Source of the DNA: Mycobacterium sp. ITM-2016-00318
GTDB lineage: Bacteria > Actinomycetota > Actinomycetes > Mycobacteriales > Mycobacteriaceae
Length of the DNA: 64,000 nt
Reading direction: 5' to 3'
NCBI RefSeq assembly: GCF_002968285.2
Contig: NZ_CP134400.1
Location: 5,394,001 to 5,458,000, forward strand
The translations under genes and the position numbers were made by a program. Positions 1-64,000 of this stretch are shown piece by piece. Numbering within the stretch: the stretch's first letter is position 1; each line of letters starts with the position of its first letter. The notes beneath the pieces were generated by a model. It was not told where the DNA came from. It saw only the letters and a list, made by a program, of their open reading frames with translations, and ran no database searches.

Positions 1-3000
1 CGCTCCCGCTCCGCCGGTGACCACGTAGGCGGCATCGGGAGTGAGCTTCGTCGGGAAGGGCTTCGTGAGGCCGTCGCACGAACGCAGACGCGGGACGAAC
101 GTGGTCTTACCCCGGATCGCAATCTGGTCTTCAGGCCCGTCGTCGAGAAGATGTTCGCAGATCCTTGTGGCGGTGACAGCGAGATCATCGGCACGGTCGA
201 TGTCGATGAGACCGCCCCAGTGTTCGGGGAACTCCTGGTGGCCGATGACTCGGCCGAGCCCCCAGATGGCCGCCTGGTCAACCGAACTCAGCGGATTACC
301 CGGTGCCGGTTGCGCGTTCGCGGTGACGAGGAACAGACGTGGCTTGACGGTGTCGTGCTCGGCGAGGGCTTTCACGAGGCGGAGAACGGTGAAGGCACCC
401 AGGTGATGTGTTTGGTCGTCGTTGCCTCCGGGGATGTCAAGCGGCCAGCAGTTGACGATTCCGGCCAGGTCTCGGTGATCTCCGAAATGTGTGAGCAGTT
501 GGCCGATTTGGTCGGCACGACCGGCATTGAGCACGACGCTGTCGCCGGTCTCGATGAGCGCATCGACGGGTCGGTGTTCGACTCGGTGAACGCGATGGCC
601 CCGTAGCCGCAGTTGCTCGGTGACTGTCGTACCGACGCCGGTGTCGTCGACGAGCACGAGCCACGACGACGGGCCCACCGGGGCCTCGTGTTGACCGTCT
701 GTGGCCGCACTGTCGTCGACCGCACACCATTGGACTTCGAGCAATCCCTTGTCGATGTGATCGGGTGACATGCGCGAGGAGGCGCTCAGCGACTGCACCA
801 CGAAGCCGTCGATCACGGCCAGCGGCGTTCCGGCATGGTCGGTGATCGTGATGTCGCTCTCGACATGTTCTCTGGTCGCCGACAGGACGCGAACGTGGAC
901 CCGCATGGTCTGTTCGACTGAGCCGTAGACCGCGCAGTGCCTGATGCGGGTGGGCAGATAGGGCTCGTCGTTAGACACCTGCCCGAGGAAGGGCGCTCCG
1001 AAGAGCGTCTGGAACGCCCCGTCGATGAGTGCCGGGTGGAACTGGTATTCGTCGAGTTCGCCGACGAGCGACGCCGGTACGGCGATCTCGGCGACGGCCC
1101 AGTCCTCACCGGCGGTAACGCCGTGCACGGACCGGAACGCGTCACCGTAGTCGAACCCGATGGCTTGAGTCCGGAGGTAGAAGTCCTCACCGCCGATGGT
1201 GGTGATCTGGTCGGCGTCGGGTTGCGCGTTCTCGGGCCGAGGCGCTGCAGGCAGGGTGCTCAGTTCCGCTGTCGCCGTGATCGTCCATTTGGATTCCCCG
1301 TCGGCTGTCGCGGTGAATGCGGTGAACTCCAGTGTGCCGTCGTCCTCGTTGAGCGTGGTCCGCAGAATCGGGTCGCAGGCCTCATCGAGGATCACGGCGC
1401 GGCGAAGTTCGAGATTGTCGACGCTGTGGCTGGACCCGTAGGTGGCCTTGGCCGCAGCCAGAGCCATCTCGACGTACACGGCGGCGGGGACGACGACACT
1501 GCCTTGCACTCGGTGATCGGCGAGGAAGGCATTGACGACGGTGCTCAACTCGACTTCCCACGTGGGATGGACGGCGCTCACCGGCTGGCCCAACAGCGGG
1601 TGCACCGGGTGGTAGAAGAGGGCCTCCACCGTTTCCTGTGTCTCGTTCCAGTACCGCTTCGTCTGCCAGGGATACGAAGGTAGCTTCAGCAGCCTGCCCC
1701 GATGGTGGGCGTGGCCACCGTTCCAGGAGATGTCGTAGCCCGCACAGTGCAGTTCACCGACACTCTTCAATAGTGTCCTGTTGTCATCCTGGTCGCGACG
1801 TTGAGTGGCAATGACCGAAATCCGCTGTGTTCCTGCTGTTTCCAGAATGGATGCGGCAAGTACGGGATGTGGACCGAGTTCGACGAAGTGCGTGTAGCCG
1901 TCCTCGAGCATCCGGCGGACCGCCGGCTCGAAAAGGACTGTGGCGCGGGTGTTCTGCCACCAGTAGGCGTCACCGGACTGATACCCGTCCAACCGTTCGC
2001 CGGTGACGGTGGAATACAGCGGAAGCGCGGCGGCCTTGGACGACAGCCCGTCGAACGCGCGGAACAGATCGTCTTTCACCGTCTCCATGTAATGCGTGTG
2101 ATACGGCACCTTGCCGACGAGGTACCGATGAAACACTCCGGCCTCGTTCAACTGCCGGGCGATGTCGTCGAGGATGCCGCTGTCGCCGGCGATGGTCACC
2201 GCGGACGGGCTGTTGATGGCAGCCACCGAGATCCGCCGTCCGAACTCGCCGCGTGCCTCGTCGTCGATCGTCTGCATCAGGGCTTCGGAGTCGAGGCCGA
2301 CGGCGAGCATCCGCCCCTGTCCGCTTGTGCGCTGCTGGAGTCGGCTTCGGTGGTAGATGACCTCGATCGCCTGCTCGAAGGTGAGCAGTCCGGCCAGGTG
2401 ATGCGCGGCCACTTCACCGGCGCTGTGTCCGATCACGGCGTCCGGCGCGACCCCGAACTGCGCGAGCTGCTCGGCCAGCGCAATCTGTATCGCGAAGTTC
2501 GCCGGCTGCGCAATCTCGGTGTCCCCCATCCGAGAACTCGCTTCGTCGCGGCACAGCTCATCGAGCAGAGACCAGGTCGTGTAGCGGGCGAGCGCTCGGT
2601 CCGTTCGCACGATGCTGTCCCTGAAGGCCGGGGAGACGTCGAGCAGGTCGCGACACATCCCCCACCACTGCGGACCCATACCGCTGCACACGAATGCGAG
2701 CTTGGGCGCCGCTGCACCGACGCGATTGGTGGAGATCTGCCCTCCGTCGGCAAGGGCCTGAAGTTGCTCGCGCGCTTCGCCGATGGTGCCGACTACCAGC
2801 GCCTGCCTGTGATTGAGGTGAGCACGCCGGCGGCCGAGTGTGTAGAGCAGATCCGCTAGCGAGGCTTGCGGGTGGACGTCGAGGTAGCCGGCCAACCGGC
2901 CTGCTGTCGCGGCAAGCGCGTCCTCGCTGCGCGCGGAGATCGGCAGAATGGCCGGTGCCCACGTTGCGGGTTGATCCCGGCCGGCCCGGGGGTGGGGGGC

Positions 3001-4317
3001 AGGCGGTTCGGCGAGCACGACATGAGCGTTGGTGCCGCCGAAGCCGAACGAGTTGACCCCGGCTATGCGCCGTTCGCAGTCGGGGAACGGCCGGCCCGTT
3101 GCCGGCACCTCGATCTTCAGCTGCTCCAGCGACACGTGTCGGGTCGGCGTCCGAAGATGCAGATTGGCGGGGATGTGCCCGTGTTTGACCACCAACGCCG
3201 CTTTGATCAGCCCGGCCACACCGGCGCCCGCCTCCAGGTGCCCGATATTGGTCTTGACCGATCCGATCACAAGCGGACTGGTCGCCGGTCGATCCGACGT
3301 CAACGCGCTCGCCAGTGCGCGCATCTCGATGGGATCGCCGACCGGAGTGCCCGTGCCGTGTGCCTCGACGTACCCGACCTCGGCCGGCCACACGCCCGCT
3401 CGTTCGAGAGCAGTTCTGATCGCCGCTTCCTGGGCCTCCTCGCGTGGCACGGTGATGCCGTCGGTGTGGCCGTCCTGCGAAACGGCGGTGCCGAGGATCT
3501 GAGCGTAGATTTCGTCGTGGTCGCGAAGGGCGTGCTCGAGCGGTTTGATGATGACGACCGCGCCGCCTTCTCCGCGCGCGTATCCGTCGGCGGAGTCGTC
3601 GAACGCCTTGGAACGTCCTTCGGGACTGAGGAATCCGCTTTTCGACTCCGCGATCGCGGTATTCGGCCCGATCATGATGTTCACGCCGCCGGCGAGAGCG
3701 ACATCACACTCGCCGTTCCAGATGCTCTGCGCCGCAAGATGTACCGCAACCAGCGAGCTCGAACACGCCGTGTCGACGGTCATGCTGGGTCCGCGGAAGT
3801 CGAACGCATGAGAGATGCGGTTCGCCAGCATCGTCATCATCATCCCCGTCGACGAATGCGACTTGAACCGGTACCGACTTGTGCGACCCTGGTTTTGAAG
3901 CAGCTGGTAATCGAGGGTGAAGCCGCCGACGAAGACGCCGACGTCGGTGCCCGCCAGATCGTCGGCGGGAATTCCCCCGTCCTCCAAAGCCTCCCACGCG
4001 ACCTGTAGCAGAAGACGTTGCTGCGGATCGAGTGAATGGGCCTCGCGCGGGGACATCCCGAAGAACTGGGGGTCGAATTGATCGATCTCGCGCAGGAAAC
4101 CTCCCCGCCGGGTCACGATCTTGCCGGCCTTCGACGGATTCGGGTCGTGGTATCGCGCGGCGTCCCACCGTGTTTCGGGGACCACGCAGGTGGCATCCGT
4201 ATCGTTGACCAGCAGGCTCCACAGGGTGTCCGCGGAGTCAGCCTCGCCAGGAAGCCGGCATCCGATTCCAACGATTGCCAGCGGTTCGTGGCTTCTGTCT
4301 GTGGTCAGTGTGGTCAT
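1..4317 (-). CDS. Type I modular polyketide synthase (KS-AT-DH-KR...), 3' end outside window
   Basis: The first 1,439 residues of a type I PKS are visible; the C-terminus (rest of the ketoreductase and presumably an acyl carrier protein) lies beyond the left edge. The ketosynthase comes first, with catalytic Cys185 in DTACSSS, His320 in EAHGTGT and His360 in NIGH. An acyltransferase follows with Ser632 in GHSAGE. A dehydratase has His935 in HxxxGxxxxP and Asp1099 in HPALIDG. About 230 residues of structural ketoreductase subdomain lead to the NADPH motif VVTGGAGA at the window edge. No enoylreductase lies between dehydratase and ketoreductase. Such a module would condense an extender unit and reduce it to an enoyl product. 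The ATG at 4317 follows the halogenase-like gene by 44 bp, so the two are probably one operon. Product and extender are unknown; the acyltransferase reads YHTH where HAFH (malonyl) or YASH (methylmalonyl) is usual. Confidence 0.95.
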   Translation of the reverse strand, partial: MTTLTTDRSHEPLAIVGIGCRLPGEADSADTLWSLLVNDTDATCVVPETRWDAARYHDPNPSKAGKIVTRRGGFLREIDQFDPQFFGMSPREAHSLDPQQRLLLQVAWEALEDGGIPADDLAGTDVGVFVGGFTLDYQLLQNQGRTSRYRFKSHSSTGMMMTMLANRISHAFDFRGPSMTVDTACSSSLVAVHLAAQSIWNGECDVALAGGVNIMIGPNTAIAESKSGFLSPEGRSKAFDDSADGYARGEGGAVVIIKPLEHALRDHDEIYAQILGTAVSQDGHTDGITVPREEAQEAAIRTALERAGVWPAEVGYVEAHGTGTPVGDPIEMRALASALTSDRPATSPLVIGSVKTNIGHLEAGAGVAGLIKAALVVKHGHIPANLHLRTPTRHVSLEQLKIEVPATGRPFPDCERRIAGVNSFGFGGTNAHVVLAEPPAPHPRAGRDQPATWAPAILPISARSEDALAATAGRLAGYLDVHPQASLADLLYTLGRRRAHLNHRQALVVGTIGEAREQLQALADGGQISTNRVGAAAPKLAFVCSGMGPQWWGMCRDLLDVSPAFRDSIVRTDRALARYTTWSLLDELCRDEASSRMGDTEIAQPANFAIQIALAEQLAQFGVAPDAVIGHSAGEVAAHHLAGLLTFEQAIEVIYHRSRLQQRTSGQGRMLAVGLDSEALMQTIDDEARGEFGRRISVAAINSPSAVTIAGDSGILDDIARQLNEAGVFHRYLVGKVPYHTHYMETVKDDLFRAFDGLSSKAAALPLYSTVTGERLDGYQSGDAYWWQNTRATVLFEPAVRRMLEDGYTHFVELGPHPVLAASILETAGTQRISVIATQRRDQDDNRTLLKSVGELHCAGYDISWNGGHAHHRGRLLKLPSYPWQTKRYWNETQETVEALFYHPVHPLLGQPVSAVHPTWEVELSTVVNAFLADHRVQGSVVVPAAVYVEMALAAAKATYGSSHSVDNLELRRAVILDEACDPILRTTLNEDDGTLEFTAFTATADGESKWTITATAELSTLPAAPRPENAQPDADQITTIGGEDFYLRTQAIGFDYGDAFRSVHGVTAGEDWAVAEIAVPASLVGELDEYQFHPALIDGAFQTLFGAPFLGQVSNDEPYLPTRIRHCAVYGSVEQTMRVHVRVLSATREHVESDITITDHAGTPLAVIDGFVVQSLSASSRMSPDHIDKGLLEVQWCAVDDSAATDGQHEAPVGPSSWLVLVDDTGVGTTVTEQLRLRGHRVHRVEHRPVDALIETGDSVVLNAGRADQIGQLLTHFGDHRDLAGIVNCWPLDIPGGNDDQTHHLGAFTVLRLVKALAEHDTVKPRLFLVTANAQPAPGNPLSSVDQAAIWGLGRVIGHQEFPEHWGGLIDIDRADDLAVTATRICEHLLDDGPEDQIAIRGKTTFVPRLRSCDGLTKPFPTKLTPDAAYVVTGGAGA

Positions 4318-4361
4318 CCTGGGAGTGCTTCCGTCCGGCGGCAACGCGAATTGGTCGTCAA

Positions 4362-6131
4362 TCAACTGGGCTGAAGTATCGGTGCCGATGCGACGATCCA
4401 GTCCCCGCTGATCGGGTCCGCCGGTTGTTCTCGACGGTAGAGCGACCGCAGTTCGCGCAACAGCGGATCTCGTTGCCACGCTTGTATCTGCCTCATCGCG
4501 CTGTCGTCTCCGAACATCGCCGACTTGTCGGTGAGAACGGTCTCGAAAAGCTGGCCGGCCAAGCGGCGCAGCAGCCGGGCGTTGGCGTCGAACTGCTCGG
4601 TGAAGTCGGGGTTCGTCCCCATCATCGCGGTGTGGAGCGTCACCATGAAGTTCAGTGGTGAATACAAGTCCACGAACGGCGCCGACGGCGTGCCGTTCTC
4701 GACCGCTGCCCACTCCCGGAAGAAGCGCTGGACGCGATTGCTCAGCGCGATGAGCCCGTCGAGTTGAGGGACGAAACCCGGATCGTCGGCAAGTGTCACG
4801 AAGCGATCGTTCATGTAGAGCAAACCGATGAAACCCCAGTAGAACGCCACGTCCCAGATGATCTTCGCCGACATCACGATCGGCGTGCCCATCAACGTGT
4901 ACTGATCCTGGTACACGGCCAACCACATCTCGGTGAGGGATCGGAACAGGGCGTCGCTGATGTGCGACCGGGCGACGACATCCTCACCATCGAGGTGGCG
5001 GACGACCATGTCGGTGATCAGGCCGTTGCCGATGGCGACGAGGTCGAGCCCTGACGAATACAACGGGTCGAGGAACACCCCTGCGTCGCCCGTCAGGCAC
5101 CAGCGGCGCGAACCGTCGAAGACTTTCGTCGCACCATGGCTGTACTTCTTCATCACGCGGAAGTCCATGATCGCATCGGCGCTCTCGGCGATGACCGCCG
5201 CGCACTGCGGCTCGTGTTTGCGCAGCCATGCCCTCGACTTCTCCAGCGTGTTGAACGATTCGAACGCGTGGACGTCAGGGTCCGCCACGATCCCGACGCT
5301 GGTGGCGCTGGAGGCCAGTCGAATGAGCCAGACCCAGTAACCCTCGCCCATCAGGTGATTGGTGGACATCGCGCGATCGCCCTCGACAAGGCGCCCCTGC
5401 CAGGTGGGATCATCGCTCCAGCGACCGATGTCGATCTCGGTCGCGACGCGAAACCACGCGGCGTTGCACCGGTGGTCGTTGGCCTGCTTCAGATCCAATT
5501 GCCGCGGCAACATCCGGTTGCGGCCCGAAGCGTCGATCACCCACCGTGCCGACGTGCCGCTGACAGAGTCCCCACGCTGAACGGTGATGCGGTGCGGATT
5601 GCCCGATGCGCCCAGCTCGACCGAGCGGACTCGCCCGTGAGCGAATTCGATGCCGTTCGAAGCGCAGCGTCGCGCGAGCTCGTTCTCCAGTCTGCCTCGA
5701 TCGATCTGGTAGGTCACCTGCGGAACGAACGAAGAGCTGCCGAGTTCCATCCGCTGTGCGATATCGGCGTTCGCGTTCTTCGAGAAGAACATCCTCAGCC
5801 CCATCTTGCGTAGCTGAGCGGACTGCAGATGGTCGGCCAGCCCCAGTTGGTCGCGTAGATAGTGCGCGGAGACCTCGACGGTGGACTCGCCGACAGTGTG
5901 GGTGATCTCCGGTATCGGATGGGGGTTCGGCTCGATGATCAGGATCCGGGTGGTCGGGCGCGCCCGCCGGATCTGCAGCGCGAGGGTGAGTGCGGCGACT
6001 CCGCCTCCCACGATGGACACGTCGTGGTCGGCTTCGGGCTGATCGACGCGGGGGAGGCGAGACCTGATCCGTCGTGCGAGAGCCTCCCGTGTCTCTTCGC
6101 TCAATTGAGACACCTGTGCCCGCACGTCCAC
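4362..6131 (-). CDS. FAD-dependent halogenase-family enzyme (tryptophan halogenase-like)
   Basis: A 589-residue flavoprotein. After a helical N-terminal leader (LSEETREALARRIRSR) comes the FAD-binding motif VGGGVAA (41-47). WVWLIR at 266-271 corresponds to the WxWxIP signature of flavin-dependent halogenases, with Arg for Pro. TGDAGVFLDPLYSSGLDL (from 348) is the second FAD contact typical of this family. Lys109 lies roughly where the catalytic lysine of PrnA-type halogenases is found. Family knowledge suggests FADH2-dependent halogenation, or oxidation, of a carrier-bound or free substrate; the altered motif leaves this open. The start is GTG at 6131, preceded six bases upstream by GGGAGGG. 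The gene sits directly upstream of the PKS, so the PKS intermediate or product is the likely substrate. Confidence 0.85.
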   Translation of the reverse strand: MDVRAQVSQLSEETREALARRIRSRLPRVDQPEADHDVSIVGGGVAALTLALQIRRARPTTRILIIEPNPHPIPEITHTVGESTVEVSAHYLRDQLGLADHLQSAQLRKMGLRMFFSKNANADIAQRMELGSSSFVPQVTYQIDRGRLENELARRCASNGIEFAHGRVRSVELGASGNPHRITVQRGDSVSGTSARWVIDASGRNRMLPRQLDLKQANDHRCNAAWFRVATEIDIGRWSDDPTWQGRLVEGDRAMSTNHLMGEGYWVWLIRLASSATSVGIVADPDVHAFESFNTLEKSRAWLRKHEPQCAAVIAESADAIMDFRVMKKYSHGATKVFDGSRRWCLTGDAGVFLDPLYSSGLDLVAIGNGLITDMVVRHLDGEDVVARSHISDALFRSLTEMWLAVYQDQYTLMGTPIVMSAKIIWDVAFYWGFIGLLYMNDRFVTLADDPGFVPQLDGLIALSNRVQRFFREWAAVENGTPSAPFVDLYSPLNFMVTLHTAMMGTNPDFTEQFDANARLLRRLAGQLFETVLTDKSAMFGDDSAMRQIQAWQRDPLLRELRSLYRREQPADPISGDWIVASAPILQPS

Positions 6132-6284
6132 GCTCTACCCTCCCGGTCGCCTTAGCAGGAGGCGACTGCCGCCGCCGAAGTCCGCCACAATTCGAGCGAA
6201 TCACATCTACGGCAGCGAAGGGTCGTCGAGCGGATTACCGAATGCTGACGTCTCGGCGCGCGGCTTTCTCAGTCAGCGATGCGG

Positions 6285-7157
6285 TCACTGATGCGGCGAG
6301 AGGCTCTCCGCGGCCGCCGGAGTTGTCGCGATGAAGTCGTCGATGAGGTCCACCACTTCGTTCGGCGCCTCGACGTGCGCGAAGTGACCAACATTGGGCA
6401 GCACTTCGAGGCGGCAATCCGGCCGCGCCTCCAATGCCGCGTAAGCGTGGTCGACGGGAATGATGGCGTCGTCCTCACCCCAGATGGCCAGGGTGGGCAG
6501 GTCGGCTCTGAGCTGCAGGCGATTCAAGGCGCTGACGGACTGCCCTCGGTAGTCGACGACCGAGCGGAGGGTGCGCAGAAACGACCCGCGGGTGGCAGCA
6601 TCGGAGAACGACGAGTATGCGCTCCACATCTCCGCGCCACGTGGTGATCGAAGGCCCAACGACGACAACCACGACTTCAGTGAATCACCGGCGCGCAGAA
6701 CGAAACCCGGCGCAATGACCGGCATGACCAATTCGGCGCCCGGTGCCGAGAGCAAGCGAAGGACCCACCCGACGTCCGGGCCCAGCCCGCCACTGCTGAT
6801 GAGCACAAGCCGACGGCAGTAGTCGGGATGCTGGTACAGGAACTGCATCGCGATCCCGCCGCCGAGCGACTGACCGACCACGGTCGCCGCGCTCACCTCG
6901 AGTTCGTCGAGCAGGTCGCGCAGTCCGACCGCAAACGCGCCGAGCGAATAGTCGGTCCGCGGCTTGGCCGACCGCCCGTGGCCCAGCAGATCGGGCGCGA
7001 TCACCCGGTACCGCCTGGCCAGCCGGGGCAATACTTCCCGCCAGGTCTGAGAACTGCCCGCCATGCCGTGAATCAGCAGAACCGTCTCGCCCTGGCCCTC
7101 GTCGTAGTAGGCCAGCCGTTCCCCGTGGATCTCCAGGAATTTGTGTTCGAACAACAC
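6285..7157 (-). CDS. Alpha/beta hydrolase of the polyketide locus
   Basis: A 290-residue alpha/beta-hydrolase with an oxyanion-hole HGMAG near residue 30, nucleophile elbow GQSLGG with Ser97, an acid in WGEDDAIIP (about 235) and catalytic His in GHFAHVE (about 262). The triad is complete, so it should be active as an esterase, thioesterase or C-C hydrolase. No signal peptide is seen, so it is probably cytoplasmic. The GTG start at 7157 has GGAGG four bases upstream. It lies 153 bp upstream of the halogenase-like gene in the same direction and may release or edit the PKS product. The substrate cannot be read from sequence. Confidence 0.85.
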   Translation of the reverse strand: MLFEHKFLEIHGERLAYYDEGQGETVLLIHGMAGSSQTWREVLPRLARRYRVIAPDLLGHGRSAKPRTDYSLGAFAVGLRDLLDELEVSAATVVGQSLGGGIAMQFLYQHPDYCRRLVLISSGGLGPDVGWVLRLLSAPGAELVMPVIAPGFVLRAGDSLKSWLSSLGLRSPRGAEMWSAYSSFSDAATRGSFLRTLRSVVDYRGQSVSALNRLQLRADLPTLAIWGEDDAIIPVDHAYAALEARPDCRLEVLPNVGHFAHVEAPNEVVDLIDDFIATTPAAAESLSPHQ

Positions 7158-7327
7158 GATGCCTCCGTTCCCCGCGCCTCACTCTACCGATGGGTAACTT
7201 CGCTGCGACCACGCTCGGTCGATCACTTGGTTGCGGAGCCCAGTCGGCGGAAAAGTTCCGGCCGGCGGGCTGATGAACCACAATGTGTTCTCTTGGTCGG
7301 CCGATAGACAAACCTGGCAGGACGAGC
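7158..7327. promoter_or_regulatory. Divergent promoter region of the polyketide locus
   Basis: These 170 bp separate the minus-strand hydrolase/halogenase/PKS genes from the plus-strand SRPBCC-ligase gene and must hold both sets of start signals. I see no convincing -10/-35 pair or strong inverted repeat. Confidence 0.5.
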
Positions 7328-9409
7328 GTGGTACACGAGGTGATCGCCTTCGACATGGCGCTGGATCACCCGTGCCCAGATGTCTGGCGAATTCTCGAGG
7401 CACCAGACTGGTATCCGCGGTTCTTCAGAGGACTTGGGTCGTGCGAGCAGATTTCCGGCAGCGCACAGCAGTTCCAGGTCCGGCTATCCACACCCCGCGG
7501 CACCGCCGTGGTCCGCGGAATGGGTCAGACGACCCTGCGGGCCCGTGCGGAGATGCGGGTCGAGGCGACAGAGGTGGGTCGTTGCTTCGCGTCGATCCGC
7601 CTGACGCCCGAAGCGGCTGGGACACGGGTCGCGGTGAGGATCTTTGCGCTCGGCCTGCTCCACCCCGACCTCGCGAAGGTCAGCGACACCGCCGTCCGGC
7701 ACTGGATCCGGGACGGTCTGCTTCGGGTCTGCGACTATCTCGAAGGCAAACAGTCATCGCTGTTGGTCAATATGGGCGACGGCCATTCTCTGCACCTCAG
7801 TGTGATGAAGACGATGCTCGTCAGCGGTGTGGTGCGCGCATCGCGGCCCGATCGTGGCATCCGACAGCTGAATTCCCTTGCCAAATGGGGCTTCACGCTC
7901 GCAGGGGGTCTCGGGGCGGCTGCCGCGCGGTCACCGGGTAATACGGCATCGATCGATCGTTACAGGACGCTGACCTACGGAGACATGGCCGAGCGCACCG
8001 GACACCTGACCGCGGGCCTTGTCGCAGGCGGCTACACCAGGGACAGCAAATTCGCAGTTCTGGCTCGCAATCACTCGGCGATGGTCGAAGCCATGGTGGC
8101 TGCCAGCAAGTTGGGTGCCGAGCTGGTGTTGCTCAACACCGGCCTTGCGGCCCGTGCGATCGAAGAGATCGTCGAACAGAACGCGGTCGATGCGATCTTC
8201 GTCGACGACGACTTCGAGCCGCAGGTGTGCTACCTGCCCCCGGAGATTCGCCGGATCTCGATGCATCCGAATTCCGCGGTGCCGCAGCGTCAATCGATCG
8301 ACGACATCATTTCCGCAGGCGCGCGGGCGCCATCGGTTCCGCCGCCGAAGCAACCCGGCAGGCTGGTTGTTCTCACCTCGGGCACCACCGGCACGCCCAA
8401 GGGCGCACGCAGGCCGACGCCGCCCGGCTTCGGCGCGATCGCCGCGATGTTGTCACGGATGCCGCTTCGCCGTGACGAAGTGATGCTCCTTGCCGCGCCG
8501 CTGTTTCACGCGTGGGGGCTCGCCGCGCTGCAAGTGAGCACTCCGATACTCGCGACGGTGGTGCTGATCGAACGATTCGACCCCGAGGAGTGTCTGAGAA
8601 CCATCGAGCGAGTGCGCTGCACGGCCTTGGTTCTGGTTCCGGTGATGCTGCAGCGCATCCTGGAGTTGCCGGCCGAGGTGATCAGCCGATACGACACGTC
8701 GTCGCTGAAGGTGGTCGCCAGCAGCGGGTCACCGATTCCTGGCGCAGCCGTCGTCAAGTTCATGGACACGTTCGGTGACGTGCTGTACAACTTCTACGGT
8801 TCCACCGAGGTGTCATGGGCGACCATCGCCGATCCCACCGACCTGCGCGTCGCCCCGACAACCGCCGGTCGACCACCGCTCGGTACGCGCGTTGCCATCC
8901 TCGATCACAAAGGCGATCCCGTGCCGGTCGGGGCCGTCGGTCGCATTTTCGTCGGCAACGACATGCTGTTCGACGGCTACGCCAACGCCCCGTCACCCGC
9001 CATCGAGGACCGGTTGATGGACACAGGTGATCTCGGGTACCTCGACGCAAGCGGCCGGTTGTTCGTCGCCGGACGCGATGACGAGATGATCATCTCCGGC
9101 GGCGAGAACGTGTTCCCGCGGCCCGTCGAGGAAGCCATCGCGGTCCTGCCGCAGGTCTCCGACGTGGCAGTGGTAGGCGTTCCGGATCCGGAGTTCGGTC
9201 AGCGCCTCGCCGCGTTCGTCGTCCGCGCCAGAGGGGCCTCGCTGGACGAAGACATGGTCAAGGGCTACGTCCGAAACCGTCTGAGTCGTTTCTCGATTCC
9301 GCGCGACGTCACCTTCGTCAGCGAGCTGCCGCGCACGGCGACGGGAAAGATACTGAAGCGTCGGCTGATCCACGGTCATTTTCCACTGGACACAGACTGG
9401 CCGGGCTAG
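7328..9409 (+). CDS. SRPBCC domain fused to an acyl-CoA/AMP ligase
   Basis: About 693 residues. The first ~140 look like an SRPBCC (START/polyketide-cyclase-like) domain: VIAFDMALDHPCPDVWRIL, then WYPRFF and a terminal helix. The rest is an adenylate-forming acyl ligase: the P-loop TSGTTGTPKG (about 349-360), YGSTE (about 488), the MDTGDLGYLD hinge region, and TATGKILKR with the catalytic lysine at about 672. Such enzymes convert a carboxylic acid to an acyl-adenylate and then to an acyl-CoA or acyl-carrier thioester; the SRPBCC part could bind a hydrophobic substrate. I chose GTG 7328, which has AGGA five bases upstream; an in-frame ATG at 7283 would add 15 residues but has a poor ribosome site. 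It is divergent from the halogenase/PKS operon and probably supplies its starter or activates its product. Confidence 0.88.
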   Translation: MVHEVIAFDMALDHPCPDVWRILEAPDWYPRFFRGLGSCEQISGSAQQFQVRLSTPRGTAVVRGMGQTTLRARAEMRVEATEVGRCFASIRLTPEAAGTRVAVRIFALGLLHPDLAKVSDTAVRHWIRDGLLRVCDYLEGKQSSLLVNMGDGHSLHLSVMKTMLVSGVVRASRPDRGIRQLNSLAKWGFTLAGGLGAAAARSPGNTASIDRYRTLTYGDMAERTGHLTAGLVAGGYTRDSKFAVLARNHSAMVEAMVAASKLGAELVLLNTGLAARAIEEIVEQNAVDAIFVDDDFEPQVCYLPPEIRRISMHPNSAVPQRQSIDDIISAGARAPSVPPPKQPGRLVVLTSGTTGTPKGARRPTPPGFGAIAAMLSRMPLRRDEVMLLAAPLFHAWGLAALQVSTPILATVVLIERFDPEECLRTIERVRCTALVLVPVMLQRILELPAEVISRYDTSSLKVVASSGSPIPGAAVVKFMDTFGDVLYNFYGSTEVSWATIADPTDLRVAPTTAGRPPLGTRVAILDHKGDPVPVGAVGRIFVGNDMLFDGYANAPSPAIEDRLMDTGDLGYLDASGRLFVAGRDDEMIISGGENVFPRPVEEAIAVLPQVSDVAVVGVPDPEFGQRLAAFVVRARGASLDEDMVKGYVRNRLSRFSIPRDVTFVSELPRTATGKILKRRLIHGHFPLDTDWPG

Positions 9410-9444
9410 GGCGGCGGCTTGGCCATTGCTGATCGACGTTCTGG

Positions 9445-10569
9445 TCAGCGACGTGGTGTCGTGGTGATGTGCACGTGGTCATAGTGGCCGTAACCCGAGC
9501 CCTGCGGACCGCCCGGCGTGTAGTAAGTGCCGCGCCAGATCACATCCTGTAACCCGAATCGGGCCGCATTACTCATCGCAAACGCGAGAATCTCGTCGCC
9601 GAGCGCGATGCCCTCGGGACTGCTGTGGTTGGGAATCATGATGTCGATCGCCAGACCGTTCGGATGCCACGGTTTCGAGTCCGGCCGAACGCCGTCGATA
9701 TCGGCGATCTGCGGGAACCTTGCGCTGACGGCCCTGGCGGCCACGATGGTGTTGGGCTGCATGCCGGCCTCATATGCCACGCCGACGGGCAACGCCTCCG
9801 GGATGTCTAGTCGAGCGACCGCGAGAGAAGGATCAACGGCTTCCGGGGCCTGGCCGGGCATTGCGACGATCGCCGGGTCTGCTGGGACCGGCGCGCCCGG
9901 CACCGGCGGAGGCGGGACCGCGTTGTCGATCACCGCCTGCTGTTGCGGTGTCAACGCGGTGTACTGCGCCTCTGCGGCGATGATCTGACGCTGCAGTTCA
10001 CGCCACTTGGCCTGCAGGTCTGCGCGGACCGCGGAGGCCTGCTCGGCCGCGGCGCGGGCGTCGGCGGCCGAGGTCTCCGAGGCCTTGGCAGCCGCGGCCG
10101 CGCGCTCACGGCCTGATCGATAGGCCTTCATCTGGTCGGCCGTCTCGGCGGCTACCACCCGCTGCAGCGACAGCTGGTCGATCAGGTTTTGCGGGGATGT
10201 CGTGGCCAGCACCGCCGCGAATTGACCGGTGCCTCCACCCATGTAAGTCATAGCCGCTATTCGGTCGACCGCGGCTTGAAAGGGCTCCAGCTGGGAGTTC
10301 GCAACCTCGAGGGCCGCCGCATCAGCACGATGGCGCTCTTCGGCCGCTGTCTGGACAGCCAGTTTGGCGTCGGCATCGCGTTGGGCCGTCGTGACGGCCT
10401 CGCGGGTCTGCACCGCCTGACGGGACAACTCGTTGAGTTTGGCCAACGCATCAGCCGCGGGATCCGCCGTGACGACGCCCACCGACATCGCCAGCACCAG
10501 CACCGCGGCCGCCGCGCCGTACGCCGCTCGCCGGAGTGAATGGCGAGCCCTGGTCATTCGGCTTGTCAC
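9445..10569 (-). CDS. Secreted coiled-coil protein with ARB_07466-like C-terminal domain
   Basis: 374 residues. An Arg-rich N-terminus and a hydrophobic stretch (AAVLVLAMSVGVV) followed by TADPAADA indicate a Sec signal peptide. Residues about 38-215 are Ala/Gln/Glu-rich coiled coil resembling the N-terminal segment of mycobacterial RipA-type proteins. A proline-rich linker (PPPPVPGAPVP) leads to a C-terminal globular domain containing WHPNGLAIDIMIPN and YGHYDHVHI, typical of the mycobacterial ARB_07466-like domain. The role is probably periplasmic or cell-wall; no catalytic NlpC/P60 Cys-His pair is visible. The start is GTG 10569, with GAAGGA close upstream; ATG 10557 is an alternative. It converges on the ligase gene 35 bp away and is probably not part of the polyketide pathway. 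Confidence 0.85.
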   Translation of the reverse strand: MTSRMTRARHSLRRAAYGAAAAVLVLAMSVGVVTADPAADALAKLNELSRQAVQTREAVTTAQRDADAKLAVQTAAEERHRADAAALEVANSQLEPFQAAVDRIAAMTYMGGGTGQFAAVLATTSPQNLIDQLSLQRVVAAETADQMKAYRSGRERAAAAAKASETSAADARAAAEQASAVRADLQAKWRELQRQIIAAEAQYTALTPQQQAVIDNAVPPPPVPGAPVPADPAIVAMPGQAPEAVDPSLAVARLDIPEALPVGVAYEAGMQPNTIVAARAVSARFPQIADIDGVRPDSKPWHPNGLAIDIMIPNHSSPEGIALGDEILAFAMSNAARFGLQDVIWRGTYYTPGGPQGSGYGHYDHVHITTTPRR

Positions 10570-10771
10570 GATCCTTCGCTATAGGGACCGACGGTGGTCC
10601 GGCGCGTGCGTCTCGCAAAGGCTACGAACTACGCGCGACGATGTCCACCCTGGGGTCATCGCGCTTGCCGGCTGGGATGGCGGTGAACACCGACGACATG
10701 CGCTCTCCAGGCGGGCATCATCGACGGACGTCGTCCGACGCTTGACCGCCGACTCGAGAAGAGGCACTCCG

Positions 10772-10854
10772 ATGGACTGGAAGCGAAGCGACACCGCTGT
10801 GGTTGTTCATCAATCCGCAGAACCGCAGCTGCGGTGAGGACTGCCAGGGGGTCC
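10772..10854 (+). pseudogene. Frameshifted N-terminal scrap of an isochorismatase-like cysteine hydrolase
   Basis: Starting at ATG 10772 the reading is MDWKRSDTA; the adjacent frame then continues as LFINPQN, matching the conserved N-terminus of isochorismatase-family hydrolases. A frameshift near 10800 breaks the reading and nothing recognisable follows. This is a short remnant, and its assignment rests on about 20 residues. Confidence 0.4.
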
Positions 10855-10944
10855 GGAGTGTGACCCATCGTCCACGAACCAGCCGGCAACCTTTCCTGGC
10901 GGTTCTACGTCAACGCTTCAGTCCTGCCCGAGCCCGTTTTCGAA

Positions 10945-11370
10945 GATTCCCGTGTTGCTGGCCGACGGTGGCAGCAATCTCGGGCGCAGCACTAGTTCAA
11001 AGACCGTGCAGCGCATCGCCAAACGCGCGGACGGCTGGCTGCCGTATCTTGCGGCGCCGGGCCGGCCGGAGCCGCAGAACTGCGTGCAAGCTGGGACCGA
11101 ATCCGGGAGATGGCTTCCGAGTATGGCCGGGACACGAGCCGGATGGAGATGGTCGTGGTGGGAAACGTCACCTTCACCGACCGGCCTGCAGAATCCGACC
11201 GATCGACGTTCGTCGGCACCCTTGACCAGATCTTGGACGATGTCCGAACGGCCGCGGACGCAGGCGCAGCCGAACTCATCATTGACCTGAATCTGCAGGA
11301 CTGGTTCGCCAGCACAAGCCAGATGCTCGAGACGGCGGTGGAGATCCGCGAGCGTGCGGCCCCTTCGTGA
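10945..11370 (+). pseudogene. Decayed F420-dependent LLM-class oxidoreductase, C-terminal half
   Basis: One frame (from about 10945) reads IPVLLADGGSN... and TVQRIAKRADGWLP, typical of the middle of luciferase-like F420 oxidoreductases. About 11060-11090 the similarity moves to another frame and continues as ASWDRIREMASEYGRD, then a C-terminal segment ending ETAVEIRERAAPS with a stop at 11368-11370. The N-terminal half is absent and at least one frameshift is present, so no functional product is expected. The stop overlaps the start of the next remnant (GTGA), suggesting an ancestral operon. Confidence 0.7.
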
Positions 11371-11480
11371 CAACACCGATGACAAAGCATGAAGCCTGTG
11401 GTCCGGCGCGGTTGTTGCTCGACGGACCCGAGGCGCGTTCGGCGATCAACGCCGCTCGCCGGTGTTCCCGTTCCTCGACG
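11367..11480 (+). pseudogene. N-terminal scrap of an enoyl-CoA hydratase/isomerase
   Basis: From GTG 11367 the reading contains GPARLLLDGPEARSAINAA, which resembles the conserved N-terminal strand and RPEARNAIN motif of crotonases. No crotonase core (oxyanion-hole GGG region) follows in any frame. I take it as a third remnant of the same lost operon. Confidence 0.45.
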
Positions 11481-11571
11481 CTGCGAGCTGAACAGCTGCA
11501 TCGACCAGGCGCGACTGTCGGCTCGAACCGCTCATGCGCGAAGGATGCCTACCGCCGCCTCCGCCGCCACT

Positions 11572-11740
11572 GCCAGACGCCGTGATCAAGGTCCGTCGGC
11601 GACACGCCCATCTCCGCGGCCGCTGCGGTCAGGATCCGTAGAGCGAACCCGGTCGTGACGGCGCGACGGGGCGTCCCAGCGCGTCGACGCAGCGGCAGAT
11701 CTTCCGGTCCGGCTTCGTCGGCGCTCCGGCACCTTCGACA
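11572..11740 (-). pseudogene. Possible C-terminal fragment of a conserved actinobacterial hypothetical protein
   Basis: On the minus strand two frames give pieces that fit together: KPDRKICRCVDALGRPV in one, and FALRILTAAAAEMGVSPTDLDH followed by GVWQW in another. The second ends in a pattern often seen at the C-terminus of small actinobacterial proteins of unknown function. A frameshift separates the pieces and no start is visible. Weak evidence. Confidence 0.3.
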
Positions 11741-11781
11741 TCTAGCCATACGACCGCAGACGGTCGCCGTGGGTACTGGCA

Positions 11782-13164
11782 TCACCCCGGTTGTCGCACA
11801 AAGACACCTTCGACCACCACGGGGTGCATCAGGCCCTCGAAGGTGTAGACCTCCCGGCGACCCAAGCGCGTGATAGCGCTGACTTTGTCCCAGTAGACAT
11901 CGTTCGTCGCAAGGTCGTGCAGAACCGGATCGTCCATGACGCCGGCAATTCGGTGCAGCCTTGTCCGACCCGGCGCGTGTGTCCACATGCGCGGACCATC
12001 GAATCTGGTGTTAGTCGCAACCGCGAAATCCATCTCCGACCAGTTACGTTGTTTAAGTGAGGCTTTGACGCGAGTCCATATCTCGATTGGAATCGTGTCT
12101 CTACCGGGTCGGCGTGTTCGCCCAGCAAGCTGGCGGATAACCTCTCTGGCCTTCACTCCACGCTCGCCGTGCACCCCTACCTTGGTGAGGAACACAATCT
12201 GGTTGGCAGCGCGATTGATAGTCAGGTGCCAGCAATCGCGATAGCCCTCCTTCGTCGTCCGGGTAATGCTGCTCTGTACTCCCATACGTAAGAGCAGGTT
12301 CACAACGTCATCGATCAGCCGTCGGCTAGTCGAGGCGTAGTACACCTGCCCGTGCGCTATGTTGGCGTCCCAGCGCACCGACCCATCTGTAGCCCATAGA
12401 TGCCGCAAAAATAGGGCGACCTGTTCATTCGGCAGTGCGAAAATCTCCCTCGGCACGAATTTCTCGTGACTTCTCATGCCGAAGAGGCCGAGACCGTCTA
12501 GCCATTCGGCGATCGGGTTGCGCTTGCCGTGTGTCAGACGATAGGGCGCTCGCAATCGCAAAGTCGTCACCCGAGCGGCCGCGTATTCGTCGCGGACCGG
12601 TGTCACGCCGAAATGTGCTGCTGCAATCGTCACAGCTGCGAGATTGTTCTCATCGACTGATGCGTAGCGAATCGGCTGTCGCTTGACGCAAGAGCCGTCG
12701 CCAATCATGTGCGCCAGCATGATGATCTCTGAATCATGCATAGGCGTTGGATGAGCCGGCTCGGGCAGTCGCCGAGGGACTGCGATCCGGCTGCCAGAAC
12801 TCAGTTTCGTCGGTGAACTCCAGCCATCCACCATGAGCACTTCTTGGCCGGACGTCATGTCGAGAGCCCGCCCCGATGCGAGGGTCAGCCTTGAGACTTC
12901 TCGATTACGGATCAGAATCCGTCCCGTTGCACGTCGCTTCGTCAGGCGCATCCTGTCGTCTATCGACCACAGAAGCGGTTTGTCGGGTGCGATTATCAGC
13001 TCGTTGAGGGGCGCTTCAAATCCGTTATCTGCTCTCGAGACTCGAGGTCGCTGCGACGCCGTCTGATCTGACAGTGAAGGCTGAGGCTCACGACTTGCCC
13101 GCCTCAAACCGTCCGGTTCAAGGTCTACGTCACAGACGGTCGCGGGATCTTCCAGCTCTGCCAT
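11782..13164 (-). CDS. Free-standing LAGLIDADG homing endonuclease derived from a mycobacterial DnaB intein
   Basis: 460 residues without an extein. From about residue 36 to the end it follows, by recall, the layout of the intein found in M. tuberculosis DnaB: SRADNG, LWSIDDR, LTLASGRAL, VPRRLPEP, GDGSCVKRQPIRYASVDE, LFLRHLW, YYASTSRRLIDD, GVHGERG, VYWD. Two dodecapeptide motifs keep their acidic residues (MLAHMIGDG with Asp156; LFLRHLWATDG with Asp260), so DNA cleavage looks possible. The splicing residues are gone: no Cys/Ser1 junction at the N-terminus, block B reads TSGQ (104-107) instead of TxxH, and the C-terminal His-Asn plus nucleophile is Arg457-Gln458-Pro-Gly. It starts at ATG 13164, about 110 bp downstream of dnaB in the same orientation; no clear ribosome site is visible. 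The 35-residue leader matches nothing I know. Confidence 0.85.
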   Translation of the reverse strand: MAELEDPATVCDVDLEPDGLRRASREPQPSLSDQTASQRPRVSRADNGFEAPLNELIIAPDKPLLWSIDDRMRLTKRRATGRILIRNREVSRLTLASGRALDMTSGQEVLMVDGWSSPTKLSSGSRIAVPRRLPEPAHPTPMHDSEIIMLAHMIGDGSCVKRQPIRYASVDENNLAAVTIAAAHFGVTPVRDEYAAARVTTLRLRAPYRLTHGKRNPIAEWLDGLGLFGMRSHEKFVPREIFALPNEQVALFLRHLWATDGSVRWDANIAHGQVYYASTSRRLIDDVVNLLLRMGVQSSITRTTKEGYRDCWHLTINRAANQIVFLTKVGVHGERGVKAREVIRQLAGRTRRPGRDTIPIEIWTRVKASLKQRNWSEMDFAVATNTRFDGPRMWTHAPGRTRLHRIAGVMDDPVLHDLATNDVYWDKVSAITRLGRREVYTFEGLMHPVVVEGVFVRQPG

Positions 13165-13171
13165 GGTATGA

Positions 13172-13198
13172 GACTATTGATACCCCCCGACAATAGTC
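13172..13198. promoter_or_regulatory. Inverted repeat just upstream of the endonuclease start
   Basis: The 8-bp arms GACTATTG and CAATAGTC flank an 11-base spacer and end 8 bp before the ATG at 13164. The spot suits an operator or a hairpin controlling translation of the endonuclease; a weak dnaB terminator is another possibility. Confidence 0.4.
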
Positions 13199-13273
13199 GC
13201 TTACCGGATCATCTTGCAGCATTAGCTTATTCACTGTCACGGGAGCGGCTGGGGACGAAGCGATGCACCCGCG

Positions 13274-14656
13274 TCACTTCGCCATATTAGTGAAACGCGA
13301 GAGATGCAGTTGATGCGCGACCGTGACAGTCTTTGTCGGGCCGTTGCGATGCTTGGCGATGATGAGGTCAGCTTCACCGCCGCGGGGATCGTCTCGTTCG
13401 AAGGCGTCGGGCCGATGCAGCAGGATAACCATGTCGCTGTCCTGCTCAATGCTGCCGGATTCCCTTAGATCAGCTAACATTGGCTTCTTGTCTGTGCGCT
13501 GCTCGGGTCCACGGTTCAGCTGACTCATCGCCACAACAGGAACCTCGAGTTCCTTCGCCAAAAGCTTTATCTGGCGAGAGAATTCGGAGACTTCCTGCTG
13601 ACGTGACTCGACCTTCTTGCCGGATGTCATCAGCTGCAAGTAGTCAATGACGATCAGCTTGAGATCGTGCTTTTGCTTGAGTCGGCGCGCCTTGGCGCGG
13701 ATCTCCATCATCATCAGGTTGGGCGAGTCGTCGATATATAGAGGCGCCTCGCTGATCTCACTCATCCGTCGCGCCAAGCGCGTCCAGTCGTCGTCGCTCA
13801 TCCGGCCGGAGCGCATATCCGTCAGCTTGATCTTTGCCTCCGCCGACAAGAGTCGCATCACAATCTCGGACTTGCTCATCTCCAATGAGAAGATGACGCT
13901 CGCCATCCGGTTTTTGATTGAGCACGAGCGCAAAAAATCCAAACCGAGCGTGCTTTTGCCGACGCCGGGCCTCGCCGCGATCACCACCATCTGTCCGGCA
14001 TGCAAGCCGTTGGTGAGCTCATCGAGCTCCAGGAAACCCGTCGGCACACCTGCGGCCAGCCCGCCGTTCGACGCGATCGCGTCAATCTCGTCCATCGTCG
14101 GCTGCAGGAGGTCTTCCAGCGCGACGAAGTCCTCTGACGTGCGGCCGTCGGTGACGTCGTAGATCTCGGCCTGCGCGCGGTCGACGATCTCGGCGACATC
14201 GGCGCCCTCTGCGCCCGCATAGCCGTACTGGACAACGCGCGTGCCCGCGTCCACGAGCCGACGCAGCAGCGCCTTCTCCGCGACGATGGTCGCGTAGTAA
14301 CCGGCGTTGGCGGCGGTCGGCACGGTCGAGATCAGCGTGTGCAGATAAGGGGCCCCGCCGATGCGGCGGAGGAGGCCGCGTCGGTCGAGTTCGGCGGCGA
14401 CAGTCACAGCGTCCGCGGGCTCGCCGCGACCGTAAAGATCGAGGATGGCGTCGTAGACGCTTTGGTGATTGGGCCGGTAGAAATCGCCGGGCCGTAGCCG
14501 CTCGAGCACGTCGGCGATGGCGTCCTTGCTCAGCAGCATGCCGCCGAGGACCGCCTGTTCTGCGGCCTCGTCTTGCGGTGGCTGGCGACCGAAGTCTTCG
14601 GAAGGCGGTGAAACGTCGTCGATACCGGAACGGCCACGGTCATCCACGACAGCCAC
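13274..14656 (-). CDS. dnaB: Replicative DNA helicase DnaB (intein-free)
   Basis: 460 residues. The N-terminal DnaB domain (EQAVLGGMLLSKDAIADVLE, DFYRPNHQSVYDAI) is joined by a linker to the RecA-type motor with Walker A ARPGVGKST, Walker B LIVIDYLQL, the SQLNRGPEQR segment and the C-terminal HRNGPTKTVTVAH. It forms the hexameric helicase that unwinds DNA ahead of the replisome. The start is GTG 14656, preceded by GGAGGGGAGGT eight bases upstream; this agrees with the usual mycobacterial N-terminus AVVDD. The sequence LADLRESGS/IEQDSD, where the M. tuberculosis DnaB intein inserts, is uninterrupted here (junction at 13450/13451), and the P-loop site is also empty. It lies downstream of the rpsF-ssb-rpsR-rplI operon behind a hairpin and a 432-bp gap. 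Confidence 0.98.
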   Translation of the reverse strand: MAVVDDRGRSGIDDVSPPSEDFGRQPPQDEAAEQAVLGGMLLSKDAIADVLERLRPGDFYRPNHQSVYDAILDLYGRGEPADAVTVAAELDRRGLLRRIGGAPYLHTLISTVPTAANAGYYATIVAEKALLRRLVDAGTRVVQYGYAGAEGADVAEIVDRAQAEIYDVTDGRTSEDFVALEDLLQPTMDEIDAIASNGGLAAGVPTGFLELDELTNGLHAGQMVVIAARPGVGKSTLGLDFLRSCSIKNRMASVIFSLEMSKSEIVMRLLSAEAKIKLTDMRSGRMSDDDWTRLARRMSEISEAPLYIDDSPNLMMMEIRAKARRLKQKHDLKLIVIDYLQLMTSGKKVESRQQEVSEFSRQIKLLAKELEVPVVAMSQLNRGPEQRTDKKPMLADLRESGSIEQDSDMVILLHRPDAFERDDPRGGEADLIIAKHRNGPTKTVTVAHQLHLSRFTNMAK

Positions 14657-15088
14657 CGCGGCCCACCTCCCCTCCAGCGCTCGAACGTGCGTTCGAAGAA
14701 CCTTATCGCGACTGTAAGTCAAACCCCCGACGGGGACAACCTCCCCGGCACCGCCACAGCCTTGCGACGGCCAACGCTAGACGTTGCTGGAGAGACCGCA
14801 AGGGGGGCCTGTTCATGAACCTGTGGATGGGGTGTGGATATCTCCGCTCGGCCGTGTTGAGGTCTTGGGGAGAACCTGTGGAAGAACGCCGGTGTGAACC
14901 ACATCCCCGCAGATAAGCGGACCACAGGGGTGGGAGTTAGTTGTGGATGACAAATTCATCGGCGTGTCGGGCCGGGTTACGGCTTCGGGCGTGTTGTGTT
15001 TCACCTCAGCGCCCCCGAGGTTAACGGCAGGTTAGCTTCGCTGGGCGGATAAGGCCGATTACTGTTCGCCAGAAATTGCAGCAACGGC
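14657..15088. promoter_or_regulatory. Long intergenic region upstream of dnaB
   Basis: These 432 bp hold no credible gene. They contain the strong dnaB ribosome site at the left end, a group of TGTGGA (TCCACA) cores at 14822-14947 and a lower-GC stretch near 14930-15000 (GTTAGTTGTGGATGACAAAT). The dnaB promoter must lie here. Confidence 0.6.
14821..14949 (-). promoter_or_regulatory. Cluster of four DnaA-box-like sites upstream of dnaB
   Basis: Four copies of TGTGGA in one orientation begin at 14822, 14833, 14877 and 14942 (CTGTGGATG, GTGTGGATA, CTGTGGAAG, TTGTGGATG). On the dnaB strand each reads TCCACA, the core of the mycobacterial DnaA box TT(G/C)TCCACA. One TCCACA hexamer per ~2 kb is expected by chance on two strands, so four in 130 bp is notable. 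Binding by DnaA is inferred only. Confidence 0.5.
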
Positions 15089-15118
15089 GGCGTGAAGGCC
15101 GATCATGGCCTTCACGCC
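15089..15118 (-). terminator. Hairpin terminator after rplI
   Basis: A perfect 12-bp stem (GGCGTGAAGGCC / GGCCTTCACGCC) with a 6-base loop begins 19 bp past the rplI stop. No U-tract follows, as is common for mycobacterial intrinsic terminators. It would end the rpsF-ssb-rpsR-rplI transcript before dnaB. Confidence 0.75.
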
Positions 15119-15136
15119 GGGAATTAACGCGTGCGT

Positions 15137-15595
15137 CTAAGACTCGGCGACGACGTTCACCGACACGGCGGCATCCACTTCGGGATGCAGCTTGACCGCT
15201 ATCGGATGGCTGCCGAGGGTCTTGATGTGTCCCTTAGGTAATTGCACCGTGCGCTTGTCCAGATTGGGGCCGCCGGCTTTCTTGATCGCGCCGACGACAT
15301 CCGCTGCGGTGACCGAGCCGAACAGCTTGCCGCTGTCGGATGCGGTCCTGGCGGGCAGTTCCACTGACCCGAGTCCCTCGAGCGCCGTCTTCAGTTCGTT
15401 GGCGTGTTCGATGCCGCGGATGGTCTTGGTCTCGCGCGCCCGACGGATCCCGTCAGCTTGTCGCTCGGCACCCTTGGTGGCCACGATCGCCAGGCCGCGC
15501 GGCAACAGGTAATTGCGCCCGTAGCCGTCCTTCACCTCGACGGTGTCGCCTGCCACGCCGAGGTGCTCGACCTCAGCGGTGAGAATCAGTTTCAT
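15137..15595 (-). CDS. rplI: 50S ribosomal protein L9
   Basis: 152 residues of typical length. The N-terminal RNA-binding domain ([34 protein letters not shown], quoted here only by its ends MKLIL and NYLLPRG) is followed by the long linker helix and a C-terminal domain ending VNVVAES. It binds 23S rRNA at the base of the L1 stalk. ATG 15595 has GGAAAG upstream. It is the last gene of the rpsF-ssb-rpsR-rplI operon, 29 bp after rpsR. Confidence 0.97.
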
Positions 15596-15624
15596 CTTCG
15601 GTGTCTTTCCTTAGTTCTGCCGAC

Positions 15625-15882
15625 TCAGCGGGTTGACGAGCTGAACGGCAGCAGAGCGACCTCGCGGGCGTTCTTGACGGCGATCGCGATGTCACGCTGG
15701 TGCTGCACGCAGTTGCCGGTCACCCGACGCGCACGGATCTTGCCCCGCTCGCTGATGTAGGTGCGCAGCAGCGCGGTGTCCTTGTAATCGATCTGCTGCC
15801 CCTTCTTGGAGCAGAACACGCACTTGCGTGTCTTGACCGGCTTCTCTGGAGCCGGACGCCTCTTGGTCGAGGACTTGGCCAT
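15625..15882 (-). CDS. rpsR: 30S ribosomal protein S18, zinc-binding (C+) form
   Basis: 85 residues. Conserved S18 features [27 protein letters not shown] and RRVTGNC are present. The Cys-x-x-Cys pair with a third Cys before QHQR marks the zinc-binding paralogue; mycobacteria also have a Cys-free copy elsewhere that replaces it under zinc limitation. Third gene of the rpsF operon, 37 bp after ssb. Confidence 0.97.
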
Positions 15883-15919
15883 GTGTCTATCTCTTTCTCA
15901 GTTGCTGATGTGCGTTATC

Positions 15920-16432
15920 TCAGAAGGGCGGTTCGTCGTCGCTGCCGGAAAACGATCCGGACGCCGGTGCGCTGCCCCATGGGTCGTCCTTGGGCTGCTG
16001 TGAGCCGCCGCGGTCGCCGCCGCCACCGCCGCTGCTCCCGAAGCCGCCGCCGCCTCCGCCGCCGCTGCGGCTGGCCTTGTTGACCTTGGCCGTGGCGTAG
16101 CGCAGCGACGGACCGATCTCGTCGACCTCGAGCTCGACGACCGTGCGCTTCTCGCCCTCGCGGGTCTCATAAGACCGCTGCTTGAGCCGGCCCTGCACGA
16201 TCACCCGCGAGCCGCGAGTCAGGCTCTCGGCCACGTTCTCCGCGGCCTCGCGCCAGATGCTGCACCGCATGAACAGCGCGTCGCCGTCCTTCCACTCGTT
16301 GCTCTGCCGATCGAAGATCCGCGGAGTGGACGCCACCGTGAAGTTGGCGACGGCGGCGCCCGAAGGGGTGAAGCGCAGTTCAGGGTCGGCGGTCAGATTT
16401 CCGACGACGGTGATGATCGTGTCACCAGCCAC
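15920..16432 (-). CDS. ssb: Single-stranded DNA-binding protein
   Basis: 170 residues. An N-terminal OB fold ([19 protein letters not shown] ... [24 protein letters not shown]) is followed by a Gly-rich disordered tail and the acidic tip DDEPPF that recruits partner proteins. It coats ssDNA during replication and repair. The start is GTG 16432 with AGGAGG five bases upstream. It lies between rpsF and rpsR, the usual bacterial arrangement. Confidence 0.97.
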
Positions 16433-16537
16433 GGGGTCCTCCTGGGCAGTAGTTCCGGCTCTTCGCGCAAGCGCTCATCGCGGGGGCGGTGGTTGTCGTG
16501 GGCGAGCCTACGCAGCGCCTCCGACTCCCATCGGCCT

Positions 16538-16828
16538 TTAGTGCTTGTCGGTCCGAAGCACCTTGGTCCGCAGAACGGATTCGTTCAGGCTGAGCTGACG
16601 GTCGAGCTCGGTCACAGTGGCCGGCTTGGCCTTGACGTCGATCACCGCATAGATGCCCTCGGCATGCTTGGCGATCTCGTATGCCAGTCGGCGGCGGCCC
16701 CAGATGTCGATCTTGTCGACGGTCCCGCCGTCCTTGCGGATGACGTTCAGGAACGTCTCCAGCGACGGGCTGACAGTGCGCTCGTCAAGGGTGGGGTCGA
16801 GGATGACCATGATTTCGTATGGACGCAT
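16538..16828 (-). CDS. rpsF: 30S ribosomal protein S6
   Basis: 96 residues: [12 protein letters not shown] at the start, [19 protein letters not shown] in the middle, ending [11 protein letters not shown]6 binds 16S rRNA with S18, encoded two genes downstream. First gene of the operon; ATG 16828 is preceded by AGGAGGTGATGAGG. The promoter lies in the 145-bp divergent gap shared with the cyclase-fusion gene. Confidence 0.97.
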
Positions 16829-16973
16829 GAAGACCTCATCACCTCCTATGGGCTAGTCGGCCACGGCCTATCCGTGGCAGGAGGGTCGCCTGCGTCGGCA
16901 ACCGGGCCAGGTTACAGGAACCCCTGCTGATCTGCGAAATCGCACTGCTCTTCGGGTCGATCCAGACATACAC

Positions 16974-18299
16974 TTGGCCGTGTTCTCCGAGACGCGCTAC
17001 GCCCGCAACGGGGATCTGCGCGTCGCTTATCGCGCATCTGCGCCCGGTGAGCGCGACATCGTGTTCGTGCCGAACTGGTTCACCTGTTGCGAAGTCATCC
17101 CAGAAATGCCGGTCTTTCAAGGCTGGATCGAAGCGATGGCCTCGCTAGGTCGGTTCGTCTTCTTCGATCAGCCTGGCACCGGCGGGTCGGACCCCGTCGC
17201 CTCGGGGGCACTGCCAACCCTGGAGCAGTGGACCGACAGCATCACAGCCGTACTCGACGAGCTGGGCAGCCGCGAAGCGGTCCTGCTCGCAGTCGACGGC
17301 GCGTTCGCGCCTGCGGCCCTCTACGCCGCGACGCATCCTTCGCGCACCACTGCACTCATCGCCCTCGAGTGTTATGCCCGCACGACAGGTGAACGCCGTG
17401 CGGACCGCACCGTCGACGAGTTCCGCACCGCAATGGCCGCGGCGTGGGGCACGGGCACGTTTCAAAGGGTGCTCAATCCGGAGATGCCATGGAATGAGGA
17501 GATACGTTCCGTGTGGGCGCGCCATGAACGCATGGCGGCGAGCCCGGGAATCGTTGCGCTCATGCTGCCGCTCCTCTTCGACTTGGACGTGCGGGCTCTC
17601 CTTCCGGCGATTCGGGTGCCGACCCTTATCGTGCAGCACACGGGCGACAGCATCATCACCGCCGAAATGGGCAAGTACCTTGCCGACCACATAACCGACG
17701 CGAAGTACGTCGAGCTCCCCGGACGCAACATGTACCAGTTGGTGGAACCGGGATGGCGCGCGTCGTTCCAGGAGGTCGCCGGGTTCCTCACCGGCCACCG
17801 GACCGATTTCGCAGACGACCGGGTTCTCGCCACCGTGCTGTTCACCGACATCGTCGGCTCGACGCGAATGGCCGCTCAACTCGGCGACAGCAACTGGCGC
17901 GCGCTGCTCGACGCGCACGACGCCGTCGTGCGGTCGCAGCTCACGCGTTTCCGCGGACGGGAGGTCAACACCTCCGGCGACGGCTTCCTCGCAACGTTCG
18001 ACGGTCCACAGCGGGCCATCCGCTGCGCCATGGCAATTCGCGATGCCGTGCAGGCGCTCGGCATCGAAGTGCGGGCGGGCTTGCACACCGGCGAGTGCGA
18101 ACTGCGCGGCGACGACATCGGCGGCATCGCCGTGCACATCGGCGCGCGGGTCAGCGCGCTCGCTCAGGCCAACGAAGTCCTCGTCTCGAGTACCTTGCGC
18201 GACCTGGTCATCGGGTCAGGGCTCGAATTCGACGACCGCGGCGCACACACACTCAAAGGCGTGCCGGGCGAATGGCATTTGTTCGCGGTGGCGACGTAG
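16974..18299 (+). CDS. Alpha/beta-hydrolase fused to a class III nucleotide cyclase domain
   Basis: 441 residues. Residues 1-270 have an alpha/beta-hydrolase layout (FVPNWFTCCEVIPEMP, FFDQPGTGGSDP, IRVPTLIVQHTGD). The nucleophile elbow reads LAVDGAF near 105, with Asp where the family has Ser, so hydrolysis is doubtful. Residues about 280-441 form a class III cyclase domain: VLFTDIVGST with the first metal Asp, NTSGDGFLATF with the second metal Asp, and HIGARVSALA with the transition-state Arg. The adenine-selecting Lys is Asn in this copy. It may make cAMP weakly or act as a regulator. Several mycobacterial cyclases share this hydrolase-cyclase architecture. The start is uncertain (TTG 16974 or GTG 16980) with no clear ribosome site. 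A long hairpin follows the stop. Confidence 0.85.
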   Translation: MAVFSETRYARNGDLRVAYRASAPGERDIVFVPNWFTCCEVIPEMPVFQGWIEAMASLGRFVFFDQPGTGGSDPVASGALPTLEQWTDSITAVLDELGSREAVLLAVDGAFAPAALYAATHPSRTTALIALECYARTTGERRADRTVDEFRTAMAAAWGTGTFQRVLNPEMPWNEEIRSVWARHERMAASPGIVALMLPLLFDLDVRALLPAIRVPTLIVQHTGDSIITAEMGKYLADHITDAKYVELPGRNMYQLVEPGWRASFQEVAGFLTGHRTDFADDRVLATVLFTDIVGSTRMAAQLGDSNWRALLDAHDAVVRSQLTRFRGREVNTSGDGFLATFDGPQRAIRCAMAIRDAVQALGIEVRAGLHTGECELRGDDIGGIAVHIGARVSALAQANEVLVSSTLRDLVIGSGLEFDDRGAHTLKGVPGEWHLFAVAT

Positions 18300-18324
18300 C
18301 GCATGGCCCCCGCGCAGCTGGGGA

Positions 18325-18374
18325 CAGACGCAAAAGTGCCCCCGCTTGGCCGATTTCGGGCACTTTTGCGTCTG
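18325..18374. terminator. Bidirectional terminator / intergenic palindrome
   Basis: Perfect 17-bp arms (CAGACGCAAAAGTGCCC and GGGCACTTTTGCGTCTG) with a 16-base loop lie between two converging genes. With A and T runs inside the stem it would terminate transcription from both sides. The arm sequence resembles palindromes I associate with other mycobacterial intergenic regions, so it may also be a dispersed repeat. Confidence 0.7.
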
Positions 18375-18391
18375 CTCGCGGAATAAAGTGA

Positions 18392-19132
18392 CTACTTGCA
18401 GGGCGCGGGGACCTTCTCGGTCAGCTCGTCCGCCCACTGCTGATACGCCTCCGGGGTCGGGTGCACGCCGTCTTCCACCCACTGCCCCTCGTCGGCCTGT
18501 TGCTTGTAAAGCTCCCGTAGATCAACGAATTCGGCGTTATGGGCCGACGCCTCCTCGATCAGCACATCGTCATACGCCGCGCGTTGCGACGGAACGCTCT
18601 CGCCGTAGTCGACACCCACTGGAGACCGGGCCCAGTCATTCTGGGCGAGGACGATGACACGCGCTCCGCTTCCCTTCGCCGAACTCAGCACCTGTTTGAC
18701 GTTGTCGCGGTACTCGTCGATCGGGATGCCATTGGCGATGTCGTTGCCGCCTGCCTGGAACGTGACGATGGTCGGCTGGAACGACTCGATCTGCGGCACC
18801 TGCTCGGCCAAAATCTGCCCCGCCGTGTAGCCGCTGATCCCCGCGTTCTGCAGTTCGACGTCGCAACCGTCGGCCCGCCAATGCTCGGCCAGCAGCGCCG
18901 GGAAGGCGCCCGTGGTCTCGTCGACCGCGCCGACACCCTGGGTCAACGAATCGCCAAGGGCGAGATACCGGACGCCGCCGGACGCGGGCGGCGCGCCGGT
19001 CGGTTCGGCGGTGCTCGTGCCTTGCGGCGACGGCGGCGACTCGGACTGCACAGTCCGGGTTCCGCTGCAGCCCGCGATCACCGCAGCCACGGCACAGACC
19101 GCGGCGCCCAGCTGCCGGGTTGCCCACCTCAC
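18392..19132 (-). CDS. SGNH/GDSL-family esterase, predicted lipoprotein
   Basis: 246 residues. The signal peptide ends in the lipobox AVIAGC (Cys22), so the protein should be lipid-anchored on the outer face of the membrane. A Ser/Thr/Pro-rich linker precedes the SGNH fold: block I GDSLTQG with Ser62, block III GGND near 128, and DGVHPTP with Asp221 and His224. The likely role is de-esterification of a cell-wall glycan, lipid or sugar; substrate unknown. GTG 19132 overlaps the stop of the upstream glycosyltransferase gene (GTGA), so the two are translationally coupled in the ponA operon. Confidence 0.88.
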   Translation of the reverse strand: MRWATRQLGAAVCAVAAVIAGCSGTRTVQSESPPSPQGTSTAEPTGAPPASGGVRYLALGDSLTQGVGAVDETTGAFPALLAEHWRADGCDVELQNAGISGYTAGQILAEQVPQIESFQPTIVTFQAGGNDIANGIPIDEYRDNVKQVLSSAKGSGARVIVLAQNDWARSPVGVDYGESVPSQRAAYDDVLIEEASAHNAEFVDLRELYKQQADEGQWVEDGVHPTPEAYQQWADELTEKVPAPCK

Positions 19133-20874
19133 GCGTTGAGAATAGCCGTGGGTCTCTCTTCGGGAATGGTGTTTGCGTCTTCTCTCGCGGTGGGCCGTAA
19201 CCGCTTCGGCAGCCAGTCCGGTGGCCGGTCAGGCGCCTCGTCGAATATGCCGCCTGCCGGGTCGTCGAGCCGACCGTGATTGCGCACCAGGTCGACCCCG
19301 GGCCGGTAGATCTGCCGAATCACCAATGCGCACAGCGCGATCACCGCGATGTCACGCAACAGCACGGTGACCGTGAACCACTGCTCGGGCAGACCACGGT
19401 TCTGTTCGCCGTACAGAAAGAGCATTCGTGGCACCCATACCAGCGCGTCGATGGTCATCCACGCCAACAGGACGCGCCGATGCGGCAACGCCAACACCGC
19501 AAGCGGCACCAGCCACAGCGAGAACTGCGGGCTCCACACCTTGTTGGTCAGAAGGAACAATGCGACGACGAGGAAGGCCACTTGCGCCAACCTCGGCCGC
19601 CGCGGCGCCGTCAGCACGATGTAACCGACGCCGGCCCAACATGTTACGAACAGCACCAGCACGACGGTGTTCAAGATCGTCGGCGGCTCCCACAGGCCGA
19701 GGCCGGTGTCGAAGCCCTGCCAGTCGGTGAATGACTTCACCACGTTGTACAGCGAATCCATGTCGTCGCCGCGTCGGGTGTTGAGCCGGAAGAACTCCGA
19801 CCACCCCCGCGGGAACAGCACCATGATCGGCAGGTTGACCACCAGCCACGCGACAGCTGCCGCCGCGGCCGTCTTGCCCACCTCTCGCAGTCGCCCCGTG
19901 CGTAGCCCGAGGAGCGCCAGCGGGACCAACAACAGGATCGGATACAGCTTGGCCGCGACGCCGAGACCGATCAGCACCCCTGCGAGGACGGGTCTTCGTC
20001 GCGCCCACGCCAACAGCGCCCCCGTCGCGAAAGCCGTTGCCAGAGCGTCGAAGTTGGTAAAGATCTGGAAGATGACGATCGGTGAGCCCGCGACGAGGGC
20101 CGCGTCCCAGATGCGTCTGCCCGCCAGTTTCGATGTCGCCCACACCGTGGCGAACCACGCCAAGGCCAGACCGAACGCGGAGATGTTGAAGAACATCACC
20201 ACTTCGGCGATCGTTGGAATGGGCACCAGCTTGGTCACCGCGGTGTAGCTCTTGGCCAGCGCCATCGACAGGTACTGGTAGGTGCCGGTGATGACCGGAT
20301 ACTCCATGTACCGCACAGCGACGTTGCCGTCGAACTGCTTCTGCGGCCTGCCCTGGCTGTCCTTCTCGATCCAGCTCGACTTGTATGGGAACTTTCCGAG
20401 GTTCAGCAGTTCCGCTGTGTAGAGCGGCACGGTGTCGGAGTAGCACAGCTCGTAGTACGCCCGCTGGTTCTTCCAGTTGGCCACCTTCTGGTCGGCGGTG
20501 CCCGTGCCCGTGCTCACCAGGCAGGCCGCTTTCGACGTGTAGCCCAGCGACAGGAAGATCACAGCGATCACCAGCATCACCCGCAGCGGGGTGAGAAAGC
20601 GGGTCCGCCCGATCAGGGCGTGCCTGCCGACCGGTCCGCCGGCCAGCTGCGACAGTGCACCGCCCAGTACGTCTGTGCGGCTGGGCATATCGCGGTCGTC
20701 GGCACTGCGCCGGTCGAGCGCAAGTGGCTGTGGGGACACGGCGGCGGGCCGCTGCGACGACACGGCCGCGGGCCGCTGCGATGACACGGCGGCAGGCCGC
20801 TGCGATGACACAGTCGAACGGAGCGGCTTGCGCGCCGCTCCGTCATCTGCCCCGATGTCACCGCCGTCTGTCAC
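19129..20874 (-). CDS. Polytopic DUF2029 (GT87-type) glycosyltransferase, Rv0051-like
   Basis: 581 residues. A ~90-residue hydrophilic N-terminus with a 24-bp tandem repeat is followed by about ten hydrophobic segments (LRVMLVIAVIFLSLGY, VVMFFNISAFGLALAW, VLIGLGVAAKLYPILLLVPL). The large loop after TM1 ends YMEYPVITGTYQY, typical of polyprenyl-phosphate-sugar-dependent mannosyltransferases that act outside the membrane. GTG 20874 overlaps the ponA stop (GTGA). It lies between ponA and the SGNH esterase, suggesting work on the cell envelope. The sugar donor and acceptor are not known from sequence. Confidence 0.88.
   Translation of the reverse strand: MTDGGDIGADDGAARKPLRSTVSSQRPAAVSSQRPAAVSSQRPAAVSPQPLALDRRSADDRDMPSRTDVLGGALSQLAGGPVGRHALIGRTRFLTPLRVMLVIAVIFLSLGYTSKAACLVSTGTGTADQKVANWKNQRAYYELCYSDTVPLYTAELLNLGKFPYKSSWIEKDSQGRPQKQFDGNVAVRYMEYPVITGTYQYLSMALAKSYTAVTKLVPIPTIAEVVMFFNISAFGLALAWFATVWATSKLAGRRIWDAALVAGSPIVIFQIFTNFDALATAFATGALLAWARRRPVLAGVLIGLGVAAKLYPILLLVPLALLGLRTGRLREVGKTAAAAAVAWLVVNLPIMVLFPRGWSEFFRLNTRRGDDMDSLYNVVKSFTDWQGFDTGLGLWEPPTILNTVVLVLFVTCWAGVGYIVLTAPRRPRLAQVAFLVVALFLLTNKVWSPQFSLWLVPLAVLALPHRRVLLAWMTIDALVWVPRMLFLYGEQNRGLPEQWFTVTVLLRDIAVIALCALVIRQIYRPGVDLVRNHGRLDDPAGGIFDEAPDRPPDWLPKRLRPTAREDANTIPEERPTAILNA
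20735..20806 (-). repeat. 24-bp tandem repeat (three units) in the glycosyltransferase gene
   Basis: Three consecutive 24-bp units (20735-20758, 20759-20782, 20783-20806), differing at a few positions, encode the in-frame octapeptide repeat SSQRPAAV on the minus strand. The region is cytoplasmic and hydrophilic, so copy number can vary without breaking the frame. Confidence 0.9.
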
Positions 20875-23399
20875 GGTGGCGGAGGCGGCGGCGGTTGCGG
20901 ACCGGGAAGCGGCCCGGCCGGCGCTACGGGTGCCGCTGGTGCGACAGGAGCGTACGGGTCGGGCACGGGCGCACCCGGCGGCCCGGCTGGCACCAGCGTC
21001 GGCGGACCGAACGGAATGGTGATGCCGGGCGCGACCTCTATGCTCGGCTGAATCGTCGTCTCGGTGGGCGGCGGCGGAGACGACGGCTGCGGCGGCAGCG
21101 GTGCGGCCGCAGGCGGGCCGGCATACCCGCCGATCTCCGTCGGCTTGGGGAAGGACTCGTTCTCGGTGTCCTCCAACGCCCCGTCCATCGTCGCCTTCCA
21201 GATGTCGGACGGCAGGCCGGAACCGTACACCGGTGAGCCCCACGTGTTCTCGAGTGGCTTGTCACCCTGGGTGGTGCCGACCCACACCGCAGTGGACAGC
21301 GACGGGGTGAAGCCGACCATCCATGCGTCCCGGTTGTCGCCGGTGTCGCCAAGCTGGTTGGTGCCTGTCTTGGCCGCGGACGGTCTGCCACCCGCCAGCG
21401 CGTGTCCGTTGGAGTACGAGGCGATCGGCTGCATCGCAGACGTCACATTGTCGGCGACGGCCTTGTCGATGCGCTGCTCACCTGAGTTGTCCTCGCCCGC
21501 CGCGTCGAAGAGCACCTGGCCGTCGGCGTTGACGACCTTCTGCACGAAGTGCGGCCGGTGGTACACACCCGACGCCGCGATGGTCGCGTACGCCGACGCC
21601 ATGTCGATGACGCGGCTCTGGTACTGCCCCAACACGACGCCGTTGTTCGGCGGTCCGCCCTTGCCGTCCTCCGACAGCGTGTGCTCGACGCCGGGGAAGC
21701 TCTCGGCGATGCCGGCCTCGTGAGCGGCCTTGGCGACGTCGGACGGACCGTTCTTCAACTTCAGCATGAGCCGGTAGTAGGCGGTGTTCAGCGACCTCTT
21801 CAGCGCCTCGGCGATGTTGCAGGTGCCGCAGCCGGCGCCCTCGACGTTGGTGATCTTGATGCCGTTGACGTCAAGCGGCGAGCTGTCCACCTGATAGCCC
21901 AGCCCCATGCCCTGTTCGAGCGCGGCCACCAAGGCGAACACCTTGAACGACGACCCCGTCGGCAGCCCGGCCTGCGCGAAGTCGAAGCCCTGCGCGTCGG
22001 TTCCACCGAAGTACGCCTTGACGCCGCCGGTCCTCGGGTCGATCGACACCACAGCGGAGCGCATATCGGGGTCCTGGCCTTCGAGCGTCTCGGATACCGC
22101 CTCTTCGGCGGCCGCCTGCGCCTTCGGATCGATGGTGGTGGTCACCTGCAGGCCCTCGGTGTTCAGGGTCTGTTCGTTGATGTCGAACAGGTCGAGAAGT
22201 TCCTTCTGCACCTGGCGCTCGATGAGCCCGTTCGGACCCGTCGTCTGGTTCTGGTTCTGCGCCAGATCGGGTGGCACCGTCGGCGGGAAGACCTGCGCCG
22301 CCCGGTCGGTGGGCGAAAGGGCGCCGACCTCGACCATGCCGTCCATCACCCAAATCCACCGCGTCAGCGCGTCCTCGGGGTTGACCGCGGGGTCAAGGCG
22401 GGAGGGCTGCTGGATGAGGGCGGCCAACAGCGCGCCGTCGGCCACCGTGAGCTGCTCAACCGGTTTGTCGAAGTACGCCTTGGCCGCCGCGGCGATGCCG
22501 TACGCGCCGCGGCCGAAGTAAATGATGTTCAGATAGGACTGCAGCACTTGGTCTTTGGACCATTCGCTGGACATCTTGGTGGAGATGACCAGTTCCTTTG
22601 CCTTACGGATGACGCCGCCGAGCCCGGCCCGCGCGTCACCGACCAGCGCGTTCTTGACGTACTGCTGGGTGATGGTCGAGCCGCCCTGGGTGTCGCCGCC
22701 GAAGATGTTGTTCTTCGCGGCTCGCGCGAAGCCGGTGAACGAGAACCCCGGGTTGGAATAGAAGTCGCGGTCTTCTGCGGCCATCACCGCGTCACGCACA
22801 TGCACCGGAATCTGGTCGATGTTGACGTCGACGCGGTTGCCTTCAGGCGGAACGATTTTCGCGAGCTCGCTACCGTCGCTGGCGAGAATCGTCGACACCT
22901 GGTTGGTGCGGATGTCGCCCGGCTTGGGCACCTCCACGATCATGTAAGCCATGCCGAACGTGATGAGCGGCAGCAGGACGAGGGCGGCGACCGCCACGTA
23001 GATGCCGCGCCGCACCCATTTCCAGTTGATCTGCTCGACCGCAGGCAGCTTGCGGGGCCGCCGGCCCCCCGGCCCAACGGGACCGCCCGGTCCGCCACCA
23101 CCTGGCGGCGGGCGGCGCGGCGGCACCGGAGGCGGCGGCTTGGGCGGAGGTGTGCCGTCGAGTGCCGCCTTGACCGCCTCGATCGGGTCACGAATCGGTC
23201 GGGTGTCGTCGTCTCGCACCGCCGGGATGATCGCGGTGTGGCGGTCGTCGAAATGGCTTACCGGCCTGCGCAGCGGACGGGGCCGCTTGACCTCGACGGT
23301 CTCGCGGTCGTCCACACCGTCAGCAGCATGTCCCTTATGGACATCGCCGGTTGACCGTTTGTGGCGCCCTTCGCTATTCACTGGCCGTCCGCGCACCAT
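20871..23399 (-). CDS. ponA1: Bifunctional class A penicillin-binding protein PonA1
   Basis: Up to 842 residues. A Pro-rich cytoplasmic N-terminus and one membrane segment (GIYVAVAALVLLPLITFGMAYM, given by its ends) lead to the GT51 glycosyltransferase domain with AAEDRDFY and GGSTITQQYVKN, then the transpeptidase with SxxK in TGSSFK, SxN in SLNTAY and KTG in AAKTGTNQ. The C-terminus is Pro/Ala-rich and ends in a poly-proline run. It polymerises and cross-links peptidoglycan. The start may be GTG 23381 (NSEGRHKRS, with GGACGG upstream) rather than ATG 23399; both overlap the preceding DUF5318 gene. Operon DUF5318-ponA-glycosyltransferase-SGNH esterase. Confidence 0.95.
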   Translation of the reverse strand: MVRGRPVNSEGRHKRSTGDVHKGHAADGVDDRETVEVKRPRPLRRPVSHFDDRHTAIIPAVRDDDTRPIRDPIEAVKAALDGTPPPKPPPPVPPRRPPPGGGGPGGPVGPGGRRPRKLPAVEQINWKWVRRGIYVAVAALVLLPLITFGMAYMIVEVPKPGDIRTNQVSTILASDGSELAKIVPPEGNRVDVNIDQIPVHVRDAVMAAEDRDFYSNPGFSFTGFARAAKNNIFGGDTQGGSTITQQYVKNALVGDARAGLGGVIRKAKELVISTKMSSEWSKDQVLQSYLNIIYFGRGAYGIAAAAKAYFDKPVEQLTVADGALLAALIQQPSRLDPAVNPEDALTRWIWVMDGMVEVGALSPTDRAAQVFPPTVPPDLAQNQNQTTGPNGLIERQVQKELLDLFDINEQTLNTEGLQVTTTIDPKAQAAAEEAVSETLEGQDPDMRSAVVSIDPRTGGVKAYFGGTDAQGFDFAQAGLPTGSSFKVFALVAALEQGMGLGYQVDSSPLDVNGIKITNVEGAGCGTCNIAEALKRSLNTAYYRLMLKLKNGPSDVAKAAHEAGIAESFPGVEHTLSEDGKGGPPNNGVVLGQYQSRVIDMASAYATIAASGVYHRPHFVQKVVNADGQVLFDAAGEDNSGEQRIDKAVADNVTSAMQPIASYSNGHALAGGRPSAAKTGTNQLGDTGDNRDAWMVGFTPSLSTAVWVGTTQGDKPLENTWGSPVYGSGLPSDIWKATMDGALEDTENESFPKPTEIGGYAGPPAAAPLPPQPSSPPPPTETTIQPSIEVAPGITIPFGPPTLVPAGPPGAPVPDPYAPVAPAAPVAPAGPLPGPQPPPPPPP

Positions 23400-23808
23400 T
23401 GCGCGCGGTCCGTGGCGAGCGCGGTCCCCGGGAGGGGCCTGTGGGCCGAACCGCGCCGAGCACGTAGGACTTCACCAAGTGATTCCAGCTGCAGGTCCGG
23501 CATACCTCCACCACGTGTACCGAGAACTCGTCGTAGCGGGAGGCCAGCAGGACCAACTCCTCTGCGGTGCGCGCCGAACCCGATACCGCGCCGAGGTGAT
23601 CGCCGAAGACCCAGGACACCAACGTGAGCTGTTCCTTGCGGCAGATCGGGCACATCACCGAACTGGGCTTCCCGTGATATTTCGCAGCTCGCAGCAGATA
23701 GGGATTCGCGTCGCAGACCTCCGACACACCGGTGCGCCCCGAGTACACCTCCGCCAGCAGGGACCGCCGCCGAAGCGCATAGTCCACCACCTGTCGCTGC
23801 AATCGCAC
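23374..23808 (-). CDS. DUF5318 protein with two Cys-x-x-Cys pairs (Rv0049-like)
   Basis: 144 residues from GTG 23808 (VRLQRQVVDYALRRRSLL). CPIC and CRTC suggest a zinc knuckle. The family is conserved next to ponA1 in mycobacteria, but its function is not known to me. An upstream in-frame extension (to 23877) lacks family similarity and was left out. The 3' end overlaps the ponA start, indicating co-translation. Confidence 0.85.
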   Translation of the reverse strand: MRLQRQVVDYALRRRSLLAEVYSGRTGVSEVCDANPYLLRAAKYHGKPSSVMCPICRKEQLTLVSWVFGDHLGAVSGSARTAEELVLLASRYDEFSVHVVEVCRTCSWNHLVKSYVLGAVRPTGPSRGPRSPRTARNGARTASE

Positions 23809-23919
23809 GATGACCAGAGTACGTCGGCTCCTTCGGCGTGGAGGCGTGACGGGGTCAGGTGGTTGGCGCGTCGGCATCTGTCTGCGGCGATGGTGTCCGG
23901 CCTCTTACGATCTTCTTCC

Positions 23920-24825
23920 GTGGCAACGGGTAGACCCGGCGGCACCCGGACGAAGGACAGCGACCGCACCGCGACCTGCCAGATTCTCGACAGCGCCTTC
24001 GCCGAGGGCCAGCTGTCGATGGAGGAGCATCGGCAACGGGTGAACGCCGCTACCACCGCCGCCACACCCGGCGAGCTGGAGTCGTTGGTCGCCGACCTGC
24101 AGACAGCCGGCGCGCTGCAGCCGTTCGCGACGGGCCCGAGGTCGGGCCGCGGGCCGCTCGTCATCGCCGGTATGACGGTCGCGGCGGTGGTCGTCCTCGC
24201 CGCAGTCGCCGTGGTGCTGATGAACAATGACTCGTCGTCCTCGGACACCACCACCTCGAGCCCGAGTGCCGCGGCGCCGGAGACCCACGAGCTGGCCGCC
24301 GAACCGTCCACCCGGGCCGTCGAGTCGGCGCAGGCGCCGGCGGATCCGCCCCCGGTGGTGCTCCGTCCGCTTCCCGATCTGCACGCTGCGGAGGGTCTGA
24401 CCCTCGTGCTCGACGAGATCCGCAACCGCTTCGGCGACACGATGGGCTACGAGCTGGCCATCACGCCTGACGAGGCGACGCTGGCCCGTCCCGCCCCCAC
24501 CCACGAGCAGTCGAAGTTGATCTACTCCTTCCATCGTGGCTGGGGCGATCCCTCGACCAGGCCCCGCTCGGACACCGATGATTTGACCGACCTCGCCGCA
24601 TTCGACGTGCCCGCGGCGGCCGCCGCTCTGCAGCCCGCCCCCGGAACGCTGCGGATCGCGCGTGGCGACGTGACCGAAACGTTCATCGACATCGACCACA
24701 TCGCCGAGCCGCCCGGTCCCGGCGCACTCGAGCTGTTGGTGAGGGTCTCCACGAGGGCGCACACGGATGGCTGGATCTACCTCGACTCCGCGGGCACCGT
24801 CAAGCGCGTGGAAGACCCGAGCTGA
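23920..24825 (+). CDS. DUF1707 membrane protein, copy 1 (Rv0048c-like)
   Basis: 301 residues. The N-terminal DUF1707-type segment (KDSDRTATCQILDSAFAEG, then QLSMEEHRQRV and LVADLQTA) is followed by one transmembrane helix (PLVIAGMTVAAVVVLAAVAVV) and a Ser/Thr/Pro-rich linker. The extracytoplasmic domain (LTLVLDEIRNRFGDTMGYEL) ends WIYLDSAGTVKRVEDPS. GTG 23920 is chosen because the conserved segment begins right after it. A broken second copy follows 17 bp later. The function is unknown; related proteins are envelope proteins without assigned enzymatic role. Confidence 0.8.
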   Translation: MATGRPGGTRTKDSDRTATCQILDSAFAEGQLSMEEHRQRVNAATTAATPGELESLVADLQTAGALQPFATGPRSGRGPLVIAGMTVAAVVVLAAVAVVLMNNDSSSSDTTTSSPSAAAPETHELAAEPSTRAVESAQAPADPPPVVLRPLPDLHAAEGLTLVLDEIRNRFGDTMGYELAITPDEATLARPAPTHEQSKLIYSFHRGWGDPSTRPRSDTDDLTDLAAFDVPAAAAALQPAPGTLRIARGDVTETFIDIDHIAEPPGPGALELLVRVSTRAHTDGWIYLDSAGTVKRVEDPS

Positions 24826-24842
24826 CCTCTACGATCATCGAC

Positions 24843-25603
24843 GTGGCGACGCGGCAAACCCCTGGAACGCGGGCAAAAGACAGCGACCGTTCCGACACCT
24901 GCCAGGTACTCGACAGCGCGCTCGCCGAAGGCCAGCTGTCGATGGAGGAACACCGGCAACGGGTGAGCAGGGCCACCAACGCTGCCACGCTCGGCGAGCT
25001 GCAGTCGCTGGTCACCGATCTACAGACAGCCAATGCCCCGGTGAAATCCCCTCAAGCTTTGGGCCCAGCCGACCTTGAGGAAGCGGCCCAGCCTTCCCAA
25101 CGGTGCCGGCTGGGGTCTGCGCCTCGCGACCGCCGCGGTGCTCGTGCTCCTCGGCATGGGCATCGGCTGGGGCCTCTACGGCAACACCAGCTCGCCGCTG
25201 AGCTTTCAGACCGATCCCGGCGCCAAGGTCCGACGGAGTTCCCGCCAAAGTGCTCACCCCGCCCCGGCAGCTGCAGTCGATGGGCGGCCTCAACGGGTTG
25301 TTCGAGCAGATGCGGCAGAAGTTCGGCGACACCATCGGCTTCGAGATGAACATCCGGCCCGATCGCGCCACGCTCTACCGACCCGGCGCCGACGACCCGC
25401 GCCGCAAGCTGATGTACGACCGCGGGGCGCCAGAGACGCTGAAGATCCCGCGCAAGGACATCTCCGACACCTGGATCGACATCGAGCCGTCAAGGATTCA
25501 GCCACCCCCGACGCCGTCAACGTTCGTCGTCAGCAGCGATTTCGGCAGCGGCTACATCGACCTGGCGCCGGACGGCGCGATCAAACAAGTCATGGCGCAG
25601 TAA
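24843..25603 (+). pseudogene. DUF1707 membrane protein, copy 2, broken by two frameshifts
   Basis: From GTG 24843 the N-terminal segment (KDSDRSDTCQVLDSALAEG, LSMEEHRQRV) is nearly identical to copy 1. Between about 25045 and 25080 the similarity moves to the next frame, which gives the membrane helix (ATAAVLVLLGMGIGWGLYG). Between about 25225 and 25250 it moves again to a third frame carrying the outer domain (FEQMRQKFGDTIGFEMN ... YIDLAPDGAIKQVMAQ, stop 25603). Two breaks argue for a pseudogene, though assembly errors could mimic this. It arose by tandem duplication. Confidence 0.7.
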
Positions 25604-25653
25604 CGAAAGCCGAGCTCAGGAGCGTCTCGGTGACCAACTTGTGGCGTCAAATA

Positions 25654-25666
25654 TATCGGCGCGATA
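25654..25666. promoter_or_regulatory. Inverted repeat upstream of padR-ino1
   Basis: TATCG-GCG-CGATA lies in a short AT-rich patch (CAAATATATCGGCGCGATACAG) 75 bp before the padR start. It could be an operator for the PadR protein itself and overlap the promoter. Position is the only support. Confidence 0.35.
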
Positions 25667-25741
25667 CAGTTGTGCGAGGTGTCGGGACGTCGTAGCGGCG
25701 TGGGGACCCCAGCGCAGCGAGGGGACAAAGGAGGTGGTTCG

Positions 25742-26293
25742 ATGCTGGAGCTCGCAGTGCTGGGTCTTCTGCTCGAGTCGCCCATGCACGGCTACGAGTT
25801 GCGTAAAAGATTGACGGGCCTCCTCGGTGCTTTCAGGGCCTTCTCCTACGGCTCGCTGTATCCGGCATTGCGCCGGATGCAGGCCGACGGCCTGATCGTC
25901 GAGGACGCGGCGCCCGACGGGGCCTCCAAGGTGCGCCGTGCGCGCCGGGTGTATCAGCTGACCGACGCGGGCAAGAAGCGCTTCGCCGAGTTGGTGGCCG
26001 ACACGGGCCCACAGAACTACACCGACGACGGATTCGGCGTTCATCTCGCCTTCTTCAACCGCACCCCGGCCGAAGCCAGGATGCGGATCCTCGAGGGCCG
26101 CCGTCGACAGGTCGAGGAACGCCGAGAAGGTCTGCGCGAAGCGGTCGCACGGGCCAGCAGTTCGCTTGATCGTTACACCCGCCAACTGCACCAGTTGGGA
26201 TTGGAGTCCAGCGAGCGCGAAGTGAAATGGCTCAACGATTTGATCGCGGCCGAGCGGGTAGCTCAAAGTCGCGCCGAGCAGTCCCCCAGCTAG
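25742..26293 (+). CDS. PadR-family transcriptional regulator (Rv0047c-like)
   Basis: 183 residues. The N-terminal winged helix begins MLELAVLGLLLESPMHGYEL and contains FSYGSLYPALRRMQADGLI and RVYQLTDAGKKRF; a C-terminal helical dimerisation domain follows. ATG 25742 has a near-ideal ribosome site (AAAGGAGGTG) five bases upstream. The next gene, ino1, starts 48 bp after its stop in the same direction, so PadR probably regulates its own operon including inositol synthesis. Confidence 0.92.
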   Translation: MLELAVLGLLLESPMHGYELRKRLTGLLGAFRAFSYGSLYPALRRMQADGLIVEDAAPDGASKVRRARRVYQLTDAGKKRFAELVADTGPQNYTDDGFGVHLAFFNRTPAEARMRILEGRRRQVEERREGLREAVARASSSLDRYTRQLHQLGLESSEREVKWLNDLIAAERVAQSRAEQSPS

Positions 26294-26341
26294 CAAAAAG
26301 CATCAGATTTCCAAGTGTGGATCGAGAGGAAGAACGTCGCC

Positions 26342-27418
26342 ATGACTGAGAACACCGAGGTGCGGGTCGCGATTGTCGGTGTCGGTAACTGCGCAGCATC
26401 GCTTGTCCAGGGTGTGCAGTACTACCACGACGCCGACGAGACCAAGACGGTTCCCGGCCTGATGCATGTGCGATTCGGTCCGTATCACGTCCGCGACGTC
26501 AACTTCGTCGCCGCCTTCGACGTCGACGCCAAGAAGGTCGGCTTCGACCTCTCCGAGGCGATCTTCGCGTCGGAGAACAACACCATCAAGATCGCCGACG
26601 TGCCGCCGACGAACGTCACGGTGCAGCGCGGCCCGACCCTCGACGGCATCGGCAAGTACTACGCCGAGACCATCGAGGTGTCCGACGCCGACGCCGTCGA
26701 CGTCGTGAAGGTCCTCAAGGACAACAAGGTCGACGTGATGGTGTCCTACCTGCCGGTGGGCTCCGAAGAGGCCGACAAGTTCTATGCCCAGTGCGCCATC
26801 GACGCCGGTGTCGCGTTCGTCAACGCGCTGCCCGTGTTCATCGCCTCTGACCCCGTGTGGGCCAAGAAGTTCGCCGATGCCGGTGTGCCGATCGTCGGTG
26901 ACGACATCAAGAGCCAGGTCGGCGCCACCATCACCCACCGCGTGATGGCCAAGCTCTTCGAGGATCGCGGCGTGCAGCTCGACCGCACGATGCAGCTCAA
27001 CGTCGGCGGCAACATGGACTTCCTCAACATGCTCGAACGCGAGCGCCTCGAGAGCAAGAAGATCTCCAAGACCCAGGCCGTAACGAGCAACCTGCAGCGC
27101 GAGTTCAAGACCAAGGACGTGCACATCGGCCCGTCCGACCATGTCGGCTGGCTCGACGACCGCAAGTGGGCCTACGTGCGGCTGGAAGGCCGCGCCTTCG
27201 GCGACGTGCCGCTGAACCTCGAGTACAAGCTCGAGGTCTGGGACTCGCCGAACTCGGCGGGCGTCATCATCGACGCGGTCCGCGCGGCGAAGATCGCCAA
27301 GGACCGCGGCATCGGCGGCCCGGTGGTCGCCGCCTCGGCCTACCTGATGAAGAGCCCGCCGCAGCAGCTGCCCGACGACGTGGCTCGCGAGCAGCTCGAA
27401 ACGTACATCGACGGCTAG
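26342..27418 (+). CDS. ino1: Myo-inositol-1-phosphate synthase
   Basis: 358 residues. The NAD-binding motif [13 protein letters not shown] opens the protein; conserved regions [43 protein letters not shown] and the terminal SPPQQLP segment follow. It converts glucose 6-phosphate to inositol 1-phosphate, the precursor of phosphatidylinositol, mannosides and mycothiol. ATG 26342 follows GAGGAAG. Downstream of padR, as in other mycobacteria. Confidence 0.97.
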
Positions 27419-27517
27419 AAGCCGAAGCCGAGCTCTGCTGGTACGTCGGTGGCGAACGCCGCTGGCACATCGCGACATCCAGCGCATCTGAATTTCGGTC
27501 GTGCGTAGGGTTTAGCC

Positions 27518-28435
27518 ATGGCCGAGATCTCCGACGACGACCTGCTCAACCTCGACGAGTTCGCACTGCTGCCGGAGAATGCCGAGCAGATCGGCCACAC
27601 CGGCCCACTGCCCACCGTCAGCCGGATCGATGCCGGTGATATCAGCGCCCTGAAGTGGGGCAACGAGCCGCCGGAGGCGGTGTTTCTTCACGGCGGCGGC
27701 CAGAACGCGCACACGTGGGACACCGTCATACTCGGTCTCGGCGTGCCCGCGCTGGCCGTCGATCTGCCAGGGCACGGCCGCTCGGCGTGGCGCGACGACG
27801 GCGACTACGGCCCCAAAACGAATGCCGAAACACTGCGGCCGCTGCTGCGCGAATGGGCGCCCAGCCCGCGACTTGTCGTCGGGATGTCGCTGGGCGGTCT
27901 CACCGCGCTGCGGCTCGCGGCCACCGAACCGGCGATGGTTCCCGAGCTCGTGCTCGTCGACGTCACGCCCTCCGCGCCGGAGCGCCACGAGGAGATGACG
28001 AAGGCGCAGCTCGGCGCGGTTGCGCTCGTGCGGGGCGAGCGGGAGTTCCCGTCTTTCGAGGCGATGCTCGGCGTGACCATCGAAGCCTCGCCGCACCGCG
28101 ATCGGAAATCGTTGCGGCGCGGCGTCTTCCATAATTCGAAGCGCAACGACGACGGCACTTGGACGTGGCGCTACGACACCTTCCGCGGCGGCAAGGACAG
28201 GCAGATGCCCGAGTCGTTCCAGGGCCTCTGGGACGACGTGCCCGCGATCACCATGCCGACCACCCTCGTGCGCGGCGCCAACTCGTTTTTCGTCAACGAC
28301 GAGGACGCCGCCGCGTTCGCCGAGGGTGCTCCTGGTTTTCAGCGCACCCACGTTGTCGCGGACTCGGGCCACTCGGTTCAGGGCGACCAGCCCCGCGCTC
28401 TGGTCGAGATTCTGCGCGGGGTGCTCGGCGCCTGA
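27518..28435 (+). CDS. Alpha/beta-hydrolase esterase (Rv0045c-like)
   Basis: 305 residues. Oxyanion-hole HGGGQNAHTW near 58-67, nucleophile elbow GMSLGG with Ser124, and His in DSGHSVQGD near the C-terminus. No signal peptide. Known relatives hydrolyse short acyl esters; the natural substrate is unsettled. ATG 27518 lies 99 bp after ino1, the usual mycobacterial order. Confidence 0.9.
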   Translation: MAEISDDDLLNLDEFALLPENAEQIGHTGPLPTVSRIDAGDISALKWGNEPPEAVFLHGGGQNAHTWDTVILGLGVPALAVDLPGHGRSAWRDDGDYGPKTNAETLRPLLREWAPSPRLVVGMSLGGLTALRLAATEPAMVPELVLVDVTPSAPERHEEMTKAQLGAVALVRGEREFPSFEAMLGVTIEASPHRDRKSLRRGVFHNSKRNDDGTWTWRYDTFRGGKDRQMPESFQGLWDDVPAITMPTTLVRGANSFFVNDEDAAAFAEGAPGFQRTHVVADSGHSVQGDQPRALVEILRGVLGA

Positions 28436-28546
28436 CGTTGCCGGTTGTTCACCCATAAGTTCCCAACCGCTTGTCGGCTTGACGTACATTCCGCCGTACC
28501 GGCCGCCAGCCCGCGGCCGGTACTCCTGTCGGAAGGATCCGCAGCC

Positions 28547-30631
28547 ATGGCGCTCGTGCCGTTGAACCTCTTCGTCACCCACGACGGGAAGTCCAAGCGG
28601 CAGCATGTGACGTGTCGGTACAAGTGCGGCGACGCCTGCTCAAAGCCCGTCCGAAATACCAGCGACAACGAATACTTCGGCGACATCGCCAAGGCAGTCT
28701 CGCGTCGTTCGATGCTGCAGGCGAGCGGCATCGCGGTACTGGCGGTGGGCGCGGGTTCGGCGCTGGCCGGCTGCGGAAGTAGCGAACAGCAGGCGGCGAC
28801 CCCGACGTCATCGACCGAGCCGGTAGGGGAAACACCGGCAGGCATGAAGTTCGACGCGGTTGCACCCAACAGCGAAGACGCCGTCGTCATCCCCGCCGGG
28901 TACAAGCAGGGCGTCGTGATCAGCTGGGGCGACCCGATTCTCGACGGTGTACCGAAGTTCGACATCCGCAACCAGACCGGCGCCGCCCAGCGCGGGCAGT
29001 TCGGCTTCAACAACGACTTCGCCGCCCTGCTGCCGATGGCCGGGCAGCCCAACCGGTTCCTGTTGGTGACCAACCACGAGTACGTCACGCCGTTGTTCAT
29101 GTTCCCCGGCTACAAGGTGGACGCACCCACCCGCGAGCAGTTCGACGTCGAGATCGCGGCGATCGGGATGGGCGTCGTCGAGGTCGAACGGGTGCCCGGC
29201 GGCGGCCTCAAACCCGTGATGAGCACCTACAACCGGCGCATCACCGCCGACACCCCGATGACGCTCGTCGGGCCCGCGGCGGGCACCGACTTCGTCAAGA
29301 CGGCCGCCGACCCGGCAGGCCGCACGGTCCTCGGCACGTTCGCCAACTGCTCTGGCGGCATAACACCTTGGGGCACAATCCTTTCCGGTGAGGAGAACTT
29401 CCAGCAGTACTTCGGCGCCGCCGAGGGCACCGCGAAGCCCGGTCCGGTGGACGCCGACCGGTATGACCGCTACGGCATTTCGGCAAAACCATCCGAACTG
29501 CTGTGGGAGACGTTCGACCCGCGCTTCGACGTATCGGGGAGTCCGAATGAGCCCAACCGGTTCGGCTACATCGTCGAAGTCAACCCGTGGGATCCGAACT
29601 CGACGCCGGTCAAGCACTCCGCGATGGGCCGGTTCAAACACGAGGGTGCCAACATCTACATCACCGACGACGGCACCGTGGTGGCCTACAGCGGCGACGA
29701 CGAGCGTTTCGACTACATGTACAAATTCGTCTCCAGTAAGAAGATGCGGTCCGCGGGAGACAAGGGCGACCCGACGGCGCTGGCCCACAACATGACGCTG
29801 CTCGACGAGGGCACGCTCTACGCCGCCAAGCTGTCCAGCGACATCCCGCCCGCTCAGATCGACGGCTCGGGCAAGCCGCCGGCAGGCGGCGCCTTCCGCG
29901 GGACGGGAACGTGGCTTCCGTTGCTGCGCTCGGGCCCTGACGGTCAGGCCGAGTCGCTCGTGGCCGGCGTGACCGCGCAGGAGGCCGCGGTGTTCACCCG
30001 GCTCGCCGCGGACAAGGCCGGCGCCACCAGAATGGACCGCCCAGAAGACTTCGAGGCCAACCCGCAGACGGGCAAGGTGTATGTCGCGCTCACCAACAAC
30101 GACGAGCGCGGCGCGCCCGGCGAGGCGCCGCCGGACGCCGCCAACCCGCGCAACGACAACAAGAGCGGGCAGATTCTCGAGATCACCGACAGCCACGCGG
30201 GCACCGACTTCACCTGGGACCTACTGCTCGTGTGCGGCGATCCGGCAGCCGCCGACACGTACTTCGCCGGATTCGACAAGACGAAGGTCAGTCCGATTTC
30301 GTGCCCGGACAACGTAGCGTTCGACAGCCACGGGAATCTGTGGATCTCCACCGACGGAAACGCGTTGGACTCCAACGACGGACTGTTCGCCGTCGCACTG
30401 GAAGGCCCGAACCGGGGTGAGACCAAGCAGTTCCTCACCGTGCCACTCGGGGCGGAGACCTGCGGGCCCATCATCAGCGACGATCTGGTGACGGTCTGCG
30501 TGCAGCATCCCGGCGAATACGACGACAACAGCATCGACAACCCGCTGTCCCGATGGCCGGAAGGCGGCAACGGTACAGCGCGCCCATCGGTCGTCGCGGT
30601 GTGGCGGACCGACGGTCGGATTGGTGTCTAG
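28547..30631 (+). CDS. PhoX-family (DUF839) alkaline phosphatase, Tat lipoprotein
   Basis: 694 residues. The N-terminus carries VTCRYKCGDACSKPV, then a twin-arginine signal SRRSMLQASGIAVLAVGAG followed by a lipobox LAGC, so export folded by Tat and lipid anchoring is predicted. The beta-propeller domain has PhoX features: GFNNDFAALLP, VTNHEYVTP, CSGGITPWGTILSGEENF, RFKHEGANI, and CPDNVAFDSHGNLWISTDG. PhoX enzymes are calcium/iron-dependent phosphatases for organic phosphate. ATG 28547 has GGAAGGA nine bases upstream. It stands alone between the Rv0045c-like and Rv0044c-like genes, where M. tuberculosis has none. Confidence 0.9.
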   Translation: MALVPLNLFVTHDGKSKRQHVTCRYKCGDACSKPVRNTSDNEYFGDIAKAVSRRSMLQASGIAVLAVGAGSALAGCGSSEQQAATPTSSTEPVGETPAGMKFDAVAPNSEDAVVIPAGYKQGVVISWGDPILDGVPKFDIRNQTGAAQRGQFGFNNDFAALLPMAGQPNRFLLVTNHEYVTPLFMFPGYKVDAPTREQFDVEIAAIGMGVVEVERVPGGGLKPVMSTYNRRITADTPMTLVGPAAGTDFVKTAADPAGRTVLGTFANCSGGITPWGTILSGEENFQQYFGAAEGTAKPGPVDADRYDRYGISAKPSELLWETFDPRFDVSGSPNEPNRFGYIVEVNPWDPNSTPVKHSAMGRFKHEGANIYITDDGTVVAYSGDDERFDYMYKFVSSKKMRSAGDKGDPTALAHNMTLLDEGTLYAAKLSSDIPPAQIDGSGKPPAGGAFRGTGTWLPLLRSGPDGQAESLVAGVTAQEAAVFTRLAADKAGATRMDRPEDFEANPQTGKVYVALTNNDERGAPGEAPPDAANPRNDNKSGQILEITDSHAGTDFTWDLLLVCGDPAAADTYFAGFDKTKVSPISCPDNVAFDSHGNLWISTDGNALDSNDGLFAVALEGPNRGETKQFLTVPLGAETCGPIISDDLVTVCVQHPGEYDDNSIDNPLSRWPEGGNGTARPSVVAVWRTDGRIGV

Positions 30632-30653
30632 CCAAACCGGGAATGATGGACCT

Positions 30654-31445
30654 GTGCCTTCAATTCGTGTCGGCGTGCAGCTGCAGCCGCAACATTCCCC
30701 CACCTACGGCCACATCCGCGACGCCGTTCGACGGTGTGAGGACATCGGTGTCGACGTCGCGTTCAACTGGGACCACTTCTTCCCGCTATACGGCGACCCC
30801 GACGGTCCACATTACGAATGCTGGACGATGCTCGGCGCATGGGCGGAACAAACGTCGCGCATCGAGATCGGCGCGCTCGTCACGTGTAATTCGTACCGCA
30901 ACCCGGAATTGCTCGCCGATATGGCACGCACCGTCGACCACGTCTCCGACGGCAGGCTGATCCTCGGCATCGGGTCGGGCTGGAAGCAGAAGGACTACGA
31001 CGAATACGGCTACGCGTTCGGCACTGCAGGCAGCCGGCTGGACGATCTGGCGGAAGCGTTCCCGCGCATCCAGTCGCGGCTGGGCAAGCTCAACCCGCAG
31101 CCGACACGCGACATCCCGGTGTTGATCGGCGGCGGCGGTGAGAAGAAAACGCTGCGCCTTGTCGCGGAATACGGCGATATCTGGCACTCATTCAGCGATA
31201 GCAGCGAGTACCCGCAGAAGTCGGACATCCTCGCGCGACACTGCGCCGACGTCGGGCGCGACCCTTCGGCCATCGAACGATCGGCCGGGGTCTCCGGTAA
31301 GGGAACCGACGCGCTGCTCGCCGAAGCCGACGCCCTGGCCGACCTCGGAGTCACCCTGTTGACCGTCGGCGTCAACGGGCCCGACTACGACCTGAGCGAC
31401 GCAGAAGCCTTGTGCCAGTGGCGCGATAGGCGCGCGGGGAACTAA
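30654..31445 (+). CDS. LLM-class F420-dependent oxidoreductase (Rv0044c-like)
   Basis: 263 residues, luciferase-like fold: RVGVQLQPQHSPTYGHI at the start, VAFNWDHFFPLYGDPDG, then IGALVTCNSYRNPELLADMA and LILGIGSGWKQKDYDEYGY, and PVLIGGGGEKKTLRLVAEYGD. These features fit coenzyme-F420 enzymes; the substrate is unknown. I prefer GTG 30654, where similarity begins; TTG 30621 would overlap the phosphatase gene. Confidence 0.9.
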   Translation: MPSIRVGVQLQPQHSPTYGHIRDAVRRCEDIGVDVAFNWDHFFPLYGDPDGPHYECWTMLGAWAEQTSRIEIGALVTCNSYRNPELLADMARTVDHVSDGRLILGIGSGWKQKDYDEYGYAFGTAGSRLDDLAEAFPRIQSRLGKLNPQPTRDIPVLIGGGGEKKTLRLVAEYGDIWHSFSDSSEYPQKSDILARHCADVGRDPSAIERSAGVSGKGTDALLAEADALADLGVTLLTVGVNGPDYDLSDAEALCQWRDRRAGN

Positions 31446-31472
31446 CTCAGCTTAGGCTGGGCGAGTACCGCA

Positions 31473-31490
31473 GACACACGAATGTGTCTC
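31473..31490. promoter_or_regulatory. Inverted repeat upstream of the gntR gene
   Basis: AGACACA-CGAA-TGTGTCT is a perfect 7-bp inverted repeat in the 97-bp gap before the GntR gene, 53 bp upstream of its ATG. An autoregulatory operator is plausible; a hairpin ending the preceding gene is the alternative. Confidence 0.45.
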
Positions 31491-31542
31491 ATTCTGCCAA
31501 TTTCTGCCTAGCGGCCAATTCGCGTGATTAACTTGCGCCGCT

Positions 31543-32229
31543 ATGCCGAAGAGGTATGGAATCAAGGAGAAGGACCAGGTTGTTTCTCATCTCATCAACC
31601 TGGTGCTCACTGGCAAGTTGCGTTCGGGGGACCGCGTCGACCGCAATGAGATCGCGCACGAACTCGGGGTGAGCCGGGTGCCGATCCAGGAGGCCGTGGT
31701 TCAGCTCGAACACGACGGAATCCTGTCGACGCGCTACCACCGCGGCGCCTTCGTCGAACGCTTCGACGAGTCCGTCGTGCTGGAACACCACGAGCTTCAC
31801 GGCCTGCTGCTCGGCCTGGCGTCGGGGCGCGCGGCGAGCGATCCGCGACAGGCAGTGCTGTCTGCGCTCACTACGTTGACCGACTTCATGATCGCCAACC
31901 GCGAATCGCGCGCATTCCAGGAAGCGGCCTGGCAGTACCGGCAGACCATCAACGAGGAGTACGCGGGCCCGCGGTTGCTCGCCGAGATCCGCGCCTCGCA
32001 GAGCTTCATTCCTCGGTCGTTCTGGGTGACCTACCTGAACAACCACGACGAAATGCTGCCGTTCTACGAAGCGGAGACCACCGCCATCCGCAGCCACGAC
32101 GCCGACGGTGCGCGAGCCGCGTGCGCAGGCCGCGCGGAAGCCATGGGGCGGATCATGGTCGCCGAACTGGTACGCCGCGGCGTGTTCAGCCCGTCGGCCC
32201 TGGCCACGCAGCCGCCGGTTGCGTTCTGA
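31543..32229 (+). CDS. GntR-family (FadR subgroup) transcriptional regulator (Rv0043c-like)
   Basis: 228 residues. The winged helix covers residues ~8-75 ([51 protein letters not shown]), followed by an all-helical FCD-type ligand domain with His residues that could bind metal. ATG 31543. The ABC transporter starts 49 bp downstream in the same direction and is the likely target along with its own gene. Confidence 0.92.
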
Positions 32230-32278
32230 ATGAGCTGAAGCCGGTTTCAACGTTCGCTCGGCGGCTACGTTGATTCCA

Positions 32279-34078
32279 ATGACCCCCCTCCCGGGCCGGA
32301 CAGCCAAAGCGTTCGTCCTCGCGCTCGTCGCGCTGCTGGTCTTCAGCCTTCCAATGGCCGGCCCCGCCGTCGCCGACGCCGACCAATGCGCGCCGCCTGG
32401 CGTCGACAGCGCGAGCGCAGTACCGACGAACCTCGCATCCGCGGCGGCGGGTCCCGGTGAGGACAAGTACACGACGCCCACGGTCGCACCGCTGGACACC
32501 GTGAAGCCCGATGCGCTGAATCTGGGCACACCGGGAGTGCTCACCGTCGGCACACTGTCCGACGCCCCGCCGAGCATCTGCATCGACTCAGCGGGCCAGT
32601 TCACCGGCTTCGACAACGAGCTGCTGCGGGCGGTCGCTGAAAAGCTGCGCGTGCGAATCAATTTCGTCGGCACGGAGTTCTCCGGGCTGCTCGCCCAAGT
32701 GGCCTCGCGCCGCTTCGACGTCGGCTCCTCGTCGATCACCACCACCGATGCGAGGCGGCGCACAGTCGGGTTCACCAACGGCTACGACTTCGGCTACTTC
32801 TCCCTTGTCGTGCCAACGGGGTCACCGATCACCGGATTCGACAAGCTGGCCGCAGGCCAGCGCATCGGCGTGGTTCAGGGCACCGTCCAGGAGGCCTACC
32901 TCGTCGACTCGTTGAAGCTGGACCCCGTCAAGTTCCCCGACTACAACACCGTCTACGCCAGCCTGAAAACCAAGCAGATCGACGCGTGGGTCGCTCCGTC
33001 ACAGCAGGCGCAGGGTACCGTGCAGCCCGGCGACACCGCCGAGATCATCGAGAACACCTTCAGCCTGGACAACTTCGTGGCCTACGCGGTCGCCAAGGAG
33101 AACAAGCCGCTGATCGACGCGCTGAACTCCGGGCTGGACGCCGTCATCGCCGACGGCACATGGGCGCGGTTGTACGCCGACTGGGTGCCGCGCGAACTTC
33201 CGCCCGGCTGGAAGCCGGGTTCCAAGGCCGCGCCGGTGCCGCAGCTGCCTGACTTCGCCGCGATCGCAGCGAGCCATCAGGACGAGCGGGTGGATTCGGC
33301 TGCGGCTCAACCGAAGTCGACGATGTCACGATTGGCCGCCTCGTTCCTCGACTGGGACCTGTACAAGCAGGCGATTCCCGACCTGTTCACGACCGGCCTG
33401 CCCAACACGTTGATCCTGACCGTCAGCGCCAGCGTGATCGGCCTGCTGCTCGGCATGGCGCTGGCCGTCGCGGGCATCTCGGGCTCCCGATGGCTGCGCT
33501 GGCCCGCGCGCGTGTACACCGACATCTTCCGCGGCCTGCCCGAGGTGGTGATCATCCTGCTGATCGGCCTCGGCGTCGGGCCCATCGTCGGTGGCTTGAC
33601 CGGCAACAACCCGTACCCGCTCGGCATCGCGGCGCTCGGATTGATGGCCGCGGCCTACATCGGCGAGATCTTCCGCTCCGGCATCCAGAGCGTGGAACCG
33701 GGCCAGCTCGAAGCGTCGCGCGCGCTCGGCTTCAGCTATCCGGCCTCGATGCGACTGGTCGTGGTGCCGCAGGGGATCCGGCGTGTGCTGCCCGCGCTGG
33801 TCAACCAGTTCATCTCGCTGCTCAAAGCCAGCTCGCTGGTGTACTTCCTCGGGTTGGTCGCCAATCAGCGCGAGCTGTTCCAGGTCGGCCGCGATCTCAA
33901 CGCACAGACCGGCAACCTGTCGCCGCTGGTCGCCGCGGGCCTGTTCTACCTTGCGCTGACCATTCCGCTGACTCACCTGGTGAACTACATCGACGCCCGC
34001 CTGCGGAAGGGCCGCCCGGCCGAGCCGGAGGATCCGCTGTCGCCATTGAACCCCGCCACGCCGCAGGAGATGATCTGA
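32279..34078 (+). CDS. Amino-acid ABC transporter: substrate-binding domain fused to permease
   Basis: 599 residues. A signal peptide/first helix (AFVLALVALLVFSLPMAGPAV) precedes a type II periplasmic binding domain (GVLTVGTLSDAPPSICID, GFDNELLRAVAEKL, WARLYADWVP). From about 360 follows a permease with five membrane segments and the HisM-type EAA motif (EASRALGFSYPASMRLVVVP). Such fusions import polar amino acids with the ATPase encoded next. ATG 32279 is chosen over an in-frame TTG 9 bp upstream. The stop overlaps the ATPase start (TGATG). Confidence 0.92.
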   Translation: MTPLPGRTAKAFVLALVALLVFSLPMAGPAVADADQCAPPGVDSASAVPTNLASAAAGPGEDKYTTPTVAPLDTVKPDALNLGTPGVLTVGTLSDAPPSICIDSAGQFTGFDNELLRAVAEKLRVRINFVGTEFSGLLAQVASRRFDVGSSSITTTDARRRTVGFTNGYDFGYFSLVVPTGSPITGFDKLAAGQRIGVVQGTVQEAYLVDSLKLDPVKFPDYNTVYASLKTKQIDAWVAPSQQAQGTVQPGDTAEIIENTFSLDNFVAYAVAKENKPLIDALNSGLDAVIADGTWARLYADWVPRELPPGWKPGSKAAPVPQLPDFAAIAASHQDERVDSAAAQPKSTMSRLAASFLDWDLYKQAIPDLFTTGLPNTLILTVSASVIGLLLGMALAVAGISGSRWLRWPARVYTDIFRGLPEVVIILLIGLGVGPIVGGLTGNNPYPLGIAALGLMAAAYIGEIFRSGIQSVEPGQLEASRALGFSYPASMRLVVVPQGIRRVLPALVNQFISLLKASSLVYFLGLVANQRELFQVGRDLNAQTGNLSPLVAAGLFYLALTIPLTHLVNYIDARLRKGRPAEPEDPLSPLNPATPQEMI

Positions 34079-34818
34079 TGCCGGCCGCATTCACGCCAGT
34101 CTCCCTGGCAGGCAGTGATATTCACCTGGCGTTCGGACCGAATGCGGTGCTGCGCGGTGTCGACATCGAGGTGCCTGCGGGTAACACCGCCGCGGTGATC
34201 GGGCCGTCCGGATCGGGCAAGTCGACGCTGCTGCGTACGCTCAACCGACTCTACGAGCCCGACAAGGGCGACATCCTGCTGGACGGGAAGTCGGTGCTCG
34301 GCGACAACCCCGACGCGTTGCGGCAGCGGATCGGCATGGTCTTCCAGCACTTCAATCTGTTTCCCCATCGCACCGTGCTCGACAACGTGACGCTGGCACC
34401 GCGCAAGCTCAAGAAGCTCAGCGCCGACGAGGCCCGCGAGCTCGGGCTGGCTCAGCTCGAGCGCGTTGATCTGCGGCACAAGGCCGACGCCCGGCCTGGC
34501 ACGCTGTCCGGCGGCCAGCAGCAGCGTGTCGCCATCGCGCGCGCCCTCGCGATGACACCGCAGGTGATGTTCTTCGACGAGGCCACTTCGGCGCTCGACC
34601 CTGAACTCGTGAAGGGGATCCTGGCATTGATCGCCGACCTCGGCGCCGACGGCATGACGATGGTCGTCGTGACGCATGAGATGGGCTTCGCCCGCTCGAC
34701 GTCGGACACCGTGGTGTTCATGGATCACGGCAAAGTCGTCGAATCGGGGCCGCCCGAGCGGATCTTCGACGGCGCGGAGACCGAAAGACTACAGAGATTC
34801 CTGTCACAGGTGCTGTAA
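34078..34818 (+). CDS. Amino-acid ABC transporter ATP-binding protein
   Basis: 246 residues: Walker A GPSGSGKST, Q-loop MVFQHFNLFPH, signature LSGGQQQR, Walker B VMFFDEATSALDPE and switch His in VVVTHEMGFA. These match the GlnQ/HisP branch for polar amino acids. It overlaps the fused binding-protein/permease gene by one base and completes a two-gene transporter. Confidence 0.95.
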   Translation: MPAAFTPVSLAGSDIHLAFGPNAVLRGVDIEVPAGNTAAVIGPSGSGKSTLLRTLNRLYEPDKGDILLDGKSVLGDNPDALRQRIGMVFQHFNLFPHRTVLDNVTLAPRKLKKLSADEARELGLAQLERVDLRHKADARPGTLSGGQQQRVAIARALAMTPQVMFFDEATSALDPELVKGILALIADLGADGMTMVVVTHEMGFARSTSDTVVFMDHGKVVESGPPERIFDGAETERLQRFLSQVL

Positions 34819-34844
34819 CCACAAACATTGCGCGATTGCATACC

Positions 34845-34857
34845 GTCAGACCCTGAC
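34845..34857. promoter_or_regulatory. Small inverted repeat upstream of the marR gene
   Basis: GTCAG-ACC-CTGAC lies just before a -10-like TTAGACT (about 34861), 19 bp ahead of the marR ATG. It fits a MarR operator by position only. Confidence 0.3.
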
Positions 34858-34875
34858 AGGTTAGACTAGCGAACT

Positions 34876-35343
34876 ATGGTGGAGACCCAAGCGCAGGTCG
34901 ACGAACTGGCAGCTGAGCTGCAGCGCGTCCTGTCCAAGCTGTTCTCCGTCCTGCGACGCGGTGACGCCAATCGGGGCACGGCAGGCGACCTGACCCTGGC
35001 CCAGCTCTCGATCCTGTTGACGCTGCTGGAAAAGGGCCCGATCCGGATGACCGATCTGGCTGCCCACGAGCGCGTCCGCACCCCGACGACGACCGTTGCG
35101 ATCCGCCGCCTCGAGAAGCTGGGACTCGTGAAGCGGTCGCGCGACCCCTCCGATCTGCGCGCCGTCCTGGTGGAGGTCACCCCGCGCGGCCTCGTCCAGC
35201 ACCGCGAGGCACTCGCTGCGCGCCGGTCCGCGCTGGCCGCGATGCTCGGCAGGCTGACCGATGACGACGTCGAAACCCTGACCAAGGCGTTGGGCCCGAT
35301 GGAGCGGCTCGCCGATCAGGAAGCCGGCCAGGAAGGCAGCTAG
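34876..35343 (+). CDS. MarR-family transcriptional regulator (Rv0042c-like)
   Basis: 155 residues. The winged-helix core contains LAQLSILLTLLEKGPIRMTD, RTPTTTVAIRRLEKLGLVKR and a wing SRDPSDLRAVLVEVTPRG, flanked by dimerisation helices. Effector and targets are unknown. It converges, with a 4-bp overlap, on the glucosylglycerate hydrolase gene. Confidence 0.92.
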   Translation: MVETQAQVDELAAELQRVLSKLFSVLRRGDANRGTAGDLTLAQLSILLTLLEKGPIRMTDLAAHERVRTPTTTVAIRRLEKLGLVKRSRDPSDLRAVLVEVTPRGLVQHREALAARRSALAAMLGRLTDDDVETLTKALGPMERLADQEAGQEGS

Positions 35344-36680
35344 CCCAACCAGTCCAGTACCGCCGCGGCGGTCCATGACTGTTGCATGCTGCCCAACGGT
35401 TCTCCGGTGAACGGTTCGTAGTACTCGGCGAAGGTCCCGTCGCTGGCCTGCCGGAGACCTTCGCGGCGCAGAATCAGCGACCGCTCGGCCCAGCCGCGGC
35501 GGGCGAATGCCCAGGAGAACAGCCAGGTCATCACCGGCCAGACCGGTCCGCGCCAGTACTCCCTGGAGCGGAAGTCACGCGACACCGGCGATGTGGACGG
35601 GATCAGCGCGTACTTCAGGTCGGGATGCCCGCAGAACCGCGGACCTTCCAACAACCGCAGCAGTGTGCGCTCCTTGGCGTGCGGAAGCCCACCACACAGC
35701 AGCGGCGCGAACTGAGCGACGGTTTCGGTGGCGACCAGCCTGCCGGCGCGGACGTCGTAATCCCTTGCCGCGCCGGTTCGTTCGTCAGCAATCTCGACGA
35801 CGCCCGCGCGGAACCTGTCCGACCATGCGTAGAGATCTCTGACATCGGCGTGCGGGCGTTTGTAGTCTTCGCCGATCTCGGCGAGCACGGAGCAGGCTAC
35901 CGACAAGATCGCCGACACGAAGACGTCCTCGACGGCGAAGCTCATGACCTTGGGCAGCAACTCGTCGTCGTAGCGCACCGACTTCATCTCCTCGACCAGC
36001 CACAGGTAGCGGTCGTACTCCGTGTCCGACGGCCGTTGGCTGGCATCGGTGACGATGGTGTTGTCCTCGCGCCGGTATTCCGGCACATTGCCCGCAATCA
36101 CGTTGGCGTAGGCGGCATCCCATCGCGGTGAATTGTCCATGCCGGACTCCCACCCGTGGTAGAGCGTCACCCGGCCGTGCGACTTCGGGTCGCGCGCCTC
36201 GGCGAGCCAACGGTGCCAGCGCACCAGGTCGTCCCAGCGACGGTCCAGAAAGGCTTCGGCCACCGCGCGGGTCGAGCGGCCGCGGGACCGGGCGTGGTCG
36301 AGGATGCGCTGCACGGCGATCGCATGCACCGGCGGCTGAGTGATACCCGATGTGTGCCGCGACCGCGGCGCGTAGGCGGCCAATGCGGACGTCGCCCACC
36401 GCGCTGGTCCGGGGAAGTAGCCGTCGACGCCGTTGGCGAACACGATGTGCGGGATCATTCCGTTGGCCCACTGCGCCGAGAGCAGGGTGTCGAGCTCGAC
36501 GACCGCGCGCTCGACGCTCAGCGGCGCGAGGCCGATGGCGACGAAAGCGGCGTCCCAACTCCACATGTGTGGGTACAGCAGCGGCGCCGCGGTCGTCATC
36601 GAACCCAGGTCATTGCCGCGCAGCAGATACGCGGCGCGTGCCGCGAGTTGCGTGGGGGCGAAGCTGGGATCGGGTGCCAT
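35340..36680 (-). CDS. ggH: Glucosylglycerate hydrolase (GH63)
   Basis: 446 residues from ATG 36680, the length I recall for the characterised M. hassiacum enzyme. The (alpha/alpha)6-barrel segments YPHMWSWDAAFVAIGL, GMIPHIVF, YHGWESGMDNSPRWD and REYWRGPVWPVMTWLF are present. The catalytic pair reported there, Asp182 (GMDNSP) and Glu419 (FAEYYEPF), falls at the same numbers. The enzyme splits glucosylglycerate, a compatible solute accumulated under nitrogen limitation, into glucose and glycerate. It is known mainly from rapidly growing mycobacteria. Its start lies only 34 bp from the divergent SDR gene. Confidence 0.9.
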   Translation of the reverse strand: MAPDPSFAPTQLAARAAYLLRGNDLGSMTTAAPLLYPHMWSWDAAFVAIGLAPLSVERAVVELDTLLSAQWANGMIPHIVFANGVDGYFPGPARWATSALAAYAPRSRHTSGITQPPVHAIAVQRILDHARSRGRSTRAVAEAFLDRRWDDLVRWHRWLAEARDPKSHGRVTLYHGWESGMDNSPRWDAAYANVIAGNVPEYRREDNTIVTDASQRPSDTEYDRYLWLVEEMKSVRYDDELLPKVMSFAVEDVFVSAILSVACSVLAEIGEDYKRPHADVRDLYAWSDRFRAGVVEIADERTGAARDYDVRAGRLVATETVAQFAPLLCGGLPHAKERTLLRLLEGPRFCGHPDLKYALIPSTSPVSRDFRSREYWRGPVWPVMTWLFSWAFARRGWAERSLILRREGLRQASDGTFAEYYEPFTGEPLGSMQQSWTAAAVLDWLG

Positions 36681-36714
36681 CTCCACAATGATCGCAGTCG
36701 GTAGGGTGACCGGC

Positions 36715-37380
36715 ATGCCGACCGCCTTCATCACCGGGCCAGCGGGTGGGCTGGGCACGGCCATCGCCGATGCCCTGGCCCCCACCCATACGCTGTTCCT
36801 CGGTGGTCGACCGTCGGACCGGCTCGACGCGCTGGCGCAGCGGTTGGGTGCGACGACGTGGCCGTTGGACCTGGAAGACAGCGAGTCGATCGCCGCGGTC
36901 GTCGAGCCGATCGACGAGCTCGACGTGTTGATCCACAATGCGGGCGCGGCCTTCCCCGGACGCGTCGCCGAGTCGACTGTCGACGAGTGGCGGGTCACGA
37001 TGGAGGTCAATGTCATTGGCGCGGTTGCGGTTACGCTCGCGCTGCTGCCCGCGCTGCGCAGTGCAGGCGGTCAGGTGGTGTTCATCAACTCCGGTGCGGG
37101 CATCAACGCGTCGCCCGGTCTGGCGTCGTACACGGCCAGCAAGTTCGCATTGCGCGGCTTTGCCGAGTCGCTGCGCAACGACGAGCCCGAGCTGCGCGTG
37201 ACGTCGATCCATCCCGGACGGATCGCGACGGCGATGCAGGAGGACCTCGTCGCCTACGAGGGTCGCGACTACAAGCCCGAACACCTCTTGGCGCCCGACA
37301 CCGTCGCGAAGATCGTCGCCGAGGCCGTCAACGCACCGCCCGACGCCGATATCCGCGAGGTCATCGTCCGCCCCCGGTGA
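36715..37380 (+). CDS. Short-chain dehydrogenase/reductase
   Basis: 221 residues, a compact SDR: the cofactor motif AFITGPAGGLG (Gly-rich with Pro-Ala), NNAG-type strand IHNAGAAFPG, catalytic Ser in INSGAG, and YTASK with Tyr/Lys. Substrate unknown. ATG 36715 diverges from the glucosylglycerate hydrolase start, so the two share a very short promoter region; the 3' end faces leuS. Confidence 0.92.
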   Translation: MPTAFITGPAGGLGTAIADALAPTHTLFLGGRPSDRLDALAQRLGATTWPLDLEDSESIAAVVEPIDELDVLIHNAGAAFPGRVAESTVDEWRVTMEVNVIGAVAVTLALLPALRSAGGQVVFINSGAGINASPGLASYTASKFALRGFAESLRNDEPELRVTSIHPGRIATAMQEDLVAYEGRDYKPEHLLAPDTVAKIVAEAVNAPPDADIREVIVRPR

Positions 37381-37428
37381 TTTGGGCGCTCGCAGTCACG
37401 CTGAGGATGACTCAGGGCGCCGAAATCG

Positions 37429-40281
37429 CTAGACGACGAGGTTGACCAGGCGACCGGCCACCACGATCACCTTCTTGGGGGTCGCGCCGTTCAGAAACGC
37501 CTGCACCTTCTCGTCGGCCAGCGCGGCCGCCTCCATCGCATCGGCATCCGCAACGGCGGGCACCGTGACGTGCCCGCGCACCTTGCCGTTGACCTGCACC
37601 GGCAGCTCGACGGTGTCGACGGTCAGATAACTCTCGTCGGCAACCGGGAACGGACCGTGCGCCAGCGACGTGTCATGGCCGAGCCGAAGCCACAGTTCCT
37701 CGGCAAGGTGCGGCGCCAGCGGCGCCACCATCAGCACGAGCGGTTCGACCGCCGCCCGCGGCACATCCCCGCTGTGCCGCTTCGTCAGGTGGTTGGTGTA
37801 CTCGATCAGCTTGGCGCCCGCGGTGTTGTTGCGCAGCGACGCATAGTCTTCCGAGACCCCGGCGATCGTCCGGTGCAGTGCCCGCAGCGTCTCGTCGTCC
37901 GGAGTGTCATCACTGGCCCGCAACTGCCCGGTTTGTTCGTCGACCACCAACCGCCACACCCGCTGCAGGAATCGGTACGCGCCCACAACGTCTTTCGTCG
38001 CCCACGGACGCGACGCCTCAAGCGGACCCATCGACATCTCGTACATCCGCAGCGTGTCCGCGCCGTAGTTGTCGCAGATCTCGTCGGGCGACACCGAGTT
38101 CTTCAGGCTCTTACCGATCTTGCCGAACTCCTGATTGACCTCGATCTCACCGTCGGGTCCCGTCCAGAAGAACTTCTTCTCCCGCTCAACGACTTCCGCG
38201 GCGGGCACATAGGTGCCGCGCGCATCGGTGTAGGCGTGCGCCTGGATGTAACCCTGGTTTACCAGCCGCCGGTACGGCTCCCGCGACGACACATGGCCGA
38301 GGTCGTAGAGCACCTTGTGCCAGAACCGCGAGTACAGCAGGTGCAGCACCGCATGCTCGACACCGCCGACGTACAGGTCGACACCGCCCGGGTCGTCCTG
38401 GCCGTGCTCGGCGGGTCGCGAGCCCATCCAGTACGCCTCGTTCTCCTTGTCGCACAGGGCTTCCGAGTTGCGCGGGTCCGTGTAGCGCAACTCGTACCAC
38501 GAGCTGCCTGCCCACTGCGGCATGACGTTGGTGTCGCGGGTATAGGGCTTGAGGCCGTCGCCGAGGTCCAGCTCGACGTTCACCCAGTCGGTCGCCTTGT
38601 TCAGCGGCGGCGACGGCACGCTGTCGGCGTCGTCGGGGTCGAACAGCACCGGAGAATAGTCCTCGATGTCGGGCAGTTCGACCGGCAGCTCGGATTCCGG
38701 CAAGGGGTGCGCGCGGCCGTTTTCGTCGTAGACGATCGGGAACGGCTCGCCCCAGTAACGCTGCCGCGCGAACAGCCAGTCGCGCAGCTTGTACTCGACG
38801 CGGGAGCGTCCGCGACCGTCGGCCTCGAGCCGGGCGGTCACCGCCTCCTTCGCCGATGCCACGCTGAGGCCGTCGAGAAAGCCTGAGTTGACCATCTCCC
38901 CGTCGCCGTTGTAGGCCCCCTGTGAAATGTCGCCGCCTGCAACGACTTCGACGATCGGCAGCCCGAACTGCGTCGCGTAGTCCCAGTCGCGCTGGTCGCC
39001 GCCGGGCACCGCCATGATCGCGCCGGTGCCGTAGCCGAGCAGCACATAGTCGGCAATGAAGATCGGGATACTCGCGCCGTTGACGGGGTTGGTCGCGTAG
39101 CTGCCGAGAAACACGCCGGTCTTGGACTTGTTCTCCTGGCGCTCCAGGTCCGACTTCGCGGCGATCGAGGCGCGGTATGCGGCCCCGGCGGCCGCCGGGG
39201 TGGCTCCGTCGTAGGTCCACCGGGGGTCGACGCCGTCGGGCCAATCCGCGGCGGTCAGCTGCTCGACGAGCGGATGCTCCGGTGCCAGCACCATGTAGGT
39301 CGCCCCGAACAAGGTGTCGGGCCTTGTGGTGAAGACTTCGATGTCGCCCGCATCGGTGCCGAACAACACCGCGGCGCCTTTGGACCGACCGATCCAGTTG
39401 CGCTGCATGGTCTTGACCTTGTCCGGCCAGTCCAGCACGTCGAGGTCCTCGAGCAGCCGATCCGAGTAGGCGGTGATCCGCATCATCCACTGCCGCAACC
39501 GCTTCCGGAACACCGGGAAGTTGCCGCGGTCGCTGCGCCCATCGGAGGTGACCTCCTCGTTGGCCAGCACTGTGCCGAGCCCGGGACACCAGTTGACCAT
39601 CGAGTCGGCCCGGTATACCAACCGGTGTGAGTCGATCACCTCGGCGCGCTCGTCGGCGGACAACGCCGGCCACGTCCTGCCGTCCTCGAGGCTCCGCTGC
39701 CCGGAGTCGAACTCACCGACCAGTTCGTCGATGCGGCGGGCCCTGTTCAGCTGCTTGTCGAACCACGCGTCGTAGATCTGCAGGAAGATCCACTGTGTCC
39801 ACTTGTAGAAGTCGACATCGGTGGTGGAGAAACTGCGCCGCGCGTCGTGGCCGAGCCCGAGCCGGCCCAGCTGTCGGCGGAAGTTGACGATGTTGGCCTC
39901 AGTCCGGGTCCGCGGATGGGTACCGGTCTGCACGGCGTACTGCTCCGCGGGCAGACCGAACGAGTCGAAGCCCAAGGCGTGCAACACATTGCGACCCGTC
40001 ATACGGAAGTAGCGGGCGTAGACGTCGGTCGCGATGTAGCCGAGCGGGTGGCCGACGTGCAGACCCTCGCCCGACGGGTAGGGAAACATGTCCAGCACGA
40101 ACATCTTGTCGGCCGGAACCGGTGTGCCGTCCGACGGCGCGAGTGAGCCCACCGGGTTGGGCACATGGAAGGTTCCCAGCAGCTGCCACCGCTCCTGCCA
40201 GGCATGCTCGATCTCCCCGGCCAGCTTCGCGGTGTACCGATACTGCGGGGTGTCGGCGTCGGTGACCGACTCGCTACTCAC
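37429..40281 (-). CDS. leuS: Leucyl-tRNA synthetase
   Basis: 950 residues. The class I signature is [17 protein letters not shown] (HVGH), and the KMSKS counterpart is [10 protein letters not shown]. The CP1 editing domain, with WP(T)-type and [12 protein letters not shown] motifs, lies between, and anticodon-binding and C-terminal domains follow. It charges tRNA-Leu and edits mischarged products. GTG 40281 begins the conserved [16 protein letters not shown]; a longer upstream reading has no family similarity. Confidence 0.97.
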
Positions 40282-40476
40282 GTGAACAGGGTAAAGGTCT
40301 GCCACCGCCCGTCCGTCGGCCACGGGCAGGTATCGGTTGCGTTGCGGAGCGGTCAGAGCTTCATTCCAGCTCGGTTCCAAGGCTGGTGGCTGACTCCGCG
40401 CGGGGGTTACGGTCGCCCCCTGACCTGGGGCATGTCCTGCCCGTGGCAGGGGGACTCTCACGAAGGGATTCGGGCG

Positions 40477-41373
40477 ATGATCGGAGATGCTCGCCGCTGG
40501 CGGATTCTGGCAGGTGCGGTGGCTGCGGGCATGGCCGGCGTGCTCGGGGTGACGGCCAACACGGCCGCGGCCGAACCCCTCTATCCCCTGCCCCCACAGC
40601 CTTCGCCCGCGTCCCAGCCGGTCACCGTCATGCCGGGCTCGGCGCAGGCCAGACAATCCACCGGCCAGCTCGGCATCGCACCTGCCGCGCCCGCGGCGCA
40701 ATCACTGGCCACCCCGGCACTGCCGCCCGGCGCGGCGGTGCCGGCCCCACAGACGCTGATACCTGCGAACTCGCAGACCCTCAATGACTACTTCCATGAG
40801 AAGGGCATCAAACTCGAACCGCAGGCGGCCCGCGACTTCACGGCGCTCAACATCGTGCTGCCCGTGCCGCGCGGCTGGTCGCAGGTGCCCGATCCGAACG
40901 TGCCCGACGCGTTCGCGGTGCTCGCCGACCGGGTCGGCGGCGACGGGATCTACACCTCCAACGCGGCGCTGGTGGTCTACAAGTTGGCCGGCGGCGACTT
41001 CGATCCGAAGGAGGCAATCACCCACGGCTTCATCGACAGCCAGTTGCTGCCTGCGTGGAGCACCACCAACGCATCACTTGCGGACTTCGGCGGAATGCCC
41101 TCGGCGATGATCGAGGGCTCCTACCGCGACAACAACATGTCGCTCAACACCGCGCGCAGGCACACCATCGCGACCTCGGGTCAGGACAGTTACCTGGTAT
41201 CGCTGGCGGTCACCACGACGGTCAGGGAAGCCGTCCCCACCGCGAACGCCACCGACGCAATCACCAACGGCTTCAGGATCACTGCGCCGGGCGCGCCCGC
41301 TGTGCCGGCACCCGCCGCGCCCGCTGCGGCAGCAGCCGCTGCGCCTGCACTGGCGCAGGCGCCGCCCCGGTAG
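40477..41373 (+). CDS. Secreted proline-rich antigen, mtc28-like (Rv0040c-like)
   Basis: 298 residues. The signal peptide ([19 protein letters not shown], then TAAAEP) is followed by a Pro/Ala-rich segment. A globular LpqN/LpqT-like domain ([54 protein letters not shown]) and an Ala/Pro-rich tail complete it. It is exported; the proline-rich 28-kDa antigen of M. tuberculosis is the known relative. Function unknown. ATG 40477 follows GAAGGG by nine bases. It diverges from leuS. Confidence 0.88.
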
Positions 41374-41407
41374 CGCGCGGGCTGCGGCGCCCTTTAAGGT
41401 AGGCCGC

Positions 41408-41800
41408 ATGCTTTTCGCGGCGGTGGGATGCCTGTGTGCCGCCCTTGTCACCGCCGCACTCGGCGGATGGACGTTGTCCCGCCCGCGCTCCGCCGACGTC
41501 GTGCGACAGGTCCTCCGCGCTGTCGCCCCCACCCAGCTCGCCGCCTCGGCGATGTTGACCGTCGCGGGCGTGGTCGCGCTGTCGTTGCAACCCGAGACGG
41601 GTGCTGTCGTGGTGATCGTGTGCGTGCTCGGCGCCGTCGCCACGGTCGCGGCCGGTTGCTGGCAGAGCGCCAAGTTCGTGGTCGCTCAGACCACGGGGGC
41701 TGCCGCGTGCGGGACCGCATCCAGCGGATGCGGCGGCGGCGCCTGCGCAAGCTGCACGCTGTCAAGGGGCCCAGCCGCGCAGGCCGGTCATACCGCTTGA
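41408..41800 (+). CDS. Small membrane protein with Cys-rich tail (Rv0039c-like)
   Basis: 130 residues. Three hydrophobic segments (FAAVGCLCAALVTAALG, AASAMLTVAGVVAL, VVVIVCVLGAVATVAAG) precede a C-terminal tail with four cysteines (CGTASSGCGGGACASC). The tail could bind metal or form disulphides. No function is known to me. It starts 34 bp after the mtc28-like gene and its end faces yqgE. Confidence 0.8.
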   Translation: MLFAAVGCLCAALVTAALGGWTLSRPRSADVVRQVLRAVAPTQLAASAMLTVAGVVALSLQPETGAVVVIVCVLGAVATVAAGCWQSAKFVVAQTTGAAACGTASSGCGGGACASCTLSRGPAAQAGHTA

Positions 41801-41816
41801 GGCCGGCCGACCGGAA

Positions 41817-42422
41817 CTAGTTGCGGCTGATATCGATCGGGTGGGTCGCCAGCAGCGACAGGGGAAGCGGCTGACGGCGCAGCACCCGTCCCCACAGGTC
41901 CACCCTCGCCGAGACCAGAACGTCGGACGGTAACGCGGACAACACGATCCAGTCGTCGCGCGCGATCTCGCCCTCGAGTTGGCCGATCGTCCAGCCGGAG
42001 TATCCAGCGAAGATCCGCACGCCTTCGACCATCGGCGCTATCGTCTCGGGTTCGGCGTCCAGATCCACCATCACCATCCGGCCCTGCACATGCCGGATAC
42101 CCGGCACCCCGTTCGGTTCGGTGCCCACCCGCAAGGTGGCCAGGCACAGCGCGGCATCCCGCTTGACCGGGCCGCCGATGAACATGGTCTTGGGTTTGGT
42201 GGCGAGCTTCGCCCACTGCGGCAGCACGTTGTACACCGCGGTTTCGCTTGGCCGGTTCAGCACCACCCCGAGGGTGCCGCCGTCGTTGTGTTCGACGATG
42301 TAGATGACGCTGCGGCGGAACGTCGGCTCGAGCAGATCGGTGTTGGCCAGCAGCAGAGTTCCGGCGCGCACCCGGTTCGCTGTCGGAGCGACAAAGTCCT
42401 CCGGATCCTCTGACTGTGCCAC
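41817..42422 (-). CDS. YqgE/AlgH family protein (Rv0038-like)
   Basis: 201 residues. Family hallmarks include RVRAGTLLLANTDLLEPTF, VIYIVEHNDGGTLGVVLNRP, FIGGPV and YAGYSGW-type FAGYSGWTIGQLEGEI. The biochemical role of the family is unsettled. GTG 42422 is chosen where the mycobacterial family begins (AQSEDPEDFVAP); the ribosome site GGTGG is unusually close. It diverges from the MFS gene. Confidence 0.92.
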   Translation of the reverse strand: MAQSEDPEDFVAPTANRVRAGTLLLANTDLLEPTFRRSVIYIVEHNDGGTLGVVLNRPSETAVYNVLPQWAKLATKPKTMFIGGPVKRDAALCLATLRVGTEPNGVPGIRHVQGRMVMVDLDAEPETIAPMVEGVRIFAGYSGWTIGQLEGEIARDDWIVLSALPSDVLVSARVDLWGRVLRRQPLPLSLLATHPIDISRN

Positions 42423-42500
42423 TCCACCATCATGGCACCAGCGAACCATTGAGGTGGCGAACGGGCGCGGCCCGCCGGGATATTTGTACTGTGAATTCCC

Positions 42501-43784
42501 GTGGCTGACGCACGCGCTCCGCTGGACCTGTGGCGGTCCGTGCGCGGCCTACCCCACTTCTGGCGGCTGCTCGAACTGCGGACGACGAGCCAGTTCGGTG
42601 ACGGCCTGTTCCAGGCCGGGTTGGCGGGCGGACTGCTGTTCAACCCCGAACGCGCGGCGGGACCGTGGGAGCTCGTCGGAGCGTTCGCCGTCCTGTACCT
42701 GCCGTACTCGGTCCTCGGCCCGTTCGCAGGCGCCCTGCTCGACCGCTGGGACCGCCGGACCGTGCTGATCGGGGCCAACGCCGCGCGCGTCTTCCTGGTG
42801 CTCGGCATTGCCGCGCTGCTGGCCTCCGGCGCCGGCGACCTGTCGATCCTGTTCGGCGCGCTGATCGCCAACGGCTTCACCCGGTTCGTGTCCTCCGGCC
42901 TGTCCGCCGCACTGCCTGACGTCGTGCCGCGCGGACAGGTCGTGACGATGAACTCGGTCGCGACAGCCACCGGAGGCGTGGCGACGTTTCTCGGCGCCGG
43001 GTTCATGCTGGCGTCGAGACCGTTGCTCGGTTCCGACGACAAGGGCTCTGCGGCAGTCCTTTTCATCGTCGTGGTGCCTGTGTTGCTGGCCCTGCTGTTG
43101 TCGGTGCGCTTCCCCCGCCACGTGCTCGGACCGCACGAGAGTGCGCGGGCCATCCACGGTTCCGTGGCCTACGCTGTCGCGACCGGATGGCTGCACGGCG
43201 CCCGCACCGTGCTCGCCGTTCGGACCGTCGCGGCCACGCTCGGCGGCCTGGCCACCCACCGGATGGTGCTGGGCATCAACAGCATGCTGGTGTTCGTCAT
43301 GGTGCGCCATGTCGACACCCACAGCGTCGCAGGGTTCGGCACCGCGGCACTGTTCTTCTTCATCACCGGGATCGGGTCGTTCATCGCCAACGTGATCACC
43401 CCGAGCGCGGTCGGCCGGTGGGGCCGCTACCGCACCGCCAACGGGGCGCTGCTCCTCGCGGCGGTCATGCAGCTCGGCGGCGCAGGCCTGCAGATGCCGA
43501 TGATGCTGCTGTGCGGGTTCCTGCTCGGCCTGGTCGGTCAGGTGGTCAAACTGTGCGCCGACACAGCCATGCAGATCGACGTCGACGACGCGCTGCGCGG
43601 TCACATGTTCGCGGTGCAGGACGCGTTGTTCTGGATGTCGTTCATCGTCGCGCTGACCGCTGCGGCGGCCGTCATCCCCGCCGACGGCTACTCGCCGGGA
43701 CTCGTCGTCGCAGGCTCAGTGCTCTATCTACTCGGGTTTGCGCTGCACGCCGGCGTCGCTCGCCGTGCCCGACCGCCGGGCTAA
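42501..43784 (+). CDS. MFS transporter (Rv0037c-like)
   Basis: 427 residues with about twelve hydrophobic helices. The first cytoplasmic loop motif [17 protein letters not shown] is characteristic of the major facilitator superfamily; the NreB/MFS_3 branch is the closest match by pattern. Substrate unknown. GTG 42501. The next gene begins 10 bp after its stop, so the two are probably co-transcribed. Confidence 0.92.
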
Positions 43785-43794
43785 GGTGACCCGC

Positions 43795-44568
43795 ATGGCG
43801 ACAGCCCGCCCGATCGTGGATGACCTTCGCGCCGAAAGCGACCACCTCGACGGATTGGTCGCCGAGCTTCCCGATGAGCGCTGGGCAGAGGCCACCCCCG
43901 CAGCGGGGTGGACCATCGCGCACCAGATCGCGCACCTGCTGTGGACCGACCGGGTCGCGCTGCTGTCGGTCCATGACGAGGCCGCCTTCAACGAGGTGCT
44001 GGGCGCCGCCGCGGAAGATCCGCTCGGGTTCGTCGACCGCGGCACGGAGGAGGTCGCCGCGGGCGCGCCGACCGAGTTGCTGGCCGACTGGCGCGCGACC
44101 CGAAACCAGCTGCACGACGCACTGCTGACGGTGCCCGACCGCCGCAAGCTGCCGTGGTTTGGGCCGCCGATGAGCGCCGCCTCGATGGCCACCGCGCGGC
44201 TGATGGAGACCTGGGCGCACGGCCTCGACGTCGCCGACGCCCTCGGGGTGAAGCGGCCGCCGACTGCACGGCTTCGCTCCATCGCCCACATCGGCGTCCG
44301 GACACGCGATTTCGCGTTCGCGATCAACGGCCACGCCGCACCGGAAGATCCGTTCCGCGTCGAGCTCGCCGCACCCAACGGCGATACCTGGACGTGGGGT
44401 CCCGAGGACGCGCGGCAGCGGGTGACCGGTTCGGCGGAGGACTTCTGCCTGCTGGTCACCCAGCGGCGGCCTCCCTCGACCCTCGACGTGACGGCCGAGG
44501 GTGACGACGCGCAGCGCTGGCTGACGATCGCGCAGGCCTTCGCCGGACCGCCGGGACCGGGGCGCTGA
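43795..44568 (+). CDS. Mycothiol-dependent maleylpyruvate isomerase-like (DinB fold) protein, Rv0036c-like
   Basis: 257 residues. The four-helix metal-binding N-terminal domain has [11 protein letters not shown] with the His ligands and [14 protein letters not shown] near 140-155; a C-terminal SCP2-like segment ([19 protein letters not shown]) follows. Relatives use mycothiol. The substrate is not known. ATG 43795 has AAGGTGA upstream. This is the last gene of the dnaB-side block before the junction. Confidence 0.88.
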
Positions 44569-44599
44569 CACCCGGTCCCGACGCCTGCGTTCTGCGCAC

Positions 44600-45070
44600 T
44601 CAGCTGTAGAGCGCTTCCCACGTCTTGGGGCCGACGATGCCGTCGACTTTCAACGGGACGTTGTCGCAATCGGTGAGGATGGCCTGCACATTCTTGACAG
44701 CGGTCTCGGTCAGCTTGCCGTAGTCGCCGTCGACCGGGCCCGGGTCGTAGTCCGGGTAGCCCCAGCTCTTGAGAATCTCCTGCACCAGGAATACCGGGTT
44801 CCCCTTCGAGCCCTTCTTGATGATTGGCGGGGTCAGTCGCGACCACGTCATCGGCCCGACGATGCCGTCGACGGCCAACGGGAACGAGAACGAGAAGAAT
44901 TCGCCGACGCTGCGGTCCAGCTGATAACGGATGACCCGGTTGCGGGTGATCGGTCCGAATACGCCGTCGACCTCGCTGAGGTCGACCAGATAGCGGCGGC
45001 AGTACAGCGCCTGCTGTGCCTTCTTGACCGCTTCGCCGGTTGAACCGATTTTGATGATGGGATCAGCCAT
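44600..45070 (-). CDS. Peptidoglycan-binding (PG_binding_1) doublet protein
   Basis: 156 residues forming two tandem peptidoglycan-binding-like units: IKIGSTGEAVKKAQQAL ... VDGVFGPITRNRV and IIKKGSKGNPVFLVQEIL ... VDGDYGKLTETAVKN, ending VDGIVGPKTWEALYS. No signal peptide and no catalytic domain are seen. ATG 45070 has AAAGGAG upstream, so it is well translated. Its release route is unclear; it could act inside, leave by a non-classical route, or derive from a phage endolysin binding module. It sits exactly at the junction of the two chromosomal blocks. Confidence 0.85.
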   Translation of the reverse strand: MADPIIKIGSTGEAVKKAQQALYCRRYLVDLSEVDGVFGPITRNRVIRYQLDRSVGEFFSFSFPLAVDGIVGPMTWSRLTPPIIKKGSKGNPVFLVQEILKSWGYPDYDPGPVDGDYGKLTETAVKNVQAILTDCDNVPLKVDGIVGPKTWEALYS

Positions 45071-45157
45071 GGGAGTGCTCCTTTCGTGTGGTTCGAGCAG
45101 GACGAACGGTCCCGCTTCGGCGTCGGGAAATCCCGAGTAGGCGGCTACCTGAATATG

Positions 45158-45195
45158 GGGCGCGCGCTCCCTGACGCAGCGAGTAGTGCGCGCCC
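45158..45195 (-). terminator. Possible hairpin terminator after the pcnA-side genes
   Basis: The 8-bp arms GGGCGCGC and GCGCGCCC with a 22-base loop lie 57 bp beyond the stop of the DxDxDG-repeat gene, in the 181-bp gap before the peptidoglycan-binding gene. There is no U-tract. Confidence 0.4.
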
Positions 45196-45251
45196 TGTGA
45201 AAGTGCGTGTGCGCCAGCGCGGTCGGCTACGGTCAGCCCGCGCCGCGCGAG

Positions 45252-45674
45252 CTACAGGTCGTTGGCGACGTCGGCCCTGCCGTCGCCGTTGCTGTCTGTC
45301 AGCTTGAGGTCCCACGTTCCGTCGCCGTCGGTGTCGACATAGCCGAGCCCGTCGCCGAGCGCGCGGTCGGCCAGCCCGTTGCCGTCGACGTCGAGCAGGC
45401 GCAGTCCCCTAGCAAGCTGGGGGCCCAGCCCGTCGCGATCCACGCTCACCGCCCAGGTGCCCGACCCGTCATCGGTGAAATAGTTCTGCCCGTCGAGCAC
45501 GGCGTGATCGGCGACGCCGTCGCCGTCGAGGTCGGCAAGCAGGTCATCGACGGTGCCGTCGCCGTCCACATCGAGACCGATCGCGTCCAGTGCGCCGTCG
45601 GCATCGAGGTCGGTGTTCGGCGGTGCGCTCCACATCGTGGCCGAGCCGTCGCCGTCGGAAAGGCAGTAGTCCAC
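45252..45674 (-). CDS. DxDxDG calcium-type repeat protein (Rv3906c-like)
   Basis: 140 residues from GTG 45674, 17 bp after the pcnA stop. At least five acidic motifs of the type DLDADGALDAIGLDVDGDG, DLDGDGVADH, DVDGNGLADRAL, DTDGDGTWD and DSNGDGRADV recur, as in dockerin or thrombospondin-3-like calcium-binding repeats. No signal peptide or enzyme domain is visible. The gene after pcnA in M. tuberculosis (Rv3906c) has a similar character. Function unknown. Confidence 0.75.
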   Translation of the reverse strand: MDYCLSDGDGSATMWSAPPNTDLDADGALDAIGLDVDGDGTVDDLLADLDGDGVADHAVLDGQNYFTDDGSGTWAVSVDRDGLGPQLARGLRLLDVDGNGLADRALGDGLGYVDTDGDGTWDLKLTDSNGDGRADVANDL

Positions 45675-45691
45675 ACCGATTGGACGTCGGC

Positions 45692-47116
45692 TCAGCTCCT
45701 GGCGTTCCACCACTTCAGCAGTTCGGCCACCGCCTCGTCGTGGCTGAGGGGCCCGCGGTCGAGGCGGAGCTCCTTGAGGTGGTTCCACGCCTGCCCGACC
45801 TGCGGGCCAGCCGGGATGTCCAGGATCTTCATGATCTCGTTGCCGTCGAGGTCGGGACGTACCCGCTGCAGGTCCTCTTTCGCCGCCAATTCGGCGATCC
45901 GCGCCTCGAGGTCGTCGTAGTTGGCCTGCAGCCGGGCCGCGCGCCGCTTGTTGCGGGTGGTGCAGTCGGCGCGCACCAGCTTGTGCAGCCGCGGCAGCAG
46001 CGGGCCGGCGTCGGTGACATAACGCCGCACCGCCGAATCGGTCCACTTTCCGTCGCCGTACCCGTGGAAGCGCAGGTGCAGGTACACCAGCTGCGACACA
46101 TCGTCGACCATCTGCTTGGAGTACTTCAGCGCCCGCATCCGCTTGCGGGTCATCTTCGCGCCGACCACCTCGTGATGGTGAAAGCTCACCCCGCCGTCGG
46201 ACTCGTGCCGACGCGTCGAGGGCTTGCCGATGTCGTGTAGCAGTGCCGCCCACCGCAACACCAGATCGGGACCGTCCTCGAGCGCGATCGCCTGCCGCAG
46301 CACAGTCAGCGAATGCTGGTACACGTCCTTGTGCTGGTGATGCTCGTCGATGGCCATCCGCATGGCACCGATCTCGGGCAGCACCACATCGCCGAGGCCG
46401 GTGTCCACCATGAGGTCGACGCCCGCAGGCGGATCCGAGCCGAGCATCAGCTTGTCCAGTTCGGCGGCCACCCGCTCGGCCGTGATCCGGCCCAGCTGGT
46501 CTGCCATCGCCACCATCGCCTCCCGCACCCGCGGCGCCACGCCGAACCCGAGCTGCGAGACGAACCGGGCCGCACGCAGCATCCGCAGCGGGTCGTCGCC
46601 GAACGACACCTCCGGCGCTGCGGGGGTGTCGAGCACGCGGGCGCGCAGCGCCGCCAAACCGCCCAGCGGATCAAGGAATTCGCCGGGACCCTCTGGCGTG
46701 ATGCGCACCGCCATCGCGTTGACGGTGAAGTCGCGGCGGATGAGATCGTCGTCGAGACGGTCGCCGAAGCGCACCTCCGGATTGCGGGACACCTGATCGT
46801 AGGTGTCGGCGCGGTACGTGGTGATCTCCATGCGCTGGTCGCCCTTGCCGACCCCGAGCGTGCCGTATTCGATGCCGGTCTCCCACAGCGCATCCGCCCA
46901 CGACCGCAACATCCGCTGCATCTCGTCGGGCCGCGCATCGGTGGTGAAGTCGAGGTCGGTGCCGAGCCGGCCCAGCAACGCGTCGCGCACGCTTCCGCCG
47001 ACCAGATACAGCTCGTGCCCGGCGTCAGCGAACAGTCGCCCGAGACCGCGAAGGACATCGGCGTGCCGATTCAACGCCACCTGGGCGGCGACGAGCGGTT
47101 CAGCGTTGTCGGACAC
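45692..47116 (-). CDS. pcnA: CCA-adding tRNA nucleotidyltransferase
   Basis: About 474 residues. The nucleotidyltransferase head has LVGGSVRDALLGR and DLDFTTDARP with the metal Asp pair, RRDFTVNAMAVRI, and the neck/body region PLRMLRAARFVSQLGF. A C-terminal HD domain follows (AALLHDIGKPSTRRHE). It adds or repairs the CCA end of tRNAs. The start is GTG 47116 or TTG 47122; neither has a clear ribosome site. It diverges from mutT4. Confidence 0.93.
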   Translation of the reverse strand: MSDNAEPLVAAQVALNRHADVLRGLGRLFADAGHELYLVGGSVRDALLGRLGTDLDFTTDARPDEMQRMLRSWADALWETGIEYGTLGVGKGDQRMEITTYRADTYDQVSRNPEVRFGDRLDDDLIRRDFTVNAMAVRITPEGPGEFLDPLGGLAALRARVLDTPAAPEVSFGDDPLRMLRAARFVSQLGFGVAPRVREAMVAMADQLGRITAERVAAELDKLMLGSDPPAGVDLMVDTGLGDVVLPEIGAMRMAIDEHHQHKDVYQHSLTVLRQAIALEDGPDLVLRWAALLHDIGKPSTRRHESDGGVSFHHHEVVGAKMTRKRMRALKYSKQMVDDVSQLVYLHLRFHGYGDGKWTDSAVRRYVTDAGPLLPRLHKLVRADCTTRNKRRAARLQANYDDLEARIAELAAKEDLQRVRPDLDGNEIMKILDIPAGPQVGQAWNHLKELRLDRGPLSHDEAVAELLKWWNARS

Positions 47117-47179
47117 GGTCAATGAGCGTAGAGGTAACGGTCCTGCACCGAGCGGCGAGTGCGGGAGGAGCGAATTCTC

Positions 47180-48082
47180 ATGCCAGCTACTATCGCTTGG
47201 GTGTCGGACGGCGAACAGGCCAAACCCCGACGGCGCCGAGGGCGTCGTCGCGGTCGGCGCGCGGCCGGTCCACCCGACACCGCCAAGGGACAGCGCAACA
47301 ACAACTCGACGCCTGGGAAGAACACTGACGGCCGAGCCGTCGATTCCAGGACTGACGGCCGAGCCGTCGATTCCAGGACTGACGGCCGAGCCGTCGAATC
47401 CAGAGGCGACGGCCGGGCTGTCAGTTCAACCGACGCGCCGATCCCTGACGGCAGGCCGAAACCGCACAAAAGGAATTCGCGCCGGGGCCCCGACCGGCTG
47501 CGCACCGTGCACGAGACGTCGGCGGGCGGCCTGGTCATCGACGGAATCGACGGCCCGAAGGACGGTCAGGTCGCGGCACTGATCGGGCGGGTCGATCGAC
47601 GTGGCCGCATGCTGTGGTCGCTGCCGAAGGGCCATATCGAACTCGGGGAGACCGCCGAGCAGACCGCGATCCGAGAGGTGGCCGAGGAGACCGGCATCCA
47701 GGGCAGCGTGCTGGCCGCGCTCGGCAGCATCGACTACTGGTTCGTCACCGAGGGCAGGCGGGTGCACAAGACCGTGCACCACTATCTGATGCGGTTCCTC
47801 GGCGGCGAGCTCTCCGATGAGGACGTCGAGGTCAGCGAGGTGGCGTGGGTGCCGCTGACCGAACTGCCGTCCCGGCTAGCCTACGCCGACGAGCGCAAGC
47901 TCGCCGAGGTCGCCGACGAGCTGATCGACAAGCTGCACCACGACGGGCCGTCAGCGCTGCCGCCGCTTCCCCACAGCTCACCGCGCCGGCGTGCTCAGAC
48001 GCACTCCCACACCCGCGCCCGCCGTAACGGCGACACGGGCCCGCCCAAGCCGCGGACGAACGGTTGCGGACAAGGGCCGTGA
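47180..48082 (+). CDS. mutT4: Nudix hydrolase MutT4
   Basis: 300 residues. An Arg-rich N-terminus ([14 protein letters not shown]) and a run of nonapeptide repeats TDGRAVDSR precede the Nudix domain, whose box [22 protein letters not shown] is complete (given in full because it is the defining motif; ends GHIE and EETG). The C-terminus is Ser/Pro/Arg-rich. The family hydrolyses nucleoside diphosphate derivatives, possibly damaged nucleotides. ATG 47180 has GGGAGGAG upstream; GTG 47201 corresponds to the annotated M. tuberculosis start. The stop overlaps the next start (GTGA). Confidence 0.92.
47324..47404 (+). repeat. 27-bp minisatellite (three units) in mutT4
   Basis: Units at 47324-47350, 47351-47377 and 47378-47404 encode [18 protein letters not shown] and TDGRAVESR; a degenerate fourth unit (GDGRAVSS) follows. 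The first two are identical. The in-frame length allows copy number to change without loss of MutT4. Confidence 0.95.
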
Positions 48083-50496
48083 CCGCCCGCCGGGGCTCCG
48101 GCACGGTGACAGCCCGACTGTTCGCCGTGCTGGTAGGCCTGATCCTGATCGTCGCACCGACGGTGTCACCGCACGCCGCCGCGGGCGAGCCGGGTTCACT
48201 GCCGTTCCTTCAGGTCCGTATCGACCGCGTGACGCCAGAGGTGGTGACGACCACCAGCGAGCCCGTCGTGACCGTGACCGGCACTGTGCTCAACGTCGGC
48301 GACCGCCCCGTCCGCGATGTAATGGTCCGCCTCGAGCACGCCGCCGCCGTTGCCTCCTCCACAGGCCTTCGGACGAACCTCGGCGGTGACAACGACCAAT
48401 TCGAAGCGGTGGCCGACTTCACCACCGTGTCAACGGAATTGCAGCGCGGCCAGAACGTTCCGTTCAGTCTGGTTGTGCCGCTGCGTGCCCCGCAGGGTCC
48501 GTCGCTCGGCATCGACACACCGGGCGTCTATCCGCTTCTCGTCAACGCCAACGGCACGCCCGACTACGGTGCGCCTGCCCGCCTCGACGACGCCCGGTTC
48601 CTGCTTCCGGTGATCGGGGTGCCGCCGGAGCCCGCAGCCAACCCGTCCGCCGACACACTCGCCGCCGTGGTGGCGCCGGACACGTCCAAACCGGTTCGGC
48701 TGACCGTCATGTGGCCGCTGGGCGACCGGCCCCGGCTCGCCTCCGGCGCACCCGGCGGCGCAACACCGGTCCGCCTTGTCGACGACGAGCTCGCGGCATC
48801 GCTGGCCGCGGGTGGTCGCCTCGACACCCTGCTTTCGGCCGTCGACTTCGCCACCAGCCCGTCCGTCGACCCGGGCGGTCAGGTACGCAGCGCGCTGTGT
48901 CTGGCCATCGACCCTGACCTCCTTGTCACGGTGAACGCAATGACAGCTGGCTACGTCGTCAACGACGGACCCGACGTCGGACCGACGACGCCGACGCATC
49001 CCGGCACCGGCCAGGATGCCGCGGTGACCTGGCTCAACCGGCTCAGAGTGGTGGCCCAGCGGACGTGCGTCGCTCCCGCGAACTACGCGCAGGCTGACCT
49101 CGACGCGTTGGCGCGGGTCGGCGATCCCGGCCTGAGTGCGATCGCCACCAATGGCGCGGGCAACATCGTCGACCAGATTCTCGGCATCGCCTCCACGCGC
49201 GGCGCAACGCTCGTCGGCGACGGACCGCTGACCGACCGGGCGGTGCAGCTGCTTTCCGGGCAGGGGCCGACCGTGGCGATTGCCGCGGCCGGCCTCACCG
49301 CCGACGACGGGGAACAGGCGACCGCCGACGTCAACCCGGTCCGCTACACACCCGAGGTCGTCGCCGCACCATTCGATCCGACCGTCTCCGCTGCGCTGGC
49401 CGGTGTGGGCACTGATCCGTGGTCGCCGTCCTATCTTGATGCGGGACTTCATGTTCCGGTTCAACACGACTCGGCGGTGGCGCGACGGCAGGACGCGTTG
49501 GGCTCAGTGCTGTGGCGCACCCTGGCCCCCGCGGCCGAGCCGCGCAGCCAGATCCTGATGCCGCCGATGGACTGGGGTCTCTCGGCAGACGACGCGGCGT
49601 CGGTCCTGTCCGCGGTGGCCACGTCGATCCGGGCGGGCCTGGCCGCGCCGCGGCCGCTGACCGCGGTGATCGCCGAGAGCGCGGCGATCCCGCAGAGCGA
49701 CATCCGCCCGACACCCGACAAGGTGCCCGCCAATCCGCGCGCCCGCTTCGACGACGCGGTGATTTCGGGCATCGCGAGCACCACCGGCAAGCTGTGGGGG
49801 TTGACCGCGGCGCTGACCAGAGACGAGCGCACCGGTCTCAGCGGCACCGAGTACACTGCGCCCCTACGTGAGGACATGCTGCGCGCGCTGAGCCAGTCGG
49901 CGCCGCCGGACGTTCGCAACGGGCTGGCCGAGCAGCGGCTGACGATCACCCGCGACACCGTCAACGACCTTTTCAACGCGGTGAGGATCGTGAACCCCGG
50001 GGGCTCCTACACGCTGGCGACCGAACGCAGTCCGCTGCCGCTGGCGCTGCGCAACGACCTGCCGGTGCCCATCAGGGTCAAGCTGTTAGTCGATGCCCCG
50101 CCCGGAATGACCGTCAACGACATGGGCGAGATCGAGCTGCCGCCGGGCTACCTGCCGCTTCAGGTGCCGATCGAGGTGCACTTCACCCAGCGCGTCGCGG
50201 TCGACGTCGCCCTGCGCACCGCCGACGGTTTGCCGCTCGGCGAGCCGGTGCGCCTGTCGGTGCACTCCAACGCCTATGGCAAGGTGCTGTTCTTCATCAC
50301 CCTGTCGGTGGGTGCGGTGCTCGTCGCGCTGGCCGGTCGCCGGCTGTGGCACCGGTTCCGCGGGCAGCCCGACCCCGCCGACCTGGACCGTCCTGATCCG
50401 CTCGATACGGCGCTGGCGCTCGACGACGAACCCGAGGCCCCCTCCCCTGCCCTTCGGGCGTGGGCCCAGCACCGCGGCGAAGATCGGGAGAGATGA
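48079..50496 (+). CDS. DUF6049 secreted/membrane protein (Rv3909-like)
   Basis: 805 residues. The signal peptide [19 protein letters not shown] is followed by a long extracytoplasmic region with Ig-like stretches ([33 protein letters not shown]) and a middle Rossmann-like part. One C-terminal membrane helix ([18 protein letters not shown]) and a cytoplasmic tail complete it. It is conserved upstream of murJ in mycobacteria, suggesting a role in peptidoglycan precursor export, but no activity is known. GTG 48079 overlaps mutT4, and the stop overlaps the murJ start (ATGA). Confidence 0.88.
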
Positions 50497-53400
50497 GTAC
50501 CACCGGCCGACCCTTCGGGCCGGCGCAGCCGCCGTTCGACCGAAGCGGCGGCGCCATGGGTCGACACGCGATGCCGCCGCCGGATCCCCCTCCTCCACCG
50601 CCGCGCATGCCACCACCGGGCTATCTGCCGCCGTCACCGCCCCGCCGCGTGCCGCCGTCTCCCCCGCGGCAGCGCATCCCGCGCGGCCCGGCACCGCGGC
50701 GGCGCGCAGGCAGGCCCGAGCTCAGCGATGCGGCCGTGGTGTCGCGGTCCTGGGGCATGGCGCTTGCGACGCTGGTCAGCCGGATCACCGGCTTCGTCCG
50801 TATCGTGCTGCTGGCCGCCATCCTCGGTGCGGCACTGTCCAGCGCCTTCTCGGTGGCCAACCAGCTACCCAACCTCGTCGCGGCCCTGGTGCTCGAGGCC
50901 ACCTTCACCGCGATCTTCGTGCCGGTGCTCGCGCGGGCCGAGCGCGACGATCCCGACGGCGGCACGGCCTTCGTCAGGCGGCTCATCACGCTGGCCACCG
51001 CGCTGCTGTTGGTCGCGACGGTGGTGTCGGTTGTCGCTGCCCCGCTACTCGTCCGGTTGATGCTCGGCAGCGACCCGCAGGTCAACCAATCGCTGACCAC
51101 GGCCTTCGCCTACCTGCTGCTGCCGCAGGTGATCTTCTACGGCCTGTCCTCGGTGTTCATGGCGATCCTGAACACCCGCAACGTCTTCGGGCCGCCCGCA
51201 TGGGCGCCGGTGGTCAACAACATCATCGCCATCGCCACGCTCGTGCTGTATCTCATTGTGCCGGGCGAGCTTTCGATCAACCCGGTCGAGATGGGCAATG
51301 CCAAGCTACTGGTGCTCGGCATCGGCACCACGCTCGGTGTGTTCGCCCAGACCGCCGTGCTGCTGATCGCCATGCGTAAGGAGCGGATCAGCCTTCGACC
51401 GCTGTGGGGGCTCGACGACCGACTGCGCCGGTTCGGCGGGATGGCCGCCGCGATGGTGCTCTACGTCTTGATCAGCCAGGTCGGTCTGATCGTCGGAAAC
51501 CAGATCGCCAGCGAGGCTGCGGCATCCGGCCCTGCCATCTACAACTACACATGGCTCGTGCTGCAGTTGCCGTTCGGGATCATCGGCGTGACGGTGCTGA
51601 CGGTGGTGATGCCACGGCTGAGCCGCAATGCGGCGGCCGACGACACCAGGGCAGTGCTCGGCGATCTCTCGCTGGCGACCCGCCTGACCATGGTGACGCT
51701 GATTCCGATCGTCGCCATCATGACCGTTGCGGGGCCCGCCATAGGCAGCGCGCTGTTCGCCTACGGCAACTTCGGCGATGTCGACGCGGGCTATCTGGGC
51801 ATGGCGATCACGCTGTCGGCGTTCACGTTGATCCCCTATGCACTTGTCCTGCTGCAGCTTCGGGTCTTTTATGCGCGCGAGCAGCCGTGGACGCCGATCA
51901 TCGTGATCGTCGTCATCACCGCAGTGAAAATAGCCGCGTCCCTTGCCGCCCCGCACCTGACCGACGATCCCGACCTTGTCGCCGGATACCTCGGCGCGGC
52001 CAACGGGATCGGATTCTTGGCCGGCGCCGTGGTCGGCCATATCTTGTTGCGCGCCAACCTCAATCCACCGGGCGGTCGGCTGATCAACGTGGAGGTGGTG
52101 CGCACCGCCCTCGTCGCCACCGCCGCCTCGATCCTCGCCGGTCTGCTCGCCCACGTCGTCGATCAGCTGGTCGGCCTCGAGTCGCTGACCTCCAATGGCG
52201 GCGGCGCCGGCTCGATGCTGCGGCTGGCGCTGCTCGGATTGATCATGGTTCCTGTCATCGCCGCGGTCATGTTGGCCGCTCGCGTGCCGGAGGCCCAGGT
52301 CGCCCTCGCCGCGGTGATGCGCCGCCTCGGCAGGACCCCCAAAGTAGCCGGGCGCGCAGTCGGCCCTTCCGTCCGACCACGCCCGGCGGACCCTCTCACG
52401 TACTCTGATCACAGGAATTCGCTCGCGTCGCGGGGTCGTCACAGCCCGCCGGCCGCTTGGCGCGGGCCTCCGGCCCCGGTTGCCGGAGCGGGGATGCGGA
52501 AAGGACCAGCGGTGACCGACGACTCCGCAGGCGATTCCGCGCCGCTGCCTGACAACGGCGCGACCACGAAAATTCCGCGCCCCACCGCCGACGACTTCGA
52601 GCCCGACGTCCCCGTCGACGCCGAACCCGGCGTCGCCCCCGGCGGCGACGCCCAGCAGCGTGAACCGGGAACGATGCCGGTCAGCACGGTTTCGCCGCCC
52701 GCATCGGGCAGGCCGCCGGCAGACTATGGCGGCGACCCGACCCGCGAAGGACTACCCTTCGACATCCCGCGAGGCGAACCGGCGATCGAGGCCGCGACCT
52801 CCGACGAGGATGTCCACCTCATCCCCGGCGCCAGCATCGGCGGCGGCCGCTATCGGCTGCTTGTTTTCCATGGCGGGCCGCCCAACCTGCAGTTCTGGCA
52901 GGCCTTGGACACCGCGCTCGACCGGCAGGTCGCCCTGACGTTCGTCGACCCCGACGCGGTGCTGTCCGACGAGGAACTACGCGGAATCCTGGACCGCACG
53001 CAGCGGCTCAGCCGTATCGAAAGCCCCGGCATCGCGCGCATCCTCGATGTCGCGAACACCGGTTCGGGCGGCTTGGTCGTCAGCGAGTGGATCCGCGGGG
53101 GGTCGCTGCAGGAGGTGGCCGAGACAACTCCGTCGGCGATCGGCGGCGCCCGCGCGATGCAGACTCTGGCCGCTGCGGCCGAGCAGGCCCACCGGGCCGG
53201 TGTCGCGCTGTCGATCGACCATCCCAGCCGGGTCCGCGTCAGCATCGAGGGTGACGTCGCGCTCGCGTTCCCCGCGACCACGCCCCACGCCACCCCCGAG
53301 GACGACATCCGCGGCATCGGCGCGGCGCTCTACGCGCTGCTGATCAACCGCTGGCCGCTGACCGAGTCCGGGGTGAGAAGCGGTCTGGCACCTGCCGACG

Positions 53401-54290
53401 TCGACGCCGCTGGTGAGCCCGTCGAGCCCCGGTCGGTCGACCGCGACATTCCGTTCCAGATCTCGGCGGCGGCCGCTCGGTCGGTCCAGGCGGGCGGTGG
53501 CATCCGCAGCGCCCCGACGCTTCTCAACCTGTTGCAGCAGGCCACCGCCATTGCCGACCGCACCGAGCTGATCAACCCCGTCGACGAACCCGCCTCACCG
53601 CAGAAGCCCGCGGCCGTTCGCGCGCCTGTGCCCGACGATCCCGACGTCGCGGGTCGTCGGCGGAAGGGGTTGATCGTCGGCCTCAGTGTCGGCGCCGCGG
53701 TCATCGTCATCGCGCTGATCGTGCTCGCATCCGTTCTCAAGGGCATCTTCGGCGACGTCGGTGGCTTCTCGAAGGACGAACTCGGCCTCAACGCGCCCAC
53801 CACATCCGGCGAAGGCGGCGGCGACGGCGGCAGTTCTGGTGCAACGATCACACCCACAAAGGCCACGGTGTTCTCACCGGAGGGCGAGGCCGACGCACCC
53901 GATCAGGCGCCGCTGGCGATCGACGGCGACGCCTCGACCGTGTGGCCGATCGACACCTACAGCGACCCGGTGCCGTTCCCGAACTTCAAGAACGGCGTCG
54001 GGCTGATGCTGCAGCTCCCGCAGCCCACCGCGATCGGTGAGGTCACCATCGACCTCAACAGCACCGGCACCTCGGTGGAGATCCGCTCGGCGCAGACCCC
54101 GACACCGTCGTCACTGGCCGATACAACGGTGCTCACACCGGCCACTGCGCTCAAACCCGGCACCAACACCATCACGGTGGACAATGCCTCGCCGACATCC
54201 AATGTGATGGTCTGGGTGTCGACGCTGGGTCAGGTGAACGGCGAAAGCCGTTCCGACATCGCCGAAGTCACCCTCAAGGCGGCGTCCTAA
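50493..54290 (+). CDS. murJ: Lipid II flippase MurJ with C-terminal pseudokinase
   Basis: 1,265 residues. A Pro-rich cytoplasmic N-terminus is followed by the MurJ/MviN core of about 14 helices (SRITGFVRIVLLAAILGAA, QLPNLVAALVLEATFTAIFV, ILNTRNVFGPPAWAPVVNNI). Then comes a cytoplasmic kinase-like domain (from about residue 780, HLIPGASIGGGRYRLLVF) without the VAIK lysine (QVALTFVDP) and without HRD or DFG, hence a pseudokinase; in M. tuberculosis this part, when phosphorylated by PknB, binds FhaA. A further membrane helix (GLSVGAAVIVIALIVLASVL) leads to an outer beta-domain. It exports lipid II for ponA1 and others. Confidence 0.95.
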   Translation: MSTTGRPFGPAQPPFDRSGGAMGRHAMPPPDPPPPPPRMPPPGYLPPSPPRRVPPSPPRQRIPRGPAPRRRAGRPELSDAAVVSRSWGMALATLVSRITGFVRIVLLAAILGAALSSAFSVANQLPNLVAALVLEATFTAIFVPVLARAERDDPDGGTAFVRRLITLATALLLVATVVSVVAAPLLVRLMLGSDPQVNQSLTTAFAYLLLPQVIFYGLSSVFMAILNTRNVFGPPAWAPVVNNIIAIATLVLYLIVPGELSINPVEMGNAKLLVLGIGTTLGVFAQTAVLLIAMRKERISLRPLWGLDDRLRRFGGMAAAMVLYVLISQVGLIVGNQIASEAAASGPAIYNYTWLVLQLPFGIIGVTVLTVVMPRLSRNAAADDTRAVLGDLSLATRLTMVTLIPIVAIMTVAGPAIGSALFAYGNFGDVDAGYLGMAITLSAFTLIPYALVLLQLRVFYAREQPWTPIIVIVVITAVKIAASLAAPHLTDDPDLVAGYLGAANGIGFLAGAVVGHILLRANLNPPGGRLINVEVVRTALVATAASILAGLLAHVVDQLVGLESLTSNGGGAGSMLRLALLGLIMVPVIAAVMLAARVPEAQVALAAVMRRLGRTPKVAGRAVGPSVRPRPADPLTYSDHRNSLASRGRHSPPAAWRGPPAPVAGAGMRKGPAVTDDSAGDSAPLPDNGATTKIPRPTADDFEPDVPVDAEPGVAPGGDAQQREPGTMPVSTVSPPASGRPPADYGGDPTREGLPFDIPRGEPAIEAATSDEDVHLIPGASIGGGRYRLLVFHGGPPNLQFWQALDTALDRQVALTFVDPDAVLSDEELRGILDRTQRLSRIESPGIARILDVANTGSGGLVVSEWIRGGSLQEVAETTPSAIGGARAMQTLAAAAEQAHRAGVALSIDHPSRVRVSIEGDVALAFPATTPHATPEDDIRGIGAALYALLINRWPLTESGVRSGLAPADVDAAGEPVEPRSVDRDIPFQISAAAARSVQAGGGIRSAPTLLNLLQQATAIADRTELINPVDEPASPQKPAAVRAPVPDDPDVAGRRRKGLIVGLSVGAAVIVIALIVLASVLKGIFGDVGGFSKDELGLNAPTTSGEGGGDGGSSGATITPTKATVFSPEGEADAPDQAPLAIDGDASTVWPIDTYSDPVPFPNFKNGVGLMLQLPQPTAIGEVTIDLNSTGTSVEIRSAQTPTPSSLADTTVLTPATALKPGTNTITVDNASPTSNVMVWVSTLGQVNGESRSDIAEVTLKAAS

Positions 54291-54410
54291 CGGTCGCACG
54301 CTGCGCTACGCCGCGTTATCCCCAGGACCGATCGGCGCGAAGCACCACGTCAGCGACGTCACCGAAAACTGGTGCGGAGCCAGTGCTCACGGGGTGCTTA
54401 CGGTTCGCTG

Positions 54411-55142
54411 GTGAGCAGCTTCGATGGCGCCGAGACCGACCGCAGCGACTCCGAGCTTCTCGCCGCGCATATCGCCGGTGACCGGTACGCCTTCGAGGAG
54501 CTGTTCCATCGTCATCACCGCCAGCTGTACCGGTTGGCGATGATGACCAGCCGCAACCCCGATGACGCAGCCGACGCGCTGCAGGACGCACTGCTGTCCG
54601 CCCATCGCACAGCGACGTCGTTCCGCTGGGACGCCGCGGTGAGCAGCTGGCTGTACCGCATCGTCGTCAACGCCTGCCTGGACCGGCTGCGCCGCAACAG
54701 GTCTCACCTTATGGTCGAGCTCAGCGACGATGCCCACACGGTCGGCGACCACACCCCGCGGGTGGATACCGCAATCATGGTGGAGCGTGCGTTGATGCGG
54801 CTGCCGCTCGAACAGCGCGCGGCTGTGGTCGCGGTCGACATGCAGGGCTACTCCGTCGCCGAAACGGCACGGATGCTCGGCGTTGCGCAGGGCACGGTGA
54901 AGAGCCGGTGCTCACGGGCCCGCGCCAAGCTCGCCGAGGCCCTCGGCTACTTCGACACACGGGTGCCCGCCACGGCATGCGGTGAGTCACCGTTGCGGGA
55001 CGCGGGAGGGCGAAGCGGAGCCTCCCGCGCAGCGGGTCCGAGCGCGCTCGGCCGGCTCGGCGCCGACCGTGCCTCGGCGCATGAGGTGACGGTGCCTCGC
55101 TCACCGGCCGACACGCCCAAACCGGTGGTCACCGGCCCGTGA
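54411..55142 (+). CDS. sigM: ECF sigma factor SigM with unusual C-terminal tail
   Basis: 243 residues from GTG 54411. Region 2 ([55 protein letters not shown]) and region 4 ([40 protein letters not shown]) are intact. After GYFDTRV, where mycobacterial SigM normally ends within a few residues, about 60 low-complexity residues follow, read through a GC-rich palindrome. The anti-sigma gene (rsmA, Rv3912-like) expected next is absent: only 104 bp separate sigM from trxB. SigM controls secreted proteins and surface properties in M. tuberculosis. Confidence 0.9.
55001..55029. repeat. GC-rich palindrome inside the sigM 3' end
   Basis: CGCGGGAGG and CCTCCCGCG form a perfect 9-bp stem with an 11-base loop. 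It lies in the tail beyond conserved SigM and may be a REP-like element or scar left where the anti-sigma gene used to be. Confidence 0.5.
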
Positions 55143-55245
55143 TGCGGGCGGGCGAGAATGTGGGAACACCCCGGCTTACGCTGGTGTTTGTATTCGTGCC
55201 GCGCTGATATCGGTGCGCCGCTATCAAGCAGGCAGAAAGGCTCGC

Positions 55246-56244
55246 ATGACTACTGCATCCACCTCCGGGGACGCTGCCGTCCACGATTTGATCATCATCG
55301 GCTCGGGGCCGGCCGGCTACACCGCCGCCGTGTACGCCGCGCGTGCCCAGCTCACTCCCCTCGTGTTCGAGGGCACCCAGTTCGGCGGTGCGCTGATGAC
55401 CACGACCGAGGTCGAGAACTTCCCGGGCTTCCGCGACGGGATAACCGGCCCCGAATTGATGGATCAGATGCGCGAGCAGGCGCTGCGTTTCGGCGCCGAC
55501 CTGCGCATGGAAGATGTCGACGAGGTGTCGCTGTCGGGTCCGGTGAAAACCGTGACGGTGGGCGACGAGATCTACCGGGCGCGCGCCGTCATCCTCGCGA
55601 TGGGCGCGGCGGCTCGCCACCTCGGCGTTCCCGGTGAGCACCGGCTGCTCGGCATGGGCGTGAGCACCTGCGCCACCTGCGACGGGTTTTTCTTCCGCAA
55701 CCAGGACATCGCCGTAATCGGCGGCGGCGACTCCGCGATGGAGGAGGCCACCTTCCTGACCCGGTTCGCGCGCAGCGTCACCCTGATCCACCGCCGCGAC
55801 GAGTTCCGCGCATCGAGAATCATGCTCGAGCGGGCCAAGGACAACGACAAGATCCGTTTCATGACGAATACACAGGTCCTCGAGGTGGAGGGCGACAACC
55901 GAGTGACGGGCGTGCGCGTGCGCAGCACCGACACCGGCGAGGAGTCGACGCTGGCGGTCACCGGAGTCTTCGTCGCGATCGGTCACGATCCGCGCTCAGA
56001 ACTGGTGCGGGGCCAAATTGATCTCGACCCGGAGGGGTACGTCTCCGTACGTGGCCGGACCACAAGCACCTCGGTCGACGGGGTCTTCGCGGCGGGCGAC
56101 CTGGTGGACCACACCTACCGGCAGGCCGTCACCGCCGCAGGTACCGGCTGTTCCGCCTCGATCGACGCTGAGCGCTGGCTCGCCGAGACTGCCACCGGCA
56201 CAACACAAACCATTGATCCCGATTTGATTGGAGCGCAACCGTGA
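55246..56244 (+). CDS. trxB: Thioredoxin reductase
   Basis: 332 residues. FAD motif [13 protein letters not shown], the redox-active CATC in [10 protein letters not shown], the NADPH motif [11 protein letters not shown] and the C-terminal FAD motif [15 protein letters not shown] are present. It reduces thioredoxin with NADPH. ATG 55246 has GAAAGG upstream. The stop overlaps the trxA start (GTGA), so the two are coupled. Confidence 0.97.
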
Positions 56245-56582
56245 CCGGCACTGAGAAGACGAGCAAGACGGTCAACGTCACCGACGACACCTTCTCCAAC
56301 GACGTGCTGTCGAGTAGCACCCCGGTTCTGGTGGACTTCTGGGCCACCTGGTGCGGGCCGTGCAAGATGGTCGCCCCGGTACTCGAGGAGATCGCGGGCG
56401 AGAAGGCCGGTGAGCTGACCGTCGCGAAGCTCGATGTGGACGCCAATCCCGCCACCGCGCGCGATTTCCAGGTCGTGTCGATTCCGACGATGATCCTGTT
56501 CAAGGACGGCGAGCCGGTGAAGCGCATCGTCGGCGCCAAAGGCAAGGCCGCGCTGCTGCGCGAGCTGTCCGACGTCGTCTGA
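56241..56582 (+). CDS. trxA: Thioredoxin
   Basis: 113 residues with the active site WCGPC (Cys38, Cys41), the cis-proline segment [11 protein letters not shown] and typical length. Substrate of the reductase encoded immediately upstream, and electron donor for ribonucleotide reductase and peroxiredoxins. The M. tuberculosis counterpart is called trxC. GTG 56241 overlaps trxB. Confidence 0.97.
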
Positions 56583-56777
56583 CCCGGACGACGATCAAGC
56601 CGCGAGGTACTGGCCGCGTTGTAGAGTCCGGCACGCCGTCGAGGCCGCCGGCCATTCCGGCGGTGACCCGCCTGGCGTTTTCCTGATTCGGGCCGGCTTC
56701 TGAGATAATTCCGCTTAGCCTGTCCTGCAATCGTCAGCTGGACCACCGCTGATACGTGTTATCGAAAGGGCCCAGTT

Positions 56778-57962
56778 ATGTCGAGTCTGCGTCGAGGTGA
56801 CCGCGGGGGTGCGGTCGCCGAGATCCGGACCGCCCTCGCGGCGCTGGGGCTGGTCGACAGCCCGGACGCCGACCTCAGCACGGGTAAGCATGTCGCGGTC
56901 GACTACTTCGACCTCGCGCTCGACGAGGCTGTTCGCGCCTTCCAGCAGCATCGCGGCCTGCTCGTCGACGGGATCGTCGGGGAGGCGACCTACCGCGCGC
57001 TGAAAGAGGCCTCCTATCGCCTCGGCGCTCGCATCCTCAGCCACCAGTTCGGCGCGCCGATGTACGGTGACGACGTCGCCACACTGCAGGCACGGCTCCA
57101 GGACCTCGGCTTCTACACGGGATTGGTCGACGGGCACTTCGGGCTGCTGACCCACAACTCGTTGATGTCGTATCAGCGGGAGTACGGCATGTCGCCCGAC
57201 GGTATCTGCGGTCCGGAGACCCTGCGCTCGCTCTATTTCCTCGGGTCACGTGTCACCGGCGGCTCGATCCACGCGATTCGCGAAGAGGAGCTGGTTCGCC
57301 GGTCGGGTCCCCGCCTGTCTGGGAAGCGCATCATCATCGACCCGGGCCGCGGCGGCAGCGACCACGGCCAGATCACCCAGGGCACGGACGGGCCGATCAG
57401 CGAGGCCGACATTTTGTGGGATCTCGCCAGCCGGCTCGAAGGCCGGATGACGGCCATCGGTATGGAGACCTTCCTGTCCCGGCCGCCGAACCACAGTCCG
57501 TCTGACGCCGAACGCGCCATGACCGCCAACACCGTCGGCGCCGATCTGATGATCAGCTTGCGCTGCGCAACCCACACCAGCCCGTCTGCGAACGGTGTCG
57601 CGTCGTTCCACTTCGGCAACTCACACGGCTCGGTCTCCACCATCGGCCGCAACCTCGCCGACTTCATTCAGCGAGAAGTGGTGGCGCGCACCGGATTACG
57701 CGATTGTCGCACCCATGGCCGGACGTGGGATCTACTGCGCCTTACGCGGATGCCGACGGTTCAGGTGGACGTCGGCTACATCACCAATCCGCGAGATCGC
57801 GGCATGCTGGTCACCAGCCAGGCGCGCGACTCCGTCGCCGAGGGCATCCTCGCCGCCGTGAAGCGGCTCTACCTTCTCGGCAAGAACGATCGCCCCACCG
57901 GCACGTTCACGTTCGCCGAACTGCTCGCGCACGAACTGTCGGTCGAGGCCGGTCGCAGCTAG
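56778..57962 (+). CDS. cwlM: CwlM, amidase-like regulator of peptidoglycan precursor synthesis
   Basis: 394 residues. Two peptidoglycan-binding-like repeats (RRGDRGGAVAEIRTALAALG, DDVATLQARLQDLGFYTG) are followed by an amidase_3-fold domain. Zinc-ligand motifs are degraded: IDPGRGG has Arg for His, and SLRCATH replaces the usual S-x-H-x-N-A. No signal peptide is present, so it acts in the cytoplasm. In mycobacteria CwlM phosphorylated by PknB activates MurA; the phosphorylated Thr lies in the C-terminal RPTGTFTFAEL, present here. ATG 56778 has GAAAGG upstream. Confidence 0.95.
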   Translation: MSSLRRGDRGGAVAEIRTALAALGLVDSPDADLSTGKHVAVDYFDLALDEAVRAFQQHRGLLVDGIVGEATYRALKEASYRLGARILSHQFGAPMYGDDVATLQARLQDLGFYTGLVDGHFGLLTHNSLMSYQREYGMSPDGICGPETLRSLYFLGSRVTGGSIHAIREEELVRRSGPRLSGKRIIIDPGRGGSDHGQITQGTDGPISEADILWDLASRLEGRMTAIGMETFLSRPPNHSPSDAERAMTANTVGADLMISLRCATHTSPSANGVASFHFGNSHGSVSTIGRNLADFIQREVVARTGLRDCRTHGRTWDLLRLTRMPTVQVDVGYITNPRDRGMLVTSQARDSVAEGILAAVKRLYLLGKNDRPTGTFTFAELLAHELSVEAGRS

Positions 57963-57971
57963 CTGATTCCG

Positions 57972-58742
57972 TCAGCAGATGCCGGCGCCCGCACCGACGG
58001 GTTGCTGCAACTTCTCCGATTCCAGCAGCCGCTCCAGCGCCGCTTCGACGCCGGCCTTCCAGCCCAATCCGCTTTCCAGCTCGAGGCGCAGACGCGGGAA
58101 GTAGCGGTGCCTGGAGACCTCCACGAATCCCACCTGTTCGAGGAAGTCCGCATCCAGCACGCACTGCTCGACCGAGCAGTCGCCGAGCACCTCGACGACG
58201 GGCCGGAGTTCCGCAGGGACCAGCCGCGGGTCGGCGAGTTCCGCAGTCGCCGCGGTCCGGCCGAAGGCTTCCAGCGCCCGCACGCCGCGCTGAACCAAAT
58301 CCGCGACAACCGCCACGATCAGGCTCTGCGGCAACCCGTCCGCGACCGGATCGGCGCCGCTTCTGCCCGGCGTGACGCAGTGCTCCACCCCTAACGACGT
58401 GAGCAGTACCGCGTCGGCGCTGACCGGTCCGCTCGGAAAGCGCTGGGCGCGCGGTACGACCCCTGGCGGTGCATAGAATGCGTAACCAAGGCATGGGGCA
58501 TCGGAGTCGTCGGTGTCGTCCGAGGAGCCGAGGCCAGTGGCCGGTGCGGACGCAATCTGGCCACAGGACCCCCACTCCAGCATCACCATCGACAACCAGG
58601 CTTCCTTCTCGAATTCCGGGTCGCTCAGGTGGTCGTCGCGGTCGAGGGTCGCCGGGTCGACTTCCCAGAACACGCATCGACGAGCGTGCTTGGGCAGCTG
58701 CTCGAAGGCTTCGAGACGCATGGGCGTGATTCGCGCTGACAA
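57972..58742 (-). CDS. Conserved GNAT-like protein (Rv3916c-like)
   Basis: 256 residues: MRLEAFEQLPKHARRCVFWE at the start, EKEAWLSMVMLEWGSCGQ, then a central variable loop, and LRLELESGLGWKAGVEAALE at the end. The layout suggests an acetyltransferase fold, without proof of activity. TTG 58742 is preferred, with GGGAAG five bases upstream; ATG 58721 is the alternative. It is conserved between cwlM and parB, converging on cwlM with a 9-bp gap. Confidence 0.85.
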   Translation of the reverse strand: MSARITPMRLEAFEQLPKHARRCVFWEVDPATLDRDDHLSDPEFEKEAWLSMVMLEWGSCGQIASAPATGLGSSDDTDDSDAPCLGYAFYAPPGVVPRAQRFPSGPVSADAVLLTSLGVEHCVTPGRSGADPVADGLPQSLIVAVVADLVQRGVRALEAFGRTAATAELADPRLVPAELRPVVEVLGDCSVEQCVLDADFLEQVGFVEVSRHRYFPRLRLELESGLGWKAGVEAALERLLESEKLQQPVGAGAGIC

Positions 58743-58960
58743 CTAAACTTCCCCGGATCCAGGCGGCGCCGTGAGGTGTGACCGCCACTCCAGGATAGGA
58801 GCATGCGGGCCCGCTGGCCCGTTTTCGGCTCGTTGGCTCACGTCGATCGTTCGACGGATCGAAAGATGTTGCGTCGCACCATAATTGCGCCGTTGCGCGC
58901 AACCGGCCTCCTGCGCCGTGATCCCTGTGTCACAGTGACGTAATTTCCCCGTGTCCTTGT

Positions 58961-59928
58961 TCAGACCTTCGCAGCGTTCATGAGGTCGACTATTCGCTGC
59001 AGGTCGTCGACGGAGCCGAACTCGACGACGATCTTCCCCTTGCGTTTGCCCAGACTCACCGTCACGCGGGTATCGAATGCCGTCGACAGCCGCTCAGCAA
59101 CATCTTGCAGTCCCGGCATGTGAATCGGCTTGCGGCGTGGTGCCGTCGGTGAAGACGGGTCCTCGCGGTTCGCCAGCGTCACGGCTTCCTCGGTGGCGCG
59201 TACCGACAACCCTTCGGCGACGATGCGGGCCGCGAGTTCTTCCTGCAACTCCGGGCCGCCTTCGAGCGACAGCAGCGCGCGGGCGTGGCCGGCCGAAAGG
59301 ACGCCCGCGGCTACTCGGCGCTGCACGGCGATCGGCAGACGCAGCAGCCGGATCATGTTCGTGATCAAGGGACGCGACCGACCGATGCGGGCCGCGAGCT
59401 CGTCGTGGGTCACACTGAACTCGTCGAGCAGCTGTTGGTAGGCCGCCGCCTCTTCAAGCGGGTTCAGCTGCACTCGGTGAATGTTTTCCAACAAGGCGTC
59501 GCGCAGCATGGAGTCGTCAGCGGTCTCCCGCACGATGGCCGGGATGGTGGCCAGGCCAGCCGCCTGGGCGGCCCGCCATCGGCGCTCCCCCATGACGAGT
59601 TGGTACTGCGAACCGCCGGATTGCGCTGGGATCGCCCGCACGACGATCGGCTGCATCAGCCCGAACTCGCGAATGGAGTGCACGAGCTCCGCAAGCGCCT
59701 CGTCGTCGAACACCTGTCGCGGTTGACGAGGATTGCGCTCGATCGCCGACGGGTCGATCTCCCGGTAGACCGCTCCGACCGCACTGACGGCCTGCGCACC
59801 GCCGCCGAGTACGACATCGGCGGCGGCGTCACCCATCCGAGCCCCCATCGTGGCCGAATCGGAATCGGTAGGGCCCGTGGGGATCAGCGACGCCAGGCCG
59901 CGGCCGAGGCCGCTCCTCTTGGGCGGGG

Positions 59929-59932
<4 letters not shown>
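58961..59932 (-). CDS. parB: Chromosome partitioning protein ParB
   Basis: 323 residues. The N-terminal CTP-binding region has [37 protein letters not shown] and [14 protein letters not shown]; the helix-turn-helix is [19 protein letters not shown]; the C-terminal dimerisation domain ends DLMNAAKV. It loads at parS and spreads as a CTP-dependent clamp. ATG 59932 overlaps the parA stop (ATGA). Confidence 0.97.
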
Positions 59933-61649
<1,717 letters not shown>

Positions 61650-61668
61650 CTACACAGGTGTAACTCCG

Positions 61669-62244
61669 TTAGACGACGAGCACGACGACGCGCCGCGACG
61701 GCTCGGCGCCCTCGCTCTCGCTGCGCACACCCTCGACCGCGGCAACCGCGTCGTGCACGATCTTCCGCTCGAACGGTGTCATCGGGGACAGCTGCTCGCG
61801 CTCGCCGGACTCCAGCACCCGGCGCGCCACCTTGTCCCCCAGCGCGGCGAGCTCTTCGCGGCGCTTCCGCCGCCAGCGCGCGATGTCCAGCATCAGCCTG
61901 CTGCGCTCGCCCGTCTTCTGGTGGACCGCCAGCCGGGTCAGTTCCTGCAGCGCGTCGAGCACCTCGCCCTTACGGCCGACCAGCTTGGTGAGGTCGTCGC
62001 CGCCGTCGATGCTCACGATGGCGCGGTCACCCTCCACGTCTAGGTCGATGTCGCCGTCGAAGTCGAGGAGGTCGAGCAACTCCTCCAAGTAGTCGCCGGC
62101 GATCTCGCCCTCCGCCACCAAGCGCTCCTCCAGGTCATCGCCCGCGGGTGTAGCCGATTCGTCGCCGTTCTGTGACGCTTCCGTCTCCACGACGTTGGTC
62201 TGCTCGTCGCGTTCCTGCGTGGTGGGCTCGTCGAAGTCAGTCAT
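61669..62244 (-). CDS. jag: Jag/KhpB-type RNA-binding protein
   Basis: 191 residues. An acidic N-terminus is followed by a KH-type domain (AIVSIDGGDDLTKLVGRKGE, VLDALQELTRLAVHQKTG) and an R3H domain (LGDKVARRVLESGEREQLSP, MTPFERKIVHDAVA). It probably binds RNA and influences cell elongation or division, as in other Gram-positives. ATG 62244 is preceded by GAGGGAG about 11 bases upstream. Follows yidC with a 37-bp gap. Confidence 0.93.
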   Translation of the reverse strand: MTDFDEPTTQERDEQTNVVETEASQNGDESATPAGDDLEERLVAEGEIAGDYLEELLDLLDFDGDIDLDVEGDRAIVSIDGGDDLTKLVGRKGEVLDALQELTRLAVHQKTGERSRLMLDIARWRRKRREELAALGDKVARRVLESGEREQLSPMTPFERKIVHDAVAAVEGVRSESEGAEPSRRVVVLVV

Positions 62245-62281
62245 CCTCTTGTCATCTCCCTCATTCGCCGGTCGGTTCCGG

Positions 62282-63391
62282 TCAACGCTTTCGTTTCTTC
62301 GGGCGGGCGCCTGGCCGCGGTGTCGCGCCGGGCTTCGGCGCGCGGTTGCCTCCGTCACTGCCGTTCGGATTGGCCGGTGCGTCCCCGCCCTGCTGGCCAT
62401 CTGTCAGCTCGCTGCCCGTGCTCTCGGTCACCTCGAGGGGATCGGCCTGAGCGCCGTCACCCGCGGCCGCCTCCCCCTTGCGCGCCCGTTTCGGCTTGGC
62501 ACCCGGCGCAGGCGCGTTGGCCGCTCGTCGCTCGATGGCTTCGAGCTTCTTGGCTTCTTCTTCCTTCTCGATCTTGCTGAACACGTAGTGCTGCTGCCCG
62601 AAGGTCCACACGTTGTTGGCCAGCCAGTACATGATGATTGCCAACGGCAGGAACGGACCGCCGACGACGACACCGAGCGGGAACACATACAACGCGAGCT
62701 TGTTCATCATCGCGGTCTGTGGGTTCGCCGCGGCTTCCGGGCTCTGCCGGGCGACGGAGGCCCGGCTGTTGAAGTACGTCGCGATGCCCGCCAGGATCAT
62801 CAGTGGGACGCCAACCGCGATGACGGACGGGCGATTGAATTCGGTAAACGCCTCGAGCCCGTGCTTCTGGATCATCGTCGCGCCCAGCGGAGCACCGAAA
62901 AGATTGGCGTCCAGAAAGTTTCCTACGTCGGTCGCGCTGAACATGTAGTTGCCGAGGCTGCGGTTCTCCTCCACCGAAAGACCGAGTCGGCCGATGCCGG
63001 TCTGCGTCCGGTTGAACGACATCAGCACGTGGTACAGCCCGAGGAACACCGGGATCTGGGCCAGCATCGGCAGGCAGCCGAGGATCGGGTTGAAGCCGTG
63101 CTCTCGCTGCAGCTTCTGCATCTCCAGCGCCATCCGCTGGCGGTCCTTGCCGTACTTCTTCTGCAGAGCCTTGATCTGCGGCTGCAGCTCCTGCATCTGC
63201 CGCGTCGTACGGATCTGCCGGACGAAGGGTTTGTACAGGATGGCGCGCAACGTGAACACCAGGAACATCACCGTCAGTGCCCAGGCGAAGAAGTTGTCCG
63301 GCCCGAGCAGGAAGCCGAAGAGTCTGTACCAGACCCACATGATTGCGGACACCGGGTAATAGATGATGTCCAGGCTGAACCAGTTAAACAA
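62282..63391 (-). CDS. yidC: Membrane protein insertase YidC
   Basis: 369 residues. TTG 63391 starts [20 protein letters not shown] and has AGGAG nine bases upstream. The conserved core includes [13 protein letters not shown] with the groove Arg, [34 protein letters not shown] and [16 protein letters not shown]. About five membrane helices and a basic, Pro/Gly-rich C-terminal tail are present. It inserts membrane proteins alone or with SecYEG. Confidence 0.96.
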
Positions 63392-63656
63392 CCGACTTGC
63401 TCCTAGCGTCGTCGAAGGCGCTCTCCGGGTGTGGCCCGCGGCGTTCGGGTATCGGGTCCCATCCTCCCCGATGCCACGGACCGCACTTCGCGAGCCGGAC
63501 CATCGCCAGCCATCCACCGCGGAGAACCCCGTACTCGCTGAGGGCCTCGACGGCGTACTGGCTGCACGTCGGCGTGAACCGACATGTGGGCAACCGCAAC
63601 GGAGAGACGGTGTTGCGATACAGCTGGATCAAGAAAATCAAGGCGCGGGCGATCAT
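63384..63656 (-). CDS. yidD: Membrane protein insertion efficiency factor YidD
   Basis: 90 residues with YidD features: [52 protein letters not shown]. It is a small membrane-associated protein thought to assist YidC. ATG 63656 overlaps the end of rnpA by 4 bp and its own 3' end overlaps the yidC start. Confidence 0.95.
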
Positions 63657-64000
63657 CGCCGCGCCCCGTCGAGCAGGTGTGCCTTCTTGAGCGCTGCACG
63701 CAGCTGCTGTTCCAGGCGGACCGAGACGGCATACCTGCTACTGGGAAGCGCACGGATGACGATTCGGTCGGCCGGCTCCAGGTCGTCGATCACCGAGCGG
63801 GCGACGTGCCGGAGCCGTCGGGCCACCCGGTGGCGTTGCACCGATCCGCCCACCGACTTCGAGACCACCAGGCCTACCTTGGGGCCATCGTCTTCAAATG
63901 CGGCGCATCGGCATGCGTGCACCACGATGTCGGGCTGCGCTGCCCGCACCCCTCGATTGACTGTGGCACCGAATTCCGTCGACCGCGTCATCCGGTTGCG
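63653..64000 (-). CDS. rnpA: Ribonuclease P protein component, 5' end cut by the window edge
   Basis: At least 116 codons. The RNase P signature [24 protein letters not shown] is present (quoted by its core [12 protein letters not shown]). The readable sequence upstream of ATG 63991 is RNR, matching the usual mycobacterial N-terminus ([11 protein letters not shown]), so the true start lies beyond position 64000. It is the protein subunit for tRNA 5'-end maturation. rpmH and dnaA should follow outside the window. Confidence 0.94.

Follow-up and report, generated by a model that had tools for sequence, protein, structure and literature searches.

WHO elements of the yeasts Torulaspora and Lachancea encode an intein-derived LAGLIDADG protein that does not splice and lacks the last intein motif (PMC7282813; here and below, from the available part of that paper). 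Their genes lie behind the uninterrupted target gene FBA1, some of them inverted, and fragments of the FBA1 3′ end are found behind them. In the model put forward for these elements, the nuclease cuts the host gene, and repair copies a resistant 3′ end together with the endonuclease gene, the displaced old 3′ end serving as the second homology arm. Resistance is proposed to arise from allele differences in the 3′ end of the target, and cleavage has been shown in yeast (PMC7282813).

The mycobacterial DnaB helicase is host to inteins, of which the class 1, nuclease-bearing intein at DnaB site a in motif H4 (PMC6195587, available part) is the parent of the gene described here. The DnaB-b inteins are given as lacking endonucleases in the available part of PMC5050341. 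Among the genomes (G) and loci (L) that we compared, G018 (L062, 1-945) has a dnaB intein inserted in frame at the P-loop site that matches LAGLIDADG_3 with 24.3 bits, the cut-off being 22.5; the corresponding intein of G053 (L063) matches weakly, with 18.7 bits. Neither PMC5050341 nor PMC6195587 uses the words free-standing or standalone in its main text, and no bacterial case was found in the titles and abstract openings among the matches listed for open-licence literature on intein-derived and free-standing homing. In the literature found, spread by swapping the tail end of the target gene is described only in yeast. Here we describe a stand-alone gene behind dnaB in a 64,000-nucleotide stretch of Mycobacterium sp. 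ITM-2016-00318, referred to as the window, and compare it with its relatives.

Results

The window gene and the neighbouring dnaB

The features of the locus are collected in Table 1. The homing ORF starts with ATG and is the single copy of the gene in the genome. Residues 39-444 of the protein match the intein-bearing helicase profile PRK07773 of NCBIfam (E 8e-132), and a Pfam search at E ≤ 1 returned LAGLIDADG_3 (E 3e-23) and a weak Intein_splicing match that falls below its cut-off (26.7 vs 35.8 bits), with no zinc finger. Two LAGLIDADG motifs with their acidic residues are present in a single chain, and the traits of a class 1 DnaB intein that are absent include the Cys/Ser nucleophile at position 1 and the terminal His-Asn that precedes Ser+1. 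In the AlphaFold2 model (mean pLDDT 75.7) the strands of the splicing fold surround the nuclease domain; confidence is low for residues 1-37 and the surroundings of motif 1, and about 38 N-terminal residues are weakly conserved in the alignment. Translation confirms the 460-residue gene, the TSGQ block, Asp156, Asp260 and the non-splicing C-terminus that had been proposed by an earlier reading of the sequence alone (the sequence-only reading), and descent from the DnaB-a intein family is borne out by the PRK07773 match and by the trees described below.

Table 1. Coordinates of the homing gene, dnaB and their elements in the window
Feature	Position	Strand	Evidence
Homing endonuclease gene (LAGLIDADG, 460 aa), stand-alone, derived from a DnaB intein and splicing-dead	11782..13164	(-)	ORF, profile matches, alignment, tree
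LAGLIDADG motif 1, LAHMIGDGS with Asp156	12691..12717	(-)	Translation; Asp in 86/86 stand-alone rows
LAGLIDADG motif 2, LFLRHLWATDG with Asp260	12382..12414	(-)	Translation; Asp in 86/86 stand-alone rows
Degenerate intein block B, TSGQ (residues 104-107) for TxxH	12844..12855	(-)	Translation
Degenerate intein C-terminus, VRQPG-stop for His-Asn/Ser	11785..11799	(-)	Translation, clade A alignment
Complete intein-free dnaB, presumed target and source of resistance	13274..14722	(-)	ORF, profile matches
Empty intein site Gly423 (13454-13456)/Ser424 (13451-13453), DnaB site a, motif H4	13451..13456	(-)	Translation
Recoded left half-site CCA ATG TTA GCT GAT CTA AGG GAA TCC GGC, haplotype H1	13454..13483	(-)	
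dnaB residues 370-482, presumed replaced 3′ end	13277..13615	(-)	GC3 0.655 vs 0.838 for residues 53-355
Spacer between dnaB and homing gene, 109 bp	13165..13273	(-)	

The gene lies beside dnaB and not inside it, as the same reading had it. RESG/SIEQD is contiguous in the window DnaB (residues 423/424), so that dnaB is uninterrupted, and the homing gene is a separate ORF instead of the in-frame insertion of a class 1 DnaB intein. The two ORFs ahead of dnaB are read as rplI and ssb, and because it sits behind them we take this dnaB to be the ordinary chromosomal gene. A further ORF of the window, 16974-18299 (+), presumably encodes an alpha/beta hydrolase-like protein fused to an adenylate cyclase domain.

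Loss of splicing residues and constraint on the nuclease

Genomes and two protein searches (best 120 hits of each) yielded 86 stand-alone sequences, every one of which retains both LAGLIDADG Asp residues. Cys1 and the terminal Asn are both missing in 82 of them, and the block B His is kept in 10/86 rows, compared with 98/98 in-frame inteins; the same 98 rows all have Cys1, the terminal His and the Asn as well. Ten in-frame loci were omitted from the alignment as misfits to the extraction pattern. The proposed loss of splicing with retention of the nuclease motifs is supported. P0157, P0168 and P0187 are stand-alone-sized ORFs with Cys1, and in P0168 also the terminal Asn; they may have escaped from dnaB very recently, or may reflect artefacts of calling. 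Together with P0156 they were omitted from a quick tree of 180 rows.

Two groups of intact genes served for closer comparison, clade A (G000, which is the window genome, G316, G221, G180, G007, G101, G262 and G049) and set B (G323, G389, G004, G322, G093, G293, G342 and G090). In the eight clade A rows mean identity is 0.83 in the nuclease and 0.52 in the N-terminal splicing part, and in the eight set B rows 73% and 50%, with 70% in the C-terminal splicing part. The in-frame inteins (13 rows) follow the opposite trend, with 0.77 in the nuclease and 0.86 in the N-terminal splicing part. Codon differences in the clade A nuclease at positions 1/2/3 are 0.14/0.08/0.52, and the nuclease is therefore under strong constraint at the protein level. 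The seven other clade A genomes continue in the same frame into other non-splicing tails, VQSLGN, VQPLGD, VQARGK, VRWSTV and VEPQS among them. Since these relatives read on in the same frame, a recent frameshift in the window genome, to which the bases at the 3′ end had drawn attention, is rejected as the origin of the lost C-terminus.

In the trees, clade A forms a single group (support 100/100), a clade of 40 stand-alone rows receives an SH-aLRT of 100, and set B, which is monophyletic in 57% of bootstrap trees, falls among the in-frame inteins. A single clade for all stand-alone rows is rejected (p-AU 1.5e-4), and the quick tree requires at least four changes between the in-frame and stand-alone states, a count that does not distinguish gains from returns. 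The stand-alone genes form an old clade, with at least one further independent origin. The suggestion that an intein had left its host protein stands as far as the departure from DnaB is concerned; as a private jump of this genome it does not, in view of the old clade, the further origin and the rejected single clade. Among the matches listed, the closest relatives of the window protein are stand-alone proteins, and because these are themselves derived from DnaB inteins they do not speak against the proposed descent.

Distribution and neighbourhood

Some match at E ≤ 1e-3 is found in 184 of 396 same-genus genomes, many of these being in-frame DnaB inteins or remoter ones. An intact stand-alone relative is present in 16 of the 396. 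Fourteen of these adjoin dnaB, 13 on the same strand and one, in G316, inverted; the remaining two lie downstream at about 4.8 kb (G101) and 4.2 kb (G262). With the nearly complete broken copies of G054 (one stop) and G066 (split) there are 18 carriers, and in all 18, the two broken ones included, dnaB is uninterrupted at the intein site. Homology in set B starts 31-72 nt past the aligned dnaB end in 8/8 genomes. Another genus has three further stand-alone copies, as seen in 301 family genomes with matches at E ≤ 1e-60 only. Those of G585 and G652 are about 0.5 kb and 2.4 kb behind dnaB, and in G662 (L233) a stand-alone relative lies convergent behind a dnaB whose H4 site is occupied by an eroded in-frame intein (3716-4990, 5054-6289). 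Mycolicibacter heraklionensis Davo, among the best 80 of 205 relatives, has a split copy, with 264 nt between it and dnaB.

The two displaced copies, together with fragments located farther off, would suit an endonuclease that is mobile but whose target is elsewhere or undefined, its place behind dnaB recording only where it was born; the dnaB 3′ end would then evolve fast for another reason, for example past intein homing, which could itself convert the dnaB flanks. We consider this explanation unlikely in the light of the second dnaB 3′ ends, recoded sites and exchange boundaries presented below.

Broken relatives are common: the genes of G066 and L247 are split, that of G054 has one stop, that of G280 is truncated, and only fragments are present in G375, G302, G367 and G179. 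Such decay, and the drift of the N-terminal splicing part, might indicate that the window copy is open but inactive and on its way out after intein loss; the full-length window ORF with both catalytic Asp residues and the constraint on nuclease codon positions 1 and 2 across clade A make this quite improbable. The near-constant neighbourhood and the long-term constraint could also be accounted for if the former intein served the cell, for instance as a DNA-binding regulator of dnaB, and HO and WhiA are named as precedents in the available part of PMC7282813. Against such a role, the gene is confined to few species and patchily spread (on a 5′ tree of 53 chosen genomes the carriers are scattered, with 15 changes vs a shuffled mean of 14.5), both Asp residues persist in all stand-alone rows, and copies are inverted or displaced in some genomes, so that we regard domestication as very improbable indeed.

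Several smaller observations concern the fragments and possible carriers. Clade A fragments away from dnaB were seen in G367 (L033, at about 16 kb), in G179 (L034, about 28 kb from an in-frame intein) and on a separate contig of G389 (L046), and none of these three loci contains a DnaB match. G262 (L047) has a second, fragmentary relative at 4595-4797, which follows the intact copy at a distance of about 0.8 kb and is possibly a trace of an earlier element. A weak endonuclease match behind dnaB of G014 (E 0.008) was left out of the remnant count. Carriage by phages was rejected, with two phage records at 25-26% identity, and of 12 pattern matches in viral contigs none was confirmed as a relative. 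Plasmid carriage was likewise rejected (four plasmid records, the best from Nocardia farcinica at 57.5%).

Second dnaB 3′ ends behind the gene

Searches that started from the C-extein of each locus and from a majority C-extein detected, at E ≤ 0.012, a second 3′ end of dnaB in six of the 18 carriers (G066, G342, G054, G316, G221 and G049), which represent both clade A and set B. The same holds for G367, where an in-frame intein occurs together with a decayed clade A gene. Every remnant follows the endonuclease gene directly and in the same orientation, that of the inverted G316 included. At this threshold the 102 loci that lack a complete gene gave no match (best 0.044), and their 10 hits at E ≤ 0.2 are scattered in strand and place; the probability of 6/18 vs 0/102, calculated by hand, is about 5e-6. 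These 102 genomes, termed gene-free below, were drawn from 143 examined and include G280, G375 and G302, which contain pieces of the gene. No second 3′ end was found at E ≤ 0.012 in the other 12 carriers; in the window copy, too, the stretch behind the homing gene was searched and no old dnaB 3′ end found. Weak matches in G262 (E 0.061) and L051 were judged to be chance.

In L031 and L032 a complete dnaB is followed by the intein-derived gene and then by a C-extein. The remnants here span 48-49 residues, are identical to the intact end at 137/152 and 138/150 nt, and begin right after the stop codon of the gene, within the first C-extein codons. Old and new 3′ ends of G066 and G367 do not sort by type. 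The sequence-only reading held that the gene had moved about 110 bp downstream; the gap of 109 bp is there, and the order of the parts is better read as a new, complete dnaB 3′ end having come to lie ahead of the former intein, with the old end, in some relatives, apparently left behind it. Its recurrence in both groups is not what an endonuclease with its target elsewhere would lead one to expect.

Composition of the dnaB 3′ end and recoded sites

The last third of the window dnaB resembles the homing gene in composition and differs from the rest of dnaB, with a GC3 of 0.655 over residues 370-482 and 0.646 in the endonuclease gene, compared with 0.838 over residues 53-355. The same shift is seen in AT3 among the carriers. 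Over residues 53-255 clade A (0.115), set B (0.113) and gene-free genomes (0.111) do not differ, a small difference appears already over residues 265-355 (p 0.047), and over residues 370-482 the values are 0.326, 0.325 and 0.240, respectively, with p 1.2e-4 for carriers vs the 102 gene-free genomes and p 5.2e-5 vs 23 genomes with an in-frame intein. At the site itself, over residues 415-429, the increase is confined to set B (0.571) and absent from clade A (0.359; gene-free 0.347, in-frame 0.379), and this last result favours the view that dnaB is not the target.

Site haplotypes H1 and H2 were defined post hoc, and the group tests ignore relatedness. H1, CCA ATG TTA GCT GAY CTA with at most one mismatch allowed, was counted in 24 dnaB genes among the 396 genomes, in 7/18 carriers vs 17/378 others (p 2.5e-5), an enrichment that argues against a fossil position; an H1-pattern hit without dnaB at L078 is left out of these counts. 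In individual codons, GAA replaces GAG in 13/19 carriers vs 3/23 in-frame genomes and CCA replaces CCG in 12/19 vs 1/23, with G280 counted as a carrier in both. Five of the 18 carriers have neither haplotype (G221, G180, G007, G322 and G093), and the sites of the first three are close to the in-frame majority, as would be expected if the nuclease did not act there.

Among genomes without a complete gene, H1 is found in 17 and H2 in 13, and a clear gene remnant in only G375, G302 and G280 of these; in G375 and G302, both H1, it lies just behind dnaB. A second type of recoded site, TCT GAC CTG, is present without the gene in G011, G040, G352, G213, G314, G386, G246, G193, G297, G317, G300 and G198. 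The genomes of this type, G280 included, exceed every other group in AT3 in 6/7 dnaB segments from residue 370 onwards, and their dnaB genes are candidate scars of lost elements.

Proposed exchange of the dnaB 3′ end together with the gene

Closely related species with different genes show where the exchanged segment may begin. G322 and G293, whose set B genes differ, share 519/540 nt of upstream dnaB; over the last 240 nt of dnaB they agree at 209/240 (p 1.4e-5). A change-point falls 37 nt before the intein site, with 0 of 500 permutations as high (support -47 to -24 with the gene included, -156 to -24 for dnaB alone), and behind the gene identity is about 0.92 again. Such a boundary speaks against a gene whose place behind dnaB is a mere relic of its birth. 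G053, a relative without the gene, departs from G322 and G293 at -31 and -7 nt, with 4 and 0 of 500 permutations as high. Divergence begins at about -235 nt for G049 vs two relatives and at -217 nt for G101 vs G363. The test covered 12 pairs, and in four of them no change-point was found (53 to 108 of 500 permutations as high); the G066/G367 comparison is spoiled by the intein, and G262 was left out of comparisons that need its 5′ segment.

In G221 and G180 about 600 nt of the endonuclease gene are free of mismatches, upstream dnaB differs by 7% and the alignment is lost behind the gene. The change-point does not support a boundary at the intein site for this pair; the left boundary is not visible because the best change-point lies inside the endonuclease gene, and the pair suggests that the gene was transferred recently. 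G293 and G313, the latter without the gene, offer an occupied site and its empty counterpart: the sequence from about 0.4 kb behind the gene of G293 aligns with that from about 0.1 kb behind dnaB of G313, at 89.5% across 2212 nt. The excess of 3′ divergence among close pairs amounts to no more than a trend (15 carrier vs 27 control pairs, p 0.095). AU tests of the 3′ end, on a short stretch of 249 nt, reject 0/8 sets, a result that would also be consistent with an endonuclease with another target.

Discussion

The gene behind dnaB is probably a homing element that no longer splices, moving together with a dnaB 3′ end that resists cleavage and displacing the old end downstream, in the manner of the WHO elements. 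The protein comes from the class 1 DnaB intein of motif H4 (site a); according to this model, drawn from sequence comparisons, what is left of the intein fold would act as a scaffold only. Cleavage by the nuclease would most likely take place in sensitive dnaB alleles, at the old intein site or close to it, and repair from the carrier chromosome would copy the carrier dnaB 3′ end and the endonuclease gene as a unit. The dnaB of the carrier, its site being recoded, would stay uncut, and the recipient's own dnaB 3′ end would be pushed downstream, where it would then decay.

Whether bacteria have a non-splicing homing class of their own is a broader proposition, for and against which we find the balance even. 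Its members would have arisen from inteins repeatedly (at least twice, perhaps four or more times from DnaB), would move a resistant dnaB 3′ end plus endonuclease as one piece in an arms race that recodes dnaB, and would leave scars after nuclease loss. If bacteria provide an independent case, this would suggest that the class is a route generally open to inteins whose splicing is lost. The series of spliced intein, stand-alone gene, old 3′ ends and empty recoded sites makes the transition testable, and the model would account for the difference between the 3′ end and the remainder of an essential helicase gene.

Intronless homing genes of T4-like phages are comparable in that a free-standing nuclease adjoins its target gene and the host copy is protected by sequence differences. 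They differ in being phage-borne, mostly of other nuclease families and without intein ancestry, and we know of no left-behind target ends in these systems. The HO endonuclease of Saccharomyces is likewise a stand-alone, non-splicing nuclease of intein origin; in contrast to the dnaB-side gene it is domesticated, unlinked to its target and equipped with a zinc finger (PMC7282813, available part). With the class 1 mycobacterial DnaB-a intein, such as DnaBi2 of M. smegmatis, the gene shares the parent family, the order of parts, the nuclease motifs and the target region, but it lies outside the dnaB frame and lacks Cys1, the block B His and the terminal His-Asn, and its splicing domain is drifting (PMC6195587, available part).

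The likeness to the WHO elements, as these appear in the available part of PMC7282813, is closest. Both are non-splicing, intein-derived genes behind an uninterrupted host gene (14 of the 16 intact copies adjoin dnaB), with a host-gene 3′-end fragment behind the gene in 6/18 carriers and in G367, although not in the window. Unlike WHO, the dnaB-side gene is bacterial, has dnaB and not FBA1 as its target, with cleavage predicted, has no zinc finger and has more than one origin; it descends from the DnaB intein itself and not from the VMA1 intein line, and there is at most one intact copy per locus, with fragments in G262 and G367, and no large clusters. We therefore classify the dnaB-side gene as one that would work like a WHO element, yet is no member of that family, because no zinc finger was found and its descent is separate.
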